A stretch of DNA of 55,802 nt, taken from assembly GCA_016841605.1 (NCBI GenBank), contig JAENYV010000020.1:1-55802 (forward strand). The letters run 5' to 3'. The notes under the pieces were generated by a model that saw only the letters and a program-made list of their open reading frames with translations, ran no database searches and was not told the origin of the DNA. The position numbers and the translations under genes were made by a program. Each line of letters begins with the position of its first letter. The stretch's first letter is position 1. Positions 1 to 55,802 of the stretch are shown here, one piece after another. This stretch comes from Dethiobacter alkaliphilus (lineage in GTDB: Bacteria > Bacillota > Dethiobacteria > DTU022 > UBA8154).

Positions 1-224
1 TTTACCCGATTCTATTGTTTGACATATGAAAATCTGCTTTATGCAACTATAGTGAAATGAGATAAACTCTTTTATTGAACTGGTTTAGGGTTACAGCAAA
101 TCCCACCGGCTATTAAATAGCCATTTGAAAACGCAATCGCTAAGCATTTTCGAATAAGATGAATTTTAGCGGAGATACTTATAAATAGGATACAGTTGAA
201 ATAAAAGAACGAGGAGGTTACTTT

Positions 225-575
225 ATGCCCATTCTCCAAACATCAGTTGAAAAATATCAGAAATGCATTGATGCCTGCAATCGTTGCATGCAGGTATGTG
301 AGGAGTGTCTGCAGTCTTGCCTTAGAGAACCGGATGCCAACTCCAGGGAAAGATGTATTTCACTTCTTAGGGATTGTGCCGACATCTGTGTTCTTTCATC
401 CCAATACATGTCCAGAAACAGCCAGTTTGCAGCACAACTCTGCGGTTTGTGCGCCACAATTTGTGATGCCTGTGCTGCGGAATGTGACAAATTTAAGGAC
501 CAGCATTGCAAAGCCTGTGCTGATGAATGCCGCAGGTGTGCCGAGGAATGTCGCAAAATGGCCCAGATGGGCTAA
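225..575 (+). CDS. Csp-like four-helix-bundle copper-binding protein (DUF326)
   Basis: The 116-residue product is extremely rich in cysteine, with C-x3-C-x2-C spacings repeated along its length (Cys14, 18, 21, 25, 28 and 32 form the first cluster) between short amphipathic helices. This is the pattern of Csp/DUF326 copper storage proteins, in which cysteines line the core of a four-helix bundle and bind many Cu(I) ions. There is no signal peptide, so a cytosolic form is likely. The start is fixed by a strong GAGGAGG seven bases upstream of the ATG. It stands alone, with a terminator about 130 bases downstream, and is probably monocistronic. Metal specificity is inferred from the family. Confidence 0.85.
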   Translation: MPILQTSVEKYQKCIDACNRCMQVCEECLQSCLREPDANSRERCISLLRDCADICVLSSQYMSRNSQFAAQLCGLCATICDACAAECDKFKDQHCKACADECRRCAEECRKMAQMG

Positions 576-701
576 AGGCGATATTTTTAATCGATTTTTA
601 AATGTACCGGCGGGGGGTTCATTGGATTTTACCGCGAAAAACTAAATGGGATCAACACCTGTCGGTATATGTATTTATTTGTCGAAAACCATAAAAAGCA
701 G

Positions 702-743
702 AAAAACTACCTCACTTTTGAAAAGTTTAGAGGTAGTTTTTTT
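702..743. terminator. Bidirectional intrinsic terminator
   Basis: AAACTACCTC at 704-713 pairs perfectly with GAGGTAGTTT at 730-739. The stem is flanked by an A-run on the left and a seven-T run on the right, so it can serve both the Csp gene on the plus strand and the convergent toxin genes on the minus strand. The second copy (about 12775-12813) carries one mismatch in the stem. Confidence 0.8.
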
Positions 744-932
744 ATCTCAGTCAAATTATGTTTAGGGTTTATATTTACTTGTTGGCATCCTTTCTGTGCT
801 TTACCTGTAAAGCATATACTGTTGCCTCTCCTCCGGAGTAGAGCAGCAGAACCCTGTAATTTCCGACCCTTAGCCTCAATCGGTCAGATGCACCCTTAAG
901 CTTGCGAAGATCCACAGTATTAATATCTTTGG

Positions 933-1486
<554 letters not shown>

Positions 1487-1529
1487 TTATAGCAAAATAA
1501 TGGAATGGTTTCTATAGGAGGGCATGTGG

Positions 1530-1701
1530 TTTGCCTCAGCTGGGATTTACAATCATCCAGCCATTCCTTGAGGTATTCTGCCACGGTCATCTTGGTGAGC
1601 TCGTAGTAGTAGCCCTTTTCCAGCTCCACCAATTTGCGATGCAGCAGGGCTTCAGCCTCTTTGGGTTTAGCCGGCCGGTCCAGGCCGAGCTCTTTGCGCA
1701 C
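1530..1701 (-). pseudogene. Tyrosine integrase fragment (Arm/SAM-like N-terminal part)
   Basis: About 55 residues resemble the arm-binding and core-binding start of phage and ICE integrases: an EAEALLHRKLVELEKG helix followed by L-T-K-M-T-V-A-E-Y-L-K-E-W-L. The catalytic domain (R..HxxR..Y) is absent. After SQL the frame reads meaningless residues and stops. Upstream it is joined out of frame to an unrelated coding start. It is a short scar of an integrated element. Confidence 0.7.
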
Positions 1702-1703
1702 CG

Positions 1704-1958
1704 ATGTATCCAGCCTTTTGCATCCAAATCAAGAATGAAATCAACATCAGGAAAATTCTCCGCTAACTTTTTGTAGACGCCGGTTGTTTTTCTTCTTTGT
1801 GCAGCATCAGCAAAATCCGATGTTTCGTATGTTACCGAGTGATGGGATCTTTTGCAAATTAAATCGGCCAACAAATATTTTTCCTCTAAATCCTTATTAG
1901 CTTCTTTTTCTCCGTTTACCTGTTTTAAGCTTAATGTTACTCTAAGTTCGTTCATCAA
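1704..1958 (-). pseudogene. N-terminal part of an unrecognised protein
   Basis: An open frame of about 85 residues begins near 1955 and reads with normal composition (charged helices, a FPDVDFILDLDAKG stretch) until it runs out of frame into the integrase fragment near 1704. I do not recognise the family. The abrupt loss of sense at the junction suggests a 5' gene remnant left by a deletion. There is no convincing ribosome binding site. Confidence 0.25.
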
Positions 1959-2100
1959 GTCAATATCGTCAAAGCGGGAGAGTATTAATTAAATAGCTTA
2001 AGTCAGGCTGCCATTTTCCCATGAACCTTTTTAAATAGATGTCATAAATCCTTCTTATGCGATGGCAATAGACTTGAGTGACCGGCACGCATTTTGCCTG

Positions 2101-2440
2101 CTGCAAACCCTTGACATGGACGGCTTTGGAATGTAATTGCTAAACCCTTCCTCCTGGGGATGCCCAAGCATCCTACCCCTATGGTTTCTGGCTGTATGTT
2201 TTACTGTTTTGTCTTTTGGTACTTGTGGAGGTGATAGTTCCTACAGGTGCCACTGGCGGAAAAGGTGCACAGTTAAGCACCTGATAGAACAGTACGCCTG
2301 GCCTTGCGGGTGCTCTGCAACAAAAACGTAAAAGGCTGCCGGTCCCAGGCGTTAACGTTCCCTGTGCAGGGGATTCAGGGGTAGAAGTTTTGTCCCAGGA
2401 GGAATTTAGGGCGGGGGCCTTTTGCACGTGCGCAGCACAG
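2101..2440. repeat. Diverged direct repeat R1, copy A
   Basis: This stretch aligns along its whole length with 17868-18231 in the same orientation, with many substitutions and small indels. Shared landmarks in order are the CCCTTGACATGGACGGCT block, CACCCCTATGG-type block, ACTTGTGGAGGTGA, CAGTACGCCTGG, CCTGTGCAGGGGA, and the GGGGTAGAAG...TTTGCACGTGCGCAGC end. Both copies retain a GGAGGTGA followed by GTG-CC-x-CTG-GCG codons of a nine or so residue reading frame. No gene family is recognised, and coding ability appears lost. Confidence 0.6.
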
Positions 2441-2565
2441 CCTTCTTAATCTTAAAAGGGAACGGTAAAATTACGGGGATAGGTTAACGGCAAGAAGTTT
2501 TGAGCGATGATATGAACCCGGCGGTGGAGAGGGTGCTCTGCCCTGCGCTCTTTTTCAGGCAAGGC
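2440..2565. repeat. Diverged direct repeat R2, copy A
   Basis: Shared with 20634-20755: TCTTCTTAAT, CGGCAAGAAGTTTTGAGCGATGAT, and CCCTGCGCTCTTTTT landmarks occur in the same order and orientation. Here R2 directly follows R1. In the second locus R1 and R2 are separated by about 2.4 kb containing a kinase-like scar, a DUF3231 gene and a SWIM protein. Confidence 0.6.
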
Positions 2566-2572
2566 CGAGTGA

Positions 2573-3200
2573 GTGAGCACTACAGCCGGTTTCCGAAACG
2601 TCCGGATATATTCATGTGAGGACAAAGTATGGGTGAGTAATTACTGCGCTGCATGGACTGGGCCGTGGTGCGAACGGTTGGACCCAGATAGCGAGGACGA
2701 CGGGGCTTCCCCCATAAGTTCTCCTGGGATAGCAACAAACACTTTCCAAGTCAACAAAAAATGGATGGAAAGCATGAGTATCTACCGCAGCAGTTCTCCA
2801 AAACTGCAAAGAGTATTCTTTAAAAATGATGGGGAAGAACAAAAAAACCGAAGAAATCCGGCTAGTCAATTTGCCTGCCAGTACCGGATAGCACCATCCA
2901 AGGTCAGGGAAACAGCACAAAAAGTCATCTACAGCTACTACCCACATCTGAGAGAGGCCAACATTGCCTTCCTTTTCCGCTTCGGAAACTGGAAAAGCAA
3001 AGGCCGTGTAGTGACAGGAAAAGCAGCACCTGTCCCGGAGCTCTGGCGCTTCCTTAGCGGCTGCGACCTGGCCTTACGAAACCATCTGGCATGCCCTCCC
3101 GGATAAAGGGTGAATATTTCTCCTGGACCATGAACATCTGCCGGCCTGCTTCTGTCAGGGAGCGGGAGCTGCCGATGCAGACGACAATACAGTCTGGGCA
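2573..3200 (+). pseudogene. Phage metallopeptidase-like protein, frameshifted
   Basis: The frame contains a block typical of putative phage metallopeptidases (PhageMetallopep): ASQFA..YRIAPSKVRETAQKV, then YPHLREANIAFLFR and GNWKSKGRVVTGKA, then an FLSGCDLAL strand. Just after this the frame breaks. The expected continuation, including YETIWHALPD, a LLDHEH metal-site-like motif and a CFCQGAGA segment, can be read in other frames to about 3200. At least two indels are needed, so the gene is inactive. The N-terminal 80 residues are not recognised. Confidence 0.6.
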
Positions 3201-3219
3201 TGCGAGAGAGGGAGCGTTT

Positions 3220-3627
3220 CTATTGCGTGGAAAAAGGATTAAATAATTCTAAACCATAATTAAGCAGATGATTAAAATCATCTTCATTTCTGGTTATTAG
3301 CACCGCAGCATGCTCTATGGCTGTAGCAGCAATTAATGCATCAGGTAATTTAAGTGAGCGATTTGATTTTACTTTGCTTAAACGCCGAAGTTCTGCAGCT
3401 TTTAGAGCAATCGAAGAATTAACTTCAATAATTTCTCCTAAATCAAGAACACTTCTTAAATCAGAAAAATCTTCATCCGTCAGCTTCCAGGAAGAAAATA
3501 ACTCAGCTTCTACAATTACGGAAAATATTATCCCCTCGTTCTGAGCTTTTTTCATAAAGCTTACTGCCGGCTCCAGCCCATTCATTGTATAAACAATAAT
3601 ATTTGTATCGACACAGTAATTAGTCAA
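3220..3627 (-). CDS. vapC: VapC-type PIN-domain ribonuclease toxin
   Basis: The 135-residue protein has the PIN active-site acidic residues in order: D7 in YCVDTN, E40/E42 in the VEAELFSS helix, D96 in LPDALIAATA, and D116/D117 in TRNEDDF. PIN toxins cleave tRNA or rRNA with Mg2+. The gene follows, with an eight-base overlap, an AbrB/MazE-type gene that should encode its antitoxin, an arrangement typical of VapBC modules. It appears complete. Confidence 0.9.
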   Translation of the reverse strand: MTNYCVDTNIIVYTMNGLEPAVSFMKKAQNEGIIFSVIVEAELFSSWKLTDEDFSDLRSVLDLGEIIEVNSSIALKAAELRRLSKVKSNRSLKLPDALIAATAIEHAAVLITRNEDDFNHLLNYGLELFNPFSTQ

Positions 3628-3889
3628 GGCCCGGAACCCCCCGGTTCTCTTCTTTACGGATACTTAAAATATCTACAGCAATGTCAGGGCGGTTTTCCCA
3701 TTTACCGGCAACCCTTTCAATAACTCCCGATGGTCTATCCTTTTTAACTGTTTTTAAAATAATTTTATTTTTGCCTGGGATAACTTCAACTAAATCCCCA
3801 GGCTTAATATTTGTACTTTGCAGAATTCTTTTTATAGAAATACGACCTTGCGGATCCACCTTTTCCCGAATCATACCCATTTTTTGCAC
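3620..3889 (-). CDS. vapB: AbrB/MazE-type antitoxin (VapB)
   Basis: The N-terminal half is a swapped-hairpin AbrB fold (VDPQGRISI then IKPGDLVEVI and NKIILKTV), which binds operator DNA. The C-terminal 35 residues are a flexible tail that would wrap the PIN toxin encoded next. The likely start is the ATG at 3880-3889 following an AGGAGGTGC site. Antitoxin-first order and the overlap suggest translational coupling and autoregulation. Confidence 0.85.
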   Translation of the reverse strand: MQKMGMIREKVDPQGRISIKRILQSTNIKPGDLVEVIPGKNKIILKTVKKDRPSGVIERVAGKWENRPDIAVDILSIRKEENRGVPGLD

Positions 3890-4137
3890 CTCCTATCTAT
3901 AGTATAACACACGTCTTCGATAGTTGCTTTCTTAATTTTTAAAAAATACCACGAGGACCGGAATCTACTTCGATAAAAAGATATTTGTAATATGCTAAGG
4001 GAATATTGTCATATTTTGTCGCAATATCTTTTTATTAAACATCATTACCAAATGGAGGAAAATTAATATACTTTAGAGAATATTATTAATGTTGACTTTT
4101 GCACTTTGTTGTAATTCAAGATTCTCCATAATACTTA

Positions 4138-7100
4138 TTGGGGAGGTTTAACATGAATGTATTCGACCTTTACCAGAAGTTAATTGAGAATTATTCTTCT
4201 TATGTTTCCAGCTTTATATACACCGGGCAAGAAAATGAGGAAGAGCGAAAACACATCATAAATAACCCACCGGATATTTTAATTACTAACTACGTCATGC
4301 TGGAAATGATATTAACCCGTATAAGAGATCGCAGCTTAATCAAAGCAGCACATTTGCTCCAGTTTCTAGTTTTCGACGAACTGCACACCTACAAGGGGGC
4401 GCCAGGGTGCAGATGTGGCAATGCTCATACGGCGCTTAAAAGACTATTGCAATACCGATTTATTAAAATATATAGGCACTTCAGCTACAATGATCACTGG
4501 CGGTGCATTTAACATGCAACAGAAAGAAGTTGCTAATATTGCATCGCTTATTTTTGGAAGTAATGTAAGCCCTGACTGCGTCATCGGTGAAACCTTGCGC
4601 CGCATAACCCCGAACAGGGATCTTTCCGACAGTAACTTTATTACCTCACTTAAACAAAGCATAATGGCTGATGCTGATGATAGTGCAGTATTTACCGGCT
4701 TTCAAGATTTTGTAGAAAATCCCCTCTCCATATGGATCGAAAGTACTTTTGGGATACGGCAGGAAGAGCAGGAGCAACGTTGGGTGCGTTGTTATCCAAC
4801 CCCTATAATAGGCCATGATGGTGCTGCCGATAAATTAAGTAGGGCTACTGGCATCCCCGCAGAACAGTGTGCTCTGGCAATACAGAACCGCCTTATGGCC
4901 GGTAGCGATACCCGCTACAAAAATCCTGAAAATGGCTACCCAGCATTCGCATTTAGGGTCCATGCTTTCTTTAGCAGGGGTGATACTGTCTATGCATCTT
5001 TAGATGATGAGAAAGATAGATACATTACTGTGGAAGGGCAGGAACTAGTGCCTGGTAAAAGGGATCATATTCTCCTTCCTCTCGCGTTTTGCCGGGAATG
5101 TGGACAGGAGTATTATACAGTTCGCGGTAGGCAAGAAAGGAAGGCCAATGAAATTTTTTTTGAACAGCGAGACCTGACCGACCGGGTTACAGATGAGGAG
5201 GAGTTCATTGGTTTTCTGTATCGAAATACTGGCGAACCTTGGCCTGAGCGTGATAGTGAAGCTTTAATGCAGCGGATTCCCGATGATTGGTTGGAAGTTA
5301 GCCCGGTGGCCGTAGCACGGCCATTACTATATTCAGCGAAACTGTAATCCAGGCCTTACGTGAGGGAACTACCAAATTAGCATCTAAAGAAGCACGCAAA
5401 CTTCAAAAAAAGGATACTGATCAAGCTCTGCGCAATGTGCTGGGTTACAGGCTCTACCAGGAATTAAAACGGGGTGTTGGCCGAGGTGCGCCAAAAACGT
5501 GAATCAGCTTTCCGTAGCGGCGACTTGCCCATCCTCTACTGCTTTCCCACTATGGAGCTCGGTGTGGACATCGCACAGCTTAACGTGGTCAACATGCGCA
5601 ACATTCCACCTACACCCGCCAATTATGCACAAAGAAGCGGCAGGGTCGGCCGCAGCGGTCAGCCTGCCCTTGTTTTCTCATACTGCGCCACAGGCAGCCC
5701 GCCTGATCAGTATTACTTCAAGCGTCAAACCCTCATGGTTCACGGTGCGGTAATGCCACCACGTATTGATCTTACTAACGAAGATCTCCTTGAATCGCAT
5801 ATCCATGCAATCTGGCTAGAGGAGTCCGACTTAGGACTAGGGGGATCGTTAAAAGAAATTTTGGATACAAGCGGCGAAAACCCTTCCTTAAGTTTGCTAC
5901 CACGTGTTGAAGCCAACCTCGGAGACATTGGTATCCGCCGGCGTGCCCTCAATAGGTCAATAAAAGTTATTAACGAACTTAAACAGTTGCTCGATATGAC
6001 TTTGGATTTGACGATGAGCGGATTAAAAGAATACTCAACAATTTGCCCCAAACTTTTAAACAGGCTTGTGCCCGCTGGCGAAATCTCTATTTTGCTGCCC
6101 TTCGCCAGCAAGTGTTAAACAATAAGATCATTACAGACGCCACAAGGACGTCTGCCGATAAACAACACGCCCAACGTTTGCGCCGCGAGGCAGAATCTCA
6201 GCTCAGGTTGCTAATCGATGAAAGCGGCGCTATCTTTTCTGATTTCTACAGTTATCGTTATTTTGCCAGTGAAGGTTTTCTTCCAGGTTACAACTTTCCC
6301 CGCCTGCCCCTTTCAGCATATATACCGGGGAGAAGAAGGCGCAACGATCGGATTGAATACATCTCCCGCTCCCGCTTCCTGGCTATCTCTGAGTTCGGGC
6401 CTCGCAGCTTCCTTTATCACGAGGGGTCTCATTATGAAGTTAGCAGGGTGATCATCCCAGCAACAGGCCGTGACGACAGTCTTATCACTACTACCACCGC
6501 CAAAATATGTTCTGCTTGCGGCTACCTTCATCCTATTCGGGCACATTTTAACCCTGATGTGTGCGAGTCCTGCGGTGAGTCTCTCCCGGCAGCGCTGTCG
6601 CAGCTCTGCAAAATGGAAAACGTTGTCATAAGGCGTCGCGAACGCATCAATTGTGATGAAGAAGAAAGAGTGCGCATGGGTTACGAGCCGAAGACGGTAA
6701 TGTGTTTTTCCCGCAGCGATCATACCATCTCTTGCCGGAAGGCTGTAGCTGAAAATAACGGGTTGCCCTTGCTAGAATTAATTTATGAACGTTCAGCAAA
6801 TATATGGCGTATAAACATGGGTTGGAAACGTCGCAAGGAAGATCGGCCGATTGGCTTTATTCTTGATGTTGAAAGAGGAATCTGGGGTAAAGAAAAAGAC
6901 CTTGTCAATACAACCGAAGATGATCCCGATGAGCGTATGAGCGCGCGGACAATGCGGGTTGTGCCGTTTGTGGAGGATTATAAAAACTGCCTTCTGATTC
7001 AGCCTGCTATTGATTTAGACATTAGAGCAATGGCCTCTCTTCAATCCGCCCTAAAAAATGCGATTCAAGTTTATTACCAGCTGGAAGAAGGAGAGCTGAC

Positions 7101-7167
7101 TGCGGAGCCCTTTCCTGAGCGCGAGGAAAGACGTATTCTTCTTTTCTACGAGGCTGCGGGCCCTTGA
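4138..7167 (+). pseudogene. Large SF2 helicase with DUF1998-type C-terminal half, decayed
   Basis: Segments of one long defence-type helicase can be read in several frames. 4150-4400 carries PPDILITNYVMLE and the DELH Walker B box. A one-base expansion of a G run near 4395 shifts the frame, and 4415-5347 continues with GTSATM (motif III). After a jumbled stretch, 5474-6118 holds FPTMELGVDI (motif V) and QRSGRVGRSG (motif VI). Another indel near 5990 leads to 6043-7167, with two CxxC zinc sites (CSACG, CESCG) and the EERRILLFYEA strand of DUF1998. The N-terminal Walker A part is missing, and the 3' end is fused to a methylase. Giant DUF1998 helicases occur in Druantia-, DISARM- and BREX-like islands; the exact system cannot be named. 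Confidence 0.7.
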
Positions 7168-7957
7168 CCCCGTATTGGATGAAGCCTGCAAACAGGAAGA
7201 TCCGGTAGCCGCTTTGTTAAACCTTAAAATTTGTGATCCCGCTTGCGGCGGCGGCCACTTCCTCATCGCCGCCGCCCACCGGATGGGGGAAAAATATAAA
7301 AGAGAGATAGAAGGTCTTGTGTTGCTTAGCAAAAACGGAGGCTATTTTAAGCTCTCTAATATCGGTCGTTTAAATACTTATAGCCTCTTTACTGAAAGAG
7401 CGATTCATACATGTAAACAATTAGGAACAGTAGGTTTAATTGTACAGAGTGGTTTAGTAACAGATGATTCTAATAAAACTTTGTTTAGATTTTTAATTTC
7501 TAATAGTTATTTAAATAGTTTTTTTGATTTCGAAAATAAACAACATTTATTTTTTGGAGTACATCCTGAACAACGTTTTGCACTTGTTGTTTTATCACTT
7601 TCTAAAATGAATACAAATACAACTAAATTTGCTTTTGGTTTAACGAATGTTGAAGATTTATCCCAGAAGATAGAATTTTTGAACTAACTAAAGGTGACAT
7701 CGAACGAATAAGTCCCAACACCGGTTCTTGCCCGATGTTTCGTAATCGAAAAGAAACAGAAATTATTCGTAAAATAGTTAGCAAAATATATTTCTCCAAC
7801 AAAACTGCAAAATCGGCAACACGGAAAGATGCCCATATTCCCCTTTGGCTTTAATTTAAGACAGGCCGCGCTCACTCAATGGGTGAAAGAGAATTTCTCG
7901 GCGCTGGGCGAATTTAATACAGAAGAACTTATGGAATGGCTTGAGTCCAAAAGTTAA
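7146..7957 (+). pseudogene. Eco57I/PglX-like adenine methyltransferase remnant
   Basis: The frame LRALDPVLDEACKQEDPV leads into motif I (CDPACGGGHFL, SAM binding) of an N6-adenine methylase. It then jumps directly to the region that normally lies after the catalytic NPPW motif (NTYSLFTERAI, GLIVQSGL, FFDFENK, HPEQRFALVVL). Motif IV is therefore deleted. A frameshift near 7675 continues as PEDRIFELTKGDIERISPNT and CPMFRNRKE, and a last 42-residue frame at 7829-7957 may be the C-terminus. The first part is GC-richer than the part after 7320, suggesting two parental genes. Family members normally exceed 1,000 residues. Confidence 0.7.
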
Positions 7958-8017
7958 CAGACAAGAGAGGGGGCAAAATGTTTTGTTCCCCTCTTTTCCC
8001 TTAACGGAGGTGAAATT

Positions 8018-8296
8018 ATGCTTTTCTCTTGCCCAACATGCGGCAATGATTTTTATATCAAAGTTACCGTTAGCGGAGGCGAAGGGTGCCTTCATTTATT
8101 GTGTTCGAACTGTTTCTTTAAACATGATTACGCTTTCCCGGTTACACAAAATGTAACCAAACAGGATTTATTTCTCGCTGCGGCGGTTTTAATGTCTAAC
8201 GGTCCAAGCCTACTAAAGGGCGAAAAGAGCATTGATACCTTGTCCTTAAGTCCTTATAACAGGGTTGTAAAATTAATTCCGTGGCCTTTCCACTAA
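8018..8296 (+). CDS. Small zinc-ribbon protein, unknown function
   Basis: The 92-residue product begins with a C-P-T-C and a C-S-N-C pair about 21 residues apart, a classical zinc ribbon, followed by a helical tail. The ATG has a well-placed ACGGAGGTGA. I do not recognise a family. It lies between two decayed genes and is transcribed in the same direction. It could be a small regulator or an RNA/DNA-binding accessory protein. Confidence 0.6.
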   Translation: MLFSCPTCGNDFYIKVTVSGGEGCLHLLCSNCFFKHDYAFPVTQNVTKQDLFLAAAVLMSNGPSLLKGEKSIDTLSLSPYNRVVKLIPWPFH

Positions 8297-8503
8297 TCCC
8301 TTATTTTCCGCAAAGCGGTGTCACCCGGTATGGAGTGCTCTTTAAGCCTAATAACAGGTTTTTTATATCCTCTTGAAAGAAGAGTATTTAACTAAAAGCA
8401 AAATTATTTTATTAGTTACTTTTCAAGAGCAGGTTTTAGAAATTTTATATAGAAAGCATAAAAGTAATTTACATCAATTTTAATAAAAGGAGAGAAATTT
8501 GTA

Positions 8504-8781
8504 ATGGAAGAAGAAAATCGTGTGCCAAATTTTTATATTAATGAAGTAGATATCAGCCATAGTGGAATGATCTTCTGTTAGAAATGAGAATATCAAATCC
8601 TAAATCATCAACTACTCAAGCTAATATATACATAAGTCCTCAACATGCTAAAAGACTTTTATACGCACTTGGACAAGCGGTAAAATCTTTTGAAAATATG
8701 TATGGAACAATTAATATTTCAACCGAACAAGAAGAAGTGAACAATCAAAAGGAAAATGACAAGGAAAAGAATGAAGAGTAA
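8504..8781 (+). pseudogene. DUF3467 protein, frameshifted
   Basis: The start at 8504 (AAGGAGAG upstream) reads NRVPNFYINEVDISHSG, the normal beginning of DUF3467, then stops at 8579. The rest (LEMRISNP, ANIYISPQHAKRLLYALGQAVKSFE and a charged tail) continues one frame over from 8584. A two-base loss near 8568 explains the break. DUF3467 proteins are short and of unknown function, often on mobile elements. Confidence 0.7.
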
Positions 8782-8795
8782 CCGGGGGTAATATA

Positions 8796-9116
8796 ATGTT
8801 TACCACAAAAGACCCTTATGGCAGAGGAATATCGCTATACAAATCTGAATGGAAACATATTTAAATAGCACATCCTGAATTTACCTTTTAGGAACCGATA
8901 AAAACAACAATAGAAGAACCAAATATTATTGGAATGAGTAAAATAAATGAGCAAAGGGAAATATATTACAAATTAGGAGCATATAAAAAGTACCCCCATC
9001 TTTATGTTGCTGTTGTTGCTGAAATTAAAGATGAGTTTGGTAAAATAACGACCAGTCATCTTGCGGACAAACCGACTAAAATTCATAAAGGGAGGATTAA
9101 ATATGTCAAACGCTAA
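8796..9116 (+). pseudogene. PBECR-like (barnase/EndoU/ColE5/RelE-like) nuclease with two in-frame stops
   Basis: One continuous frame of 107 codons contains a TAA at 8862-8864 and a TAG at 8889-8891. Reading through gives KDPYGRGISLYKSEWKHI, then HPEF, IKTTIEEPNIIG and YKLGAYKKYPHLYVAVV, a pattern of toxin nucleases of the PBECR group. The next gene is a DUF2283 protein overlapping its end, a frequent partner of such toxins. Two stops in the conserved first third make function unlikely. Confidence 0.5.
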
Positions 9117-9363
9117 AAGAACAACGTTCCGATACGACAAAGAAAATGACATATTGTATATTTCTTTTGGGCCTCCCCGTCCTTCATTTTGTGTCGCTGA
9201 AATTGATGACATTTATATTATGCAAGATATTGAAACTGGAGATTATTCTGGAATCACGATGTTTGATTTCAAACAGCGTTTTAAGGATGGAAGTGTTTTC
9301 GATCTAAAATTACCAATAGCAGTAGATTTTAAAGAAATTGGCAAAGAAGTAATAATGCAGTAA
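9103..9363 (+). CDS. DUF2283 protein
   Basis: The 86-residue protein has the DUF2283 features F-R-Y-D-K-E-N-D-I-L-Y-I-S-F, a ...AEIDDIYIMQDIETGDYSGITM core and an F-D-L hydrophobic end. The chosen ATG follows AAAGGGAGGATTAAAT. A longer frame begins at 9061 but lacks a site. Function is unknown; members are often encoded beside small toxin-like genes, here a broken PBECR-like nuclease immediately upstream. Confidence 0.8.
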   Translation: MSNAKRTTFRYDKENDILYISFGPPRPSFCVAEIDDIYIMQDIETGDYSGITMFDFKQRFKDGSVFDLKLPIAVDFKEIGKEVIMQ

Positions 9364-9824
9364 CTAAATAACAAAAATAATATATAAAATGCAATTTGCG
9401 TAGAAAGATTTAAAAATTCAGCCCTTGAAAGGCGATTTTCAGGGTCTTCTTGTATGGTCGCTTGAGGCTTACAAAAAGGACGGGAAAGGGGTATCTCCGA
9501 GTTAAGGATACCTATACATGAAAAATGATACCTACCGTCGGGATTCACGACAGGGGGTAGTAAACTTTACGACACCTTACGGGAGTTATTCCCTAAAAAT
9601 GTGATTCCAGTTATTGTAATTTTGTCGGTGTTGTCGGTTCGTTGTATAGGCGTTTCCAGGGAAAAAGAACCCTAAGACTTTCTGAGCGCGGCCGGAACTT
9701 TACCCCCAAAAAGATGTAAAGGGTGCGTCACAAATTGACACCCTTGTTTCCGCCGGTAAACTTGGATGTGGTATCCAAGTTTACTAATTTTTCAAAGATA
9801 GGATGGGAGTTTGTAGAAATTTTT
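9364..9824. other. Gene-free stretch with clustered inverted repeats
   Basis: No coding frame is credible here. Three inverted repeats can be seen: CTACC/GGTAG around 9533-9561 with an inner CGTCG/CGACA pairing, AAGGGTG (9719-9725) with CACCCTT (9739-9745), and a perfect 12-base-pair hairpin GTAAACTTGGAT (9756-9767) with ATCCAAGTTTAC (9773-9784). None is followed by a T-run, so they are not ordinary terminators. They may be protein binding sites or part of a lost origin. Confidence 0.4.
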
Positions 9825-9983
9825 CTATGGTTTAGGGTTTTGCTTTAATGCCCAGTCCAGTAAGAATCGGGCGGCTTCTGCCCTGGATTCAAAGCGGTGT
9901 TTAAATCTAAAATCGTCAATTCGCTGAACAAGCTCTTTTGAGGTAACAAAGTTTAATATAGTTTTTTCGTTTGCATCAGCCAT
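9825..9983 (-). CDS. Small ribbon-helix-helix DNA-binding protein
   Basis: The 52-residue product reads as one RHH unit: a short strand (TILNFVTSKEL), helix A (VQRIDDFRFKHRFES) and helix B (RAEAARFLLDWALK). The start at 9983 is preceded by AGGAGGTCTATC. The frame extends further upstream, but that part looks non-coding. Such proteins act as dimeric repressors or relaxosome accessory factors. Its partner is not evident. Confidence 0.7.
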   Translation of the reverse strand: MADANEKTILNFVTSKELVQRIDDFRFKHRFESRAEAARFLLDWALKQNPKP

Positions 9984-10130
9984 GATAGACCTCCTAAAAA
10001 TGATGGTATCAAATGTGTCAGCGCTGCAACATTTACAGGCCGGGGACAGCCAAAAACCAAGGAGGAGTGAAGCCTCCAAGCCGGAGGGGAATAGTATCCG
10101 GCAAAATAACTAATAGGAAGGAGCCTTTAT

Positions 10131-10531
10131 TGTGCAGGAAAGTTTAATTGATATGTTGAGTACTGTTTTTTTGGAATCGTCAAATTGAAGCAGAGGCCAT
10201 GGCAGAGAAAGACCCGGAATACAAAAAGGCTAAAAATGATTTTGATGATGCTTGTAAGGCTTTACGCAAACACGATGAGGATATGGTCCTTCAATTTGAG
10301 AGTGCTGCAAATGAGCTTCAAACGAATCATGCCTCCGAGGCGTATATTTTAGGAATACGTGACGGAGTAGCAATAGCACAAACAATTTTACAAGATAATC
10401 TGGAGCCTTTTCTTGTTTTGGCAAGAAGAGCAAAAAAGGCAGTTGGAGAAGCAGTAAAAGCAGGCAAGTTTCACCCTTATTGTGACAGACCTTTTGACTT
10501 GGCAAGATATGAAGAAGGGTGGAACGGCTAA
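10131..10531 (+). pseudogene. DUF6809-like protein with frameshift in a T run
   Basis: A GTG at 10131 with GGAAGGAG upstream starts MQESLIDMLSTVF, which stops at 10185. One frame over the protein resumes as RQIEAEAMAEKDPEYKK and continues to 10531 with a long charged helix and an Y-I-L-G-I-R-D-G-V-A-I-A-Q segment typical of DUF6809. The break falls in a seven-T run near 10163-10169, so either replication slippage or an assembly error is possible. Function is unknown. Confidence 0.55.
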
Positions 10532-10925
10532 GGCCTTCACCCGCGCACTGGTCTATAATGGACTGCCAGTGGGATGTTCGCAGATCCTTAAATGTTGCTT
10601 TTTCATACCGTTGGATGTATTTCCAGGCAGCCCGGTAATTATTTTCGGTAGACTTGGAAATATGCTTATATTTGCCGTCAGACCATTCTTTATATAGTTC
10701 ACCCAGAGTTATACTAGCTTTAGGTGATACAGGGCTTACCCGGTGCAGGGCCAGGGTGTCCATGCCTGCAGACTTGGTTTCAAAGAAGCCAATAGTCTGG
10801 TATAGCTGCTTGCCATCCGGTGACCAACCGACTGTCACTCTATCGATCCATGGCCTGCGGCGTCGCCCTTGGAGTTTATAAACTGTACCGTGGCCGTTAG
10901 GGTTTCTAATCTTTACTACCCCCTA
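10525..10925 (-). pseudogene. Tyrosine integrase, N-terminal fragment
   Basis: Reading from about 10925 down, the sequence shows the AP2-like arm domain of Gram-positive integrases (NGHGTVYKLQGRRRRPW, then VGWSPDGKQLYQTIGFFETK) followed by a core-binding domain (ITLGELYKEWSDGKY, ENNYRAAWKYI, FKDLRTSHWQ). The catalytic domain with its Arg, His and Tyr residues is absent: the frame is lost near 10525, where a DUF6809-like gene abuts it. This is a different integrase from the scar at 1530-1701. Confidence 0.8.
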
Positions 10926-10949
10926 AACAAAAACTTTTACAACAAACAT

Positions 10950-11710
10950 CTAAGCTATTTCTCGTTCAATAAATTGCTCAGCATTTTTTTTAAAATCCTC
11001 TAAATCAATAAATTGTTTGTCAGCTGCACTGGTCAACCTTGAACGATCTTTCTTTGGCAGAGTTTCAAATTCCTGATGAATAACAAAGCTTCTAAAGGGT
11101 AATCTTGCCTTTTGAAACTCTAGACAACAAATTGTCGTGAGCCTTGCTTTAGGAACATCTTTTACCCCGAACAAATAAATCGGTTTCTTCCCTGCCTCAA
11201 GCGAAAAATCAACTTCTAAATCGTCTCTATCAGGTAAAGGCTGAACATTTTTGACTATATTATATTTGTTAAGATTATCATATATAAACTCTTCAAGCAT
11301 TTCATAAAACAAACTTTGAACGACTTCCCTTCGGAATTGTCTCATGCTGGATATCTTGGCAATTGCTTGAACGAACTGTAAAGACATTTGATATAAATGT
11401 TTAGGGTCAACGTCTATATAAATATTGCCATTTTGTTCTTTTAGCCCATTCTCGGATATAATGTTTTGAAAAATACGCTCTTTATTTGGAGTATCTAAGT
11501 CATAAGTGTAAGACAAATGCATTAAAGACATTCCGTAATCAGTAATCCTAATTTTAGTTTTTTCCGGTGATTCTTCATAAAAGATATCAAGCATGTCCCC
11601 ATCTTCATAATAAAATGGAGCAATTAATTGAGTTATTCCTGGGCGTTTTTCATGGAAATCTATTCTTTGATTAAATTGTTCTTTAAGCAATTCAAGATAA
11701 TCGCTATTCA
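10950..11710 (-). CDS. DUF1828 protein
   Basis: The N-terminal 90 residues resemble DUF1828 (APFYYEDGDMLDIFYEE and ITDYGMSLMHL), and the C-terminal half resembles the DUF1829-type region that follows it. The start at 11710 is preferred because GAGGGGCG lies just upstream; an upstream ATG pair at 11729 is less well placed. It overlaps the DUF6978 gene by seven bases, forming a two-gene unit. DUF1828 proteins occur in prophages and defence islands, and their function is not established. A nuclease-like fold has been suggested for such proteins but cannot be shown here. Confidence 0.7.
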
Positions 11711-12225
11711 TAATTTCGCCCCTCATCAAGCAATGATAACTGGCATCTAGTATTAAAATATTTTTCTGATCCAGAAATATTGCAATACTTTACGAAAAAA
11801 AGTATTGCTTCATCAAGGTTAATATACTGATTTGTTGTTTTTGCATAGATATCCGATTTTTTTCCGACATTAATATTGAAATCTTTTGCTAAATGTATGT
11901 GATACTTGTTATGGTGTTCCCCGCCCAAAAAATCATTTACATGATCTCCATGAGGCCCATTACATCTAACAAGGGTTATTCGCTTTGTGCCATCTTGAGG
12001 GTGATACATTAAGCCAATAGTAAAGTTTTCTTCAAACTTTTCATTCTTACGCATGTAGACTGAAAATTTATAGGTACCATCCTTAGATTGAAGATCCATG
12101 CCATTACGATAATGACCGTTTTCTAATAGCATATCTTTCCGCGGTGGAGTAGTAATTATTTTTTCACATTTAATAAGGCGATCTAAATCCTCTTGGGTAT
12201 AGGTGCGCAAGGGTATCACTCCCAC
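11704..12225 (-). CDS. DUF6978 family protein
   Basis: The 173-residue protein has a conserved-looking core: NGHYRNGMDLQS, FSVYMRKNEKFEENFTIGL, LVRCNGPHGDHV and HYHIHLAKD-like residues near 115-140, typical of DUF6978. Its function is unknown. It starts with GTG at 12225 (or 12219) after AAGGTGGGA. Translational overlap with the DUF1828 gene suggests that the two products act together. Neighbouring genes are prophage-type regulators. Confidence 0.7.
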   Translation of the reverse strand: MGVIPLRTYTQEDLDRLIKCEKIITTPPRKDMLLENGHYRNGMDLQSKDGTYKFSVYMRKNEKFEENFTIGLMYHPQDGTKRITLVRCNGPHGDHVNDFLGGEHHNKYHIHLAKDFNINVGKKSDIYAKTTNQYINLDEAILFFVKYCNISGSEKYFNTRCQLSLLDEGRNYE

Positions 12226-12283
12226 CTTAAACGTATTCTATCATAAAATAACCGTAACAATTCAATCAAAAGAAAATTCTTCT

Positions 12284-12724
12284 TTATTCCCTGAACAGCT
12301 TCCCCTCCCCCCAATATACTTTCACCGGCTTAGGCGGCACCATGCTCCTGGCTGCATACTTTTCAACTGTTTCCCCGTATTCCGGAGGCTCGTCCACCAG
12401 GAGCATAGCAACAAAGAGGTCCGCTTTGCGTTCGTAGCGCCCCGGGACAAAATTTGTCTGTTCTTTGATAAAAAAGTAACCTACATTTGCAGGGTGCAGC
12501 TCTTCATGGCCGATTTCATGAGCTATTATGGCCCGTTTTTCGTGTTCCGGCAGGTTGGCTTTAACACCAAGAATTTTTCTTTCTCCCAGGTAGAAAATAA
12601 GCCCCCTGATTTTCCGAAAAGCATATTCGAAGATCTCGATTCCCAGGTGTTCAGCCAGTTCATATGGGCACCTGGTTTTGTATTTTTTTATAAGACTGCT
12701 TACTGAGGCTTTAATGTGGCTCAT
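12284..12724 (-). CDS. immA: ImmA/IrrE-family metallopeptidase
   Basis: Residues 69-73 are HEIGH, the zinc-binding HExxH of ImmA/IrrE proteases, in a helix preceded by KRAIIA and followed by EELHP. The N-terminal region (CPYELAEHLGIEIFEY) is the usual lead-in. These enzymes cleave an XRE-family repressor to induce a prophage or ICE. The matching repressor is the XRE gene at 13385-13762 in the same orientation, but here a RelE module sits between the two genes, an unusual insertion. Confidence 0.9.
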   Translation of the reverse strand: MSHIKASVSSLIKKYKTRCPYELAEHLGIEIFEYAFRKIRGLIFYLGERKILGVKANLPEHEKRAIIAHEIGHEELHPANVGYFFIKEQTNFVPGRYERKADLFVAMLLVDEPPEYGETVEKYAARSMVPPKPVKVYWGEGKLFRE

Positions 12725-12732
12725 CGGTCACC

Positions 12733-13076
12733 GTCGGTATATGTATTTATTTGTCGAAAAGCATGAAAAGCAGAAAAACTACCTCATTTTTGAAAAGTTT
12801 AGGGGTAGTTTTTTATCTCAGTCAAATTGTGTTTAGGATTTATATTTACTTGTAGGCATCCTTTCTATGCTTTACCCGTAAAGCATATACTGTTGCCTCT
12901 CCACCGGAGTAGAGCAGCAGAACCCTGTAATCTCCGACCCTCAGCCGCCACCGGTCAGGTACACCTTTAAGCTTGCGAAGATCCACAGTATTAATATCTT
13001 TGGTCATATTATCAAGGGCCGACTTAATGCGGCTCTGAGTTTGCTTGTCAAACCTGGCCAGATCCTTTTGAGCCTT
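12733..13076. repeat. Direct repeat, copy 2 (terminator plus relE)
   Basis: This is the partner of 661-1005. It includes the terminator-like hairpin at about 12775-12813 and all but the start of the intact relE gene. Its left edge lies a few bases upstream of the immA start codon, so the toxin cassette appears to have been placed precisely between immA and the repressor gene. Confidence 0.85.
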
Positions 13077-13097
13077 TTCGGTAACAAATAGCTTCAT
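12846..13097 (-). CDS. relE: RelE/ParE-type mRNA interferase toxin
   Basis: The intact 83-residue protein shows the RelE fold: an N-terminal strand (LFVTEKAQKDLARF), a helix with many Lys/Arg, then RWRLRVGDYRVLLLY and a final Y-A-L-R-V-K-H-R-K-D-A-Y-K segment with the basic residues used by RelE on the ribosomal A site. It overlaps the upstream antitoxin by four bases. A truncated copy is at 775-1005. Confidence 0.9.
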   Translation of the reverse strand: MKLFVTEKAQKDLARFDKQTQSRIKSALDNMTKDINTVDLRKLKGVPDRWRLRVGDYRVLLLYSGGEATVYALRVKHRKDAYK

Positions 13098-13348
13098 AGT
13101 TCAAGTTCCTGCTTTACCTGCTCCCAGGATTTACAGCAACCTTTTTTAATATCCTTTACACCTTCAGCCCAAGCTGTTTCGTCATCTTCAGTCCATGGTT
13201 CATCATCGTAAGGGAGAAAACGAATATCACCGTCGATCTCTATCCACTCACCATGTGCAGAAGGGGTTACCTGTTTCAGAAATTCTGCTTTCTCCTGTGG
13301 GGTCAATAAGGCAAACTCTTTAGATAGTCTTTCAACTTTAGGGGACAT
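13094..13348 (-). CDS. Antitoxin partner of RelE
   Basis: This acidic 84-residue protein begins SPKVERLSKEFALLTPQEKAEFL and has a negatively charged C-terminal half (DEPWTEDDETAW), suited to neutralising the basic toxin encoded next. The ATG at 13348 follows GAGGTGACTTGGTC. A TTG two codons earlier is possible. The N-terminal helix pair resembles addiction-module components found before RelE/ParE toxins. Confidence 0.75.
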   Translation of the reverse strand: MSPKVERLSKEFALLTPQEKAEFLKQVTPSAHGEWIEIDGDIRFLPYDDEPWTEDDETAWAEGVKDIKKGCCKSWEQVKQELEL

Positions 13349-13384
13349 GACCAAGTCACCTCGTTTTTTTAAACAATATAAAAT

Positions 13385-13762
13385 TTATGTCTTCTGCTTT
13401 TTCCTTTTCCAAACCATCTTCAGGAAACCGATGATATCCTCTTTATCTTCATCGTCCAGGGGAGCGCCGTTGAATTTTACGTTGCTATTGCGGAGGAAGT
13501 CCTCAAGTTCGGCATCGGTGGGTTTATTGCCGTCATTGTTTAAATAGCCGGCAGCTTTTAATAAATTTTCGTAGGGATATTTATAGGCTTTAGCAAGGCG
13601 CTCTAAGGTATCGGTAGACGGTTTAATTTGCTTGCCACTGCGCGGGTCTATCCCTTTTTCCAGAACTCCTAAATAGGTATGGCTAATTCCAGCCTTTTCG
13701 GCTACTTCTCGTAAAGTTTTATCTCCTCGTAATTCCATGAGCAAGCGGGATAGATTGTTCAA
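13385..13762 (-). CDS. XRE-family repressor (CI/ImmR-like)
   Basis: Residues 8-70 form a helix-turn-helix (LREVAEKAGISHTYLGVLEKG, then TDTLERLAKAYKYP). The C-terminal 50 residues are the dimerisation or peptidase-target region. It starts with TTG at 13762 after GGAGGAATTTTAA. Its divergent neighbour is a small Cro-like gene, and the intergenic region has a palindromic operator. Together with immA this is the standard lysis/lysogeny-type switch of Gram-positive prophages and ICEs. Confidence 0.85.
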   Translation of the reverse strand: MNNLSRLLMELRGDKTLREVAEKAGISHTYLGVLEKGIDPRSGKQIKPSTDTLERLAKAYKYPYENLLKAAGYLNNDGNKPTDAELEDFLRNSNVKFNGAPLDDEDKEDIIGFLKMVWKRKKQKT

Positions 13763-13844
13763 TTAAAATTCCTCCAAGTAGCACCTATAGTTCTATTGTA
13801 AGGCATACTTTACAATAAATAAAGCAAAACTTACAAAAATATTT

Positions 13845-13884
13845 GTAATACATGATTGACAAACTGTAAACCATGTATTACGAT
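13845..13884 (+). promoter_or_regulatory. Cro-gene promoter with flanking operator
   Basis: TTGACA (13856-13861) and TACGAT (13879-13884) are separated by exactly 17 bases. The inverted repeat GTAATACATG (13845-13854) with CATGTATTAC (13872-13881) brackets the -35 and overlaps the -10, so a repressor dimer bound here would block transcription of the rightward gene. Confidence 0.75.
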
Positions 13885-13910
13885 AATCCTGGAACGGAGG
13901 TGAAAGGTGT

Positions 13911-14114
13911 ATGGATGTCCATAATAAGCTAAGGGAAATCCGCAGGGAAAAAGACGTAACACAGCAAAAGCTCGCCACTGCTTTAGGTGTTTCAAGACAA
14001 ACTATTATCACTGTTGAAAAAGGCCATGTTAAGCGACCTTCCGATGAGCTAATGTTATCTATCGCCAATTATTTTGATTTAAAAGTTAGCGATATTTTTT
14101 TACGCCTCTTGTAA
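13911..14114 (+). CDS. Cro-like XRE regulator
   Basis: The 67-residue protein is a single helix-turn-helix: TQQKLATALGVSRQTIITVEKG is the recognition region. It is divergent from the larger repressor and probably the first gene of a rightward early transcript that continues into excisionase- and replication-like genes. The ATG is preceded by CGGAGGTGAAAGGTGT. Confidence 0.85.
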   Translation: MDVHNKLREIRREKDVTQQKLATALGVSRQTIITVEKGHVKRPSDELMLSIANYFDLKVSDIFLRLL

Positions 14115-14183
14115 AACATGTATTCCAGGGAGAAGCTGCGGAGAGCAGCAAAGCCAAATCAACCGCCTAAGGAGGTAGGATTC

Positions 14184-14418
14184 ATGTCTCTCCAGGAACT
14201 CCAAAAAAACAAACCATCGGCGGATTACTGTTAAAGAAGCGGCAGCCATTATGGGCGTTACGCCCCGCTTTCTGCAACTGGCCCTGCAGCAAGGGCGGTT
14301 TCCGTTCGGCACGGCAGTTAAGATGAAGCGCTGGTCTTACTATATCCATACGGAGCGGTTCATTCAATATATGCTTGGGCAAAGGGGGGAGAAAGAGCGC
14401 CGTAAGGATTCTGCTTAA
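14184..14418 (+). pseudogene. Excisionase/MerR-like HTH gene, frameshift in an A run
   Basis: From the ATG at 14184 (GGAGGTAGG upstream) the frame stops after 16 codons. Removing one A from the seven-A run at about 14201-14207 gives a continuous 77-residue protein with a winged-helix excisionase pattern (ITVKEAAAIMGVTPRFLQLALQQGRFPFG, then R-W-S-Y-Y-I-H-T-E-R-F). The homopolymer position makes either a real slippage mutation or a sequencing error possible. Confidence 0.6.
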
Positions 14419-14496
14419 CAGTATCATATCTTAATTTCCAGGTAATTCTAGTACATTTTAGTGTCATATTTTTTCGCAAAAGGAGGTGAATCATAC

Positions 14497-15060
14497 GTGA
14501 AAGCGATAATTCAGCAGGCCAGAAAGAAGAAGGAGCTCACACAACAACGTGTGGCCAAGCAGATGTTCCTTACCCTGCGTCAGTACCAACGCCTGGAATA
14601 CGGAGAGCAGGAGATGACGCCGGAGCAGGCGGTTAGTTTGGCCAAGATTTTAAATTGCCACGCAGTGACAATGCACTATTGCCGCAAACATTGTGTCATT
14701 GGTCAGCGCTATTGTTACGAGATACTCAACAATGTGGACCTTTCGCCGCAAAATATCCTGCTCAAGCTATATCTGGTCCACCGGGATGCAGGCGAGGCTC
14801 TGAGGAGAATGTTCCGCACCATCGTAAACAAGCAGTGCAGCGAGGATTTTACCGAAGCTGAGAAAAGGTCTTTTAAATTAGATCTTCATGATCTGCTGGA
14901 CCTGGAGCACACTATTGAGATGCTGAAAATTGAACTGGACCGGCGGCAGTGGTTCAACATTCCATTTTTAATCAGTGAGCATAACAGCAAGTGCTATCAA
15001 CAGGGTTATGTAGTGAGTGATTCAGTAAAAGAAGGGCCCTATAAGTATGGAATCCACTAG
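14497..15060 (+). CDS. XRE-family DNA-binding protein, 187 residues
   Basis: A GTG at 14497 sits seven bases after AAAGGAGGTGA; a longer frame from 14461 is not supported. Residues 1-60 are a helix-turn-helix (LTQQRVAKQMFLTLRQYQRLEYGEQEM). The middle contains a small Cys/His cluster (CHAVTMHYCRKHCVIGQRYC) that could bind a metal, followed by helical segments. It is probably an early phage/ICE regulator in the Cro-led transcript. Confidence 0.7.
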   Translation: MKAIIQQARKKKELTQQRVAKQMFLTLRQYQRLEYGEQEMTPEQAVSLAKILNCHAVTMHYCRKHCVIGQRYCYEILNNVDLSPQNILLKLYLVHRDAGEALRRMFRTIVNKQCSEDFTEAEKRSFKLDLHDLLDLEHTIEMLKIELDRRQWFNIPFLISEHNSKCYQQGYVVSDSVKEGPYKYGIH

Positions 15061-15137
15061 CATGATAAGCAGTTATCTTTGTATAAAAGGTCGGGTAGAG
15101 GCAATAACGAAGCTCAGGCCTAATGGGAGGAAGAAAG

Positions 15138-15479
15138 ATGAAATTTGTCGACAAATTACACCGTGAAGAGTTTGAAAAATTAGTAAAGAAATGCAATGCG
15201 CAGCCGGGGGAAAAAGATATCAGAGCAGCTGTTTATCTTCTAAGTTCTCCCCTTTTGTCAAGGAAAAAAACAGAGAGATATGTTCATCCTTGCGGGATAC
15301 GGTTTTCGGAACTGCTGGATAATGCCGGAGCCTGGAGCTGCAGCGAAAGGGGTTTGGCTAAGCTGGCGGCAAGCCTCTTCAACTCAAGCTGGAAGGCAGA
15401 TGTTAACGATGTTTTCTGGAGCCTGGATGCCGAGAATGTGGACTTGGCTTTGGAAGCACTGCGCATCAGATTCCAATGA
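15138..15479 (+). CDS. DUF6075-like protein
   Basis: The 113-residue product starts M-K-F-x-D..H and has an alternating helical pattern with AAVYLLSSPLL and KLAASLFNSSW segments similar to DUF6075/DUF2538-type phage proteins of Gram-positive elements. AATGGGAGG lies upstream of the ATG. Its function is unknown. It is in a collinear run of small genes leading to the replication genes. Confidence 0.5.
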   Translation: MKFVDKLHREEFEKLVKKCNAQPGEKDIRAAVYLLSSPLLSRKKTERYVHPCGIRFSELLDNAGAWSCSERGLAKLAASLFNSSWKADVNDVFWSLDAENVDLALEALRIRFQ

Positions 15480-15493
15480 TGAAAGGAGCGGTG

Positions 15494-15646
15494 ATGACCA
15501 TGTTAGTATCTGTTTTTAGCGGAACAAACAGGGATTTCCGCAGATGGCTGCAGGAAAGTCTGTACCAAGCTAAGGTGGTAAAGATGCAGCAGCATAACCC
15601 CAAAAAGAAAAGCCGCCTGTTAAGCGGCAGAAGAAAACTTCTATAA
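15494..15646 (+). CDS. Small basic protein, 50 residues
   Basis: A short frame with GAAAGGAGCGGTG directly before its ATG reads MTMLVSVFSGTNRDFRRWL and ends in a very basic tail (PKKKSRLLSGRRKLL). The good ribosome binding site and the tight spacing to the preceding gene argue that it is real. It is not recognised; the basic tail suggests nucleic acid contact. Confidence 0.45.
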   Translation: MTMLVSVFSGTNRDFRRWLQESLYQAKVVKMQQHNPKKKSRLLSGRRKLL

Positions 15647-15841
15647 ATCAAGTATAGCAAAGTCAGTAAAGAGAAGTCAACCCCCGGGCGGGTCGCCGGG
15701 TTTGCCGGAGAACCGGCAACCCGTTCGGTCGGGAAGTAGGAAATGGAGGAGAAACCTGATACAAACGAGAGGAAGAAGGCCACGCCCGGAACGATAACAC
15801 TCTCAAGCTTGGCCGTGCTAAACATTAAAACGAAAGGAGAA

Positions 15842-16078
15842 ATGCATATCATGCTCATTTGCGAAGGCTGTACCGTGAAAATCAAGTTTAACAGCACGAA
15901 AAAAATTCGCAGGCTCACCGCCGAGGACAGCAGCGACAGCTATAGCAACCGTTATAAAACCATACATACTAATTTCCCCGTGGGACAGGCGCTGCTCGGC
16001 AAGCGGATCGGCGATGTCTTCCATGTGCAGACCCCCGGTGGGCAAGCCAGAATTGAAGTGCTGGAGGTAACAAGATGA
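15842..16078 (+). CDS. GreA/GreB C-terminal-like domain protein
   Basis: From the ATG at 15842 (AAAGGAG upstream) the 78-residue protein ends with HTNFPVGQALLGKRIGDV and V-Q-T-P-G-G-Q-A-R-I-E-V-L, the FKBP-like C-terminal domain of Gre transcript-cleavage factors. The coiled-coil that enters the RNA polymerase channel is absent. Stand-alone copies occur on mobile elements; their role is not known. It overlaps the next gene by four bases. Confidence 0.7.
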   Translation: MHIMLICEGCTVKIKFNSTKKIRRLTAEDSSDSYSNRYKTIHTNFPVGQALLGKRIGDVFHVQTPGGQARIEVLEVTR

Positions 16079-16272
16079 GCAGCAAAAACGACTCCACGAA
16101 GAAAGGGCAAGGCACGCCCCAGCCGGCCCACTCTGTAGCTTGCATAGATCCGGCCATTACAGCGGAGATGCTCGGGCCGACCCACTTCGCCGCTGTTTTC
16201 TCTATGGAGACAAAAACAGGAACCGTCACTTTGGAACGGCGCAAAGTAGTTCTCCCCTGGCTGACGGAGTGA
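16075..16272 (+). CDS. Hypothetical protein, 65 residues
   Basis: It is translationally coupled to the Gre-like gene by an ATGA overlap and is followed ten bases later by the replication gene. The sequence (an N-terminal polar segment, then ITAEMLGPTHFAAVFSMET and a final strand) is not recognised. Position and spacing support a real gene. Confidence 0.45.
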   Translation: MSSKNDSTKKGQGTPQPAHSVACIDPAITAEMLGPTHFAAVFSMETKTGTVTLERRKVVLPWLTE

Positions 16273-16281
16273 AGTTAGCCC

Positions 16282-17217
16282 ATGGCACGGCCAGTTAAAG
16301 ACGGCCTGATCTACTTTTCCCTGGATGTGGACATGGCTGATGACGATAAAGTAATACTCATTGTAGCTCAGCACGGGATAACCGGTTTCGGCATCCTCAT
16401 CCGCCTGCTGATGGAGCTCTACAAAAACGGCTACTATTACCCGTGGACCGAAAGGGAACAACTGATCTTCTCCAGCCGCATCAATGCGGAGATAAACACC
16501 GTCCGTGGTGTCGTAAATGACGCCCTGAAATGGGGTTTTTTCCACCGGAAACTCTATGAGAAGTACGAAATCCTCACCTCCCGGGGGACACAGAAGCGCT
16601 ACCTGGAGGGCACGACGAAGAGGAAAGAGATCCGCCTGATTGCAGAATACCTTCTCGTGGAGCCTCCCAAACGGGGCAATATAGTTTTTACCGGAAAAAA
16701 CGGGGTTTCTGCCGGAAAAAACCCCGTTAAATCTGGAAATAATATACAAAGTAAAGTACATGAAAGTACAGAAAACGAAAGTACAGTACTAAAAAACATT
16801 GTGTGTTCCGCAAAAAGCAAAACACACGGTTCAGGTAACGGGGAAAGCACCCCTAAACCAGCCTTTAACGAATATCCACAGGGCTTTTAAGATTTCTGGC
16901 AGGCCTATCCCAAAAGCCGGCGCAAAGAAAAAAGCGCGGCTTACAAGGCGTGGAAAACCAGTCTAAAACAAGGGAAAGCACAGGGGATAACACCGGAGAC
17001 ACTAATCACCGCAGCCAAACACTATGCAGCAGAGATGGCGGAAAAGGGGAAAGAAGCAGATTATATAAAGCTCCCAAAAACATTCCTCGGCCCTGCCAGG
17101 CCCTTCGAAGAATATATCAGCCCGCCAGCAGAGCAGGACCCAGCCCCGCCCAAAGCCTGGGCGATGCTGAGCAGGTACATCAACCCGGAGGAGGTTTTTG
17201 AGCATGACACTAGCTGA
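16282..17217 (+). pseudogene. DnaD/Lin1244-like replication initiator with internal TAA
   Basis: Residues 1-110 match the Lin1244/Lin1753-like (DUF4373) N-terminal domain: GLIYFSLDVDMADDDKVILI, GITGFGILIRLLMELYKNGYY. A TAA at 16888-16890 interrupts the frame exactly before DFWQAYPKSRRKEKSAAYKAWK, the usual C-terminal motif of phage replisome organisers, and the same frame then runs to 17217. The full-length product would be 311 residues. Suppression of one stop would restore it. It overlaps the helicase-loader-like gene. Confidence 0.8.
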
Positions 17218-17738
17218 AGTGGGGAAACTGCTGGCCTTTATTACGGCCGTCTATCCCAATATTGCCATCAAACACGGCACCGTGGAGGCCTGGCATGAAC
17301 TGCTGGAGGACCTCGATCCCAAACCGGCCATCGCGGCCGCCAAAAAAGTCCTGGCCGAGAGCGATTATACCGGCACTGCCGGCTGTGGGCAGAATCAGGA
17401 ACGCCGCCCTGGAGCTGCAAAACGGACGGGGCATCACTGCCCCCGAAGCCTGGGGCCTGGTGCTGGGAATCGTGCGCCGCCATGGCTACTACGGCGAGAC
17501 AGAGGCCCTGCAGGCCCTGCCCCCTGATATATCCCGGGTCGTCAGCTGGATGGGCTGGGCGGAGATCTGCCACAGCGAAAAAGTTGATGTGGTCAGGGCC
17601 CAGTTCATGCGCATGTACGAAGTGCAGGAAAAGAGGTCGCGGGAGCTTGCCGGGCTGCCCCCGGCAGTTAAAATGTTCGTCATGGGGCTGGGCGATACCC
17701 TCAAACTGCCGGAGATGCAGCTGGAAAAATGTTTATGA
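17204..17738 (+). pseudogene. G39P-like helicase loader/inhibitor, frameshifted
   Basis: The start at 17204 overlaps the previous gene. LAEVGKLLAFITAVYPNIAIKHGTVEAW is the N-terminal domain of SPP1 G39P-like loaders. After ESDY an extra base near 17370 shifts the frame, and the remaining protein (VGRIRNAALELQ, APEAWGLVLGIV, FMRMYEVQEKRSRE) continues to 17738. The insertion is not in a homopolymer. Together with the gene before it, the element's replication module is broken. Confidence 0.7.
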
Positions 17739-17867
17739 CCGGAGGCAGGCATCCTGGTTTTTAAACATATGGGGGGGAGGGGAAATTAAACCTGTTTCCA
17801 GAGTAAGGTCATGTCCAGGGCGGCCCTGGCCGTGCCTTGGCATCGGAAGCGGGCATGCTTTTCGCCC

Positions 17868-18231
17868 GGCTGCAGACCCTTGACATGGACGGCTCTGGAA
17901 TGATAATCAGGAGTCCCTTTCCCCCCCCCCTTGGGATGCCGGGGCATCCCCACCCCTATGGCTTTTGACTGTATGTCTTTTAGTGTTTTGTCTTTTGACA
18001 CTTGTGGAGGTGACTTTGCTCCACAGGTGCCCCTGGCGGTAAAGGCATACTAATAAGCCCCAAGCAGAGCAGTACGCCTGGTCCTGCGGGCGTTCTGCGG
18101 CAAAAGCGCAAAAAGCTGACGGTTCCCCAGACGTTAAAGTCCCCTGTGCAGGGGACCAAAGGGGTAGAAGTCCCTTCCCTGGGGGAGGGATTTAGGGCGG
18201 GGGGCTTTTTGCACGTGCGCAGCGAAGCGCA
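17868..18231. repeat. Diverged direct repeat R1, copy B
   Basis: This is the partner of 2101-2440. A ten-C run at about 17922-17931 marks one of the indels. The shared coding-like strand is weak: a HS-K/R-AVHVKGLQ peptide is readable on the minus strand at the left edge of both copies, and QKRK-K/R-L...GVEV on the plus strand of both, which suggests a formerly coding region now decayed. Confidence 0.6.
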
Positions 18232-18278
18232 GCAGGTGCGTTTTTGGGTAGCTGACGGGTTGAAGCCTAACCTTCATC

Positions 18279-18600
18279 TTAAGCAGTACTGGAGGCCGCT
18301 GCTCTTTGTAAGCGGGCGGAAGTTCTGCGGTTTACCCTTCCCGTTGGTCCCCAAAGATTATACTGCAGGGTCCCTAATTGGTTGAAGACGGCATCCAGCC
18401 CTGCACTGACTAAAGAAAACGTTAACAGGTATAGCCAGAAAAGGTGTCTAGTTTTCGGCAAAAAATACAAGTAAACCAATATGGCCGGAGCCCAGGCGAG
18501 GTTTAAGAAAAAGGGGGAGAGTAGGGGATTTCTGATGCCATGGGCGATGGCTGCCCCCATATCCCCTAACACAGCCACCCTCGTAACACTATCTAGGCTT
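18279..18600 (-). pseudogene. Histidine-kinase H-box scar fused to a CBO0543-like membrane segment
   Basis: Read on the minus strand, VAVLGDMGAAIAHGIRNPL is the phosphoacceptor H-box of a sensor kinase. It is followed immediately by FFLNLAWAPAILVYLYFLP and WLYLLTFSLVSAGLDAVF, two membrane helices resembling CBO0543-family proteins, then by frame loss into the R1 flank. Neither partner is complete. The fusion point is near 18520. Confidence 0.5.
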
Positions 18601-18683
18601 GATGATGAGACTAAAAGGGTTTTTAAAGGTTTATCAGAGGATATTTAACGTAAAACCCAGCGAATGAGCGTACAAAACCAGGC

Positions 18684-19658
18684 CTAGTTAAGATTAAACA
18701 TTGGAATTGGTCTAAGCCACCCCTTCGCTTTTCCATATTTTATCCAGTTGTTCATAGCGTTTAATTCTTCATCTAATAATCTCCGATACATCTTTCTTAA
18801 CCGATCATTGGTTGTGCTTTGTTTAAACGCTGTGGCATGCAATTCCATGATGAATTGCATGCCGGTAAAGATATCCCGGAATATTATTTCATCATCATAC
18901 AGCTCCATGCCTTCATTTGTACTTATCGTCTTCGGAGGTCTTGAGGGTAAGATGATGGCAAATTTAGCACATTCTTTCTGCAATTCGTTAGCCTGCTTTT
19001 CTAAAACATTTTGCAGACCTAACAACAATAATGCCTTAAAATCAGCGTCGTGGGCAAAGTTCTCATACTTCTGGGTTTTTTCAATGGTGTCATATCTTGC
19101 AGCCAGGTGATCCCATAGTTGATAGGCTTCCCCAGCATCAAGGGTTTCCTGGATCTCCGGAGGTACTTGTTTATAGAGGGGAGGTATACTCAGCCATCCT
19201 TTTAATTTAGCATATTTTAAAGCAGTATCATATAAATCAGCCGCTTCACCAAGGAAACCCATAAATGTTTTCCGTATGAATTCGCTGGTTAATGATGTAC
19301 GGATAAACCTAATTTGTTGTGTTATAAACTCCTGCATCATGTTTATGGAAATTGAGGCCAAAAACCTATCCTCATAGGCTTCTATATTATTAGGGGTGTT
19401 GATGCCCTGTGGGGGTCTTTTGGGAAGAGCTAGCCGATAATCATCCATTATTTTCTCAAGTTTGGTCGCCTGCTTATCCATTAATTCCATATAAGTATGT
19501 TTTATCAACAGGCTAAAGTCCTTATCATGAATAAAGTTATGCCAAATTTGCACCTGTTGAATTGTATTATACCGTGATATAAGAGCATCCCAAAGGTTAT
19601 ATGCTTCCTGGCAATCCAATAGTGTGGGATTCTTCTTTGCCTTTAAGGTTTTTAGCAT
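18684..19658 (-). CDS. Tandem DUF3231 protein (CotF-like spore coat family)
   Basis: The 324 residues are two related halves of about 160 residues, each with AY-LWD-L-RY-TI, NF-HD-DF, and LP-RPP motifs and a final K-KGWL. This is the DUF3231 double-repeat arrangement, a four-helix, ferritin-like fold related to spore coat protein F. It implies a spore-forming host. GGAGGACG precedes the start. No partner genes are visible, and it lies between the two repeat halves R1 and R2. Confidence 0.85.
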   Translation of the reverse strand: MLKTLKAKKNPTLLDCQEAYNLWDALISRYNTIQQVQIWHNFIHDKDFSLLIKHTYMELMDKQATKLEKIMDDYRLALPKRPPQGINTPNNIEAYEDRFLASISINMMQEFITQQIRFIRTSLTSEFIRKTFMGFLGEAADLYDTALKYAKLKGWLSIPPLYKQVPPEIQETLDAGEAYQLWDHLAARYDTIEKTQKYENFAHDADFKALLLLGLQNVLEKQANELQKECAKFAIILPSRPPKTISTNEGMELYDDEIIFRDIFTGMQFIMELHATAFKQSTTNDRLRKMYRRLLDEELNAMNNWIKYGKAKGWLRPIPMFNLN

Positions 19659-19996
19659 GGCACGTCCTCCTTAATAATCAATCATAAATTAGTTTTTCCA
19701 AATGAGAAGAAGTAATACTAAAAACCCGATCGATGCTGATTTCATTTAGCATAATGTCAGTACATGGACTACCTGGGAGAGCAAAGACAGGTCAAAGCCT
19801 GGTTTTACTTCGATGCAGGCTTCACCACTCTTTGATATTAAGATCCGACCCACAATGATAACCAGCTACAAAGCGGGCAAAATTACCCAGTAGTTTATTT
19901 TTCTCAATGCTTATATAGCGCACTCTCAATGAATTCCGGATATTAAAAGCTTCCACTTAGGTTATTTGGGACTGCGGGAAAAAGGGGAGAGAGGCC
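19659..19996. other. Mostly non-coding spacer with one possible 44-codon frame
   Basis: Only one short frame on the minus strand (19822-19956, GTG start; contains GNFARFVAGYHCGSDLNIKEW at its end) has protein-like composition. It lacks a ribosome binding site and may be the 3' end of a lost gene. Nothing else is seen in this spacer. Confidence 0.3.
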
Positions 19997-20368
19997 TTAG
20001 CCTCCCTGCCCCCCGGCGGCACCCACCAGCGGCACCGACCTGTGCTCACTGCGGCACCTTGCTGCCAGCCCCAGCTCGTAGGCGGCAGCGAAAGCGATGT
20101 GCATACACGGCTGCCGCCGAGCCTCCCAGTCCGGGCCCGGGCAGCTGCACTGGGCCCTGGCTCCCCGGCCGGTGTACCTGATCTGCACCAGATAACTTTT
20201 GCGGCCGCGGCGGCCCCTGTAGCTCACAGTACCCCGGAGGCCATCCTCGCTGCGGTAGAGGCACTGCAACTGCCACCCCTCCCGCAGCCCGGCCAGCCCT
20301 GCCTTCCTCCACCCGGCCCAACAGTTTTTGCAGCATTTGAACCACTCCTTTTTAGCTAAGCACAGCAC
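19997..20368 (-). CDS. SWIM zinc-finger protein, short
   Basis: The product contains C-S-C-P-G-P-D-W-E-A-R-R-Q-P-C-M-H, the CxC...CxH signature of SWIM domains, preceded by a strand-rich segment (SYRGRRGRKSYLVQIRY). SWIM domains bind DNA or proteins and are usually part of larger SNF2-associated or transposase-like proteins. Here only about 120 residues exist, so it may be truncated. Base composition is clearly GC-richer than its neighbours. Confidence 0.6.
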   Translation of the reverse strand: MLCLAKKEWFKCCKNCWAGWRKAGLAGLREGWQLQCLYRSEDGLRGTVSYRGRRGRKSYLVQIRYTGRGARAQCSCPGPDWEARRQPCMHIAFAAAYELGLAARCRSEHRSVPLVGAAGGQGG

Positions 20369-20633
20369 AGATGCCGGTGACGGGGGTCAAGGGCGCGGTA
20401 GCGGGGGGGAGGGATACCGGACAGAGCGGAGGAGTTTTTGCCTTTGTGAAGCGTTTTTTGGTAAAAACTCTGCAGCGAAGGAGGATATGCTCACGCCTTT
20501 ACCCTTGACGCCCGGCAGCAGCCCGGTTAACTCCGAAGCGAAGCAGCCGCTTCGCACCATCTGCACCGGGATGAAGGCACTCTGTACACTGGAAAAAGCA
20601 GGGAGTGGTGATCCCGGTTCGCGGCAGCCCAGT

Positions 20634-20755
20634 CTTCTTAATTGTAAAAAAGAACGGGAAAACACGGGGACAGCTGAACGGCAAGAAGTTTTGAGCGATG
20701 ATAAAAAACCTAGGTGGTGGGGTGCTGTGCCCTGCGCTCTTTTTTAGGCAGGGCA
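20634..20755. repeat. Diverged direct repeat R2, copy B
   Basis: This is the partner of 2440-2565, sharing CGGCAAGAAGTTTTGAGCGATGAT and CCCTGCGCTCTTTTT. It sits 2.4 kb from R1 copy B, whereas the A copies are contiguous. Confidence 0.6.
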
Positions 20756-21230
20756 CAGCACCCTCCCCTCCGCCTGGCTTTTCTCATCGCTGTTGTCAAC
20801 TTAACGTGACCGGGTATGCTACTTTTCTTTTGCTGTTATGTTCGTTTTTGTAATCTAAGCATCTTTTCTCCCAAAAGATACAGATTTCGGAGCAGACCTT
20901 CCGCCCGCTAAAAAACAGTGACCTCCAGGACTCCTCTGTAACAGGGTTAGCTATTCAGCTCGAATGGTGCACCGTATTCGTACAAGCACCGTCCACCGTG
21001 CCAGGGCGAGGAGATGAGAGAGAAGGATCTAGAGGCTTAAATCGAATGTTCGGCATGTAACCGGGTAGTCGGCGTTAGCCTACTCAAGACACGCACAATG
21101 TGTGCTCACTTCAAATGCTCTGAGAGGTGCTGTCTTGTAACTAATGAAAGATTAAAAAATAAATACAGGGGAAGGATTTTGCAGAAATATAGAGAAATAT
21201 AGAAATTATTGGTTTGGCGCTGCTATTTTT
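20756..21230. other. Gene-free, possibly structured region
   Basis: No protein is convincing here. Several short self-complementary pieces cluster between 20958 and 21115: CGAAT/ATTCG enclosing the palindrome GGTGCACC, and CGCACA next to TGTGTG. The composition changes from GC-rich to AT-rich near 21140. I cannot assign an RNA family. Confidence 0.3.
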
Positions 21231-21254
21231 AAACTACTCTTTTAGAGTAGTTTT
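21231..21254. terminator. Intrinsic terminator-like hairpin
   Basis: AAACTACTCT pairs perfectly with AGAGTAGTTT across a three-T loop and is followed by further Ts on the plus strand and preceded by A/T-rich sequence on the other. Confidence 0.65.
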
Positions 21255-21458
21255 CAGATTTTTAGGGGCGTAATATTTAAAGACAATATAAGACATAATT
21301 ATACTTTTACTGATGTATTGCGTCACATTCTGATTCTTTCAAAAAATATTCAAGTTAACTCATTTATTTTTGAAAATTATAAGCTTATTCAACTGAGACA
21401 ATTTGTTGGCCGTGAAGCTATCTAAAACATAAGGATAATTTCATAAATATTAGAAGGC

Positions 21459-21998
21459 TTGAAAGTGAGGAAGGTACAAACAGTGGTTATAGGAGACAAA
21501 GGAAAATTTAATAGGATTGGGAAAAAAATTCTCAGTTATAAGGGTAATATCGGACCAAAAGCATATAAACCACAGTACCAATTAAAAAGAATGAACTGGG
21601 AGTTCCATGCATATGATAATGATTTTAGCCCATCCGTACCTCACGGGCATAGTGGTAGATATAAACTTAATGTTGATACTGGAGCTATCATTGATTCTAC
21701 TACTGGTCTTATTGTAGGGTTTTTAAGAAAGAAAGAAATGAAGCGTTTGTTAAATGATGAAAGTTTTAAAAGGCTGGCTATTTCAGCTAGAGAATATTAT
21801 TCAAAAATTAATTCGGGTAAGATACTACCTCATATTACTGAAGCACAAAGTATTAGAAGTGTTAAAAGAAGAGTTATTGATCGAGATAATAGGATACATT
21901 ATCGTATTAAACCTTTAATTGTTAGTCCTCATAAAAAAGGACATGATAAAAATCTGACTTATACTTTTAAAACTATAGCTATATTTAATAAGAAGTAA
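21459..21998 (+). CDS. Unrecognised basic protein, about 170-179 residues
   Basis: The AT-rich gene encodes a basic protein with a distinctive middle (WEFHAYDNDFSPSVPHGH then YKLNVDTGAIID) and a Lys/Arg-rich C-terminal half. I do not recognise it. The start is uncertain: a TTG at 21459, or a GTG at 21483 preceded by GAGGAAGG at good distance. A 50-codon open stretch ending QFVGREAI at 21424 just upstream may be part of the same locus. The His/Asp-rich centre could be a catalytic or metal site, but this is a guess. Confidence 0.5.
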   Translation: MKVRKVQTVVIGDKGKFNRIGKKILSYKGNIGPKAYKPQYQLKRMNWEFHAYDNDFSPSVPHGHSGRYKLNVDTGAIIDSTTGLIVGFLRKKEMKRLLNDESFKRLAISAREYYSKINSGKILPHITEAQSIRSVKRRVIDRDNRIHYRIKPLIVSPHKKGHDKNLTYTFKTIAIFNKK

Positions 21999-22078
21999 AA
22001 TTTCAGAAATGATACAGCGTTAAAAATACTTCACTTAAATAGGGGATTAGTTATGTGTAGAATGAAGGGAAAGAAACA

Positions 22079-22260
22079 TGGTATCGGCTTTTAAACTGGG
22101 ATAGAGGTCAAACACCTGCAGAGCGACTTGCGGGTATCGTGTTAAGAGATAAAGGATTTCAAGCACTTGATCCTTCCTATCCCCTCGGAGGAAAAGATGG
22201 ACCAAAAGATATGCTCTTTTATTTTAATAGCCTTAAATGGGTGGTGGTGATTGGTTGTTT
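22079..22260 (+). pseudogene. N-terminal scar of a defence-type nuclease-like protein
   Basis: A frame without a proper start reads WYRLLNWDRGQTPAERLAG, then DKGFQALDPSYPLGGKDGPKDM. The R-L-x-N-W...A-E-R-L-A...G-G-x-D-G-x-K-D pattern is an N-terminal domain I know from restriction-endonuclease-like and other defence proteins. After about 60 residues the sequence degenerates into a hydrophobic frame, so only a fragment is left, ending beside the tRNA. Confidence 0.4.
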
Positions 22261-22348
22261 TATGCTAGTTTTTGTTAGTTGCTTGTTAGTTGTCGCCTCG
22301 ATTTTCAGCGATTTTCAGCGAGTTTTTAAGATTTTTCTCTGCAATGAA

Positions 22349-22381
22349 AAAACCCCGTAACCGTTGATGGTTGCGGGGTTT
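22349..22381 (-). terminator. Terminator of the tRNA-Val transcript
   Basis: On the minus strand AAACCCCGCAACC pairs with GGTTACGGGGTTT and is followed by a T-run, placed about 15 bases after the 3' end of the tRNA gene. Confidence 0.8.
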
Positions 22382-22395
22382 CCGTTGGTTCTTTT

Positions 22396-22470
22396 TGGTG
22401 GGGCTGCCGAGGATCGAACTCGGGACCTCTTGAATGTGAGTCAAGCGCTCTCCCCCTGAGCTACAGCCCC
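22396..22470 (-). tRNA. tRNA-Val (anticodon CAC)
   Basis: A complete cloverleaf can be drawn: acceptor GGGGCTG/CAGCCCC, D stem GCTC/GAGC, anticodon stem CTTGA/TCAAG with loop CTCACAT, T stem CCGAG/CTCGG around TTCGATC, and an encoded CCA. The loop places CAC at positions 34-36, reading GUG valine codons. It is followed by a good terminator. Confidence 0.95.
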
Positions 22471-22485
22471 ATTTTGACTTAACTT

Positions 22486-22911
22486 TTACTTTACTACAAG
22501 AACGTTTATCTTGGAAAGATGAGCTATTTTATTAGCGACGCTACCTAAAATAAGTTTTTCCATTTTTCCAAGGCCGCTGTGTCCGATAACTAATAAATTA
22601 AAATTTTCCTTTTCAGCAATTTTACAAATGATATCAGCAGGGCGGCCATGTTCCATTACTGTTTTTCCGTTTACGCCTTTTTCCTGAAAGTATTCATTCG
22701 TTTTTTGTAAAATTTCCTGAGCGCTTTTTTCTATGTTCTCCTGGTATTGTTCAACAACGACATATGGAACTGTCGTGACCAGTACAGGTTTCTTTTCTAC
22801 AACAATTATTGCAGTAATTTCAGCATTCATAGCCTTACCAATGATAATTGCTTCATCAACTGTTTTCCATGAATGTTCGGAACCGTCTGTTGCAACTAAA
22901 ATTTTATACAT
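22486..22911 (-). CDS. Universal stress protein (UspA family)
   Basis: The protein has the Usp fold landmarks: KILVATDGSEHS at the start (the nucleotide-contact Asp), HGRPADIICKIAE in the middle, and VIGHSGLGKMEKLILGSVANKIAH at the end, which is the G-x2-G-x9-G-S ATP-binding motif. It is therefore an ATP-binding type. The ATG at 22911 lies nine bases after GGAGAG. It is a typical chromosomal gene and appears to be part of the host backbone between the two tRNA sequences. Confidence 0.9.
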   Translation of the reverse strand: MYKILVATDGSEHSWKTVDEAIIIGKAMNAEITAIIVVEKKPVLVTTVPYVVVEQYQENIEKSAQEILQKTNEYFQEKGVNGKTVMEHGRPADIICKIAEKENFNLLVIGHSGLGKMEKLILGSVANKIAHLSKINVLVVK

Positions 22912-22955
22912 GTTTTCCACTCTCCTTTTTTGTGAAAGTTAAAAACATAAATATT

Positions 22956-23002
22956 TGGTGGACCCGAGGAGGCTCGAACTCCTGACCTCTAGAGTGCGAT
23001 TC
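22956..23002 (-). other. 3' fragment of a tRNA-Ala-like gene (attachment-site scar)
   Basis: Read on the minus strand, the segment gives an anticodon-loop-like ATCGCAC, a variable region, a full T arm (CAGGAGTTCGAGCCTCCT-like) and CGGGTCC-A-CCA. The D arm and 5' acceptor are missing: the sequence beyond 23002 does not pair. A CGC anticodon and a T opposite position 3 fit alanine. Such 3' tRNA remnants are the normal product of tyrosine-integrase insertion into a tRNA gene. Confidence 0.7.
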
Positions 23003-23208
23003 CTGGGAGAACTATTCCAGAATATTTTTAACGTTTTTTTTACTTTCATTAAAGCCGATTATACCGACTTTGCCATCGGAGAGAACGATACCTATTGTTT
23101 ATTGGATGTCATATTTTCTATAGCGTTTCATGCTTTACTTGACCGTACTGTGACTGTACGTACTAATTTTACTTACAAAACTTGCTTTTGTCAAGAAAAA
23201 GAAGTTTA

Positions 23209-23926
23209 CAGGGATATATCTGGAAAGGCCAGAGGTATCCCTGTATTATTGTGTATGATCGCCTATCATTCGATGTCCTGCCTCTTTTAAAGTATTTTAT
23301 TAAGCTATTTCATAATTATTGTTATTTACTTTTTTCCCTTTAATACTTTTTTTTTATTTAATTTTATCTTGCTGTATTCATCCCTATTTACAGGTTCATA
23401 ACTAAATACTTTCGTTGTTCATACTTTTGTAGGACTTTTTTACTTATGAACTGTGATTATGCTGTTAGGGGGGGGTCATAACATGACTGATAAAATATGA
23501 GTGCTTATTGGTTTACAATAAGTTTTGACTAGATCTCTGGAGAAAAGCTGGAAAACGATGGATGGTGCAGGGATATATCTGGAAAGGCCAGAGGTATCCC
23601 TGTATTATTGTTTATGATCTCCTATCATCCGATGTCCTGCCGTTTTAGGGTAGTTTTTTTAGTTTTCTTTCATAATAAGTTTTTTGACCAATTTTTACCT
23701 TTCATACTTTCTTTTCTATTTTCCTTTTACTTGATGTATTCATCTCTATTTACAGGTTCATAACTAAATACTTTCGTTGTTCATACTTTTGTAAGACTTT
23801 TTTACTTATGAACTGTGATTATGCTGTTCGGAGGGTTCATAACATGACTGATAAAAATATGAGTGCTTATAGGTTCACAATAAGTTTTGACCGGATCTCT
23901 GGAGAAAAGCTGGAAAATATGAAGGA
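23209..23926. repeat. Tandem direct repeat, unit about 359 bases
   Basis: Units start at 23209 and 23568. Both begin with the hairpin AGGGATA...CTGG-aaagg-CCAG...TATCCCT, then a C-A-T-A-C rich spacer, a TTCATACTTTT box, and the start of an RHH gene after GGTTCATAACATG-like sequence. The first unit has lost one A in its gene (ATAAAATATGA), so its frame closes at once; the second unit holds the intact gene. Confidence 0.85.
23483..23567 (+). pseudogene. RHH gene, decayed copy 1
   Basis: ATGACTGATAAA is followed by a stop because one A is missing relative to the intact copy at 23844. The remaining codons (SAY-FTIS) can be read in the next frame until the repeat unit ends. Confidence 0.75.
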
Positions 23927-24143
23927 TAGAAGCCAGTATGTACGAAATGCTGTATTATTTTACGGCCAGTTTGCAGAGATTTTTATGCAATCTTTAGAGG
24001 AGATACATTTGTCAATTTCTGCCCTTCAAAAAACGGTTGAAAGTTTTGAGGGACAAATTGACCAAAAATCAGAAAAAATAATACTTCCTGAAAAGGAACC
24101 AAATATTATTCGGGACAGCATCATGGAAATGCTGAAGGAATAG
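23844..24143 (+). CDS. Ribbon-helix-helix-like copy-control or regulator protein
   Basis: The 99-residue protein has a strand AYRFTISFD, a short helix RISGEKLENMKD and a second helix RSQYVRNAVLFYG, as expected of MetJ/Arc-type DNA-binding proteins, then a coiled-coil-like C-terminal part (LEEIHLSISALQKTVESFEG) and an EKEPNIIRDSIMEML tail. The start is supported by GGAGGGTTCATAAC. It is embedded in TTCATAC repeats that may be its operators and ends at an intrinsic terminator. Partial copies lie on both sides. Confidence 0.65.
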   Translation: MTDKNMSAYRFTISFDRISGEKLENMKDRSQYVRNAVLFYGQFAEIFMQSLEEIHLSISALQKTVESFEGQIDQKSEKIILPEKEPNIIRDSIMEMLKE

Positions 24144-24169
24144 GAGGTATTTCATGCAGTTATTCGTTG

Positions 24170-24194
24170 CCGGGGACTTGAAGCCCGGTTTTTT
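24170..24194 (+). terminator. Intrinsic terminator
   Basis: CCGGG pairs with CCCGG across a GACTTGAAG-type loop and is followed by six Ts. It closes the RHH transcript. Confidence 0.7.
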
Positions 24195-24195
24195 A

Positions 24196-24375
24196 TTCAT
24201 ACTTTTTGTGACATTTTTCATACTTGAATATAAAGAATAGTGCTCTGTTCATACATATTGTTAAAATTTTCATACTTAAACACAGAGAATTAATATTTCG
24301 TTCATACTTTTTTCGTATACTTTTTAAAGCGCATAAAAGCAAATTCCTATTACTAATTCTTTATTCTTCATACCC
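24196..24375. repeat. Iteron-like TTCATAC array
   Basis: TTCATAC begins at 24196, 24217, 24248, 24269, 24301 and 24367, mostly continued as TTT. The first four steps are 21, 31, 21 and 32 bases, which is two, three, two and three helical turns. Further copies are at 23418, 23701 and 23780. The array precedes two Rep-like genes, so it may be a replication origin, or operators for the RHH protein. Confidence 0.65.
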
Positions 24376-24424
24376 ATTTTTAATAATGTAATGCTGTTAT
24401 TGTTGAATAGGGAGGGATCATAAC

Positions 24425-24547
24425 ATAACCCAAAAATTCTTACAGATTAACCAAGAAATTTTGATCCGGAAACCAGAAAAAATAAAACTTCCTGAAAAGG
24501 AACCAAATATTATTCGGGATAGCATTATGGAAATGTTGAATATGTAA
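24425..24547 (+). pseudogene. RHH gene, decayed copy 3
   Basis: After GGGAGGGATCATAAC the start codon is ATA instead of ATG. The middle of the gene is deleted, and the tail KLPEKEPNIIRDSIMEML matches the intact copy almost exactly, down to TAAGGAGGTGCTTC before the next ATG. Confidence 0.75.
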
Positions 24548-24558
24548 GGAGGTGCTTC

Positions 24559-25233
24559 ATGCAGTTATCAAGTGTTATTTCAAAAAAGGATATTTATTTC
24601 TTATACCAGCCTATTTACAATTTAGTAACAAATGAAGTCATTGGGGCGGAGGCTTTAATGCGCGGGCCGGATGGCCAGCCGACCGGTTTTATTTTTGAGG
24701 AAGCTAAGAAACTGGGTTTTTGTCGGGAACTGGATTATTTGTGCCTGCTAAAGTGCATGGAGTCGGCCCCGCCAATTCCCCGGCTTTTCGTCAATGTGTA
24801 CCCTTCAACTTTACTGTGGTTGGTGAATAGTGAAAAGGTTAAAGAATTGTTGAAAATGTATCCCTCTGACATGGTTACCTTTGAACTCGTTGAAATGGAA
24901 AATGTCAGAGGATACATATCGGAGCTGGCCGATGCCGTAAGTGAGCTTAAAAAAAGCGGATATAGCGTAGCTGTAGACGATATCAGTTCCGGATTTGAGC
25001 GCCTTTTGCTTGTCTCTTTACTGAAACCGGAATATATCAAGCTTGACCGTCCTCTTATTAAAAACCTTGGAAGCAGAATTAACCAGGTGATTATCAAAAA
25101 CCTATCTAACATGGCCAGGGAGCTTAATGCGATTTTTATAGCAGAGGGTATTGAGACGAAAGATGAGCTCAAGAAGGTGATGGAACTGGGAGTACAATTC
25201 GGTCAGGGTTTCCTGCTGGGAAAGCCCGGTTAA
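24559..25233 (+). CDS. EAL-domain protein (probable c-di-GMP phosphodiesterase)
   Basis: A stand-alone EAL domain: E31-A32-L33 in GAEALMRG, FVNVYPS (Asn), FELVEME (Glu), AVDDISSG (the DDFG-like pair), IKLDRPL (Lys/Asp) and IAEGIET, ending GQGFLLGKP. All metal ligands of active EAL enzymes appear present, so hydrolysis of cyclic di-GMP is likely. There is no GGDEF, PAS or membrane part. It starts 12 bases after a decayed RHH gene with AAGGAGGTGC and ends at a strong terminator. A signalling gene in this position of a plasmid-like element may modulate host attachment or transfer. Confidence 0.85.
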   Translation: MQLSSVISKKDIYFLYQPIYNLVTNEVIGAEALMRGPDGQPTGFIFEEAKKLGFCRELDYLCLLKCMESAPPIPRLFVNVYPSTLLWLVNSEKVKELLKMYPSDMVTFELVEMENVRGYISELADAVSELKKSGYSVAVDDISSGFERLLLVSLLKPEYIKLDRPLIKNLGSRINQVIIKNLSNMARELNAIFIAEGIETKDELKKVMELGVQFGQGFLLGKPG

Positions 25234-25274
25234 TGTTACTGAATTAAATAAAAATAGCACTTAATTTGTATTAT

Positions 25275-25301
25275 TAGCCCTGTTTTTGCAGGGCTTTTTT
25301 T
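25275..25301 (+). terminator. Intrinsic terminator
   Basis: AGCCCTG (25275-25281) pairs with CAGGGCT (25289-25295) and is followed by seven Ts. Confidence 0.9.
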
Positions 25302-25324
25302 AGTTTTCAAAAGGAGGTAAATTC

Positions 25325-25687
25325 ATGGATGAAAGCAGCGGTCTTCAAAGAAAAAGCTGTGATGATGGAGTTTATGTTAAACAAAGAAGTATTTGGTCTC
25401 AGAAAGATTTAAACATTTATGAAAAAATGGTTTGGATGTGCCTTGAAAAGTATGCAAACGGCAATCTCCCTGCCTGGCCGTCAAGAAGTACATTAGCTAA
25501 AGAGTGTTCTATTAGCATTGCCCAAGTTAAAAAAACCATAAACAGTCTTATTGAAAAGGGATTAATTGGAAGAAGAATCAGAAAAAATGAAGGTAATTTT
25601 CAAACCAACCTTTACAGTCTTTTTCATCCAAACCTGAGAAATAAACAGGCGTCTTATATAAACTACACAAAGGATGAAAAAAAATGA
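25325..25687 (+). CDS. Small HTH (Rep-like) protein
   Basis: The 120-residue protein has a winged-helix pattern typical of plasmid initiators: LNIYEKMVWMCLEKYANG, WPSRSTLAKECSISIAQVKKTINSL and a wing (GLIGRRIRKNEG). AAAAGGAGGT precedes the ATG. The next gene starts within its stop codon and encodes a second, longer protein of the same design, so the two are coupled. A role in replication initiation at the nearby repeats is inferred. Confidence 0.6.
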   Translation: MDESSGLQRKSCDDGVYVKQRSIWSQKDLNIYEKMVWMCLEKYANGNLPAWPSRSTLAKECSISIAQVKKTINSLIEKGLIGRRIRKNEGNFQTNLYSLFHPNLRNKQASYINYTKDEKK

Positions 25688-26688
25688 CGACAGAAAAAAG
25701 AATAGACGATATAAAAATCCAAGGAATTTATGACTTTGGCTACGGAATCGTAGCAAAAATGGTCATGTGCGACAACAGCATAAGCATTGGAGCGAAAGCA
25801 CTATATGCATATATTTGTACCTTCGCAGGTTCAGAGAAAAAAGCTTGGCCGGGGAGGGCAAAGATATGTTCTGATCTCAACATCAGCAAGGACAGTTTTT
25901 CAAAATATATAAAAGAATTAAAAACACGCAACTATATTGCTGTTCAACATCGAAAAAATGAAAAATGTCAATTTATAAGAAACGTATATATAATTATTAC
26001 GCAGCTTGAAGATCCTCAGCAGAAAAAACCGTGTCCGGAAAAATCAGACACGGCACAAGATCCTAAAAAGTCGCAATCGGAGCCGTGTCCTAAAAAACCA
26101 TGTCCGGAAAAACCGTGTCCGGAAATTTCGGACACTAACATTAACAGATCTTTTAAAATTACCAGTACTAAAAAAAAACAACGTGATCCGGATCAGGTTA
26201 TCGTGAGGGAACCCGATCCGGATTCTTTTTCCCATAAGCCCGTTGTTGTTTCTTTCAGAAATAAGTCATGTCATAAGAAAGAAAGTAATTGCAGTAAAAA
26301 TGACGATAGTTCTTTTGCTGTTGGGGATAACTTTAAAGATGTGGTTCAGACTCTTATGAAATATGGGGTTGATCAGAATAAAGCCGAGGAGCTGGCCGGG
26401 TCTTTTAGTGCAGAGCGAATAAAGAAGGTGCTAAATTATACCAGCTCAAAGAAACCCACTAAAACATCCGGATACATTATCAGCGCGCTGGAAAACGGGT
26501 GGAGCATACCAGAGGATATGAACTCACAGGCCATAGATGAAGAAAAAAAGGATCTGCTTAAGGAGCGAACCAGAGAAATACTTAAAAATCTTGAGGAAGC
26601 ACGGAAGAATTCTGCTCCTCTTAGCGTTCAGGCAGAACATATTGGTGCTATTTTATCACGTTTAAGATGCACCGCTGCCCCTGGCTAA
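25684..26688 (+). CDS. Replication-initiator-like HTH protein with CPEK repeats
   Basis: Residues 20-105 form the same winged-helix unit (SIGAKALYAYICTFAG, WPGRAKICSDLNISKDSF, a basic wing). Residues 116-150 are a low-complexity linker with repeated P-C-P-E-K units whose DNA contains several CCGTGTCC boxes. The C-terminal part (VVQTLMKYGVDQNKAEELAG, ...SSKKPTKTSGYIISALENGW) looks like a DnaD/Rep C-terminal domain with a YI--AL--GW helix. It overlaps the previous gene by four bases. Theta-type Firmicute initiators often carry their origin in such a linker. Confidence 0.65.
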   Translation: MTTEKRIDDIKIQGIYDFGYGIVAKMVMCDNSISIGAKALYAYICTFAGSEKKAWPGRAKICSDLNISKDSFSKYIKELKTRNYIAVQHRKNEKCQFIRNVYIIITQLEDPQQKKPCPEKSDTAQDPKKSQSEPCPKKPCPEKPCPEISDTNINRSFKITSTKKKQRDPDQVIVREPDPDSFSHKPVVVSFRNKSCHKKESNCSKNDDSSFAVGDNFKDVVQTLMKYGVDQNKAEELAGSFSAERIKKVLNYTSSKKPTKTSGYIISALENGWSIPEDMNSQAIDEEKKDLLKERTREILKNLEEARKNSAPLSVQAEHIGAILSRLRCTAAPG

Positions 26689-26861
26689 ATACGGGCAAGT
26701 AAATGCAATGGGTGCTTTGTTACTGTAGGAAATTAAGTTGGTTCCCCGATGCGCAGCCCGGATCGCTACGCTTGCCACCTCCAACCGGAGCTCCAAAAGA
26801 AACACCAATTTCTGGCCGAAATCTGGTTGCGTTTTACCCGGAATTTTACTGCGTTTTTCGT

Positions 26862-26906
26862 AATGCAGGATAAGGGTTCTATAACCTATCGTCGGCAGTG
26901 CCGACG
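26862..26906 (-). other. Candidate origin of transfer (oriT)
   Basis: On the minus strand TTATCCTG|C (26873-26865) matches the IncP-type nic consensus YATCCTG|Y used by MobP relaxases. On the 5' side of it lies a perfect seven-base-pair inverted repeat CGTCGGC-AGT-GCCGACG (26890-26906). The site is 95-135 bases upstream of the relaxosome genes, the usual place. Nicking as drawn would transfer the left side first and the transfer genes last. Confidence 0.5.
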
Positions 26907-26920
26907 AAATCGATATTTAA

Positions 26921-26964
26921 GGGTTATATAACTGGAGAATAGTTATATAAAAGTTATATAACCC
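26921..26964. promoter_or_regulatory. GTTATATAAC operator array
   Basis: Three GTTATATAA boxes (26923, 26942, 26953) are arranged so that GGGTTATATAACT and AGTTATATAACCC are inverted around the centre. They lie just upstream of the RHH accessory gene and are likely its autoregulatory or relaxosome binding sites. Confidence 0.6.
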
Positions 26965-26999
26965 TATTTTTATCTAAATATGGGAGGTGATGTAATTAC

Positions 27000-27437
27000 A
27001 TGGGTGTCAATAAAAGCAATTATCCGCATACGATCTATATTCCCATTACAGAAGAAATGCACAAGGCTATTAAAAAAATGGCTAAATTGAAAGGAATTCC
27101 TAAGACAACATTAATTAGAAAAACAATTAGCAGTTACTTAAAATTAGAAGATGAAGAGAATTCGATGGATTTGATACAGAAAATGGTTGCTGATGCAGTT
27201 GAAGAAAAGCTTAAACCAGTTGAAAACCGGCTGGCAAAAATCACTGCAAAGACGGCGATGGCAGCGGTAATGACAATGTATGTTGAAGCTGCACTTCTAG
27301 GCCGGCATGAAAAAGATGTTGTTAATATATTTCGGGAAGCTAGGCAGAAAGCAATTGCCTTTGTCCAATCCGGAATACCGAACACAGGTCAGTTGGAAAA
27401 TTTGGCTAAAAATGCTGCTGCAAAGGGTGATGACTAA
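27000..27437 (+). CDS. RHH relaxosome accessory protein (MobC/NikA-like role)
   Basis: The N-terminal 50 residues are a ribbon-helix-helix unit (HTIYIPITEEMHKAIKKMAKLKGIPKTTLIRKTISSYL). A helical C-terminal part follows. It ends one base into the relaxase start (TAATGG), so the two are coupled. Such proteins bind oriT and help the relaxase open the nic region. A TGGGAGGTGATG site lies upstream. Confidence 0.7.
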   Translation: MGVNKSNYPHTIYIPITEEMHKAIKKMAKLKGIPKTTLIRKTISSYLKLEDEENSMDLIQKMVADAVEEKLKPVENRLAKITAKTAMAAVMTMYVEAALLGRHEKDVVNIFREARQKAIAFVQSGIPNTGQLENLAKNAAAKGDD

Positions 27438-28726
27438 TGGCTATCTCAAATGCTCCGCTGATTATCCTGGCAAGTTTTCACCAACATAATTCGGATACGG
27501 TTAATAAACATACTCGACATATAGAGTATATTGCTACACGGCCAGGGGTTGATCGGGGTGCCAACCGTGAAGACCTGGAGCCCGAAGATATTCCGGCTGA
27601 CATTCACACGGAATATATATCTGAGCGTCCGGGTTCATCCGGCCTGTTTGGTTATCGGGAAATTGATAACTATAAAGATATTCAGAAAGAGCTGGCTGAA
27701 AATAAAGGATTTAGCTGGCGATTCGTCGTCTCGCTCCGAGCCGACGATGCTGTTAATATGGGCTATGATGTTCGGGATAAATGGGAAGAAACTCTTAAAA
27801 GCCAGATGAATACCATTGGAGAAAAAATGGGCATTGATCGAAGCAATCTGCGCTGGGCTGCTGCTTTTCATGTTCATCCACAGCAAATTAACTGCCATGC
27901 CCATATCGTTATTTGGCAGAAAGATGTTGTACGCACTATAGGGAAATTATCAGCTAAAGCAATGAAAGAGATCAAAAGGACCTTCGGGAACGAAATTTAT
28001 CGAGAAGAACGGTTGCATCAAATGCAGATTAAAACCCTTATGCGTGATTACATCCGAGATAATGCCAAGGGGAGTATTTCAAAAGCAAAAGAATTGATCC
28101 GGGAGCTGCGGGAGGCGAAAAAAGAAGGTGAGATAGATTTAAAAGCCTGGGGATTTTATGAAAAAGCTTCTTTATCTCCAGAATTGCATAAGGAGATAGA
28201 ACTTACCGAAAAACTACATTCTTTATCCAGGAATATGCCGGGCAAAGGCCGGGCGGCACTGCAGTTTATGCCTCCGAACGTAAAACAGGAAGCCAGAGAA
28301 ATCGCGGACTGGATACTCCGGCAGCCGCACTTCCGGCAGCAGGTAGAAAAGCATGGCAAAGCAGCAGAGCAGTTGTACGGCACCTATGTTAAGGATGCTG
28401 TCAAATTGCAGCAAGCCGGGGATAAAGCATATTCGGACATCCGGGACAGGGTGGCCAATATCGTTGTTAGGGCCGGTGCTGAATTAAACAGGGCCGCCAA
28501 ACAAGAAAAATGGGATCAAAAGATGAAAAAGATCTCAGCAACCCGGACTGTCCGGACCTGTTGGAGATCAGCTTGGCAGGCGGTAGAGCAGGGAAGGGTA
28601 CAAGCGGAAGCGCAGGCCGAATTGGAAAAACGGAGAATGGTTGCAAAGGAACAAGCACAAAAACTAAAGGAAAAATACAAGGGCAAAGATTATCAGGACA
28701 AAGAAGAAGAGATAAAAAGGATGTGA
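27437..28726 (+). CDS. MobP3-family relaxase
   Basis: The 429-residue protein has SWRFVVSLRADDA-type motif near residue 95 and the HUH metal site HVHPQQINCHAHIVIW at about 145-160, where the histidines bind the divalent ion. The catalytic tyrosine is probably among those in the first third (for example in HIEYIATRPG, a motif typical of MobP3). The C-terminal half is a long charged coiled coil. The relaxase nicks oriT and carries the T-strand to the coupling protein encoded eight bases downstream. Confidence 0.85.
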   Translation: MAISNAPLIILASFHQHNSDTVNKHTRHIEYIATRPGVDRGANREDLEPEDIPADIHTEYISERPGSSGLFGYREIDNYKDIQKELAENKGFSWRFVVSLRADDAVNMGYDVRDKWEETLKSQMNTIGEKMGIDRSNLRWAAAFHVHPQQINCHAHIVIWQKDVVRTIGKLSAKAMKEIKRTFGNEIYREERLHQMQIKTLMRDYIRDNAKGSISKAKELIRELREAKKEGEIDLKAWGFYEKASLSPELHKEIELTEKLHSLSRNMPGKGRAALQFMPPNVKQEAREIADWILRQPHFRQQVEKHGKAAEQLYGTYVKDAVKLQQAGDKAYSDIRDRVANIVVRAGAELNRAAKQEKWDQKMKKISATRTVRTCWRSAWQAVEQGRVQAEAQAELEKRRMVAKEQAQKLKEKYKGKDYQDKEEEIKRM

Positions 28727-28733
28727 GAGAGCC

Positions 28734-30614
28734 TTGTTAAACCGAAAGACAGGAATAATCATTCTGGTTCTGCTATTTATCGTAGCGGACCTTTTTATTT
28801 TGCCGCTGTTGGTCCAGTTCCCCCTGTTTTTTGCAGCTAATCCAATGGCGGCAGCCGGGAATTTTTCGGAATTTGTTAAGGCCAATCCGTTTGCTGGACC
28901 GAAGGAACTGCTTGGCGATAATGACTTGCGCAAGCTTTGGTTTTACCTGCAGCCGCTTGTTGTCTCCGGATTCCTTTGGATTATGTGGCAGCCGGGAGTG
29001 CAACGAAAAAAAAACCGCATAGGAGACGGAGTAGGAGGTCCGGAGCAAGCCGAATATTCAATCACTCACGGCAGCAGCAGGTGGCAGACCAAGAAAGAAA
29101 TCGACAGGAATACAACAATATGGAAAGTGGATCAGAAGCCCCCGAAAGGGGGTGTTGTTTTGGGATACGATGAAAGGCAGGGCAAAGCATGGCTGGAGAC
29201 AAACGACTTGCACACCCTGATCATCGGTGCAACCAGGTCCGGAAAAACCCGGAGACTGATATTTCCAACCATCTGGGAGCTTGGAAAAGCTGGTGAAAGC
29301 ATGATCCTGACAGATCCCAAAGGCGAGCTTTACGAACGAAGCAGAGACTACCTCCGGAGTCAGGGCTATAGCATCACATTGTTAGACTTTCGTAACCCCC
29401 GCAGGGGCAACCGCTGGAATCCTATTCAGTCTGTTGTTGATGCAGTTGAACAAAATGACTTCAGCCGGGCAAGTGAGACGGCCTGGGATATTGCACATAT
29501 GATCGTTCACCAGAAACCTCATTCCGGAGACCCGGTTTGGGCTAATGGTGAAGAGTCAACTATTGCAGCATTGATTCTGCTGTCCGTGATCGAAGCACCT
29601 GCAAATAATTTTAAGCATATGGGGACGGCTTATACCATTCTCTACAGCTTGGGAGCTGCCGATGAGGACGGGAAACTGCCACTTAACGACTATATTACCG
29701 ACTTGCCAACCGGACACCTGGCGAAAGCAGCGTATGGAACTGCATTACTTGCACCTTATCGACAAAGAGGCAGCTTTTTTACTGGCGCAAGCGCAGACCT
29801 GCGTTTGTGGGCTGACCCAAGCATAGTTAATTTAACCAGCAAACAGGATCATGATCTGAGCATGCCGGGTAAAGAAAAAACAGCAGTATTCCTTTGCATT
29901 CCAGACGAAAAAAGCACCAGGCACATCCTTGCCAGTCTCTATATCGACCAGGTTTACCAGCTACTCGTTTCTTTAGCCGTCCAGCATGGGGGGCGGCTGC
30001 CCGTCCGGGTGAATTTTCTTCTTGATGAATTCGGAAATATGCCTGCAATTGGCGATTTCGATAAAAAACTTACTGTTGCCGGGGGCAGAAACATTCGTTT
30101 CGCTCTGGTTACTCAGGATATTGCACAGCTAAAACGTCACTACAAGGAAACAGCCCAGACGATTACTGGTAATTGTCATACCTGGATCTATTTAGTCACG
30201 GCTGATGTTGAAACAGCTAAACTAATCAGCGCAAAGACCGGACAATACACCGTTGAAACAGACAGCTATTCCAGTAGCGTAAGGGACAAAGATTCAAGTG
30301 TGGGGGTGAACTATAGCACGACCGGCAGAGCATTGCTTTTGCTGGATGAGGTTATGCGCTGGCCACAGGATATGAGCTTGGTACTTCAGTCCAGAAATTT
30401 TCCGATGAAACTTTCTCTTCCGGATCTCAGCCGCTGGCCTGCTAATAAAGAGCTTATCCCCGGAGAGCCTGAACAGGAAATGACAATAGAAATGCCGGAA
30501 ATATGGCTGCCGGAGATGGGAACGCAGTTGATAAAAAAAGCAAGTCAAGAACCCATTCTGCACAGACCAAAAGAACGGGATGCGGAGCCTGAACAGAGCA
30601 ATATGAATTTTTAA
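28734..30614 (+). CDS. virD4: VirD4/TraG type IV coupling protein
   Basis: Two N-terminal membrane helices (about residues 6-34 and 70-86) precede a cytosolic ATPase. Walker A is GATRSGKT at 165-172, Walker B is LLDEFGNMP near 428-435, and VTQDIAQLK is the Q-motif after it. It recruits the relaxase-DNA complex to the secretion channel. A TTG start is used, or the annotation misses a few residues. Length (626) is normal for Gram-positive TraG/VirD4. Confidence 0.9.
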   Translation: MLNRKTGIIILVLLFIVADLFILPLLVQFPLFFAANPMAAAGNFSEFVKANPFAGPKELLGDNDLRKLWFYLQPLVVSGFLWIMWQPGVQRKKNRIGDGVGGPEQAEYSITHGSSRWQTKKEIDRNTTIWKVDQKPPKGGVVLGYDERQGKAWLETNDLHTLIIGATRSGKTRRLIFPTIWELGKAGESMILTDPKGELYERSRDYLRSQGYSITLLDFRNPRRGNRWNPIQSVVDAVEQNDFSRASETAWDIAHMIVHQKPHSGDPVWANGEESTIAALILLSVIEAPANNFKHMGTAYTILYSLGAADEDGKLPLNDYITDLPTGHLAKAAYGTALLAPYRQRGSFFTGASADLRLWADPSIVNLTSKQDHDLSMPGKEKTAVFLCIPDEKSTRHILASLYIDQVYQLLVSLAVQHGGRLPVRVNFLLDEFGNMPAIGDFDKKLTVAGGRNIRFALVTQDIAQLKRHYKETAQTITGNCHTWIYLVTADVETAKLISAKTGQYTVETDSYSSSVRDKDSSVGVNYSTTGRALLLLDEVMRWPQDMSLVLQSRNFPMKLSLPDLSRWPANKELIPGEPEQEMTIEMPEIWLPEMGTQLIKKASQEPILHRPKERDAEPEQSNMNF

Positions 30615-30645
30615 CTTACTTTTTCTGAAGAGGAGGTGAAATATA

Positions 30646-30897
30646 ATGCCGCAGGTAGTCACGGGTGCACAGCAGCTTCTGCAGGATATACTGAGTTGGC
30701 TGTTGATCCTGATCCCCATCGCCGGGGGTATGATGATTGGATATCATGCCTTGATGAAGACCTTGAGCGATGGCGATCCGGCAACGGTCGCAGAAAAGAA
30801 CAAGAAGATTAAACAAGTGCTCGTCGGTGTCGTTATCGGGATGTCAGCGAGCGGAATAGTTAGTGCAATACTTACCTATTTTGTTGTTTCGGAATAG
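30646..30897 (+). CDS. VirB2-like two-helix membrane subunit
   Basis: The 83-residue protein has two hydrophobic helices (LLILIPIAGGMMIGYHALM and VLVGVVIGMSASGIVSAIL) separated by a charged loop, as in VirB2/TrbC-like pilin subunits of Gram-positive transfer operons. The C-terminus ends SAILTYFVVSE. A duplicated 40-base stretch just after the stop encodes SAIIAYFRK, suggesting the original end was different. GAGGAGGTGAAATATA precedes the ATG. Confidence 0.65.
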   Translation: MPQVVTGAQQLLQDILSWLLILIPIAGGMMIGYHALMKTLSDGDPATVAEKNKKIKQVLVGVVIGMSASGIVSAILTYFVVSE

Positions 30898-30928
30898 TTA
30901 GTGCAATAATCGCTTATTTTAGAAAGTA

Positions 30929-30950
30929 AGGCCCTCCTTCCGGAGGGCCT
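30929..30950 (+). terminator. Hairpin between virB2- and virB6-like genes
   Basis: AGGCCCTCC pairs with GGAGGGCCT around TTCC. Only a weak T-run follows, so it may act as a partial terminator or mRNA-stabilising stem that lowers expression of the downstream channel genes relative to the pilin. Confidence 0.6.
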
Positions 30951-31000
30951 GCTGATTCTTTAAAAGTTGTGGTTTAAATTCTAAAAGGTGGTAAATCAAT

Positions 31001-31855
31001 ATGCTTAGCCAAATCCAAGAAATAATTTCCGGTGTGATTAACGGCTATTTTATAGAGCTCCTGGAAACTTGCGTCCAATGGCTTGCTGAAGTTGTCGCAG
31101 GAATAATCAGCGGTGCAAGCAATGTGCTGGATTTACCGATTATTGATCAGGGCATTCTTTATGCGCAAGGAATAGCATCCTGTTTCCTCGTCGTTAAAGT
31201 CGCGTTTGAAGCCTTCCATACCTGGATCTTATACTCCAACGGCGATCAGGACGCAGACCCGCAGGGCTTGCTTGTCGGTACGGCCAAAGCCGCGGCAGTG
31301 ATCTGGTGTCTGCCGTGGGGTGTGAAGTATCTATACCAGCTTGGCACTACAATTGCGACTGATGTTGCACAACTTGGCGGTATCTCCGGAGATGCGGGGT
31401 TCGGCAATATATTTGTCGCTATGAGCGGTCTCCCGCTGCTGGTAATTGCAGCTCTTGTTGGCATTGTACTTTTAATTATTATATATATTCAGACTTTTAT
31501 CCGTGCTGCAACCCTCGGGATGCTGGTGGTAATCGGACCTATCCTTGCAGTCCAGCAAGTAGGCGGCGGGGAGCTTTTCAGCATGTGGCTGAAGGAGCTC
31601 GTAGTTGTCTGTTTCAGCCAGGCTATCCAGATCTTCATGATCATGGCTGCGGCGTATGCATTCACAAACGTCTTTTTCGATAACCCTATGACGAATGGAT
31701 TGATGCTGCTGGGCTGGCTGTGGGCAACGGTGAAAGCCCCGGCCACACTCCGGCAGATGCTGTATTCCAGCGGTATCGGCAGTACGGCCGGGAATGTTGC
31801 ACAGACTGCAGGGACAATGGTAATTGTTAGAAAGATGATGACAAGGGGTGCTTAA
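31001..31855 (+). CDS. VirB6/TrbL-like polytopic membrane protein
   Basis: The 284 residues contain about six hydrophobic helices, including LLVIAALVGIVLLIIIYIQTF and TLGMLVVIGPILAV, followed by a W-x-K-E-L-V segment typical of TrbL/VirB6 inner-membrane channel proteins. An N-terminal region is amphipathic. It lies in the conserved order pilin - VirB6 - VirB3 - VirB4. Confidence 0.75.
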   Translation: MLSQIQEIISGVINGYFIELLETCVQWLAEVVAGIISGASNVLDLPIIDQGILYAQGIASCFLVVKVAFEAFHTWILYSNGDQDADPQGLLVGTAKAAAVIWCLPWGVKYLYQLGTTIATDVAQLGGISGDAGFGNIFVAMSGLPLLVIAALVGIVLLIIIYIQTFIRAATLGMLVVIGPILAVQQVGGGELFSMWLKELVVVCFSQAIQIFMIMAAAYAFTNVFFDNPMTNGLMLLGWLWATVKAPATLRQMLYSSGIGSTAGNVAQTAGTMVIVRKMMTRGA

Positions 31856-31856
31856 T

Positions 31857-32162
31857 ATGTATTTGATACCCAGGAACGTAACGCAGAAGTTCGAATTTTT
31901 TCCGGGTTTTGGCTGGATAGAGCTATTTCTTACACTGGCGGGTCTCATAATTGGGCTTGGTCTTTTTTTTATTGCCGGGATTTTTACCCGTACCTTTGCC
32001 CGAAGCTTGTTAGTTATCTTTTTTACAGCAATTGGATTTATTATTTCAAAAGGAGATCCCCGCACTGGAAAAACAGTGTTGTCATTGGTTCAAGACGCAA
32101 AAACATGGAAAACGAGACAGCGGCGTTTTCTTTACTATTTCGGAACGGGAGGGGATAAGTAA
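31857..32162 (+). CDS. VirB3/PrgI-like membrane protein
   Basis: From the ATG at 31857 (AAGGGGTGC upstream) the 101-residue protein begins YLIPRNV and has two adjacent membrane helices (WIELFLTLAGLIIGLGLFFI and ARSLLVIFFTAIGFII) followed by a basic cytosolic tail. This is the design of VirB3/PrgI/DUF5592-type proteins that anchor VirB4 ATPases. The VirB4 pieces follow directly. Confidence 0.7.
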   Translation: MYLIPRNVTQKFEFFPGFGWIELFLTLAGLIIGLGLFFIAGIFTRTFARSLLVIFFTAIGFIISKGDPRTGKTVLSLVQDAKTWKTRQRRFLYYFGTGGDK

Positions 32163-32828
32163 ATGCTTACAAAACTAAAAAATAAGGTGAAGAAAAAGCA
32201 GGCAAAAATAAATCAGGCCCAGCAATCAGAAATTAAACAGAAATCAGCGCAAGAATGGCTGCCGGTAAGAGATATTCAAAATTCGCTTCTTTACCGGAAG
32301 GATAAGCATTTGGTCGCTGTTTTAAAAATTGAGCCGGTAAATATATCCCTTTTAAGTGACAACGAGACGAAGCGCATCATAGCTGCAATGCATGAAGTAA
32401 TCAATGGCTTGCAGGAGCCTGCCCAATGGCTTTCTATCGGCAGGAGCGTCGATCTCGACGGATATATCGCCGGGCTGGAGCGGAAAGCACAGGAGAACCA
32501 AGATTTCGGCAGAAAAAAGCTGCTCAAGGGGTATATCCGTCAGGCGGCTGAAATGGCTTCCGGTGGAGATACTCTTGAGCGCAGATTTTATATTTTGCTG
32601 AGCCAGAAACAAGGGAAACATGCCGAAGATGAACTTTTAAACCGGGCCAGAGAACTGGCCGGGAATATAAGTGGTACCGGGCTGAGTACGGAGCTTTGTG
32701 TCGGCAAGCAGATAATCGACCTTCTTTTCACTTTCCACCAGCCGGGTCAGGCAGCGTTTGAACGTGCCCCGGACTTCGCTGGGCCGTATATGCCGCCGAT
32801 TACGAAAGGAGCTAATCAAAGTGGCTAG
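32163..32828 (+). CDS. VirB4 N-terminal domain encoded as a separate protein
   Basis: The 221-residue protein starts with a basic helix and contains EWLPVRDIQNSLLYRKDKHLVAVLKI and RFYILLSQKQG, which resemble the N-terminal (TrsE/CagE-like) half of VirB4 without any ATPase motif. It is immediately followed, with an eight-base overlap, by the ATPase-bearing protein. In many Gram-positive systems both parts are one chain of about 800 residues or show this split. Confidence 0.6.
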   Translation: MLTKLKNKVKKKQAKINQAQQSEIKQKSAQEWLPVRDIQNSLLYRKDKHLVAVLKIEPVNISLLSDNETKRIIAAMHEVINGLQEPAQWLSIGRSVDLDGYIAGLERKAQENQDFGRKKLLKGYIRQAAEMASGGDTLERRFYILLSQKQGKHAEDELLNRARELAGNISGTGLSTELCVGKQIIDLLFTFHQPGQAAFERAPDFAGPYMPPITKGANQSG

Positions 32829-34599
32829 AACAATTAAACGGGAAATTACCGGGCTTCATGATATTATCGCCCCTTCTGCCCTTGAGTTTCAGACTCAAAC
32901 GATTCAATTCGGCGATCAGGTTGCCAGAGTACTCGTTATTACCGATTACCCTCCCAACGTAGGGCCGGGCTGGATAGCCCGGATAGCACAATTGCCGGGT
33001 GTAACATGCTCAATTCACCTGCAGCCGACCGATCCGCTGCACCTGATCGGAGCTATTAACCGGAGCATTGGGGAGCTCACCAGTAAAGTAATCAATGGCG
33101 GCAATGCGCTGGTAGTGCAGCGAGCAGAAGAGCAGCTTGAGCACGCCAAAACGTTGATGAAGAAGATCGATCAGGAGCAGCAGCAGGTATTTTACTTCTG
33201 CGCTGTTTTAATGGTTGTGGCAAATGGTACGGATTCCTTAAACAGACGTGTCAAGCGCATTGAAACCAGCCTTGTCGGGGCGGGAATGCGTGGCCGGTCC
33301 CTCCTCTTTCGTCAGGAAGACGGGCTAAAAGCCGTGGGGCCGTGGGCTATGAATATGCCGGAAGTTGACGCGATGGGCAACAGGAACATGCCTTCGGAGA
33401 CGGTAGCGGCCAGCTTTCCTTTTACAAACAGTGGTATAAACGATGGGGAAGGTATCATCTTGGGCCGGGACAAAGACGGCGGGATTATCCTGGTAGATAT
33501 ATGGCGCAGGGGCAACGACAGGACAAATTCCAATTGGACTGTTCTTGGAAAACCGGGTGTAGGCAAAAGCACGACCATCAAAAAGCTCATGGCGAATGAA
33601 TACGCGCAAGGGAGCAAGGTGATTGTAGTAGATCCCGAGCGGGAATACTGCGATCTTTGCCAAAACGTTCGAGGCAGTTGGATCGATTGCGGCGGCAGTT
33701 CCGGGGGCCGTATTAATCCTTTGCAGGTGCGGGAAACCCCCGCCGGGGATGATGAAGACAGCGGCAAAGGTGCGGTAGCTGCGCACTTCCAGACTTTGAG
33801 AACTTTTTTCCGGCTGTATATGAAAGACGTTTCCGACACTGAACTGGCCATGTTGGAGCAGGTGATCGAAGAACTTTACCAAAAACGCGGCATTACATGG
33901 GATACAGATCTCTCTAATATTGTTAATGACCAATGGCCGGTTGTAAGTGACCTTTACAGCCTGATCAAAGAAAAAGAACAGCAGCAGCCGGAGAATTGGA
34001 AGAAGCTTTCCTTGCTGATCAGGCGCATTGCCGGGGGAGCCGACAGCGCACTATGGAACGGAGCAACGACCATCCATGCCGATACTGACTTTGTTGTGCT
34101 TGATGTGTTTGCCTTACAAGAATCCAGTGATGAAATTAAACGGGCGCAGTATTTCAATATTCTAAGCTGGGCTTGGAACGAGATCAGCCGGGATCGCCGG
34201 GAAAAGGTTATTCTCGTTGTCGATGAGGCTTATCTTCTCGTTGATCCTGATACTCCACAGGCTCTGCAGTTTCTGCGGAACACCTCAAAGCGTATCCGTA
34301 AATACGGCGGCAGCCTGATGGTGATCAGCCAAAATGTAAACGACTTTCTTGACCCCGCTGTTCGTAGACATGGGCAAGCGCTTCTTGATAACCCCTGTTT
34401 TAAGCTGATCATGGGTCAGGGTGAAAAGGACCTGGAGAGCCTTGTCCAGCTCATGCACTTATCTGAGGCAGAACAGGAGATGCTGGCACAGGGGAAAAGA
34501 GCCGAGGCATTATTAGTTGCCGGTGCTAAACGTGTCCATGCCAAAATAGAACTTGCCGCTCATGAGCCGGAGCTGTTCGGAGAGGCGGGAGGCAGATAA
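32821..34599 (+). CDS. virB4: VirB4-type conjugation ATPase
   Basis: The start is taken as GTG 32821, preceded by AAAGGAGC and overlapping the upstream stop. Walker A is GKPGVGKSTT near residue 242, Walker B is VILVVDEAYLLVD near 462, and MVISQNVNDFL is the following Q-type motif. VirB4 energises the assembly of the mating channel. At 592 residues it lacks the usual N-terminal third, which is encoded by the preceding gene. Confidence 0.9.
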   Translation: MARTIKREITGLHDIIAPSALEFQTQTIQFGDQVARVLVITDYPPNVGPGWIARIAQLPGVTCSIHLQPTDPLHLIGAINRSIGELTSKVINGGNALVVQRAEEQLEHAKTLMKKIDQEQQQVFYFCAVLMVVANGTDSLNRRVKRIETSLVGAGMRGRSLLFRQEDGLKAVGPWAMNMPEVDAMGNRNMPSETVAASFPFTNSGINDGEGIILGRDKDGGIILVDIWRRGNDRTNSNWTVLGKPGVGKSTTIKKLMANEYAQGSKVIVVDPEREYCDLCQNVRGSWIDCGGSSGGRINPLQVRETPAGDDEDSGKGAVAAHFQTLRTFFRLYMKDVSDTELAMLEQVIEELYQKRGITWDTDLSNIVNDQWPVVSDLYSLIKEKEQQQPENWKKLSLLIRRIAGGADSALWNGATTIHADTDFVVLDVFALQESSDEIKRAQYFNILSWAWNEISRDRREKVILVVDEAYLLVDPDTPQALQFLRNTSKRIRKYGGSLMVISQNVNDFLDPAVRRHGQALLDNPCFKLIMGQGEKDLESLVQLMHLSEAEQEMLAQGKRAEALLVAGAKRVHAKIELAAHEPELFGEAGGR

Positions 34600-34601
34600 A
34601 G

Positions 34602-35561
34602 ATGGCCCTACCGGTAGCCGGAGCAGTTGCAGCAAAGGCGGCAAAACTGGCCGCATGGACATTGGCGCAAATGGGGATCGAGAAACCGGAAGACCTGATT
34701 AAAACAGCTCTTCTGGTTTTCTTTCTTCCAGTAACGATTATTGCCATATTTTTTGTTCTGCCGGTTGTAACAGTTGGTTCTGTCCCTATGGCTAGGCCGT
34801 CCCAGGTGCAGTTTTATATTGATGCTGCTAATCAGCTTAATGAAGAATATGACCTGGCCATTGACTGGGAGGAAGCGCTGGCACTTGATACCGTCCTGCT
34901 GGAGCAAGACTTTTCAGGAACCAGTCAAAATAGGGCATTAAGCCTTGCTGAAGATTTTGTTGAAGTTATTAAGATAACAGATGAAGATACAACTTACTAT
35001 GAATATGAGCAGCGCAGTTTGGATGAAGTCATGGATATGAGAGAGCTTGATCAGGACCAGATGGAATGGGTTTACCACCTGTTAAGCATGGGGCTTTCCC
35101 AATTTCAAGACGTAGGGACAGATATGCAGGACGGCTGGGAGCCGAATCCGACCGGACCTTTTATCTGGCCGGTACCGGATAGCTATAAAATAACAAGCAA
35201 ATTCGGACCCCGTGTTTGCCCGGTCGAAGGTATTGATGGTATGCATAACGGTTTGGACATAGGCGCGCCACGGGGAACGGCTATAGTTGCTGCTGATGCC
35301 GGTATAGCCATAGAAGCAGGGTGGAAAGGCACTGCCGGCAGAGCGGTCATCATTCGCCACGCCGGGGGTTACGAGACCAGATACTACCATATGAACAGCA
35401 TAGCTGTAACTAAAGGGCAGGAAGTATCCCAGGGAGATTATATCGGCAGTGTCGGCAGTACCGGCAGATCAACTGGCAACCATCTGCATTTTGAGATTCG
35501 AAGATTTACCAGAGCAATTGATCCTTTGCAATTTTTTTTAGGAGGCGATGAGAATGTATAG
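34602..35561 (+). CDS. M23 (LytM) peptidase, VirB1-like wall hydrolase
   Basis: One membrane anchor (LVFFLPVTIIAIFFVLPVVTV, about residues 38-58) is followed by an extracytoplasmic linker and a LytM domain: H215-x3-D219 in HNGLDIGAPRG and H294-L-H296 in HLHFEIRR are the zinc ligands. It would cleave peptidoglycan cross-bridges to let the channel pass through the wall. It follows VirB4 by two bases and overlaps the next gene by eight. Confidence 0.85.
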   Translation: MALPVAGAVAAKAAKLAAWTLAQMGIEKPEDLIKTALLVFFLPVTIIAIFFVLPVVTVGSVPMARPSQVQFYIDAANQLNEEYDLAIDWEEALALDTVLLEQDFSGTSQNRALSLAEDFVEVIKITDEDTTYYEYEQRSLDEVMDMRELDQDQMEWVYHLLSMGLSQFQDVGTDMQDGWEPNPTGPFIWPVPDSYKITSKFGPRVCPVEGIDGMHNGLDIGAPRGTAIVAADAGIAIEAGWKGTAGRAVIIRHAGGYETRYYHMNSIAVTKGQEVSQGDYIGSVGSTGRSTGNHLHFEIRRFTRAIDPLQFFLGGDENV

Positions 35562-36648
35562 TCTCATTTGCAGGTCGGAATATATGGAGCAGGTCCGTAG
35601 AGTGTTGGAACTCCATGGCGATATCATCTTTGAAAGTACAGAGAAAAATTTGGTTGAAGCAGGACGGGTAAATGCACAAATTTTAATCCTGGATATTGAA
35701 AGCGCAACCGTTGCGGAAGTTAAGCGTTTTAAGATTCAGCGACCGGAAACCAGGATCATTTTGCTCGCTCCGGGCAGGGTTCCAGGTGATGAAATAGTTG
35801 CAGCGCTAGTCGGGAAGGGAGTGTATGATATTGTTGCGCCGACTGTTCCCGAAGAAGACGGAGAATTTGACATCGGAAAAGAGCTAAAAAAAGTCCTGGA
35901 CGGTAAAGCTGCTGTTTATGCAGACGCAGCAAGATGGGACACTACCATCGGACACAATGCGGAACCGGAAACAAAAGAAGAGAACAGCAAGATAATCTTT
36001 CAAGAAAAACTCATCGGAACCGGCTATATTGCTGTTACCGGCGCAGGCAGAGCGTCCGGAAGCACTACTATAGCCGTTGCCATTGCCCAGTATTTAGCAA
36101 GACATGGAAATAAGGTTGCACTGGTGGAAATGAGCAGATACCCAGTAATCTACCGTATTCGCCATTTGCTTCATAAAAATGTTACGGCATATGTTCAGAC
36201 TGAGGAATTTAGTGCCGGTGCAAAAAACGAAATTAAAAATTTAATGCCGAATGTGCAACCGGGTAATAGCTATATTGTTGCGGATATAGGCGCTTGTTAT
36301 TACCAAAATGAAAATCAAGATTTTAACCAGAGTACAGTAAACTGGCATGAATATCTGTTCGAGCTCAATCGCGCAATGCTGCCGTTGTTGGTCGTCGGTA
36401 CGGCACAATGGAGATGGCTCGACTGGTTACCGCTCTATATCAACCAGAAAATAAAAGTTAACTGGAATATAATAACTGTCAGTAAAGAAGCAGTAAAAGA
36501 TCTTAGAACATGCAATAAAATACATGTTGTTCCACCAATTTTCGATCCTTTTGTAACGAACAATGAGATAGACGCTTTTATGGCCAATTTGTTGTCACCA
36601 ATGATGCCGACAAGGGTGAAGAAAAACGGTTGGCTATTATGGATGTAG
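35554..36648 (+). CDS. MinD/CpaE-like P-loop protein of the transfer operon
   Basis: The start is ATG 35554, after AGGAGGCGATGAG. Residues 1-115 have a receiver-like fold (ILILDIESATVAEV, RIILLAPGRV), and residues 155-365 are a MinD/ParA-like domain. Its P-loop reads GAGRASGSTT and lacks the lysines of the usual K-G-G-x-G-K-T, as in some CpaE/TadZ-type proteins. It is the last gene of the transfer operon and may position the secretion complex. Nucleotide binding is uncertain. Confidence 0.6.
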   Translation: MYSLICRSEYMEQVRRVLELHGDIIFESTEKNLVEAGRVNAQILILDIESATVAEVKRFKIQRPETRIILLAPGRVPGDEIVAALVGKGVYDIVAPTVPEEDGEFDIGKELKKVLDGKAAVYADAARWDTTIGHNAEPETKEENSKIIFQEKLIGTGYIAVTGAGRASGSTTIAVAIAQYLARHGNKVALVEMSRYPVIYRIRHLLHKNVTAYVQTEEFSAGAKNEIKNLMPNVQPGNSYIVADIGACYYQNENQDFNQSTVNWHEYLFELNRAMLPLLVVGTAQWRWLDWLPLYINQKIKVNWNIITVSKEAVKDLRTCNKIHVVPPIFDPFVTNNEIDAFMANLLSPMMPTRVKKNGWLLWM

Positions 36649-36661
36649 GTGCAAATAAGCA

Positions 36662-36880
36662 TTGGTTAATCAGCCGCTTATTCTAACATTAGAAGACAAG
36701 AAAAACTTTAAAAAGGGAGTTAAAACGTTAAATCCTGTTGAATTGCTGAATGTGGCCGATTTCATAAATTCCTGCGGACGGTTCACAAAAAAAGATTTGC
36801 GATTTATGAATTCGTGTATTGGTCAGCGTTGTGAACGTCTTTTGAGGAATGTTGCGACGAAATTCAGTTGGGAAGACTGA
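36662..36880 (+). CDS. Hypothetical protein, 72 residues
   Basis: It reads as a small soluble helical protein (FKKGVKTLNPVELLNVADFI, then GRFTKKDLRFMNSCIGQRCERLLRNVA). It starts with TTG after a TAGGTG-like site. It is collinear with the transfer operon and followed by a terminator, so probably the operon's last gene. I do not recognise it. Confidence 0.5.
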   Translation: MVNQPLILTLEDKKNFKKGVKTLNPVELLNVADFINSCGRFTKKDLRFMNSCIGQRCERLLRNVATKFSWED

Positions 36881-36900
36881 AGAGTTTTAAGTTATGGTAA

Positions 36901-36937
36901 GGCGATAGAGTGTTTACACACCCAATCGCCATTTTAT
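36901..36937 (+). terminator. Terminator of the transfer operon
   Basis: GGCGAT (36901-36906) pairs with ATCGCC (36925-36930), followed by ATTTTATTTAATTT. It lies just after the last small gene. Confidence 0.65.
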
Positions 36938-37021
36938 TTAATTTACAGACAAAGAGCACCTGTTCCGCTATGCTGCACAAGTGCTTAAAAGCAAATGCGT
37001 TTGGGGAGGGGGAAATAATGA

Positions 37022-37441
37022 GTGAACTTTTACATTGCTACGAGCCTTGAAAATGCTGCTCGGGTGAGGGAGCTGGCAACGATTCTTAAAAGCTGGGGCT
37101 GGCATCAAACCTACGACTGGACGGTTCACGGAAGGGTATATGGATAAAATATCCTGGCAAATGTGGCTCTTAATGAATTTGATGGTTTAATCAACGCAGA
37201 CCTGTTAATAGTGTTACTGCCGGGTGAAAAGGGAACCCATACTGAGCTTGGTATTGCCCTGGGAAACAGAGTAAAGGTGGTGCTTCACTCCGAAGACCCG
37301 ATACCCTTTAATCCTTATGGTAAAGAAACTTGCTCCTTTTATTGGGACTCCAGTGTAAAAAGGATCATTTGTCCATTCAGCGACCTTGCAGATCTGCTGC
37401 AAAAAAGTTTTGGAAATATAATCAATGCCGGAAAGGAGTAA
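37022..37441 (+). pseudogene. Nucleoside 2-deoxyribosyltransferase-like protein with internal TAA
   Basis: A GTG start (GGGGAGGGGG upstream) reads NFYIATSLENAARVRELA, then YDWTVHG, meets TAA at 37145-37147, and continues in the same frame as LNEFDGLINADLLIVLLPGEKGTHTELGIALG. These are motifs of the deoxyribosyltransferase fold (Y-I-A; D-W-T; P-G-x2-G-T-x2-E-L-G). About ten residues seem to be missing around the stop, so it may be a deletion plus nonsense. The piece from 37163 could be translated separately. Confidence 0.7.
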
Positions 37442-37446
37442 AAAAA

Positions 37447-38277
37447 ATGAGTAATTGTAAGATCATAGCCATCGCCAACCAAAAGGGAGGGGTAGGGAAG
37501 ACCACAACAGCGGTCAACTTGGGTATTGGCCTTGCGGTGAAAGGAAAAAAGGTGCTGCTGGTGGACGCGGACGCCCAAGGGAACCTGACGGACTCCCTCG
37601 GCTACAAAGCCCCCGACAACCTGCCTATTTCGCTGGCCACCGTCCTGACCAAAACCATGCTGGAGGAACCGTATGAGCCTGACGAGGGCATTCTCCGCCA
37701 TGCGGAAGGTATTGACCTGATACCCGGCAACATTGAACTATCCGCCATTGAGGTGTCCCTTGTCAACACTATGAGCCGGGAAACAATATTGCGCAGCTAC
37801 ATCAATGCCGTCAAAGACAGGTACGATTATGTGCTGATTGATTGTATGCCTTCTTTGGGCATGATGACCATCAACGCCCTGGCCGCCGCCGACAGCGTTA
37901 TTATCCCCGTGCAGGCCCACTATCTGCCCGCCAAGGGAATGACGCAGCTTTTACAGACCATTGCCAGAGTAAGGCGGCAAATCAACCCCAAGCTGACCAT
38001 TGACGGAATTTTGCTCACAATGGTTGACAACCGCACTAACTTTGCCAAAGACATCTCTTTCATCCTGCGGCGGGACTATGGCGACAAACTGCGCGTTTTC
38101 CAGACAGAAATTCCCCTGTCCATCCGGGCCGCTGAAACCAGTGCGCAGGGCAAAAGCATTTATGCCCCCGACCCGCATGGTCTGGCGGCAAAAGCCTATG
38201 AAGCCCTGACAAAGGAGGTGCGGGACATTGGCGAAAAACGATGTGCGAAACAGCATCAAGCTGACCTCAGTCGATGA
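37447..38277 (+). CDS. parA: ParA-type partition ATPase
   Basis: Residues 13-20 are the deviant Walker A (KGGVGKTT); VLLVDADAQGNLT and VLIDCMPSLGMM are the switch regions; AHYLPAKGM follows. The ATG at 37447 follows AAAGGAG. The end overlaps parB by 50 bases. ParA moves plasmid DNA over the nucleoid or keeps an ICE stable when excised. Codon use is more GC-rich than in the transfer operon, suggesting a separately acquired module. Confidence 0.9.
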   Translation: MSNCKIIAIANQKGGVGKTTTAVNLGIGLAVKGKKVLLVDADAQGNLTDSLGYKAPDNLPISLATVLTKTMLEEPYEPDEGILRHAEGIDLIPGNIELSAIEVSLVNTMSRETILRSYINAVKDRYDYVLIDCMPSLGMMTINALAAADSVIIPVQAHYLPAKGMTQLLQTIARVRRQINPKLTIDGILLTMVDNRTNFAKDISFILRRDYGDKLRVFQTEIPLSIRAAETSAQGKSIYAPDPHGLAAKAYEALTKEVRDIGEKRCAKQHQADLSR

Positions 38278-39157
38278 CCTGTTCACCACCGAAGAAAGTC
38301 GTTCCGAGCAGCAACGGGAAAAAGTGCTGGACATTCCCCTGGCGGAAATCAGCGATTTTCCCAACCACCCGTTTAAAGTAAAAACGGATGAAGCCATGCT
38401 GGAAATGGCAGACAGCGTAAAACAATACGGCGTGTTAGTTCCCGGTCTTGTGCGACCCAAAGCTGGCGGTGGTTATGAAATGCTGGCCGGGCACCGACGT
38501 AAAAAAGCAAGCGAGCTTGCTGGCAAAGAAACCATGCCCTGCATTGTCCGTGAGTTGGACAACGAAGCTGCCACAATAATCATGGTGGACAGCAATCTGC
38601 AACGGGAAAACATCCTGCCGAGCGAAAGAGCCTTCGCCTATAAAATAAAGCTCGAAGCCATAAAGCGGCAAGCGGGTAGACCAAGTAAAGAAAATTCTAC
38701 CCAAGTTGGGCAGGATTTAAGAGGTAAGTATTCTGTTGAAATTCTAGGAGAACAGGTCGGAGAAAGCCGTAATCAAATTCAACGATATATTCGCCTCACT
38801 GAACTGCTCCCGTCCATTCTCGAAATGGTGGACGAAAGGCAGATTGCTTTTAATCCCGCCGTGGAAATCTCATACTTGACCGAAAAAGAACAGCAAAACC
38901 TGTTTGAAACCATGCAGTCGGAGAATTGCGCTGTCTCCCTTTCGCAGGCCCAACGGCTGAAAAAGCTCAGTCAGGACGGCAGGCTGAACCTGGATGTTAT
39001 CTTCTCCGTTCTCACCGAGGAAAAGCCAAACCAAAAGGAAAAATTCAATATCCGGCGCGAGCGCATCGACCGTTTTTTCCCAAAAAATTTTACCGAAAGA
39101 CAAAAGGAGGATTTAATTGTTCGGCTGCTGGAGAGCTGGTACAAAGAGCAAGAATAA
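38228..39157 (+). CDS. parB: ParB-type partition protein
   Basis: The N-terminal nuclease-like fold includes IPLAEISDFPNHPFKV, GVLVPGLVRPK and the ML-AGHRR box (ParB box II), then NLQRENILPSERAFAYK (box III), and a helix-turn-helix (ISRNQI-like GESRNQIQRYIRL). It binds centromere-like parS sites, which I could not locate. The TTG at 38228 has AAAGGAGGTG upstream. The overlap with parA indicates coupling. Confidence 0.9.
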   Translation: MAKNDVRNSIKLTSVDDLFTTEESRSEQQREKVLDIPLAEISDFPNHPFKVKTDEAMLEMADSVKQYGVLVPGLVRPKAGGGYEMLAGHRRKKASELAGKETMPCIVRELDNEAATIIMVDSNLQRENILPSERAFAYKIKLEAIKRQAGRPSKENSTQVGQDLRGKYSVEILGEQVGESRNQIQRYIRLTELLPSILEMVDERQIAFNPAVEISYLTEKEQQNLFETMQSENCAVSLSQAQRLKKLSQDGRLNLDVIFSVLTEEKPNQKEKFNIRRERIDRFFPKNFTERQKEDLIVRLLESWYKEQE

Positions 39158-39540
39158 CAAAGAGGAATTGGACAGTAATAAAATAATAAACAAAACAACA
39201 ACAGCATTTAAGATGGCTTTGATGATGTCTTTCGGTATCTGAGGAAAACCGTTCGCACCTGTGGCACACACCCACCGCCACAAGTGCTCACTCATTCGGG
39301 CGCATCGTAGCCGTCCAGGAAAATGAGCCTGGCCGTCCACCATGCGCCAAGTAATCGTCGTCATCGGAATTTCAAAGATTAATTAGTTTCAAAGGCATTG
39401 AGATAGTCACTTTTAAAGGCATTTTTAAAGAGACCCCTTCCCCCAACCCCTTCCCCTGGGAAGGGGCTTCTCCCCCCACCCCCTCAAGGGGGCTTTTAGC
39501 AGGGGGGAGGCAAGGTCAAAATCAAAAGGCAAAAGAGGCA

Positions 39541-39568
39541 GAGAAAAGCAAGCTTTTCTCTTTTTTTT
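39541..39568 (+). terminator. Intrinsic terminator before leader A
   Basis: GAGAAAAGC pairs with GCTTTTCTC directly across AA and is followed by eight or more Ts. It isolates the leader that follows from upstream transcripts. Confidence 0.9.
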
Positions 39569-39811
39569 GTCAAGGGCCTATGGATGATACGCACTGAGAA
39601 AACGAAGTCAAGGCCAAGCCGCTGTGAACATATCCTCGCTGCGCTGCGGTATCCTTCCCAGCGGTGCCTTCGGCAGCCTTGACTTCGCCCCCTCAGTGCG
39701 CTTTTGAAAGATCAGCCCTTGAGCAAAAAAAAGTTTTTTTCAGGGATGAAAGGATTAAGGGATCGCACCCCCTAATCCCCCAGTCCCTGGGAGACTTTAG
39801 CAAAAAAAGGA
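39569..39811 (+). ncRNA. Structured leader element, copy A
   Basis: Nested helices can be drawn: TCAAGGGC (39570) with GCCCTTGA (39715), CGCACTGAG (39590) with CTCAGTGCG (39692), CGAAGTCAAGGC (39603) with GCCTTGACTTCG (39676), and GCCGCTG (39618) with CAGCGGT (39659). Within these lie a small ATA-CC/GG-TAT stem and a TGCC-TTC-GGCA hairpin. A second domain has CAGGGA/TCCCTG around GGATTA/TAATCC. It ends at the ribosome binding site of the gene at 39821. Compensatory changes against copy B support the fold. It may act as RNA or as folded single-stranded DNA. Confidence 0.6.
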
Positions 39812-39820
39812 GGAAAACAA

Positions 39821-40030
39821 ATGAAAAAGGATCTACTTTTTGAAAACGACAACGGGAGAACGTATTCCATTATCGCCGGTAATGACCATTTTGCATTTCT
39901 ACGGGATATGGACCGCGGCAAATACGTCATTGCGAGAGGGCTGAACTGGGAGACAAAATGCTGGGCTGGGGGGAGTTATTTCAACGAAGACGAGTTTGGA
40001 ATTGCAGTTAAAGCTTTCATGGAGAGTTGA
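39821..40030 (+). CDS. Small W-GGSYF protein, unknown function
   Basis: The 69-residue protein has a distinctive C-terminal half: RDMDRGKYVIARGLNW...CWAGGSYFNEDEFGIAVKAF. A second, broken member lies at 44037-44285. The family is unknown to me; the pattern suggests a compact alpha/beta fold. It is the only gene governed by leader A, as the ArdC gene is by leader B, so it may be another entry or anti-defence protein. AAAAGGAGGAAAACAA precedes the ATG. Confidence 0.7.
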   Translation: MKKDLLFENDNGRTYSIIAGNDHFAFLRDMDRGKYVIARGLNWETKCWAGGSYFNEDEFGIAVKAFMES

Positions 40031-40193
40031 AAGATGGGTGAGAACAGGTTCATGCTTGCCGAACCTGTTCTCACCCGAGTGGTTATATTATCTTATCTTC
40101 ATGCAATAAAGAATTTTTACAATTACAACTAATTAGTTATTGATAAAATATAACGAATGAGTTATAATTTATTAAGCAGGGAGAATAATAAAC

Positions 40194-40553
40194 ATGTTTA
40201 AGGTTATTATGTACCAGGACCGACAAGGCCGATCAACTGTTAAAGAATATTACAAAGAGCTGGAGAAAAAAGCCCAAACAAGCAAGGATGAGCGCGTGCG
40301 CCTTAAAAAATTTATTGAGTATATTGCAATACTCAGACAGTATGGCACGCGGATCGGACAGCCAATGGTGAAGCATATTGACGGAGATATTTGGGAGCTT
40401 CGGCCAATAAATAATAGGATATTTTTCTTTTACTGGAAGGATGACATTTTTGTATTACTTCACCATTTCGTGAAGAAAACAAACAAGACTCCTGCCCGCG
40501 AGATAGAGCAAGCGAAACGAAATTTAAATGATTTTATAGAAAGGACCAAGTAG
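40194..40553 (+). CDS. higB: HigB/Gp49-like toxin
   Basis: The 119-residue protein is of the RelE superfamily, Gp49 branch: MFKVIMYQDRQGRSTVKEYY, VKHIDGDIWELRPINNRIFFFYW and FVLLHHFVKKTNKTPAREIEQA. It is probably a ribosome-dependent mRNA nuclease. It precedes its antitoxin by two bases, the reversed order typical of HigBA. Confidence 0.9.
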   Translation: MFKVIMYQDRQGRSTVKEYYKELEKKAQTSKDERVRLKKFIEYIAILRQYGTRIGQPMVKHIDGDIWELRPINNRIFFFYWKDDIFVLLHHFVKKTNKTPAREIEQAKRNLNDFIERTK

Positions 40554-40555
40554 TT

Positions 40556-40867
40556 ATGCCCATGAAGATAGGAGAGACTCATTACACCACCTTTGAAGAT
40601 CTTTGGAACGACAGCATATTGACTCCAGACGAGAAAGCCGACATTCAGTTAAAAGTCGAGTTGATTGGGAAATTAATTGAGGCGAGAGAGGAACGAGGTC
40701 TAACACAAAAGGCACTTGCAGACCTTTGTGGGGTTAAGCAACCTTTTATTGCTCGAATGGAGAAAGGTGATACAAATCCACAAATAACTACTTTGTTAAA
40801 GATCCTTCAGCCATTAGGGTATACTCTTAAAATTGTACCGGCATCAGAAACCCAACCAAAATCTTAG
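40556..40867 (+). CDS. higA: HigA XRE-type antitoxin
   Basis: The C-terminal half is an XRE helix-turn-helix (LTQKALADLCGVKQPFIARMEKGD). An N-terminal segment (FEDLWNDSILTPDEKADIQLKV) would contact the toxin. It completes a HigBA module that may stabilise the element. Confidence 0.9.
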   Translation: MPMKIGETHYTTFEDLWNDSILTPDEKADIQLKVELIGKLIEAREERGLTQKALADLCGVKQPFIARMEKGDTNPQITTLLKILQPLGYTLKIVPASETQPKS

Positions 40868-41192
40868 AAGTATATAACTTAAAGGGATTATCTTCTGGGT
40901 CAATAAAACACCAATATTAACCATTTAGATTTTGCGTTAAACAACTTCACACCCTTAGTAACGAAGATATGGCTATAACCGGAAGCCTTGATTTCATGTT
41001 TAGAGTCATTTAGGATGAAGCTACGAATCTGCTGAACGTTGATAATTATGTTGCCACCGGGATCTCAAAAATTAATTAGTTTCAAAGGCTGAGCCCCCTT
41101 CCCTCAACCCTTCCCCTGGGAAGGGGCTTCTCCCCCCACCCCCTCAAGGGGGTTTTTAACAGGGGTAGGTCAAAAATAAAGTCAATAGCTGG

Positions 41193-41225
41193 AGCAATTC
41201 CTTACGGAATTGCTTTTTCTTTTTT
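41193..41225 (+). terminator. Intrinsic terminator before leader B
   Basis: AGCAATTCC (41193-41201) pairs with GGAATTGCT (41206-41214), followed by TTTTCTTTTTT. It corresponds in position, not sequence, to the terminator at 39541. Confidence 0.9.
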
Positions 41226-41494
41226 CAAGAGGGCAAGGAGAGTTTACGCTCTCCGCTCCCTTGTCAAGGCCAAGCTGCCGTGAACATATCCTCATCCCGC
41301 ATGCAAAGCCAGGCAGGATTCCGGTATCCTTCCCGGCAGTGGCGCAAAAAGCGCGCGCCAGCCTTGACTGCGCTCCCTTCGGGCTTTTTTTAAAAATCAG
41401 CCCTCTTGCAAAAAAAAGGTTTTTCAGGGATGAAAGGATTAAGGGATCGCACCCCCTAATCCCCCAGTCCCTGGGGGACTTTAGCAAAAAAGAA
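41226..41494 (+). ncRNA. Structured leader element, copy B
   Basis: The same architecture as copy A is present: CAAGAGGGC (41226) with GCCCTCTTG (41400), GTCAAGGC (41263) with GCCTTGAC (41361), GCTGCCG (41274) with CGGCAGT (41334), and a TGGCGC/GCGCCA hairpin (41340-41360) replacing TGCC/GGCA. An extra GGAGAG/CTCTCC hairpin lies at 41237-41254. Helix sequences differ from copy A while pairing is kept. The element ends at the ardC ribosome binding site. Confidence 0.6.
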
Positions 41495-41507
41495 GGGAGC
41501 AAAGTCA

Positions 41508-42311
41508 ATGAAAACACAAGAGCTGGTTAAGAAGCTGGAAGAAGGGGTACAGGAAGTTTTTAAGTCGGGAAGGTTTCAGGAATGGCTGAAAGTCCAGAGC
41601 ACTTTTCACAATTACAGCTTTGCCAATACTATGCTGATTCTTGCACAAAAGCCGGAAGCGACCAATGTAGCAGGATTCAAGGCATGGCAGAAGCTTAAAA
41701 GATATGTAAGAAAAGGAGAAAAAGGCATTGCTATCCTTGCTCCGATCATTACTAAAATGAAATGTGAATCCGAAGAAGTTACAGAGAAAAGCATCCTGGC
41801 CGGGTTTAGAGTAGTTCACGTGTTTGATCTCTCCCAAACTGAAGGAGAGGACCTCCCGAAGATTGCAAAAGAATTGGAGACAAGCAGCGTTTTAGCGGAA
41901 GAATTAATCCTGAAATTACATGACATAGCCGGGGAGAAAGGAATAAAAGTTATTAGTTACCCGGGAGGGCATAACGGTGCAAACGGATACTATAATTTTG
42001 TTAAACAGGAAATCGGGCTTAAAGAAGCAGGAACGGATCAGCAGGCAAAGACCTTTATTCATGAAATCGCACATGCCCTTACACATGGCAAAGTCGAGAA
42101 CTACCAGGAAGGCGAAATAGTTGCAGAAGGTACCGCTTTTATAGTTTCCAGTTACTTTGGCCTGGATACCGGATCATACAGCTTTGAATATGTAGCAGCC
42201 TGGGCAAGCAGAGCTGAGAAAGACGCTATCAAGAAAGTTGCCAATACAATTCAGCGGACTGCCGACTTACTTATCCGGCAGCTTCAAAAGGAAAAAGCCC
42301 TGGCTAGTTAG
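41508..42311 (+). CDS. ardC: ArdC-like antirestriction protein
   Basis: The N-terminal domain (GRFQEWLKVQSTFHNYSFANTMLILAQKP, VAGFKAWQKLKRYVRKGEKGIAILAP) is the ArdC single-strand-DNA-binding unit, and residues 185-189 (HEIAH) form a zinc metallopeptidase site. ArdC proteins coat or protect entering plasmid DNA and relieve restriction in the recipient. It follows leader B with GAAGGGAGC, and a methyltransferase gene follows, forming an anti-restriction pair. Confidence 0.85.
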   Translation: MKTQELVKKLEEGVQEVFKSGRFQEWLKVQSTFHNYSFANTMLILAQKPEATNVAGFKAWQKLKRYVRKGEKGIAILAPIITKMKCESEEVTEKSILAGFRVVHVFDLSQTEGEDLPKIAKELETSSVLAEELILKLHDIAGEKGIKVISYPGGHNGANGYYNFVKQEIGLKEAGTDQQAKTFIHEIAHALTHGKVENYQEGEIVAEGTAFIVSSYFGLDTGSYSFEYVAAWASRAEKDAIKKVANTIQRTADLLIRQLQKEKALAS

Positions 42312-42376
42312 CCGGGGCTTGGATAATGCGGCGGTTTAGGAAAAACAAGCCACAAATATACTTGGAGGCAGTGAAA

Positions 42377-44035
42377 ATGATAAAAAATGTAACCTTCTCA
42401 GTCTTACATCTTTTTTCCGGAATCGGCGGGGCAGCTCTCGGCTTCCAGAAATCAGCGGAGCGATGGTGGAATTTACGCGGTTCGTTCCGTACCCTTGCCG
42501 GCATAGATTGTGACCCGGAGGCATGCATTGATTTTGAAAACATTACAGGAGCAAAAGCTTATAACATGGATTTATTTTCACGAGAAGATTATCAAGCATG
42601 GCATGGGGTTGAACCGCCGAAAGAGTGGCGGGAAATAATGCCTGAAGATATTGTTAGGGCCTGCGGGGGTATCTCTCCTGATGTTGTCTTTTCAAGCCCG
42701 CCATGCAAAGGTTTTTCAGGACTCTTGCCGGAGAAGTCAGCCCGGAGCGCAAAATATACAGCATTAAATAATCTTACTATCAGAGGTTTATTCCTGGTTT
42801 TAGAAGCTTTTAAAGAGGACCTGCCAGGTATATTTCTGTTAGAAAATGTTCCCCGGATCACAAGCCGGGGTAAAAAAGAATTACATACGATAAAAGGGAT
42901 GTTTGAAAGTTTCGGTTATGCAGTTTCTAAGCCACAAAGCCATGACTGCGGGGAAATTGGGGGGCTGGGACAGATAAGAAGAAGATTCCTGTTAATAGCC
43001 AGGAACCCGGAAAAAGTTCCGGCTTTTATTTACCAGCCGCCTAAAAAGAAACGTAAAACTATTGGCGATGTAATAGGTCCCCTACCGATGCCGAACGACC
43101 AGAAAGCCGGACCTATGCACCGGCTTCCCCGCTTACATTGGAAAACCTGGGTGCGCTTGGCCCTTATTCCTGCAGGTGGTGACTGGAGGGATCTGGACAA
43201 GATAGCCCCGGAACAATACTGCTTGGAGTACGTGCCCCGGGGAGGCGGTTCTTTCGGTGTCCAGGATTGGAATAAGTCTTCCGGCACAATAACCGGAAAT
43301 GCAAAAGTGAACGGCTCAAATGCGGCAAATATTGCAGATCCAAGGATAGGCCATATTCCCAGGTACGGCGTTTATAAGGTTCAGGATTGGAACAAGGTAA
43401 GTTCCACTGTAACCGGCAGAGCTCGTGTGAACACTTCAAATGGTGCTTCGTGTCTGGCAGACCCAAGGACAGGTTTTAAAGACAGTACACATACGGCTAT
43501 TTATAGAGTTTGTAAGTGGGAAGGATCCGCCAATACAATTACGGGAGCCTATAGACCGAATAATGGAGCTATCTGTATAGATGACCCCAGGTTGAACTGC
43601 AGTCCGCGAAATGGTCTTTATGGAGTTCAGGAGTGGAATAAACCGGGATTTACAGTTACCGGCGCAAGGAACCTTCATTCCGGAACGGCTGCGGTATCCG
43701 ACCATCGCATTCCAAAGGATACGGAAAGCGGAACATGGATAATCATTTCTGATGACGGAACATGGCACAGACCTCTTACAACCTATGAACTGGCAATGCT
43801 TCAAGATTTTCCGATTTATTTACCTGATGGAAGACCGTTTCAGCTAACGGGTAATAGTGATGCAAGATGGCGGGAAAGGATAGGTAATGCGGTACCGGTG
43901 GGAGCAGCTAGGGCCATCGGGGAGACGATATTACGGGCACTGCTGCCGGCGGTAAGGGGAATGTGTCTGACGTATCAAACAAATGAGCCTGTTTGGGCTC
44001 GTAAAGCAAATATCTTTATCCAGGAATCTTACTAA
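42377..44035 (+). CDS. DNA cytosine-5 methyltransferase with repeated central region
   Basis: The start at 42377 follows TTGGAGGCAG. Motif I is VLHLFSGIGGAALGF, motif IV is SPPCKGFSG with the catalytic Cys, motif VI is ENVPR, and motif X is RIGNAVPVGAA. Between them lie four similar units of about 45 residues built on W-x3-S/A-x-T-I/V-T-G...A-D/D-P-R. A single such segment is usual near motif IX; repetition may enlarge the target-recognition region. It probably protects the element's DNA from host restriction. Length is 552. Confidence 0.85.
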   Translation: MIKNVTFSVLHLFSGIGGAALGFQKSAERWWNLRGSFRTLAGIDCDPEACIDFENITGAKAYNMDLFSREDYQAWHGVEPPKEWREIMPEDIVRACGGISPDVVFSSPPCKGFSGLLPEKSARSAKYTALNNLTIRGLFLVLEAFKEDLPGIFLLENVPRITSRGKKELHTIKGMFESFGYAVSKPQSHDCGEIGGLGQIRRRFLLIARNPEKVPAFIYQPPKKKRKTIGDVIGPLPMPNDQKAGPMHRLPRLHWKTWVRLALIPAGGDWRDLDKIAPEQYCLEYVPRGGGSFGVQDWNKSSGTITGNAKVNGSNAANIADPRIGHIPRYGVYKVQDWNKVSSTVTGRARVNTSNGASCLADPRTGFKDSTHTAIYRVCKWEGSANTITGAYRPNNGAICIDDPRLNCSPRNGLYGVQEWNKPGFTVTGARNLHSGTAAVSDHRIPKDTESGTWIIISDDGTWHRPLTTYELAMLQDFPIYLPDGRPFQLTGNSDARWRERIGNAVPVGAARAIGETILRALLPAVRGMCLTYQTNEPVWARKANIFIQESY

Positions 44036-44036
44036 T

Positions 44037-44285
44037 ATGAAACAACGAATGGTAAAGGGGCAACCGGTCCCGGCCATTATTTTGGATGATTATTCCATTC
44101 ACACTAAAAAATGTTCAGAAGCATAGCTTGGAGATGATCAGGAAGCGTTATTGAGGGACATGACCAGAGGCGGCTATGTGATCGCAAGAGGGCTGGATTG
44201 GAGAAATAAACGTTGGCGGGGCGGGAGCTACTTTGGTGCAAATGAGTTTGAAGTTGCGGTTAAAGCTTTTTGGGAGATAGCTTAG
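44037..44285 (+). pseudogene. Second W-GGSYF protein gene, interrupted by TAG
   Basis: One frame of 83 codons contains a TAG at 44124-44126. The part after it (LLRDMTRGGYVIARGLDW...RWRGGSYFGANEFEVAVKAFWE) closely resembles the C-terminal half of the protein at 39821-40030. Translation of the intact half could restart at the internal ATG of DMTRGG, but there is no ribosome binding site. Confidence 0.65.
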
Positions 44286-44314
44286 GATGCTTTAAATAGG
44301 AGAGGAGCAAAATA

Positions 44315-44863
44315 ATGTCAAACGAAAAAAAACAATTGTTCAGCATGAACGAATTAACAAAAATAATAAACAAAACTAGGGCGACTATACATATTTATAT
44401 GCGTCAAGGAATGCCTTATATGAAAAAGGGTAGAATGAATTTTTTTGATCTAGAAGAAGTGGCAAAGTGGTTAGAGCATCATAAAACTGAAGGCGAATAC
44501 ACAATAGCTTTATCTTCTGCCCAATTATTCTATCCTGAAGACCCCTTGGAGCAAATGAAATACTTGAAAAGTAATATTACCCAGCAAGCATATGCTATGG
44601 CTATGGTAAAAATAGTTGAAAATTATTTTTCAAATAATCTCTGCCCAACCTGCGGTAAATCCGAAATCAATAATAATTCAATTAAAATAATTTGTATTGA
44701 TGCACAAAAATTAGTTCAGTTTTTGCAGCGAATATCCAATTTCATAAACAAACCCAAAAGTGCAGATTATGAATGTATTGCTAATAATATTGAGCTTATT
44801 GTTTCAGAGATGTTTATTCAAGCAAAAATTCAAAGAAACATAAAAAACAAAGTAATAGACTAA
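44315..44863 (+). CDS. HTH protein (MerR/Nu1-like) of the element
   Basis: The first 60 residues are a winged-helix with a terminase-small-subunit (Nu1) or MerR character: FSMNELTKIINKTRATIHIYMRQGMPYMKKGRMNFFDLEEVAKWLE. The middle has a C-P-T-C motif and the rest is helical. GGAGAGGAGC precedes the ATG. It may be a regulator; the family is not certain. Confidence 0.6.
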   Translation: MSNEKKQLFSMNELTKIINKTRATIHIYMRQGMPYMKKGRMNFFDLEEVAKWLEHHKTEGEYTIALSSAQLFYPEDPLEQMKYLKSNITQQAYAMAMVKIVENYFSNNLCPTCGKSEINNNSIKIICIDAQKLVQFLQRISNFINKPKSADYECIANNIELIVSEMFIQAKIQRNIKNKVID

Positions 44864-44886
44864 AAATCGCTGGGGAGGTGGTAATA

Positions 44887-45060
44887 ATGTTACATCACAA
44901 ACCAGCTTATGGCACATACGCCATTTTGGATCGGGAAAGCGGGAATGTTTTTATTTTTACTACCAGCTCCAAAGTCGTAAATCATCTAAAACATTCCGGA
45001 CTGGAGCAGAGCCTGTTCAATGGCCGATGGAAGTTTGAGTTGCAGAAATTTAATAATTGA
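44887..45060 (+). CDS. Hypothetical protein, 57 residues
   Basis: The ATG at 44887 follows GGGGAGGTGGTAATA. The product (HHKPAYGTYAILDRESGNVFIFT then SLFNGRWKFELQ) is strand-rich and small. I do not recognise it. Its tight placement after the HTH gene supports a real coding sequence. Confidence 0.5.
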   Translation: MLHHKPAYGTYAILDRESGNVFIFTTSSKVVNHLKHSGLEQSLFNGRWKFELQKFNN

Positions 45061-45087
45061 CGAGACAACTTTTTCGGAGGGATATAA

Positions 45088-45417
45088 ATGGAAAAACTTT
45101 ATTCTATTTTGAAGCCTTACGATAACTGGTATAATGATAAAGGGGACGAAAAAAATTTAGAGGCAAAAAAGGCCCTGAAGGATTTTTACCAGGAATTGAA
45201 GAAGTTAAAGCCTTCTATAAAGTATGAAAAGAACGTGCAGCATTTATCATATATCCCCTATCTTATTAGAATTAAAAAGGCTCTTGATGGAAAGAAGTAT
45301 ATGAGAGCGTGCAATGAACTTATTTCTCTAATGCATTACGAACCTTTTTTTCAGGGGAGGATTTATTACAACACCCTCAATCTCTTGGAGAAAGAGGTGA
45401 TGAAGAATTATGCTTAA
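45088..45417 (+). CDS. Hypothetical helical protein, 109 residues
   Basis: The protein is Lys-rich and helical (KALKDFYQELKKLKPSIKYEKNVQHL; IRIKKALDGKKYMRACNELISL). It overlaps the following DUF6710-like gene by eight bases, so they form a coupled pair. TTCGGAGGGATATAA lies before the ATG. Its function is unknown. Confidence 0.55.
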   Translation: MEKLYSILKPYDNWYNDKGDEKNLEAKKALKDFYQELKKLKPSIKYEKNVQHLSYIPYLIRIKKALDGKKYMRACNELISLMHYEPFFQGRIYYNTLNLLEKEVMKNYA

Positions 45418-46099
45418 AAAGATAGTAAAAAGGAAAGTTATTTTGGATAAAATAGAGCGAGCCTACGGGTTTAAACATGCCCTTGAGTTTACCCACCAGG
45501 CCCTAGAAGCCGAAAAGACGAAAGAAGATAAAATCCTTATACTGGATTTTATGCTCGACGTGATTAAGAGAGACCTAAAATACGATTTTCTCACGGATAT
45601 CTTTTATAGGGAAGAATATTTTGATAGAGGGAGGAAGATTCGCCTTCCTTTCCCATATTCTTATTATGACGAAACTGAGCAAAAGATATCAATTTTTGAA
45701 AGGAAAATCGGGACAAAAAAAGTAGATCTATCCGAAGAATGTGTTCTGGTTTTTCCATGGCATAGAAAAAGAATAAGAGAAAATATTAAAAACATTGGGA
45801 GTAAAGAATTTATATACGACAAATATAATCATTTTGCTTACTATTTTTCGCCGGTGGGGATATGTTTCGTATATAATGGGATGCATTCGACAACCGCAGG
45901 GATAGGATTTAAAAAAGGATTTATCGAAGCTTCCGAATACGACATGACGGGACCTTTGGGACACGTCTATACGGACGGGTTATACTGGTATAACAGCCAC
46001 AACAACTTAAAGCTGAAAGATGGACTGCTTGATTTTCGTATAGGAATTATTTTTGAGCTATTGAAATTAAAATATCAAATAGAGGAGGGACTTAAATGA
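45410..46099 (+). CDS. DUF6710-like protein
   Basis: The 229-residue product ends with CFVYNGMHSTTAGIGFKKGFIEA, EYDMTGPLGHVYTDGLYWYNSH, a pattern I associate with DUF6710, preceded by VLVFPWHRKRIRENI and KYNHFAYYFSPVG. Conserved His, Asp and Tyr residues give it an enzyme-like look, but no reaction can be assigned. With the preceding coupled gene it forms a two-gene cargo unit at the right end of the plasmid-like block. Confidence 0.5.
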   Translation: MLKKIVKRKVILDKIERAYGFKHALEFTHQALEAEKTKEDKILILDFMLDVIKRDLKYDFLTDIFYREEYFDRGRKIRLPFPYSYYDETEQKISIFERKIGTKKVDLSEECVLVFPWHRKRIRENIKNIGSKEFIYDKYNHFAYYFSPVGICFVYNGMHSTTAGIGFKKGFIEASEYDMTGPLGHVYTDGLYWYNSHNNLKLKDGLLDFRIGIIFELLKLKYQIEEGLK

Positions 46100-46192
46100 G
46101 CACTGTCAATGGCAATTTTTTATTTCTCCATTTTTGGTAGTTTGATATTCTCCAGCCCGAGCAGTGTTTAGGACAAGGTCACCCCTTTGGAT

Positions 46193-46353
46193 GCTGAATA
46201 ATCACCCGTGTAAATGGTAATAATCTCCATATAAAAGAATAAATGGATGTTATAAAGTGAAAAAATCAAAGAACATACTCACGGACAAAGAAATGGAGCT
46301 GGTAAGTCTGCTGATGCAAGATTGCCAAAGCACGGGTGATTATTCAGCCTCAT
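46193..46353. mobile_element. IS256-like transposase scar between 18-base inverted repeats
   Basis: GCTGAATAATCACCCGTG (46193-46210) and its exact complement (46331-46348) enclose 120 bases. A GTG frame at 46258 reads KKSKNILTDKEMELVSLLMQ then DCQSTGD, which resembles the first 30 residues of an IS256-type transposase, and is closed by the right repeat. All catalytic parts are missing. Confidence 0.45.
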
Positions 46354-46386
46354 GAAAAGCGTGGGAAATAAGCTATAACATTATCT

Positions 46387-46731
46387 TTATTTTGCCAGTT
46401 TATAAAGCGCATATTGATTTAATGAAACCCCTTCTTTTTCTGCTTCTATTGATAATCTCATATGCAGGGATTTTGGAAGCCTTACTATAAACTTACCGCT
46501 AAAATCGTCTTGAACTACAGGGCGAGGAACTTCCAAGTTGTTTTCGATTTTTGTCTCAATATATCCCTCAAGGGCCTCTTTTAGGTTATTATATAGTTCT
46601 TCAAGTGTATCTCCTGTACTTTGGCAACCGTCAATCTCCATTATTCTGCCGTAAAAATAATGTCCACTTTCATCGTCCATTTCTTGAATAATTCTTGTGT
46701 AGGGTAATTTAAGATATTCTTCTGCTTTCAT
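46387..46731 (-). CDS. hicB: HicB-type antitoxin, no HicA visible
   Basis: The N-terminal half is the partial RNase-H fold of HicB (GHYFYGRIMEIDGCQSTGDTLEELYNNLKEALEGYI), and the end is an RHH DNA-binding unit (FIVRLPKSLHMRLSIEAEKEGVSLNQYALYKLAK). A HicA gene is normally adjacent, but neither side contains one; upstream only a 40-codon stretch ending LPLQWLATTGS is open. It may be an orphan regulator or what remains of a module. Confidence 0.8.
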   Translation of the reverse strand: MKAEEYLKLPYTRIIQEMDDESGHYFYGRIMEIDGCQSTGDTLEELYNNLKEALEGYIETKIENNLEVPRPVVQDDFSGKFIVRLPKSLHMRLSIEAEKEGVSLNQYALYKLAK

Positions 46732-46867
46732 TATGCAACAACTCCTTTAGGATCCAGTCGTAGCTAACCATTGCAGAGGCAATCCTTTTTTAGGTAAGGT
46801 AAAAGGCGCTAATTCCTCAGTGCCTTCATACTGATTACTATCAATGTTTGCAGCTTTTCCGGTTACT

Positions 46868-47155
46868 TCATTTTAATGTAATCTGTACCTCTTTCCCTAG
46901 GGAGCGAGCAACCTTAGACAAAAAGTCAAGGGACGGATTGTACGTTCCGCTTTCCAGACGGCTAATATTGGATTTTTGAGTTCCAACTCGAAACGCCAAT
47001 TCTTCCTGGGTGATATTTTGAATTGTTCGCGCTTCAATAATCTGTGAAATTACGTCATAGCGCGGTTTGAGTTTTTCGTATTCTGTTTTGAATTCTTCAT
47101 CTTTCATTAAAAGATCTTTTACTTCGGAAAACTTCGCTCCTGCTTTACTCACCAT
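46868..47155 (-). CDS. higA: XRE-type antitoxin of a HigBA-like pair
   Basis: From the ATG at 47155 the 95-residue protein has an N-terminal toxin-contact region and a C-terminal helix-turn-helix (ITQEELAFRVGTQKSNISRLESGTYNPSLDFLSKVARSL). It begins inside the toxin gene's end (11-base overlap). A longer frame to 47305 is just the antisense-free extension through the toxin gene and is not used. Confidence 0.85.
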   Translation of the reverse strand: MVSKAGAKFSEVKDLLMKDEEFKTEYEKLKPRYDVISQIIEARTIQNITQEELAFRVGTQKSNISRLESGTYNPSLDFLSKVARSLGKEVQITLK

Positions 47156-47510
47156 TGCACCTTCTTTCATAATCTTCTTTATAACGCAGTGCCCGCTCAA
47201 GTTCTTTTTGCGGCGTCTTTTCGGTTTTTTTAGTAAAACCGTGAAGCAGCACAAAAGTCTTCTGGCGGTATGCAAAATAAAATATCCTGCTGATGCCAGA
47301 CGCAAATTTGACTCTCAACTCAAAAAGCCCTTTGTATTGCGCACCCTTTATGGGTTTTACGTAAGGTCCTCTTAATTTATGCCCATGCTTTTCAAGCAGT
47401 TCTATTTCATTAAAGGCTTTCGCCCGCAGTTTTGCCTCTAACGAAAGCAAATAATCAAGGACAGGAATATTTCCGTTTTCCTTTTTATAGTATTCTACTT
47501 CCCACTCCAT
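47145..47510 (-). CDS. higB: HigB/Gp49-like toxin
   Basis: From ATG 47510 (GAAGAGGTGTATC upstream) the protein reads VEYYKKENGNIPVLDYL, LRGPYVKPIKGAQYKGLFELRVKF and FVLLHGFTKKTEKTPQKELERAL, the Gp49-type RelE toxin pattern. It is related to, but clearly different from, the toxin at 40194. The promoter area contains the palindrome-like GTTATCATATACGATAAC, a probable autoregulatory operator. Confidence 0.9.
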   Translation of the reverse strand: MEWEVEYYKKENGNIPVLDYLLSLEAKLRAKAFNEIELLEKHGHKLRGPYVKPIKGAQYKGLFELRVKFASGISRIFYFAYRQKTFVLLHGFTKKTEKTPQKELERALRYKEDYERRCNGE

Positions 47511-47525
47511 GATACACCTCTTCAC

Positions 47526-47550
47526 TACCATGTTATCATATACGATAACA
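47526..47550. promoter_or_regulatory. Palindromic operator of the second HigBA pair
   Basis: TGTTATC and GATAACA face each other around ATATAC within about 20 bases, directly upstream of the toxin start and its GAGGTG. Such palindromes are typical operators for the XRE antitoxin. Confidence 0.5.
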
Positions 47551-47811
47551 TAATTCAAGGGGCTTGACTTCTTTATAAGGATAAAATCTTTTTTCTCATT
47601 TTCTTATATACATATTAAGCTTCTTCCAGGACTTATATTTAGCCCCTGGATACCACGATGCACCGGAATAAATGAGTACTTGTGGCGTTAGTTATTTGCC
47701 ATAGGTGCTTAGGCGACTGTCCCGGATTGCGAGGGCAAACTGCTTCATGATATGGGTTTAACACCCTGCTAAAGTTGGTTCAATAGGCCCTACCTGCGAA
47801 ATATGTGGTGC

Positions 47812-48168
47812 TTAGTACTTCTTATTTTTACGTTCCTTAAAATCTCTTATACCAAGGTAGAAGCAATATATACCTCCAACAATACCCGGCACGATCATGA
47901 GATAATAAAAAGTAGCCAATGGATGTATTTTAAACGGATTATAATAATAGCCCAACAAACTTAGGATTGTAGTAATGAATAATGATATTTGATAAGCAAA
48001 AAAACCTAACAATGCTCGGTGGTCATTCTTCAAGAACAAAATCAGATTTAACCACACCGGTAAATAAACTTCTTTCTGTTTTATACCATTATCATTTCTT
48101 ACACCAACGATTCCCCCCAACCACAATACAACAAAATATATTATAATTACATCAATATTATTGTTCAC
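47812..48168 (-). CDS. Small membrane protein, unknown function
   Basis: The 118-residue protein has three hydrophobic helices (VIIIYFVVLWLGGIVGV; LGFFAYQISLFITTILSLLGYYY; YYLMIVPGIVGGIYCFYLGI) and a basic tail. No family is recognised. It stands alone, and the flanking regions are AT-rich and gene-free. Confidence 0.55.
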   Translation of the reverse strand: MNNNIDVIIIYFVVLWLGGIVGVRNDNGIKQKEVYLPVWLNLILFLKNDHRALLGFFAYQISLFITTILSLLGYYYNPFKIHPLATFYYLMIVPGIVGGIYCFYLGIRDFKERKNKKY

Positions 48169-48747
48169 AATTCACTCACCTTCGAAATTATTCTTGAAAC
48201 CTTAAATTAACATAATTAATACGAGTAGGTGTATGAATAATTGTTATAATCGTAATAGTTGTAATAACTGTTTAAAATAAATAACTATTGTAATTATACT
48301 GAATTAAAACTATAATTTGTAAGGTAAGAATCGTAGCTGTTATAGCTGCTATAATAATAGGACATTATTGAGGGAATATTGGAAATAACTGTTGCTACAG
48401 TTGTTCTTGTTATACCCATTAATTACCTTGTTCTTTGGTGTGAATCTTGTCATAATAAGCAGCGCTTCATCAGAAATTGTTCTGACAGGGGGTTTGCGAT
48501 ATATTCATATCTTCATTATAACTTATTTTTTCCGGTTCGTGTCTCAGCACTTGGGAGCATTATACTTAACGCCCTGCTCAGTTCGAAATATCGTTCCGTC
48601 AAGAAGCGTCTCATAGTAGCATTTTCTAAATGTACGAAAGTTCCAACTTTTAGACAGAGGACCATAACGCTTTCTAAAGATTTAAATTGTCTTTTAGCAA
48701 TGTCTAAATGTTAGTCTAATATTATCTGTGCAGAAGATATAAATCTT
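48169..48747. other. AT-rich region without a convincing gene
   Basis: 48190-48370 is very AT-rich with many TAAT/ATTA words and short TGTAATAACTGTT-like repeats. From 48560 to 48710 three TCTAAA-type words recur. No frame has both a start signal and protein-like content. A promoter region or a decayed gene is possible. Confidence 0.3.
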
Positions 48748-48787
48748 ATAGACAGGGCATTTCCCTTGGGGGAGATGCCCTGTCTAT
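48748..48787. terminator. Strong bidirectional hairpin
   Basis: ATAGACAGGGCAT (48748-48760) pairs perfectly with ATGCCCTGTCTAT (48775-48787), with an inner TCCC/GGGA extension. It lies between the gene-free region and the radical SAM operon and would stop transcripts from either side. Confidence 0.75.
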
Positions 48788-48938
48788 TCTATAAAAAATT
48801 TGTAAATGAGAGGAGAAGACATATCGTGAAAATAGGCAGTTAGAGAAGTCCCTGTACCCGTCCCCATTGCTCTTTGTCAATAATGGTTAGATGGGTATTC
48901 TTAAACAGTTTCATTTTTCCTTAGTGTATCCACCATTG

Positions 48939-50276
48939 TCATTTTACACGGTAAGAGATTTGTGCCGCCAGCCGCCCCATCGCCCTCCTCGGGATAACTC
49001 GTGTCAGTGCCGAGGTAATCCACCCAAATTTACGATAAAATAAGTTGAACAAAAGGTATGGTCTTCGTTGTGCCCTATGCTCCGGCATACGGCGCCATAT
49101 GTTGTGGAAGGAATAAAACTTCCGGTATATCCAAAGGTAGCCCTCGTATAGTTCCTCTGCTGTCATTCCCTTCGGTTTATACACCACATACGATGTATTG
49201 TACTTGGACAGCCCATAGTCGGTTATCCGCCCTTCTCCCTTCATCCAGCGATAGAGCTTTGTGCCGGGGTATGGAGTAAGGATATGAGAAGTCAGCGTCT
49301 CAATTTTATTTTTTACCAGCCAGTCGAGAGTCCGTCGAAAAACATCCGGTTCATCTCCGTCCAGACCAAATACCATGCTGGCATTAATCATAATACCCCG
49401 GCTGTGAATTTCTGTGACAAGCCTTACATATTTTTCAAAGCGATTATCCTTGCTTACTCCTTGTAAAGACGAGTTGTTGATTGATTCAAAGCCGATAAAA
49501 AGGCTTTGACAGCCTGTCTTTGTCATCAGGTCCAGCAAGTCGGGGTGGTCGGCAATTTTTGTGGTAACGGCGGCGCTCCATTTTAAATTCATCCCGCGCA
49601 AGTAGCCAAGCAATTCGCGGGTATAGGACGGCACTCCGATAAAATTGTCGTCAATAAATAGCACGTGCCGGGTTCCAAGCGATTTAATATCTCTGAGCAC
49701 ATCCTTTATCGGACGCTGAATATAAATTCTGTTTTGGCAACTATTGTAGCAAAAGTCACATCTGTTTGGGCAACCGCGGCTGGTGGTAATGACGTTCGAG
49801 TAGAGATATCGGCTTTTATCAATTTTACTGTAAGCCGGGGACACAATCTCATCTCCTCGAAAATCTACCATGTCATGGTATACCTGCCGAAGCCTGCCCT
49901 GTGCCGCGTCCTCTATTATGCGTGCCCACACACGCTCGGCAGCTCCAATACAAACAGCGTCAAAATGCTGAATGCACTCATCAGGGCTACACGTGACATG
50001 TATTCCGCCCGCTATAACTGGAATTCCAAGCCGACGGAATTGTTCCGCAATTTTTATGGCCTTTGGCATTACATCCAAGGTTATCGTAATGCCAACCAGA
50101 TCCGCGCCGCAGTTATAATCTATTTCCTCGATATTTTCATTGAACATGTTCACTTCATGTTCTCCAGGTGTAAGGCTCATCAAAGTAAGTAGGGCCAGTG
50201 ATGGGGCCATGCGGGTTTTGAGGTCGGTGTCCATGGGCCGTTTATTCATTTTGGGCTGTATCAGGAGGATTTTCAT
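48939..50276 (-). CDS. B12-binding-domain radical SAM protein
   Basis: The first 130 residues are a cobalamin-binding-like fold (MKILLIQPK, LALLTLMSLTPGEHEV, ADLVGITITL, PVIAGGIHVT). C169-x3-C173-x2-C176 in RGCPNRCDFCY binds the 4Fe-4S cluster, and the TIM-barrel follows (HVLFIDDNFIG, SLFIGFESIN). The C-terminal region has a Y-x2-F-Y helical end. Such enzymes methylate or rearrange unactivated carbons in lipids and natural products. The substrate is unknown. It is the last gene of an XRE - membrane protein - radical SAM operon; the start chosen has TGGAGAT upstream. Confidence 0.85.
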   Translation of the reverse strand: MKILLIQPKMNKRPMDTDLKTRMAPSLALLTLMSLTPGEHEVNMFNENIEEIDYNCGADLVGITITLDVMPKAIKIAEQFRRLGIPVIAGGIHVTCSPDECIQHFDAVCIGAAERVWARIIEDAAQGRLRQVYHDMVDFRGDEIVSPAYSKIDKSRYLYSNVITTSRGCPNRCDFCYNSCQNRIYIQRPIKDVLRDIKSLGTRHVLFIDDNFIGVPSYTRELLGYLRGMNLKWSAAVTTKIADHPDLLDLMTKTGCQSLFIGFESINNSSLQGVSKDNRFEKYVRLVTEIHSRGIMINASMVFGLDGDEPDVFRRTLDWLVKNKIETLTSHILTPYPGTKLYRWMKGEGRITDYGLSKYNTSYVVYKPKGMTAEELYEGYLWIYRKFYSFHNIWRRMPEHRAQRRPYLLFNLFYRKFGWITSALTRVIPRRAMGRLAAQISYRVK

Positions 50277-50280
50277 AGTT

Positions 50281-50745
50281 CTATCTCCATCTACATACGA
50301 ACACATACACCAGGTCTGCAAGTACCACCGTCGTCCAGTTTATAACAATGAAAAGCGTAAACTTTTCCACAATGCCGTTGGGATCACTCAATATCATAAG
50401 GTAAAATACGGCAATGGCGATAAGTGTAAGTATCGCGGCTACCACAAGGCACTGGATAAGGTTGGCAGTGTGGTATTCATCATATGGGCGACGGCGAATA
50501 AGCAGCATAAGCACAACCAGTATAGTTATTACAATCAATGCAAAGGCAATGTAAGCGTGATGCCCTGAAGCAAGAAAACTGCTCCAGCCAGTCCAAAACG
50601 GATAAATTCTTGCTGCCCGGCTGTAATATAACAGGCTTTTAAACTCAATATGGCAGGAAGTGATGATAAAGATAAGGCCGTAGAAGGCGGTAAACAAGCT
50701 TATGCAAACCGCATTGACTGCAGGGTTTTTGAGAATACCCTTCAT
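50281..50745 (-). CDS. Four-helix membrane protein of the radical SAM operon
   Basis: The 154 residues contain four hydrophobic helices: AVCISLFTAFYGLIFIITSC, AYIAFALIVITILVVLMLLI, IQCLVVAAILTLIAIAVFYLMIL and TLFIVINWTTVVLADLVYVFV. It overlaps the XRE gene by four bases and ends four bases before the radical SAM start, so the three are one transcript. It is not recognised. It could be a membrane partner or a producer of the lipid substrate. Confidence 0.6.
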   Translation of the reverse strand: MKGILKNPAVNAVCISLFTAFYGLIFIITSCHIEFKSLLYYSRAARIYPFWTGWSSFLASGHHAYIAFALIVITILVVLMLLIRRRPYDEYHTANLIQCLVVAAILTLIAIAVFYLMILSDPNGIVEKFTLFIVINWTTVVLADLVYVFVCRWR

Positions 50746-50948
50746 TTCCTATCCTCCTCTTTAAACAGAAACAGCACCTCAATTGATACACTAAAAAATT
50801 GCGACAGATCATACGCAAGCCAGATCGACGGATCAAACTTACCTGTTTCTATCGCGTTGATCGCCTGGCGTGAAACTCCCACGTGCTCTCCCAGTTCTTT
50901 TTGGGTCAATCCATACTCTTCCCGAAAACGCTTTACATTGTTTTGCAC
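50742..50948 (-). CDS. Small XRE repressor (YozG-like)
   Basis: The 68-residue protein is one helix-turn-helix (LTQKELGEHVGVSRQAINAIETGKFDPS), of the type that often heads operons with integral membrane proteins. GTG 50948 is the start, preceded by GCAGGGGGCAATACC. The operator repeat just upstream makes autoregulation likely. Confidence 0.85.
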   Translation of the reverse strand: MQNNVKRFREEYGLTQKELGEHVGVSRQAINAIETGKFDPSIWLAYDLSQFFSVSIEVLFLFKEEDRK

Positions 50949-50967
50949 GGTATTGCCCCCTGCAAAT

Positions 50968-51031
50968 GTGTCAGGTATACCTTACACTTAGCATAACGGA
51001 ATTATTTTCAAATGTCAAGTGTACCTGACAC
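50968..51031 (-). promoter_or_regulatory. Promoter and paired operators of the radical SAM operon
   Basis: On the minus strand TTGACA (51018-51013) and TATGCT (50995-50990) are 17 bases apart. GTGTCAGGTATAC (50968-50980) and GTGTACCTGACAC (51019-51031) form a long-range inverted repeat that flanks the promoter on both sides, one base different between arms. Repressor dimers bound to both could loop or cover the promoter. Confidence 0.8.
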
Positions 51032-51111
51032 TATAACAATAGTATAATTATGAAAGTGTGCTATTCAAAGATAGAAATTTTTTCCTCGGAGTATGTAAAG
51101 CAATATTTTCC

Positions 51112-51921
51112 GCAGATGTCAATAGTTTGGAATAAAAACAGCCCAACAGATTCGTGCTGCAGTAATAGAAGAACTTAAATTACCTATCAGCGTAGGAATA
51201 TCCGTTAATAAACTTCTGGCGAAAATAGCAATTTTAAAAGCAATATGGCCAGAAGATGTACCGGATATTATTGGGCCGCTTCCAATAACAACGATTCCTG
51301 GAATTGGGCCATCGCCATCAACAGAGAAGAAATGTCATCTTTACGGCATTAAAACGGTAGGAACCTGGCAAATTTTCCTGAAAAAGCACTTATATCAGCC
51401 TTTGGTAAAAGCGGGATACTTTTTAAAAACTATGCTAACAATTATGATAACCGGGAGCTTGAACTAATACAAAAGGCCAAGTCCATTTCTGAAGAAACAA
51501 CATTTCCACAGGATGTTTTTGACCGCGATCAAGCATAGCATTAACTACTCTTTTAGCGCTATCTGAAGAAGTAGGCTACCGTCTGCGCTCCAAAGGGTTC
51601 CGGGCTAAAACCATATCTTTAAAGCTTCGCTTTGCCGACTTTACGACAATTACCTGGGATATAACACTCCAAGAGGGTACAGATAAAGGCCTGCAAGTTT
51701 ATCGTCTGGTTGAAAAACTGTTTCTCCGATACAGTAGCAAGCCTCCTTGGCGCTTGGTCGGTGTAAAAGTATCGGGGTTTGAAAGTCTTCAACAATTATC
51801 CCTGTTTTCCTCTGCAGCCGAAAATGAAAACAGAATAATGCTGGTTAAAGATAGATTGAGGGATAAATACGGTCGAGAGGTTCTTGTCAGTGCAAAAAGG
51901 CTTCTGAAGCCAAAGAAGTAA
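51112..51921 (+). pseudogene. Y-family DNA polymerase (DinB/UmuC-like), frameshifted
   Basis: Pieces of one polymerase can be read in successive frames: RAAVIEELKLPISVGISVNKLLAKIA and TTIPGIGPS (thumb helix-hairpin-helix), GKSGILFKNYANNYDNREL, SISEETTFPQD, then LTTLLALSEEVGYRLRSKGFRAKTISLKLRFADF of the little-finger domain to a TAA at 51921. The catalytic palm (DxD and SxDE) is absent. At least three indels are required. The family does error-prone translesion synthesis; this copy cannot. Confidence 0.75.
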
Positions 51922-52041
51922 CTACGAGGACTACCCTTTTAAATGCTGAGTTGAAAAAATTTAGTATTCGACAAAAAGAAACATTATTCGTCAAAGGGAA
52001 TTCTTGTTTTTTGTAAAAGTATTGTAATAACGAGAACGAAT

Positions 52042-52221
52042 ATGTTGGATTTTCAGATTAAAGTAAGAGAGGACATACTCAGGGAAGAAGACGGACCGAT
52101 GTTATTGTACGGAATCCAGAGGCTTCATGACCAAGCAATTATTTTACCTCGAAGCAAAAATTTCTGGCCTGATCAGGAAAGGCTTGAAATTAGATATAAA
52201 ATGTTCAAAGAAGCAGGGTAG
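52042..52221 (+). CDS. Short fragment, possibly C-terminal part of an HNH-type nuclease
   Basis: The 59-residue frame reads LDFQIKVREDILREEDGPML, YGIQRLHDQAIILP and PDQERLEIRYKMF. R-x-D-I-L-x-E-E-D-G-P-M-L...L-H is a pattern I know from the C-termini of some putative restriction (HNH) proteins. No start signal or upstream part is present, so it is probably a remnant. Confidence 0.35.
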   Translation: MLDFQIKVREDILREEDGPMLLYGIQRLHDQAIILPRSKNFWPDQERLEIRYKMFKEAG

Positions 52222-52501
52222 AAAAAAATGGTATTTAATAATACAATATTCCGTTTTTAAACTTGGCAATATATCTGAGAATTTGTGAAAACACGTTAGT
52301 TTTCTTTTTAATGTTAATCAAGTGGGTGTATGCAGCTTATCCCTAAGCTATTTTACAATCACATCTAAAAAACTGCTATTAAGCTCAAGGTGGGGATTAA
52401 AAATTCCAAAATTAGTTATTACGCAGTTTGTCTATAATTGGAAGTTGAAAACAATATAGGTAAAAATTAACAATAGGGGAATATTCTAATGGGGAGATTG
52501 T

Positions 52502-54514
52502 ATGGAACTTTTATATTTATGGATTAATCGTAGTGATCATGATTGTATAAAGCAACAAGAGTTTAATTTTTCTCCTTTATACAAGTTTAAAGTTGATGAT
52601 CTTAAAAATCCCCAAAACCTTTCTTTTGAAAATAAAGAGCCAATAAATCTTTTCAAAAGTAACGAGGATGAAGGCAGAATCAATAACATTACTGCTGTGG
52701 TGGGTTCTAATGGAGCAGGAAAAACAACATTATTATCATTTATTGCAAATAATAATTCTTTTTCTAAGTTCAATGGCGGACTTGAATATGAAAGAAATGA
52801 TGCAAATGAATATGAATATCAAAAATCCATTTATGTATTCATTGAGAATGAAAAACTGATTGTATATCATAATCTTGAAGAAAAACTCACTTGCAATTTC
52901 GATATATTACCTAAAAATGTATTTTGGAACAGAGAGCGTAAAACAGCACAACTTAGTAATGTTAGGAAACAGCTTATAATATATCTCTCTAATGCTTCCT
53001 TTGTACCTGAATCATTGTTAACATATTCGAAAAGCGATAAAACATATAACATTAATTTGCATCAGAGATCTATGAATCTGGTTGCACATAACTTTTATAA
53101 AGCAATTTTCGAAAAAACTGGTTTAGATGATATAACAGAAAATGACGATGGATTTGCTTGGGTCATTAAGGAGAATAGAGACGATAGGAAATTTCAAGAG
53201 TTAATAGATATACAGTATTATCAATATTTATTAGAGAATGAAATTAATGATTTTGTTGGAAAATTCAAAAGTACAATATATATTTACTTTGATAATATAA
53301 TTAGACTTATTGAAAGTAAATATAATGATGATTTTGAAATCATTAAAGCTAGTAATGACAAATCGAGTGGGCAAAAATCTGATAAGGCCCCATTAAGCAA
53401 GACGTATTTTGATAAAATTGCTGATTTTAAAAATCATTACAAATTTAATGAAATCGAAGATGTAAGAAGAAAGAACTGTACAATTGTTTTATATATAAAC
53501 TTATTATTTGAGGTGTTCTTCTATGAAGAAAATTTTGAATTACCTACAATAGATTTTAATAAAAGATTATATGAGCAATTGAAAAAATTGCCTTTATCAG
53601 AAAAATATAAAGCATATCTTGAGGATATTAAAAATATTGATGATATTTTATATTTATGCCCCATGAATGAGAATATAATTGATAATTCGGATGATTTAGC
53701 ATGTTCATATGAAAAAGTAGTATATAAAGAGAACGCTTCTGACTTTTACAAACATATACGCAATATATTCAAAGAAAGAAAATCATTTACTCTTAGATAT
53801 ATAAGGGTAAAAAATCTTGAAATGAGTTCAGGAGAACGTGCAATGCAAAATATGTTCTCTTGGCTTGTGTTGATGCCAGAACTAGATAAAATTATGGATA
53901 TGGAAAGATCGAATTATACAAGCAAACTTTTACTTATTGATGAGATTGATCTTTATGCCCATCCTGAATGGCAAAGAAAAATTATGGACCAACTGATTTC
54001 TACTATTAATGAAATAGAAAAAGAAAAGCCAGTTCAGATTGTCGTTTCATCTCATTCGCCTTTGATTCTTTCCGATTTTCCACGACAAAATATAATCTAT
54101 ATGAATAAACGTGATGGGAAAACAGTTGTAGATAATAACGATAATCATAAACAATCATTCGGTGCTAATATTTACACATTGCTTAAAGAAGCTTTTTTCC
54201 TTGAAAATGGTGCTGTTGGTGAATTTGCAAAGAAAAAAATCTATGAAGTCTATGAAGAATTTAAATCAAAAGAACATTCGGATAATTACGTTGAATCAAA
54301 ACAAAATGAGCATCAATCCATTATTAATATGATTGGCGATGAATTCGTTAGACATGAAATGCAAAGGTTATTTGATAAGAAATACGGTAAAGTAGCTCAA
54401 CCAATTATGAACGAGATACCTCCAAATATCGATGAACTACAGAAATTAAAGAAACAGCTTGAAAATTCATTAGATGCAGTTAATAAGATGCTAGGTGGTG
54501 TTCGATACGATTAA
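52502..54514 (+). CDS. Defence AAA/ABC-like ATPase (PtuA-like)
   Basis: Residues 68-76 are the Walker A (GSNGAGKTT) of an SMC/OLD-like ATPase. EMSSGERAM near residue 440 is the signature motif, LLLIDEIDLYAHPEWQ near 478 is the Walker B with its His switch, and IVVSSHSPLIL follows. The middle is a long helical insertion. The gene is AT-rich with a GGGGAGATTGT leader. It overlaps the HNH gene by 20 bases, the organisation of Septu-type (PtuA/PtuB) and related restriction systems in which the ATPase senses invaders and licenses the nuclease. Confidence 0.8.
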   Translation: MELLYLWINRSDHDCIKQQEFNFSPLYKFKVDDLKNPQNLSFENKEPINLFKSNEDEGRINNITAVVGSNGAGKTTLLSFIANNNSFSKFNGGLEYERNDANEYEYQKSIYVFIENEKLIVYHNLEEKLTCNFDILPKNVFWNRERKTAQLSNVRKQLIIYLSNASFVPESLLTYSKSDKTYNINLHQRSMNLVAHNFYKAIFEKTGLDDITENDDGFAWVIKENRDDRKFQELIDIQYYQYLLENEINDFVGKFKSTIYIYFDNIIRLIESKYNDDFEIIKASNDKSSGQKSDKAPLSKTYFDKIADFKNHYKFNEIEDVRRKNCTIVLYINLLFEVFFYEENFELPTIDFNKRLYEQLKKLPLSEKYKAYLEDIKNIDDILYLCPMNENIIDNSDDLACSYEKVVYKENASDFYKHIRNIFKERKSFTLRYIRVKNLEMSSGERAMQNMFSWLVLMPELDKIMDMERSNYTSKLLLIDEIDLYAHPEWQRKIMDQLISTINEIEKEKPVQIVVSSHSPLILSDFPRQNIIYMNKRDGKTVVDNNDNHKQSFGANIYTLLKEAFFLENGAVGEFAKKKIYEVYEEFKSKEHSDNYVESKQNEHQSIINMIGDEFVRHEMQRLFDKKYGKVAQPIMNEIPPNIDELQKLKKQLENSLDAVNKMLGGVRYD

Positions 54515-55460
54515 GATAAATTTAACCGCTGAGCAGAGGGCTAAAATCGAAAAATTGATAAAAAAAGATGTTGATAAAAAACTCTATTCTAAGATAGAGA
54601 AAATATCCAAATATCTTAATGATAAAAAATTCATTAAAACAGCAGAGCTTATTGACTCAAAAGAAAAAGTTTACAATATATGTTTGCTTGACAGTAAATC
54701 TGCCTTAAATGATTTTCAAGAAAAATCCAAAAAAGCATTTGAGGAAGATTCAAAAGGAAAGTGTACAACCTTAAGGGGAAAAACTCAAGAATATATAAAA
54801 ACTGAATATGAAAAATTGTATGAGAATTTTAGCAATCGTGATGTTGCCTATAAGATATTAAAAGTAATGAATGTAAATGTATGCCCATATTGTAATAGGC
54901 AATATACTTTTACAGTAATAAAAAAGACAAGTACAGAAAAAAAGATAAGACCGGAATTTGATCATTTTTTCCCTAAATCTAATTTTCCATTATTAGCAGT
55001 ATCAATTTATAATTTGGTGCCATCTTGTGGTTTGTGTAATAAAGGTAAATCAGCCTCACTCTCGGAAAATTTTTTATATCCTTATGAAGAGTCGTTTGAA
55101 GATAAGGGGATACACTTTGAAATCCCCAATATTATCGGTAATTTGTTAGACCAGGAAGAAATAACTGTAAAGCTTGAGCCGGTTAAAAATCATGAGGACT
55201 TAATAAAACAATATAATGATAGTTTTAAAATTGATCAACTGTATGAAGAGCATTCTGATTATATATCGGAGTTGTTATATAAGAATTATATTTTCAATGA
55301 TGAAGCAATTGAAAGTATTTATAGGTCATTTAAAGAAATTTTGAATAGCCCATCAAAATTAAAACATCTAATCTTTGGAAATTATGAACCGGATAAATTT
55401 AATCAAAGACCTCTATCTAAACTTACAAAGGATATAATTCAACAATTGGTTCAAAAATAG
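54495..55460 (+). CDS. HNH endonuclease partner (PtuB-like)
   Basis: The nuclease site is visible: C130-P-Y-C133 and C178-G-L-C181-N form a structural zinc site, with D156-H157 in PEFDHFFPKS and the N-L-V-P-S-C segment as the HNH core. An N-terminal helical region and a C-terminal helix bundle flank it. Translation begins at GTG 54495 or 54498, inside the ATPase gene, so the two are coupled. As in Septu systems the nuclease would act on DNA or tRNA; substrate is not known here. Confidence 0.8.
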   Translation: MVFDTIKINLTAEQRAKIEKLIKKDVDKKLYSKIEKISKYLNDKKFIKTAELIDSKEKVYNICLLDSKSALNDFQEKSKKAFEEDSKGKCTTLRGKTQEYIKTEYEKLYENFSNRDVAYKILKVMNVNVCPYCNRQYTFTVIKKTSTEKKIRPEFDHFFPKSNFPLLAVSIYNLVPSCGLCNKGKSASLSENFLYPYEESFEDKGIHFEIPNIIGNLLDQEEITVKLEPVKNHEDLIKQYNDSFKIDQLYEEHSDYISELLYKNYIFNDEAIESIYRSFKEILNSPSKLKHLIFGNYEPDKFNQRPLSKLTKDIIQQLVQK

Positions 55461-55676
55461 CAGATATTTATTACACTGATATTAAAAATTGCCGATTAAG
55501 TTTTAGCAGTGATAACTTAGGCTAGATCTGCTAGATAACCAAACAAAGTAACTATCTTTGCTGAGCTTCCTCTAATGCTTATTTTGAACTGCACATTTGG
55601 CTAATAATGCGACACAATTTAAAAAAAGGTATAATGAATATTAGTAGAATAAAGCGACTAATGATTAGGTGATTGA

Positions 55677-55781
55677 ATGAAAAAGCACACTATTTTATGG
55701 ACGTTATTATTTCTTGCCCTATTCTCTTTAACGGCTTGCAGCAGTAACTGTTTAAGATGGCCCAAAATGACTAAATGCTAA
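55677..55781 (+). pseudogene. Truncated lipoprotein start
   Basis: The first 21 residues are a lipoprotein signal peptide (KKHTILWTLLFLALFSLTAC, with the lipobox Cys at residue 21), followed by only 13 residues ending in TAA. A TATAAT-like box lies about 45 bases upstream. It is probably the 5' end of a gene cut by recombination or interrupted near the window edge. Confidence 0.45.
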
Positions 55782-55802
55782 CGGTCTTGCCTGTCCAAGA
55801 AT

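Follow-up and report, generated by a model that had tools for sequence, protein, structure and literature searches.

A candidate parC-type box array beside a ParR-like gene and an EAL-domain gene in an integrative conjugative element of Dethiobacter alkaliphilus

Six TTCATAC boxes at positions 24196–24375 (+ strand) of a 55,802-nucleotide stretch of Dethiobacter alkaliphilus DNA, hereafter the window, probably form a parC-type centromere/operator cluster. As judged from sequence comparison, they would serve a ParR-like ribbon-helix-helix (RHH) protein encoded at 23844–24143, within an integrative conjugative element (ICE) at a tRNA-Ala gene. Dimers of this protein probably sit on TTCATA[AC] boxes, where they would act as autorepressors and load the DNA to form a partition complex. 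We propose coating, autorepression and the partition complex by analogy with R1, with ParMRC of Clostridium perfringens and with srpMRC of SXT (PMC4949242, PMC9426499, PMC4489591).

The exact TTCATAC boxes of the array start at 24196, 24217, 24248, 24269, 24301 and 24367, all on the + strand. Three more had been described upstream among repeats of an RHH gene, and we found them at 23418, 23701 and 23780. In total the window holds 16 TTCATAC boxes compared with 6.7 ± 2.5 expected. Among 3,000 first-order Markov sequences none contained any non-trivial 7-mer six times in 287 bp, and six TTCATAC boxes occurred in none of 20,000 simulated sequences. The preliminary description had taken the boxes as helically phased. 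The spacings that it gave, i.e., 21, 31, 21 and 32 bp, are correct, and boxes 1–5 are strongly phased at 10.5 bp (Rayleigh R 0.99, p about 1e-4 versus random placement); the sixth box, however, follows after 66 bp, out of phase, and R drops to 0.78 (p 0.02) for all six. Moreover, boxes 1–2 and 3–4 lie in one 43-nt direct repeat (79% identical, offset 52 bp). The spacings are thus not independent, since boxes 1–4 stem from a single 52-bp tandem duplication, and with box 6 off phase the evidence from phasing is therefore weaker than it appears. A more informative spacing emerges when TTCATAC boxes are taken together with TTCATAA boxes (23309, 23395, 23669, 23757 and 23836) and inverted boxes (about 23445 and 23807), neither of which the preliminary description listed.

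The region is a three-fold duplication of a unit made of boxes and parR. Copy A (23209–23555, + strand) comprises a hairpin repeat, boxes at 23309, 23395 and 23418, the inverted box at about 23445 and a truncated, frameshifted parR; it shares direct repeats D1, D2, D4 and D5 with copy B and gives a partial RHH match with stops. Copy B (23568–24143) has a parC-like leader (23669–23842, + strand) with boxes at 23669, 23701, 23757, 23780 and 23836, spaced by 32, 56, 23 and 56 bp. The last of these abuts the start of the intact ParR-like gene (23844–24143, + strand), which encodes 99 amino acids with the tail IIRDSIMEML. A GC hairpin with T6 behind it (24169–24194, + strand) is a weak terminator candidate, its predicted stability being −10.6 kcal/mol, but its z score against shuffles only −0.7. 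Copy C (24196–24546) contains the six-box array with its 52-bp tandem unit, i.e., a remodelled parC leader, and a parR remnant (24408–24546, + strand; repeats D3 and D4) that has kept its C-terminal tail (match at 24431–24538) and is missing the DNA-binding part. Its start codon reads ATA in place of ATG; this and the frameshift in copy A were read from the sequence. We suggest that after duplication of the unit copy A decayed, copy B stayed intact with the ancestral spacing, and copy C was remodelled by the 52-bp tandem duplication and lost the DNA-binding part of parR. Because of this loss, copy C directly precedes the next gene, which encodes an EAL domain.

The repeats also contain a 35-nt hairpin, CAGGGATATATCTGGAAAGGCCAGAGGTATCCCTG, at 23209–23243 and 23568–23602, inside a 79-nt repeat of 94% identity. 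It occurs at these two places only in the genome, and at unit B it folds better than shuffled sequences (z −3.2). An Rfam scan gave tRNA alone above threshold, and we judged sub-threshold matches near the hairpin to be chance.

With parR copies A and C broken and parM missing (see below), the whole region might be a non-functional remnant, the duplicated copies of a lost ParMRC locus being in decay. We consider this unlikely: copy B has an intact parR gene, and six perfect boxes persist in copy C although the sequence between them has diverged (52-bp units 79% identical).

The RHH protein itself had no Pfam, NCBIfam or PDB match, and a single-sequence AlphaFold prediction gave a poor model in which the ribbon had turned into a helix. 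Searches in the same family and class returned only the copies of its own genome, an initial scan of genome contigs found nothing, conservation was too low for an alignment-based scan of these contigs, and plasmid and viral searches with the RHH, EAL and Rep proteins gave no close relative. At phylum level, all five short-ORF RHH matches whose neighbours were read follow a ParM-like gene, and profile searches added more such loci. Five elements share the order ParM, gap with array, ParR, further genes, MobC and MobP3 relaxase, and VirD4 was detected within the stretch in four of the five; the window has the same backbone. One relative (L094) has ParM, gap, ParR and an HTH_36 gene in this order, and its ParR has the closest tail, IIRESIMDI versus IIRDSIMEM in the window. 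Identity between the RHH protein and its ParR-like homologues is 23–29%. We hence call it ParR-like, a name that rests on synteny and weak similarity. A DUF6710 gene of the window (45410–46099) has relatives near parR in two further loci (L068 and L074), another link to ParMR elements.

The surroundings agree with the earlier suggestion of a plasmid-like element. The left end is marked by attL (22954–23002), a 49-bp copy of the tRNA-Ala(CGC) 3′ end, which is identical to positions 2524–2572 of another contig of the genome (G000:C13). There, the att site comes with an intact tRNA-Ala gene, a tyrosine integrase gene and an HTH_17/AlpA-like gene. The att repeat together with this tRNA gene and integrase places the window in an ICE, with continuity between the two contigs (C12, that of the window, and C13) presumed. 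To the right of the array, all on the + strand, follow a MobC-like RHH gene before the relaxase (27000–27437), the gene for the MobP3 family relaxase (27437–28726; NCBIfam NF041499, 5.9e-64), that for a VirD4-type coupling protein (28734–30614; Pfam T4SS-DNA_transf, 6.2e-62), TrbL-/VirB4-type genes of a type IV secretion system, and parA and parB (37330–39157), which give the element a second partition system; Spo0J-type parS sites were absent from the window. The element occupies 33 kb of the window, and the contig ends at 55802, before the element's middle.

Two further loci of the window resemble defence genes. At its right end (52502–55460), an AAA ATPase gene and a second gene match the PADLOC candidate pair PDC-M62A/B and are distantly PtuA/PtuB-like. 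At 4415–7167 lie split helicase-like ORFs, apparently a broken gene, two of whose three pieces resemble parts of the defence helicase DruE.

We found no ParM match in the window, neither next to parR nor in the rest of the element's 33 kb that it covers. In relatives parM precedes the array, and this place is now taken by the att site; parM thus appears to be gone from its usual position, and its function may have been lost with it. Elsewhere in the genome (G000:C15:887–3508, L036), two tandem ParM-like genes occur, with a small ParR-like ORF behind one of them and Tad-pilus-like genes a few kb away; there is no TTCATAC array at this place. That these genes belong to the element is not supported, as their contig and that of the window share only a 55-bp start. 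These starts (window 1–55 and G000:C15:1–55) are nearly identical and likely represent a repeat at which the assembly broke. Because no ParM was found in the element's 33 kb, and since ParA and ParB are also present, partition by the array is doubtful today. For it to be a partition site, a ParM would have to act in trans or the protein would need another partner.

The relatives disclosed a rule for box spacing. In 10 loci TGTN2-3ACA boxes are more frequent than expected in the gap between parM and parR (all p ≤ 0.006), with spacings of 56–58 bp alternating with 13–15, 23–25 or 32–35 bp; 62 of 67 spacings obey this rule, using locus-specific box variants in four loci. Fourteen new loci were fetched after the rule had been made, and 66 of their 77 spacings fit it, versus about 13% by chance. 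Thirteen of these loci show the rule, and one (L172) clearly fails. The number of independent cases is lower than 24, since several loci nearly duplicate one another, but the set includes at least six box sequences. The preliminary description had named homologous loci without phased boxes as a finding that would speak against it; regular boxes are present in 23 of the 24 parR-like loci, with a different box sequence.

Copy B follows the same rule: all four of its spacings fall within it (p 0.003 for random placement), and its last box lies at the parR start codon as in the related locus G319a. Its inverted box at about 23807 is outside the rule. The reported array with its steps of 21, 31, 21, 32 and 66 bp is off the 57-bp rule, so that copy B alone fits, with only five boxes. 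The box sequence has diverged. TTCATA[AC] differs from the TGT..ACA type and from the box of every relative, and no relative among the ParM-parR loci examined carries a TTCATAC array. A triple-box TTCATAC pattern was absent from viral contigs and had 27 matches in genome contigs, mostly from unrelated phyla. The three matches that we read (L114, L115 and L131) are tandem repeats of low complexity and thus unrelated to the array; one lies within a coding repeat rich in Met, Gly and Asn.

The ribbon has changed along with the box. Relatives with TGT..ACA-type boxes have Y/F/H-[SGT]-FR, whereas the protein of the window has YRFT with TTCATA. This suggests that specificity shifted while the architecture was conserved, a view drawn from one case. 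With ribbon residues and box both altered and the spacing kept, the window offers a natural test of specificity versus architecture. The rule has steps of 57 bp in alternation with short ones of about 13.5, 24 or 34 bp, which lie one helical turn apart from each other, and it would place a direct structural limit on DNA wrapping by ParR. It lets parC sites in such conjugative elements be recognized whatever their box sequence, a task beyond the reach of homology searches.

The array has an unexpected neighbour, the gene of a predicted c-di-GMP phosphodiesterase. The preliminary description had placed the array before Rep-like genes; the next gene is instead a stand-alone EAL-domain gene (24559–25233, + strand, 224 amino acids, Pfam EAL 1.5e-37), whose unit ends in a terminator-like hairpin with a T-run (25276–25295, + strand), and the Rep-like genes start only at 25325. 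Alignment to solved EAL enzymes showed that the main catalytic motifs are present. The best match outside the genome (L155) lies in a cluster of ParM, RHH, X, EAL, HTH_36 and VirD4 genes, in which the RHH gene was recognized by position only; because of this cluster, the link to EAL may predate both the element and the loss of parM. A second stand-alone EAL gene of the genome (G000:C11:140394–141062; L154 6389–7123) is 77% identical to that of the window. Its catalytic motifs have changed, with EGL in place of EAL, His in place of Asn and VDN in place of VDD, and upstream lies one TTCATAC box without an array.

The array is most likely an operator common to parR and the EAL gene. We regard control of these two genes as at least as likely as partition, and the roles are not exclusive. 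A narrower version that overlaps with this view assigns partition no role at all: a domesticated RHH autorepressor would control parR and the EAL gene from a purely transcriptional operator. In its favour, the boxes run up to the parR start and lie ahead of the EAL gene, parM is not found where it usually lies, and the element has its separate ParA/ParB pair. However, the number of boxes and their conserved alternating spacing exceed the need of a simple operator, and a ParR-like C-terminal tail has been retained twice; we hold this version to be possible, yet rather doubtful. In a more far-reaching and improbable scenario, ParR and its centromere were uncoupled from ParM and coupled to the phosphodiesterase, such that site occupancy, and with it the element's copy state, would set c-di-GMP levels in the host. 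A limited literature search turned up neither the spacing rule nor a ParR-EAL unit.

The boxes had also been discussed as an iteron replication origin, at which the HTH_36/DnaD-like proteins would bind and open the element's origin. Their genes, one HTH_36/replication-initiation-like (25325–25687, + strand) and one HTH_36/DnaD-like (25684–26688, + strand), lie 1 kb downstream of direct, phased boxes. Moreover, an HTH_36 gene comes after parR and array in L094, its product being 46% identical over 100 amino acids to that of the second gene. In other relatives, however, the array precedes parR without an adjacent HTH_36 gene, and its place between parM and parR is the same irrespective of the gene that follows, be it mobC, an HTH_36 rep gene or a DUF6710 relative; across homologues the array does not consistently adjoin or lie inside a rep gene. 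In the window, a terminator and the EAL gene stand between array and rep genes, and the duplicated unit includes parR, not rep. We consider an origin quite unlikely. The relatives' array tracks parR rather than a rep gene. The other early suggestion, multiple sites in an array that the RHH protein would bind, is supported.

ParMRC systems on ICEs and chromosomes are already known. In SXT/R391 ICEs, the small DNA-binding protein of srpMRC binds upstream DNA that contains four 13-bp repeats (PMC4489591). This resembles the window in being a ParMRC-type locus on a plasmid-like ICE with repeats upstream of a small DNA-binding protein gene. In contrast to the window, with its duplicated unit, the EAL gene behind it and no parM at the expected place, SXT has srpM beside srpR, and SrpR is without homology to known ParR. 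ParMRC of C. perfringens pCW3-like plasmids is similar in that an RHH ParR goes with direct repeats; these vary in sequence from family to family and thereby give specificity (PMC9426499). There, parC lies upstream of parM with four 17-bp repeats, whereas the boxes of the window have 7–9 bp and lie directly before parR, and the 57/13–34 spacing rule of the window's relatives is a further difference. ParM/ParR modules also reside on chromosomes, as ParCMR of Desulfitobacterium and C. botulinum; in C. botulinum, cParR binds palindromic repeats, and no conserved cparC sequence was found among strains (PMC12270681). The family of the window differs in its conserved spacing and its ICE context. Finally, in parMRC of plasmid R1, ParR binds a direct-repeat array, two sets of five repeats, as the centromere (PMC4949242), with a gene order and spacing different from those of the window.
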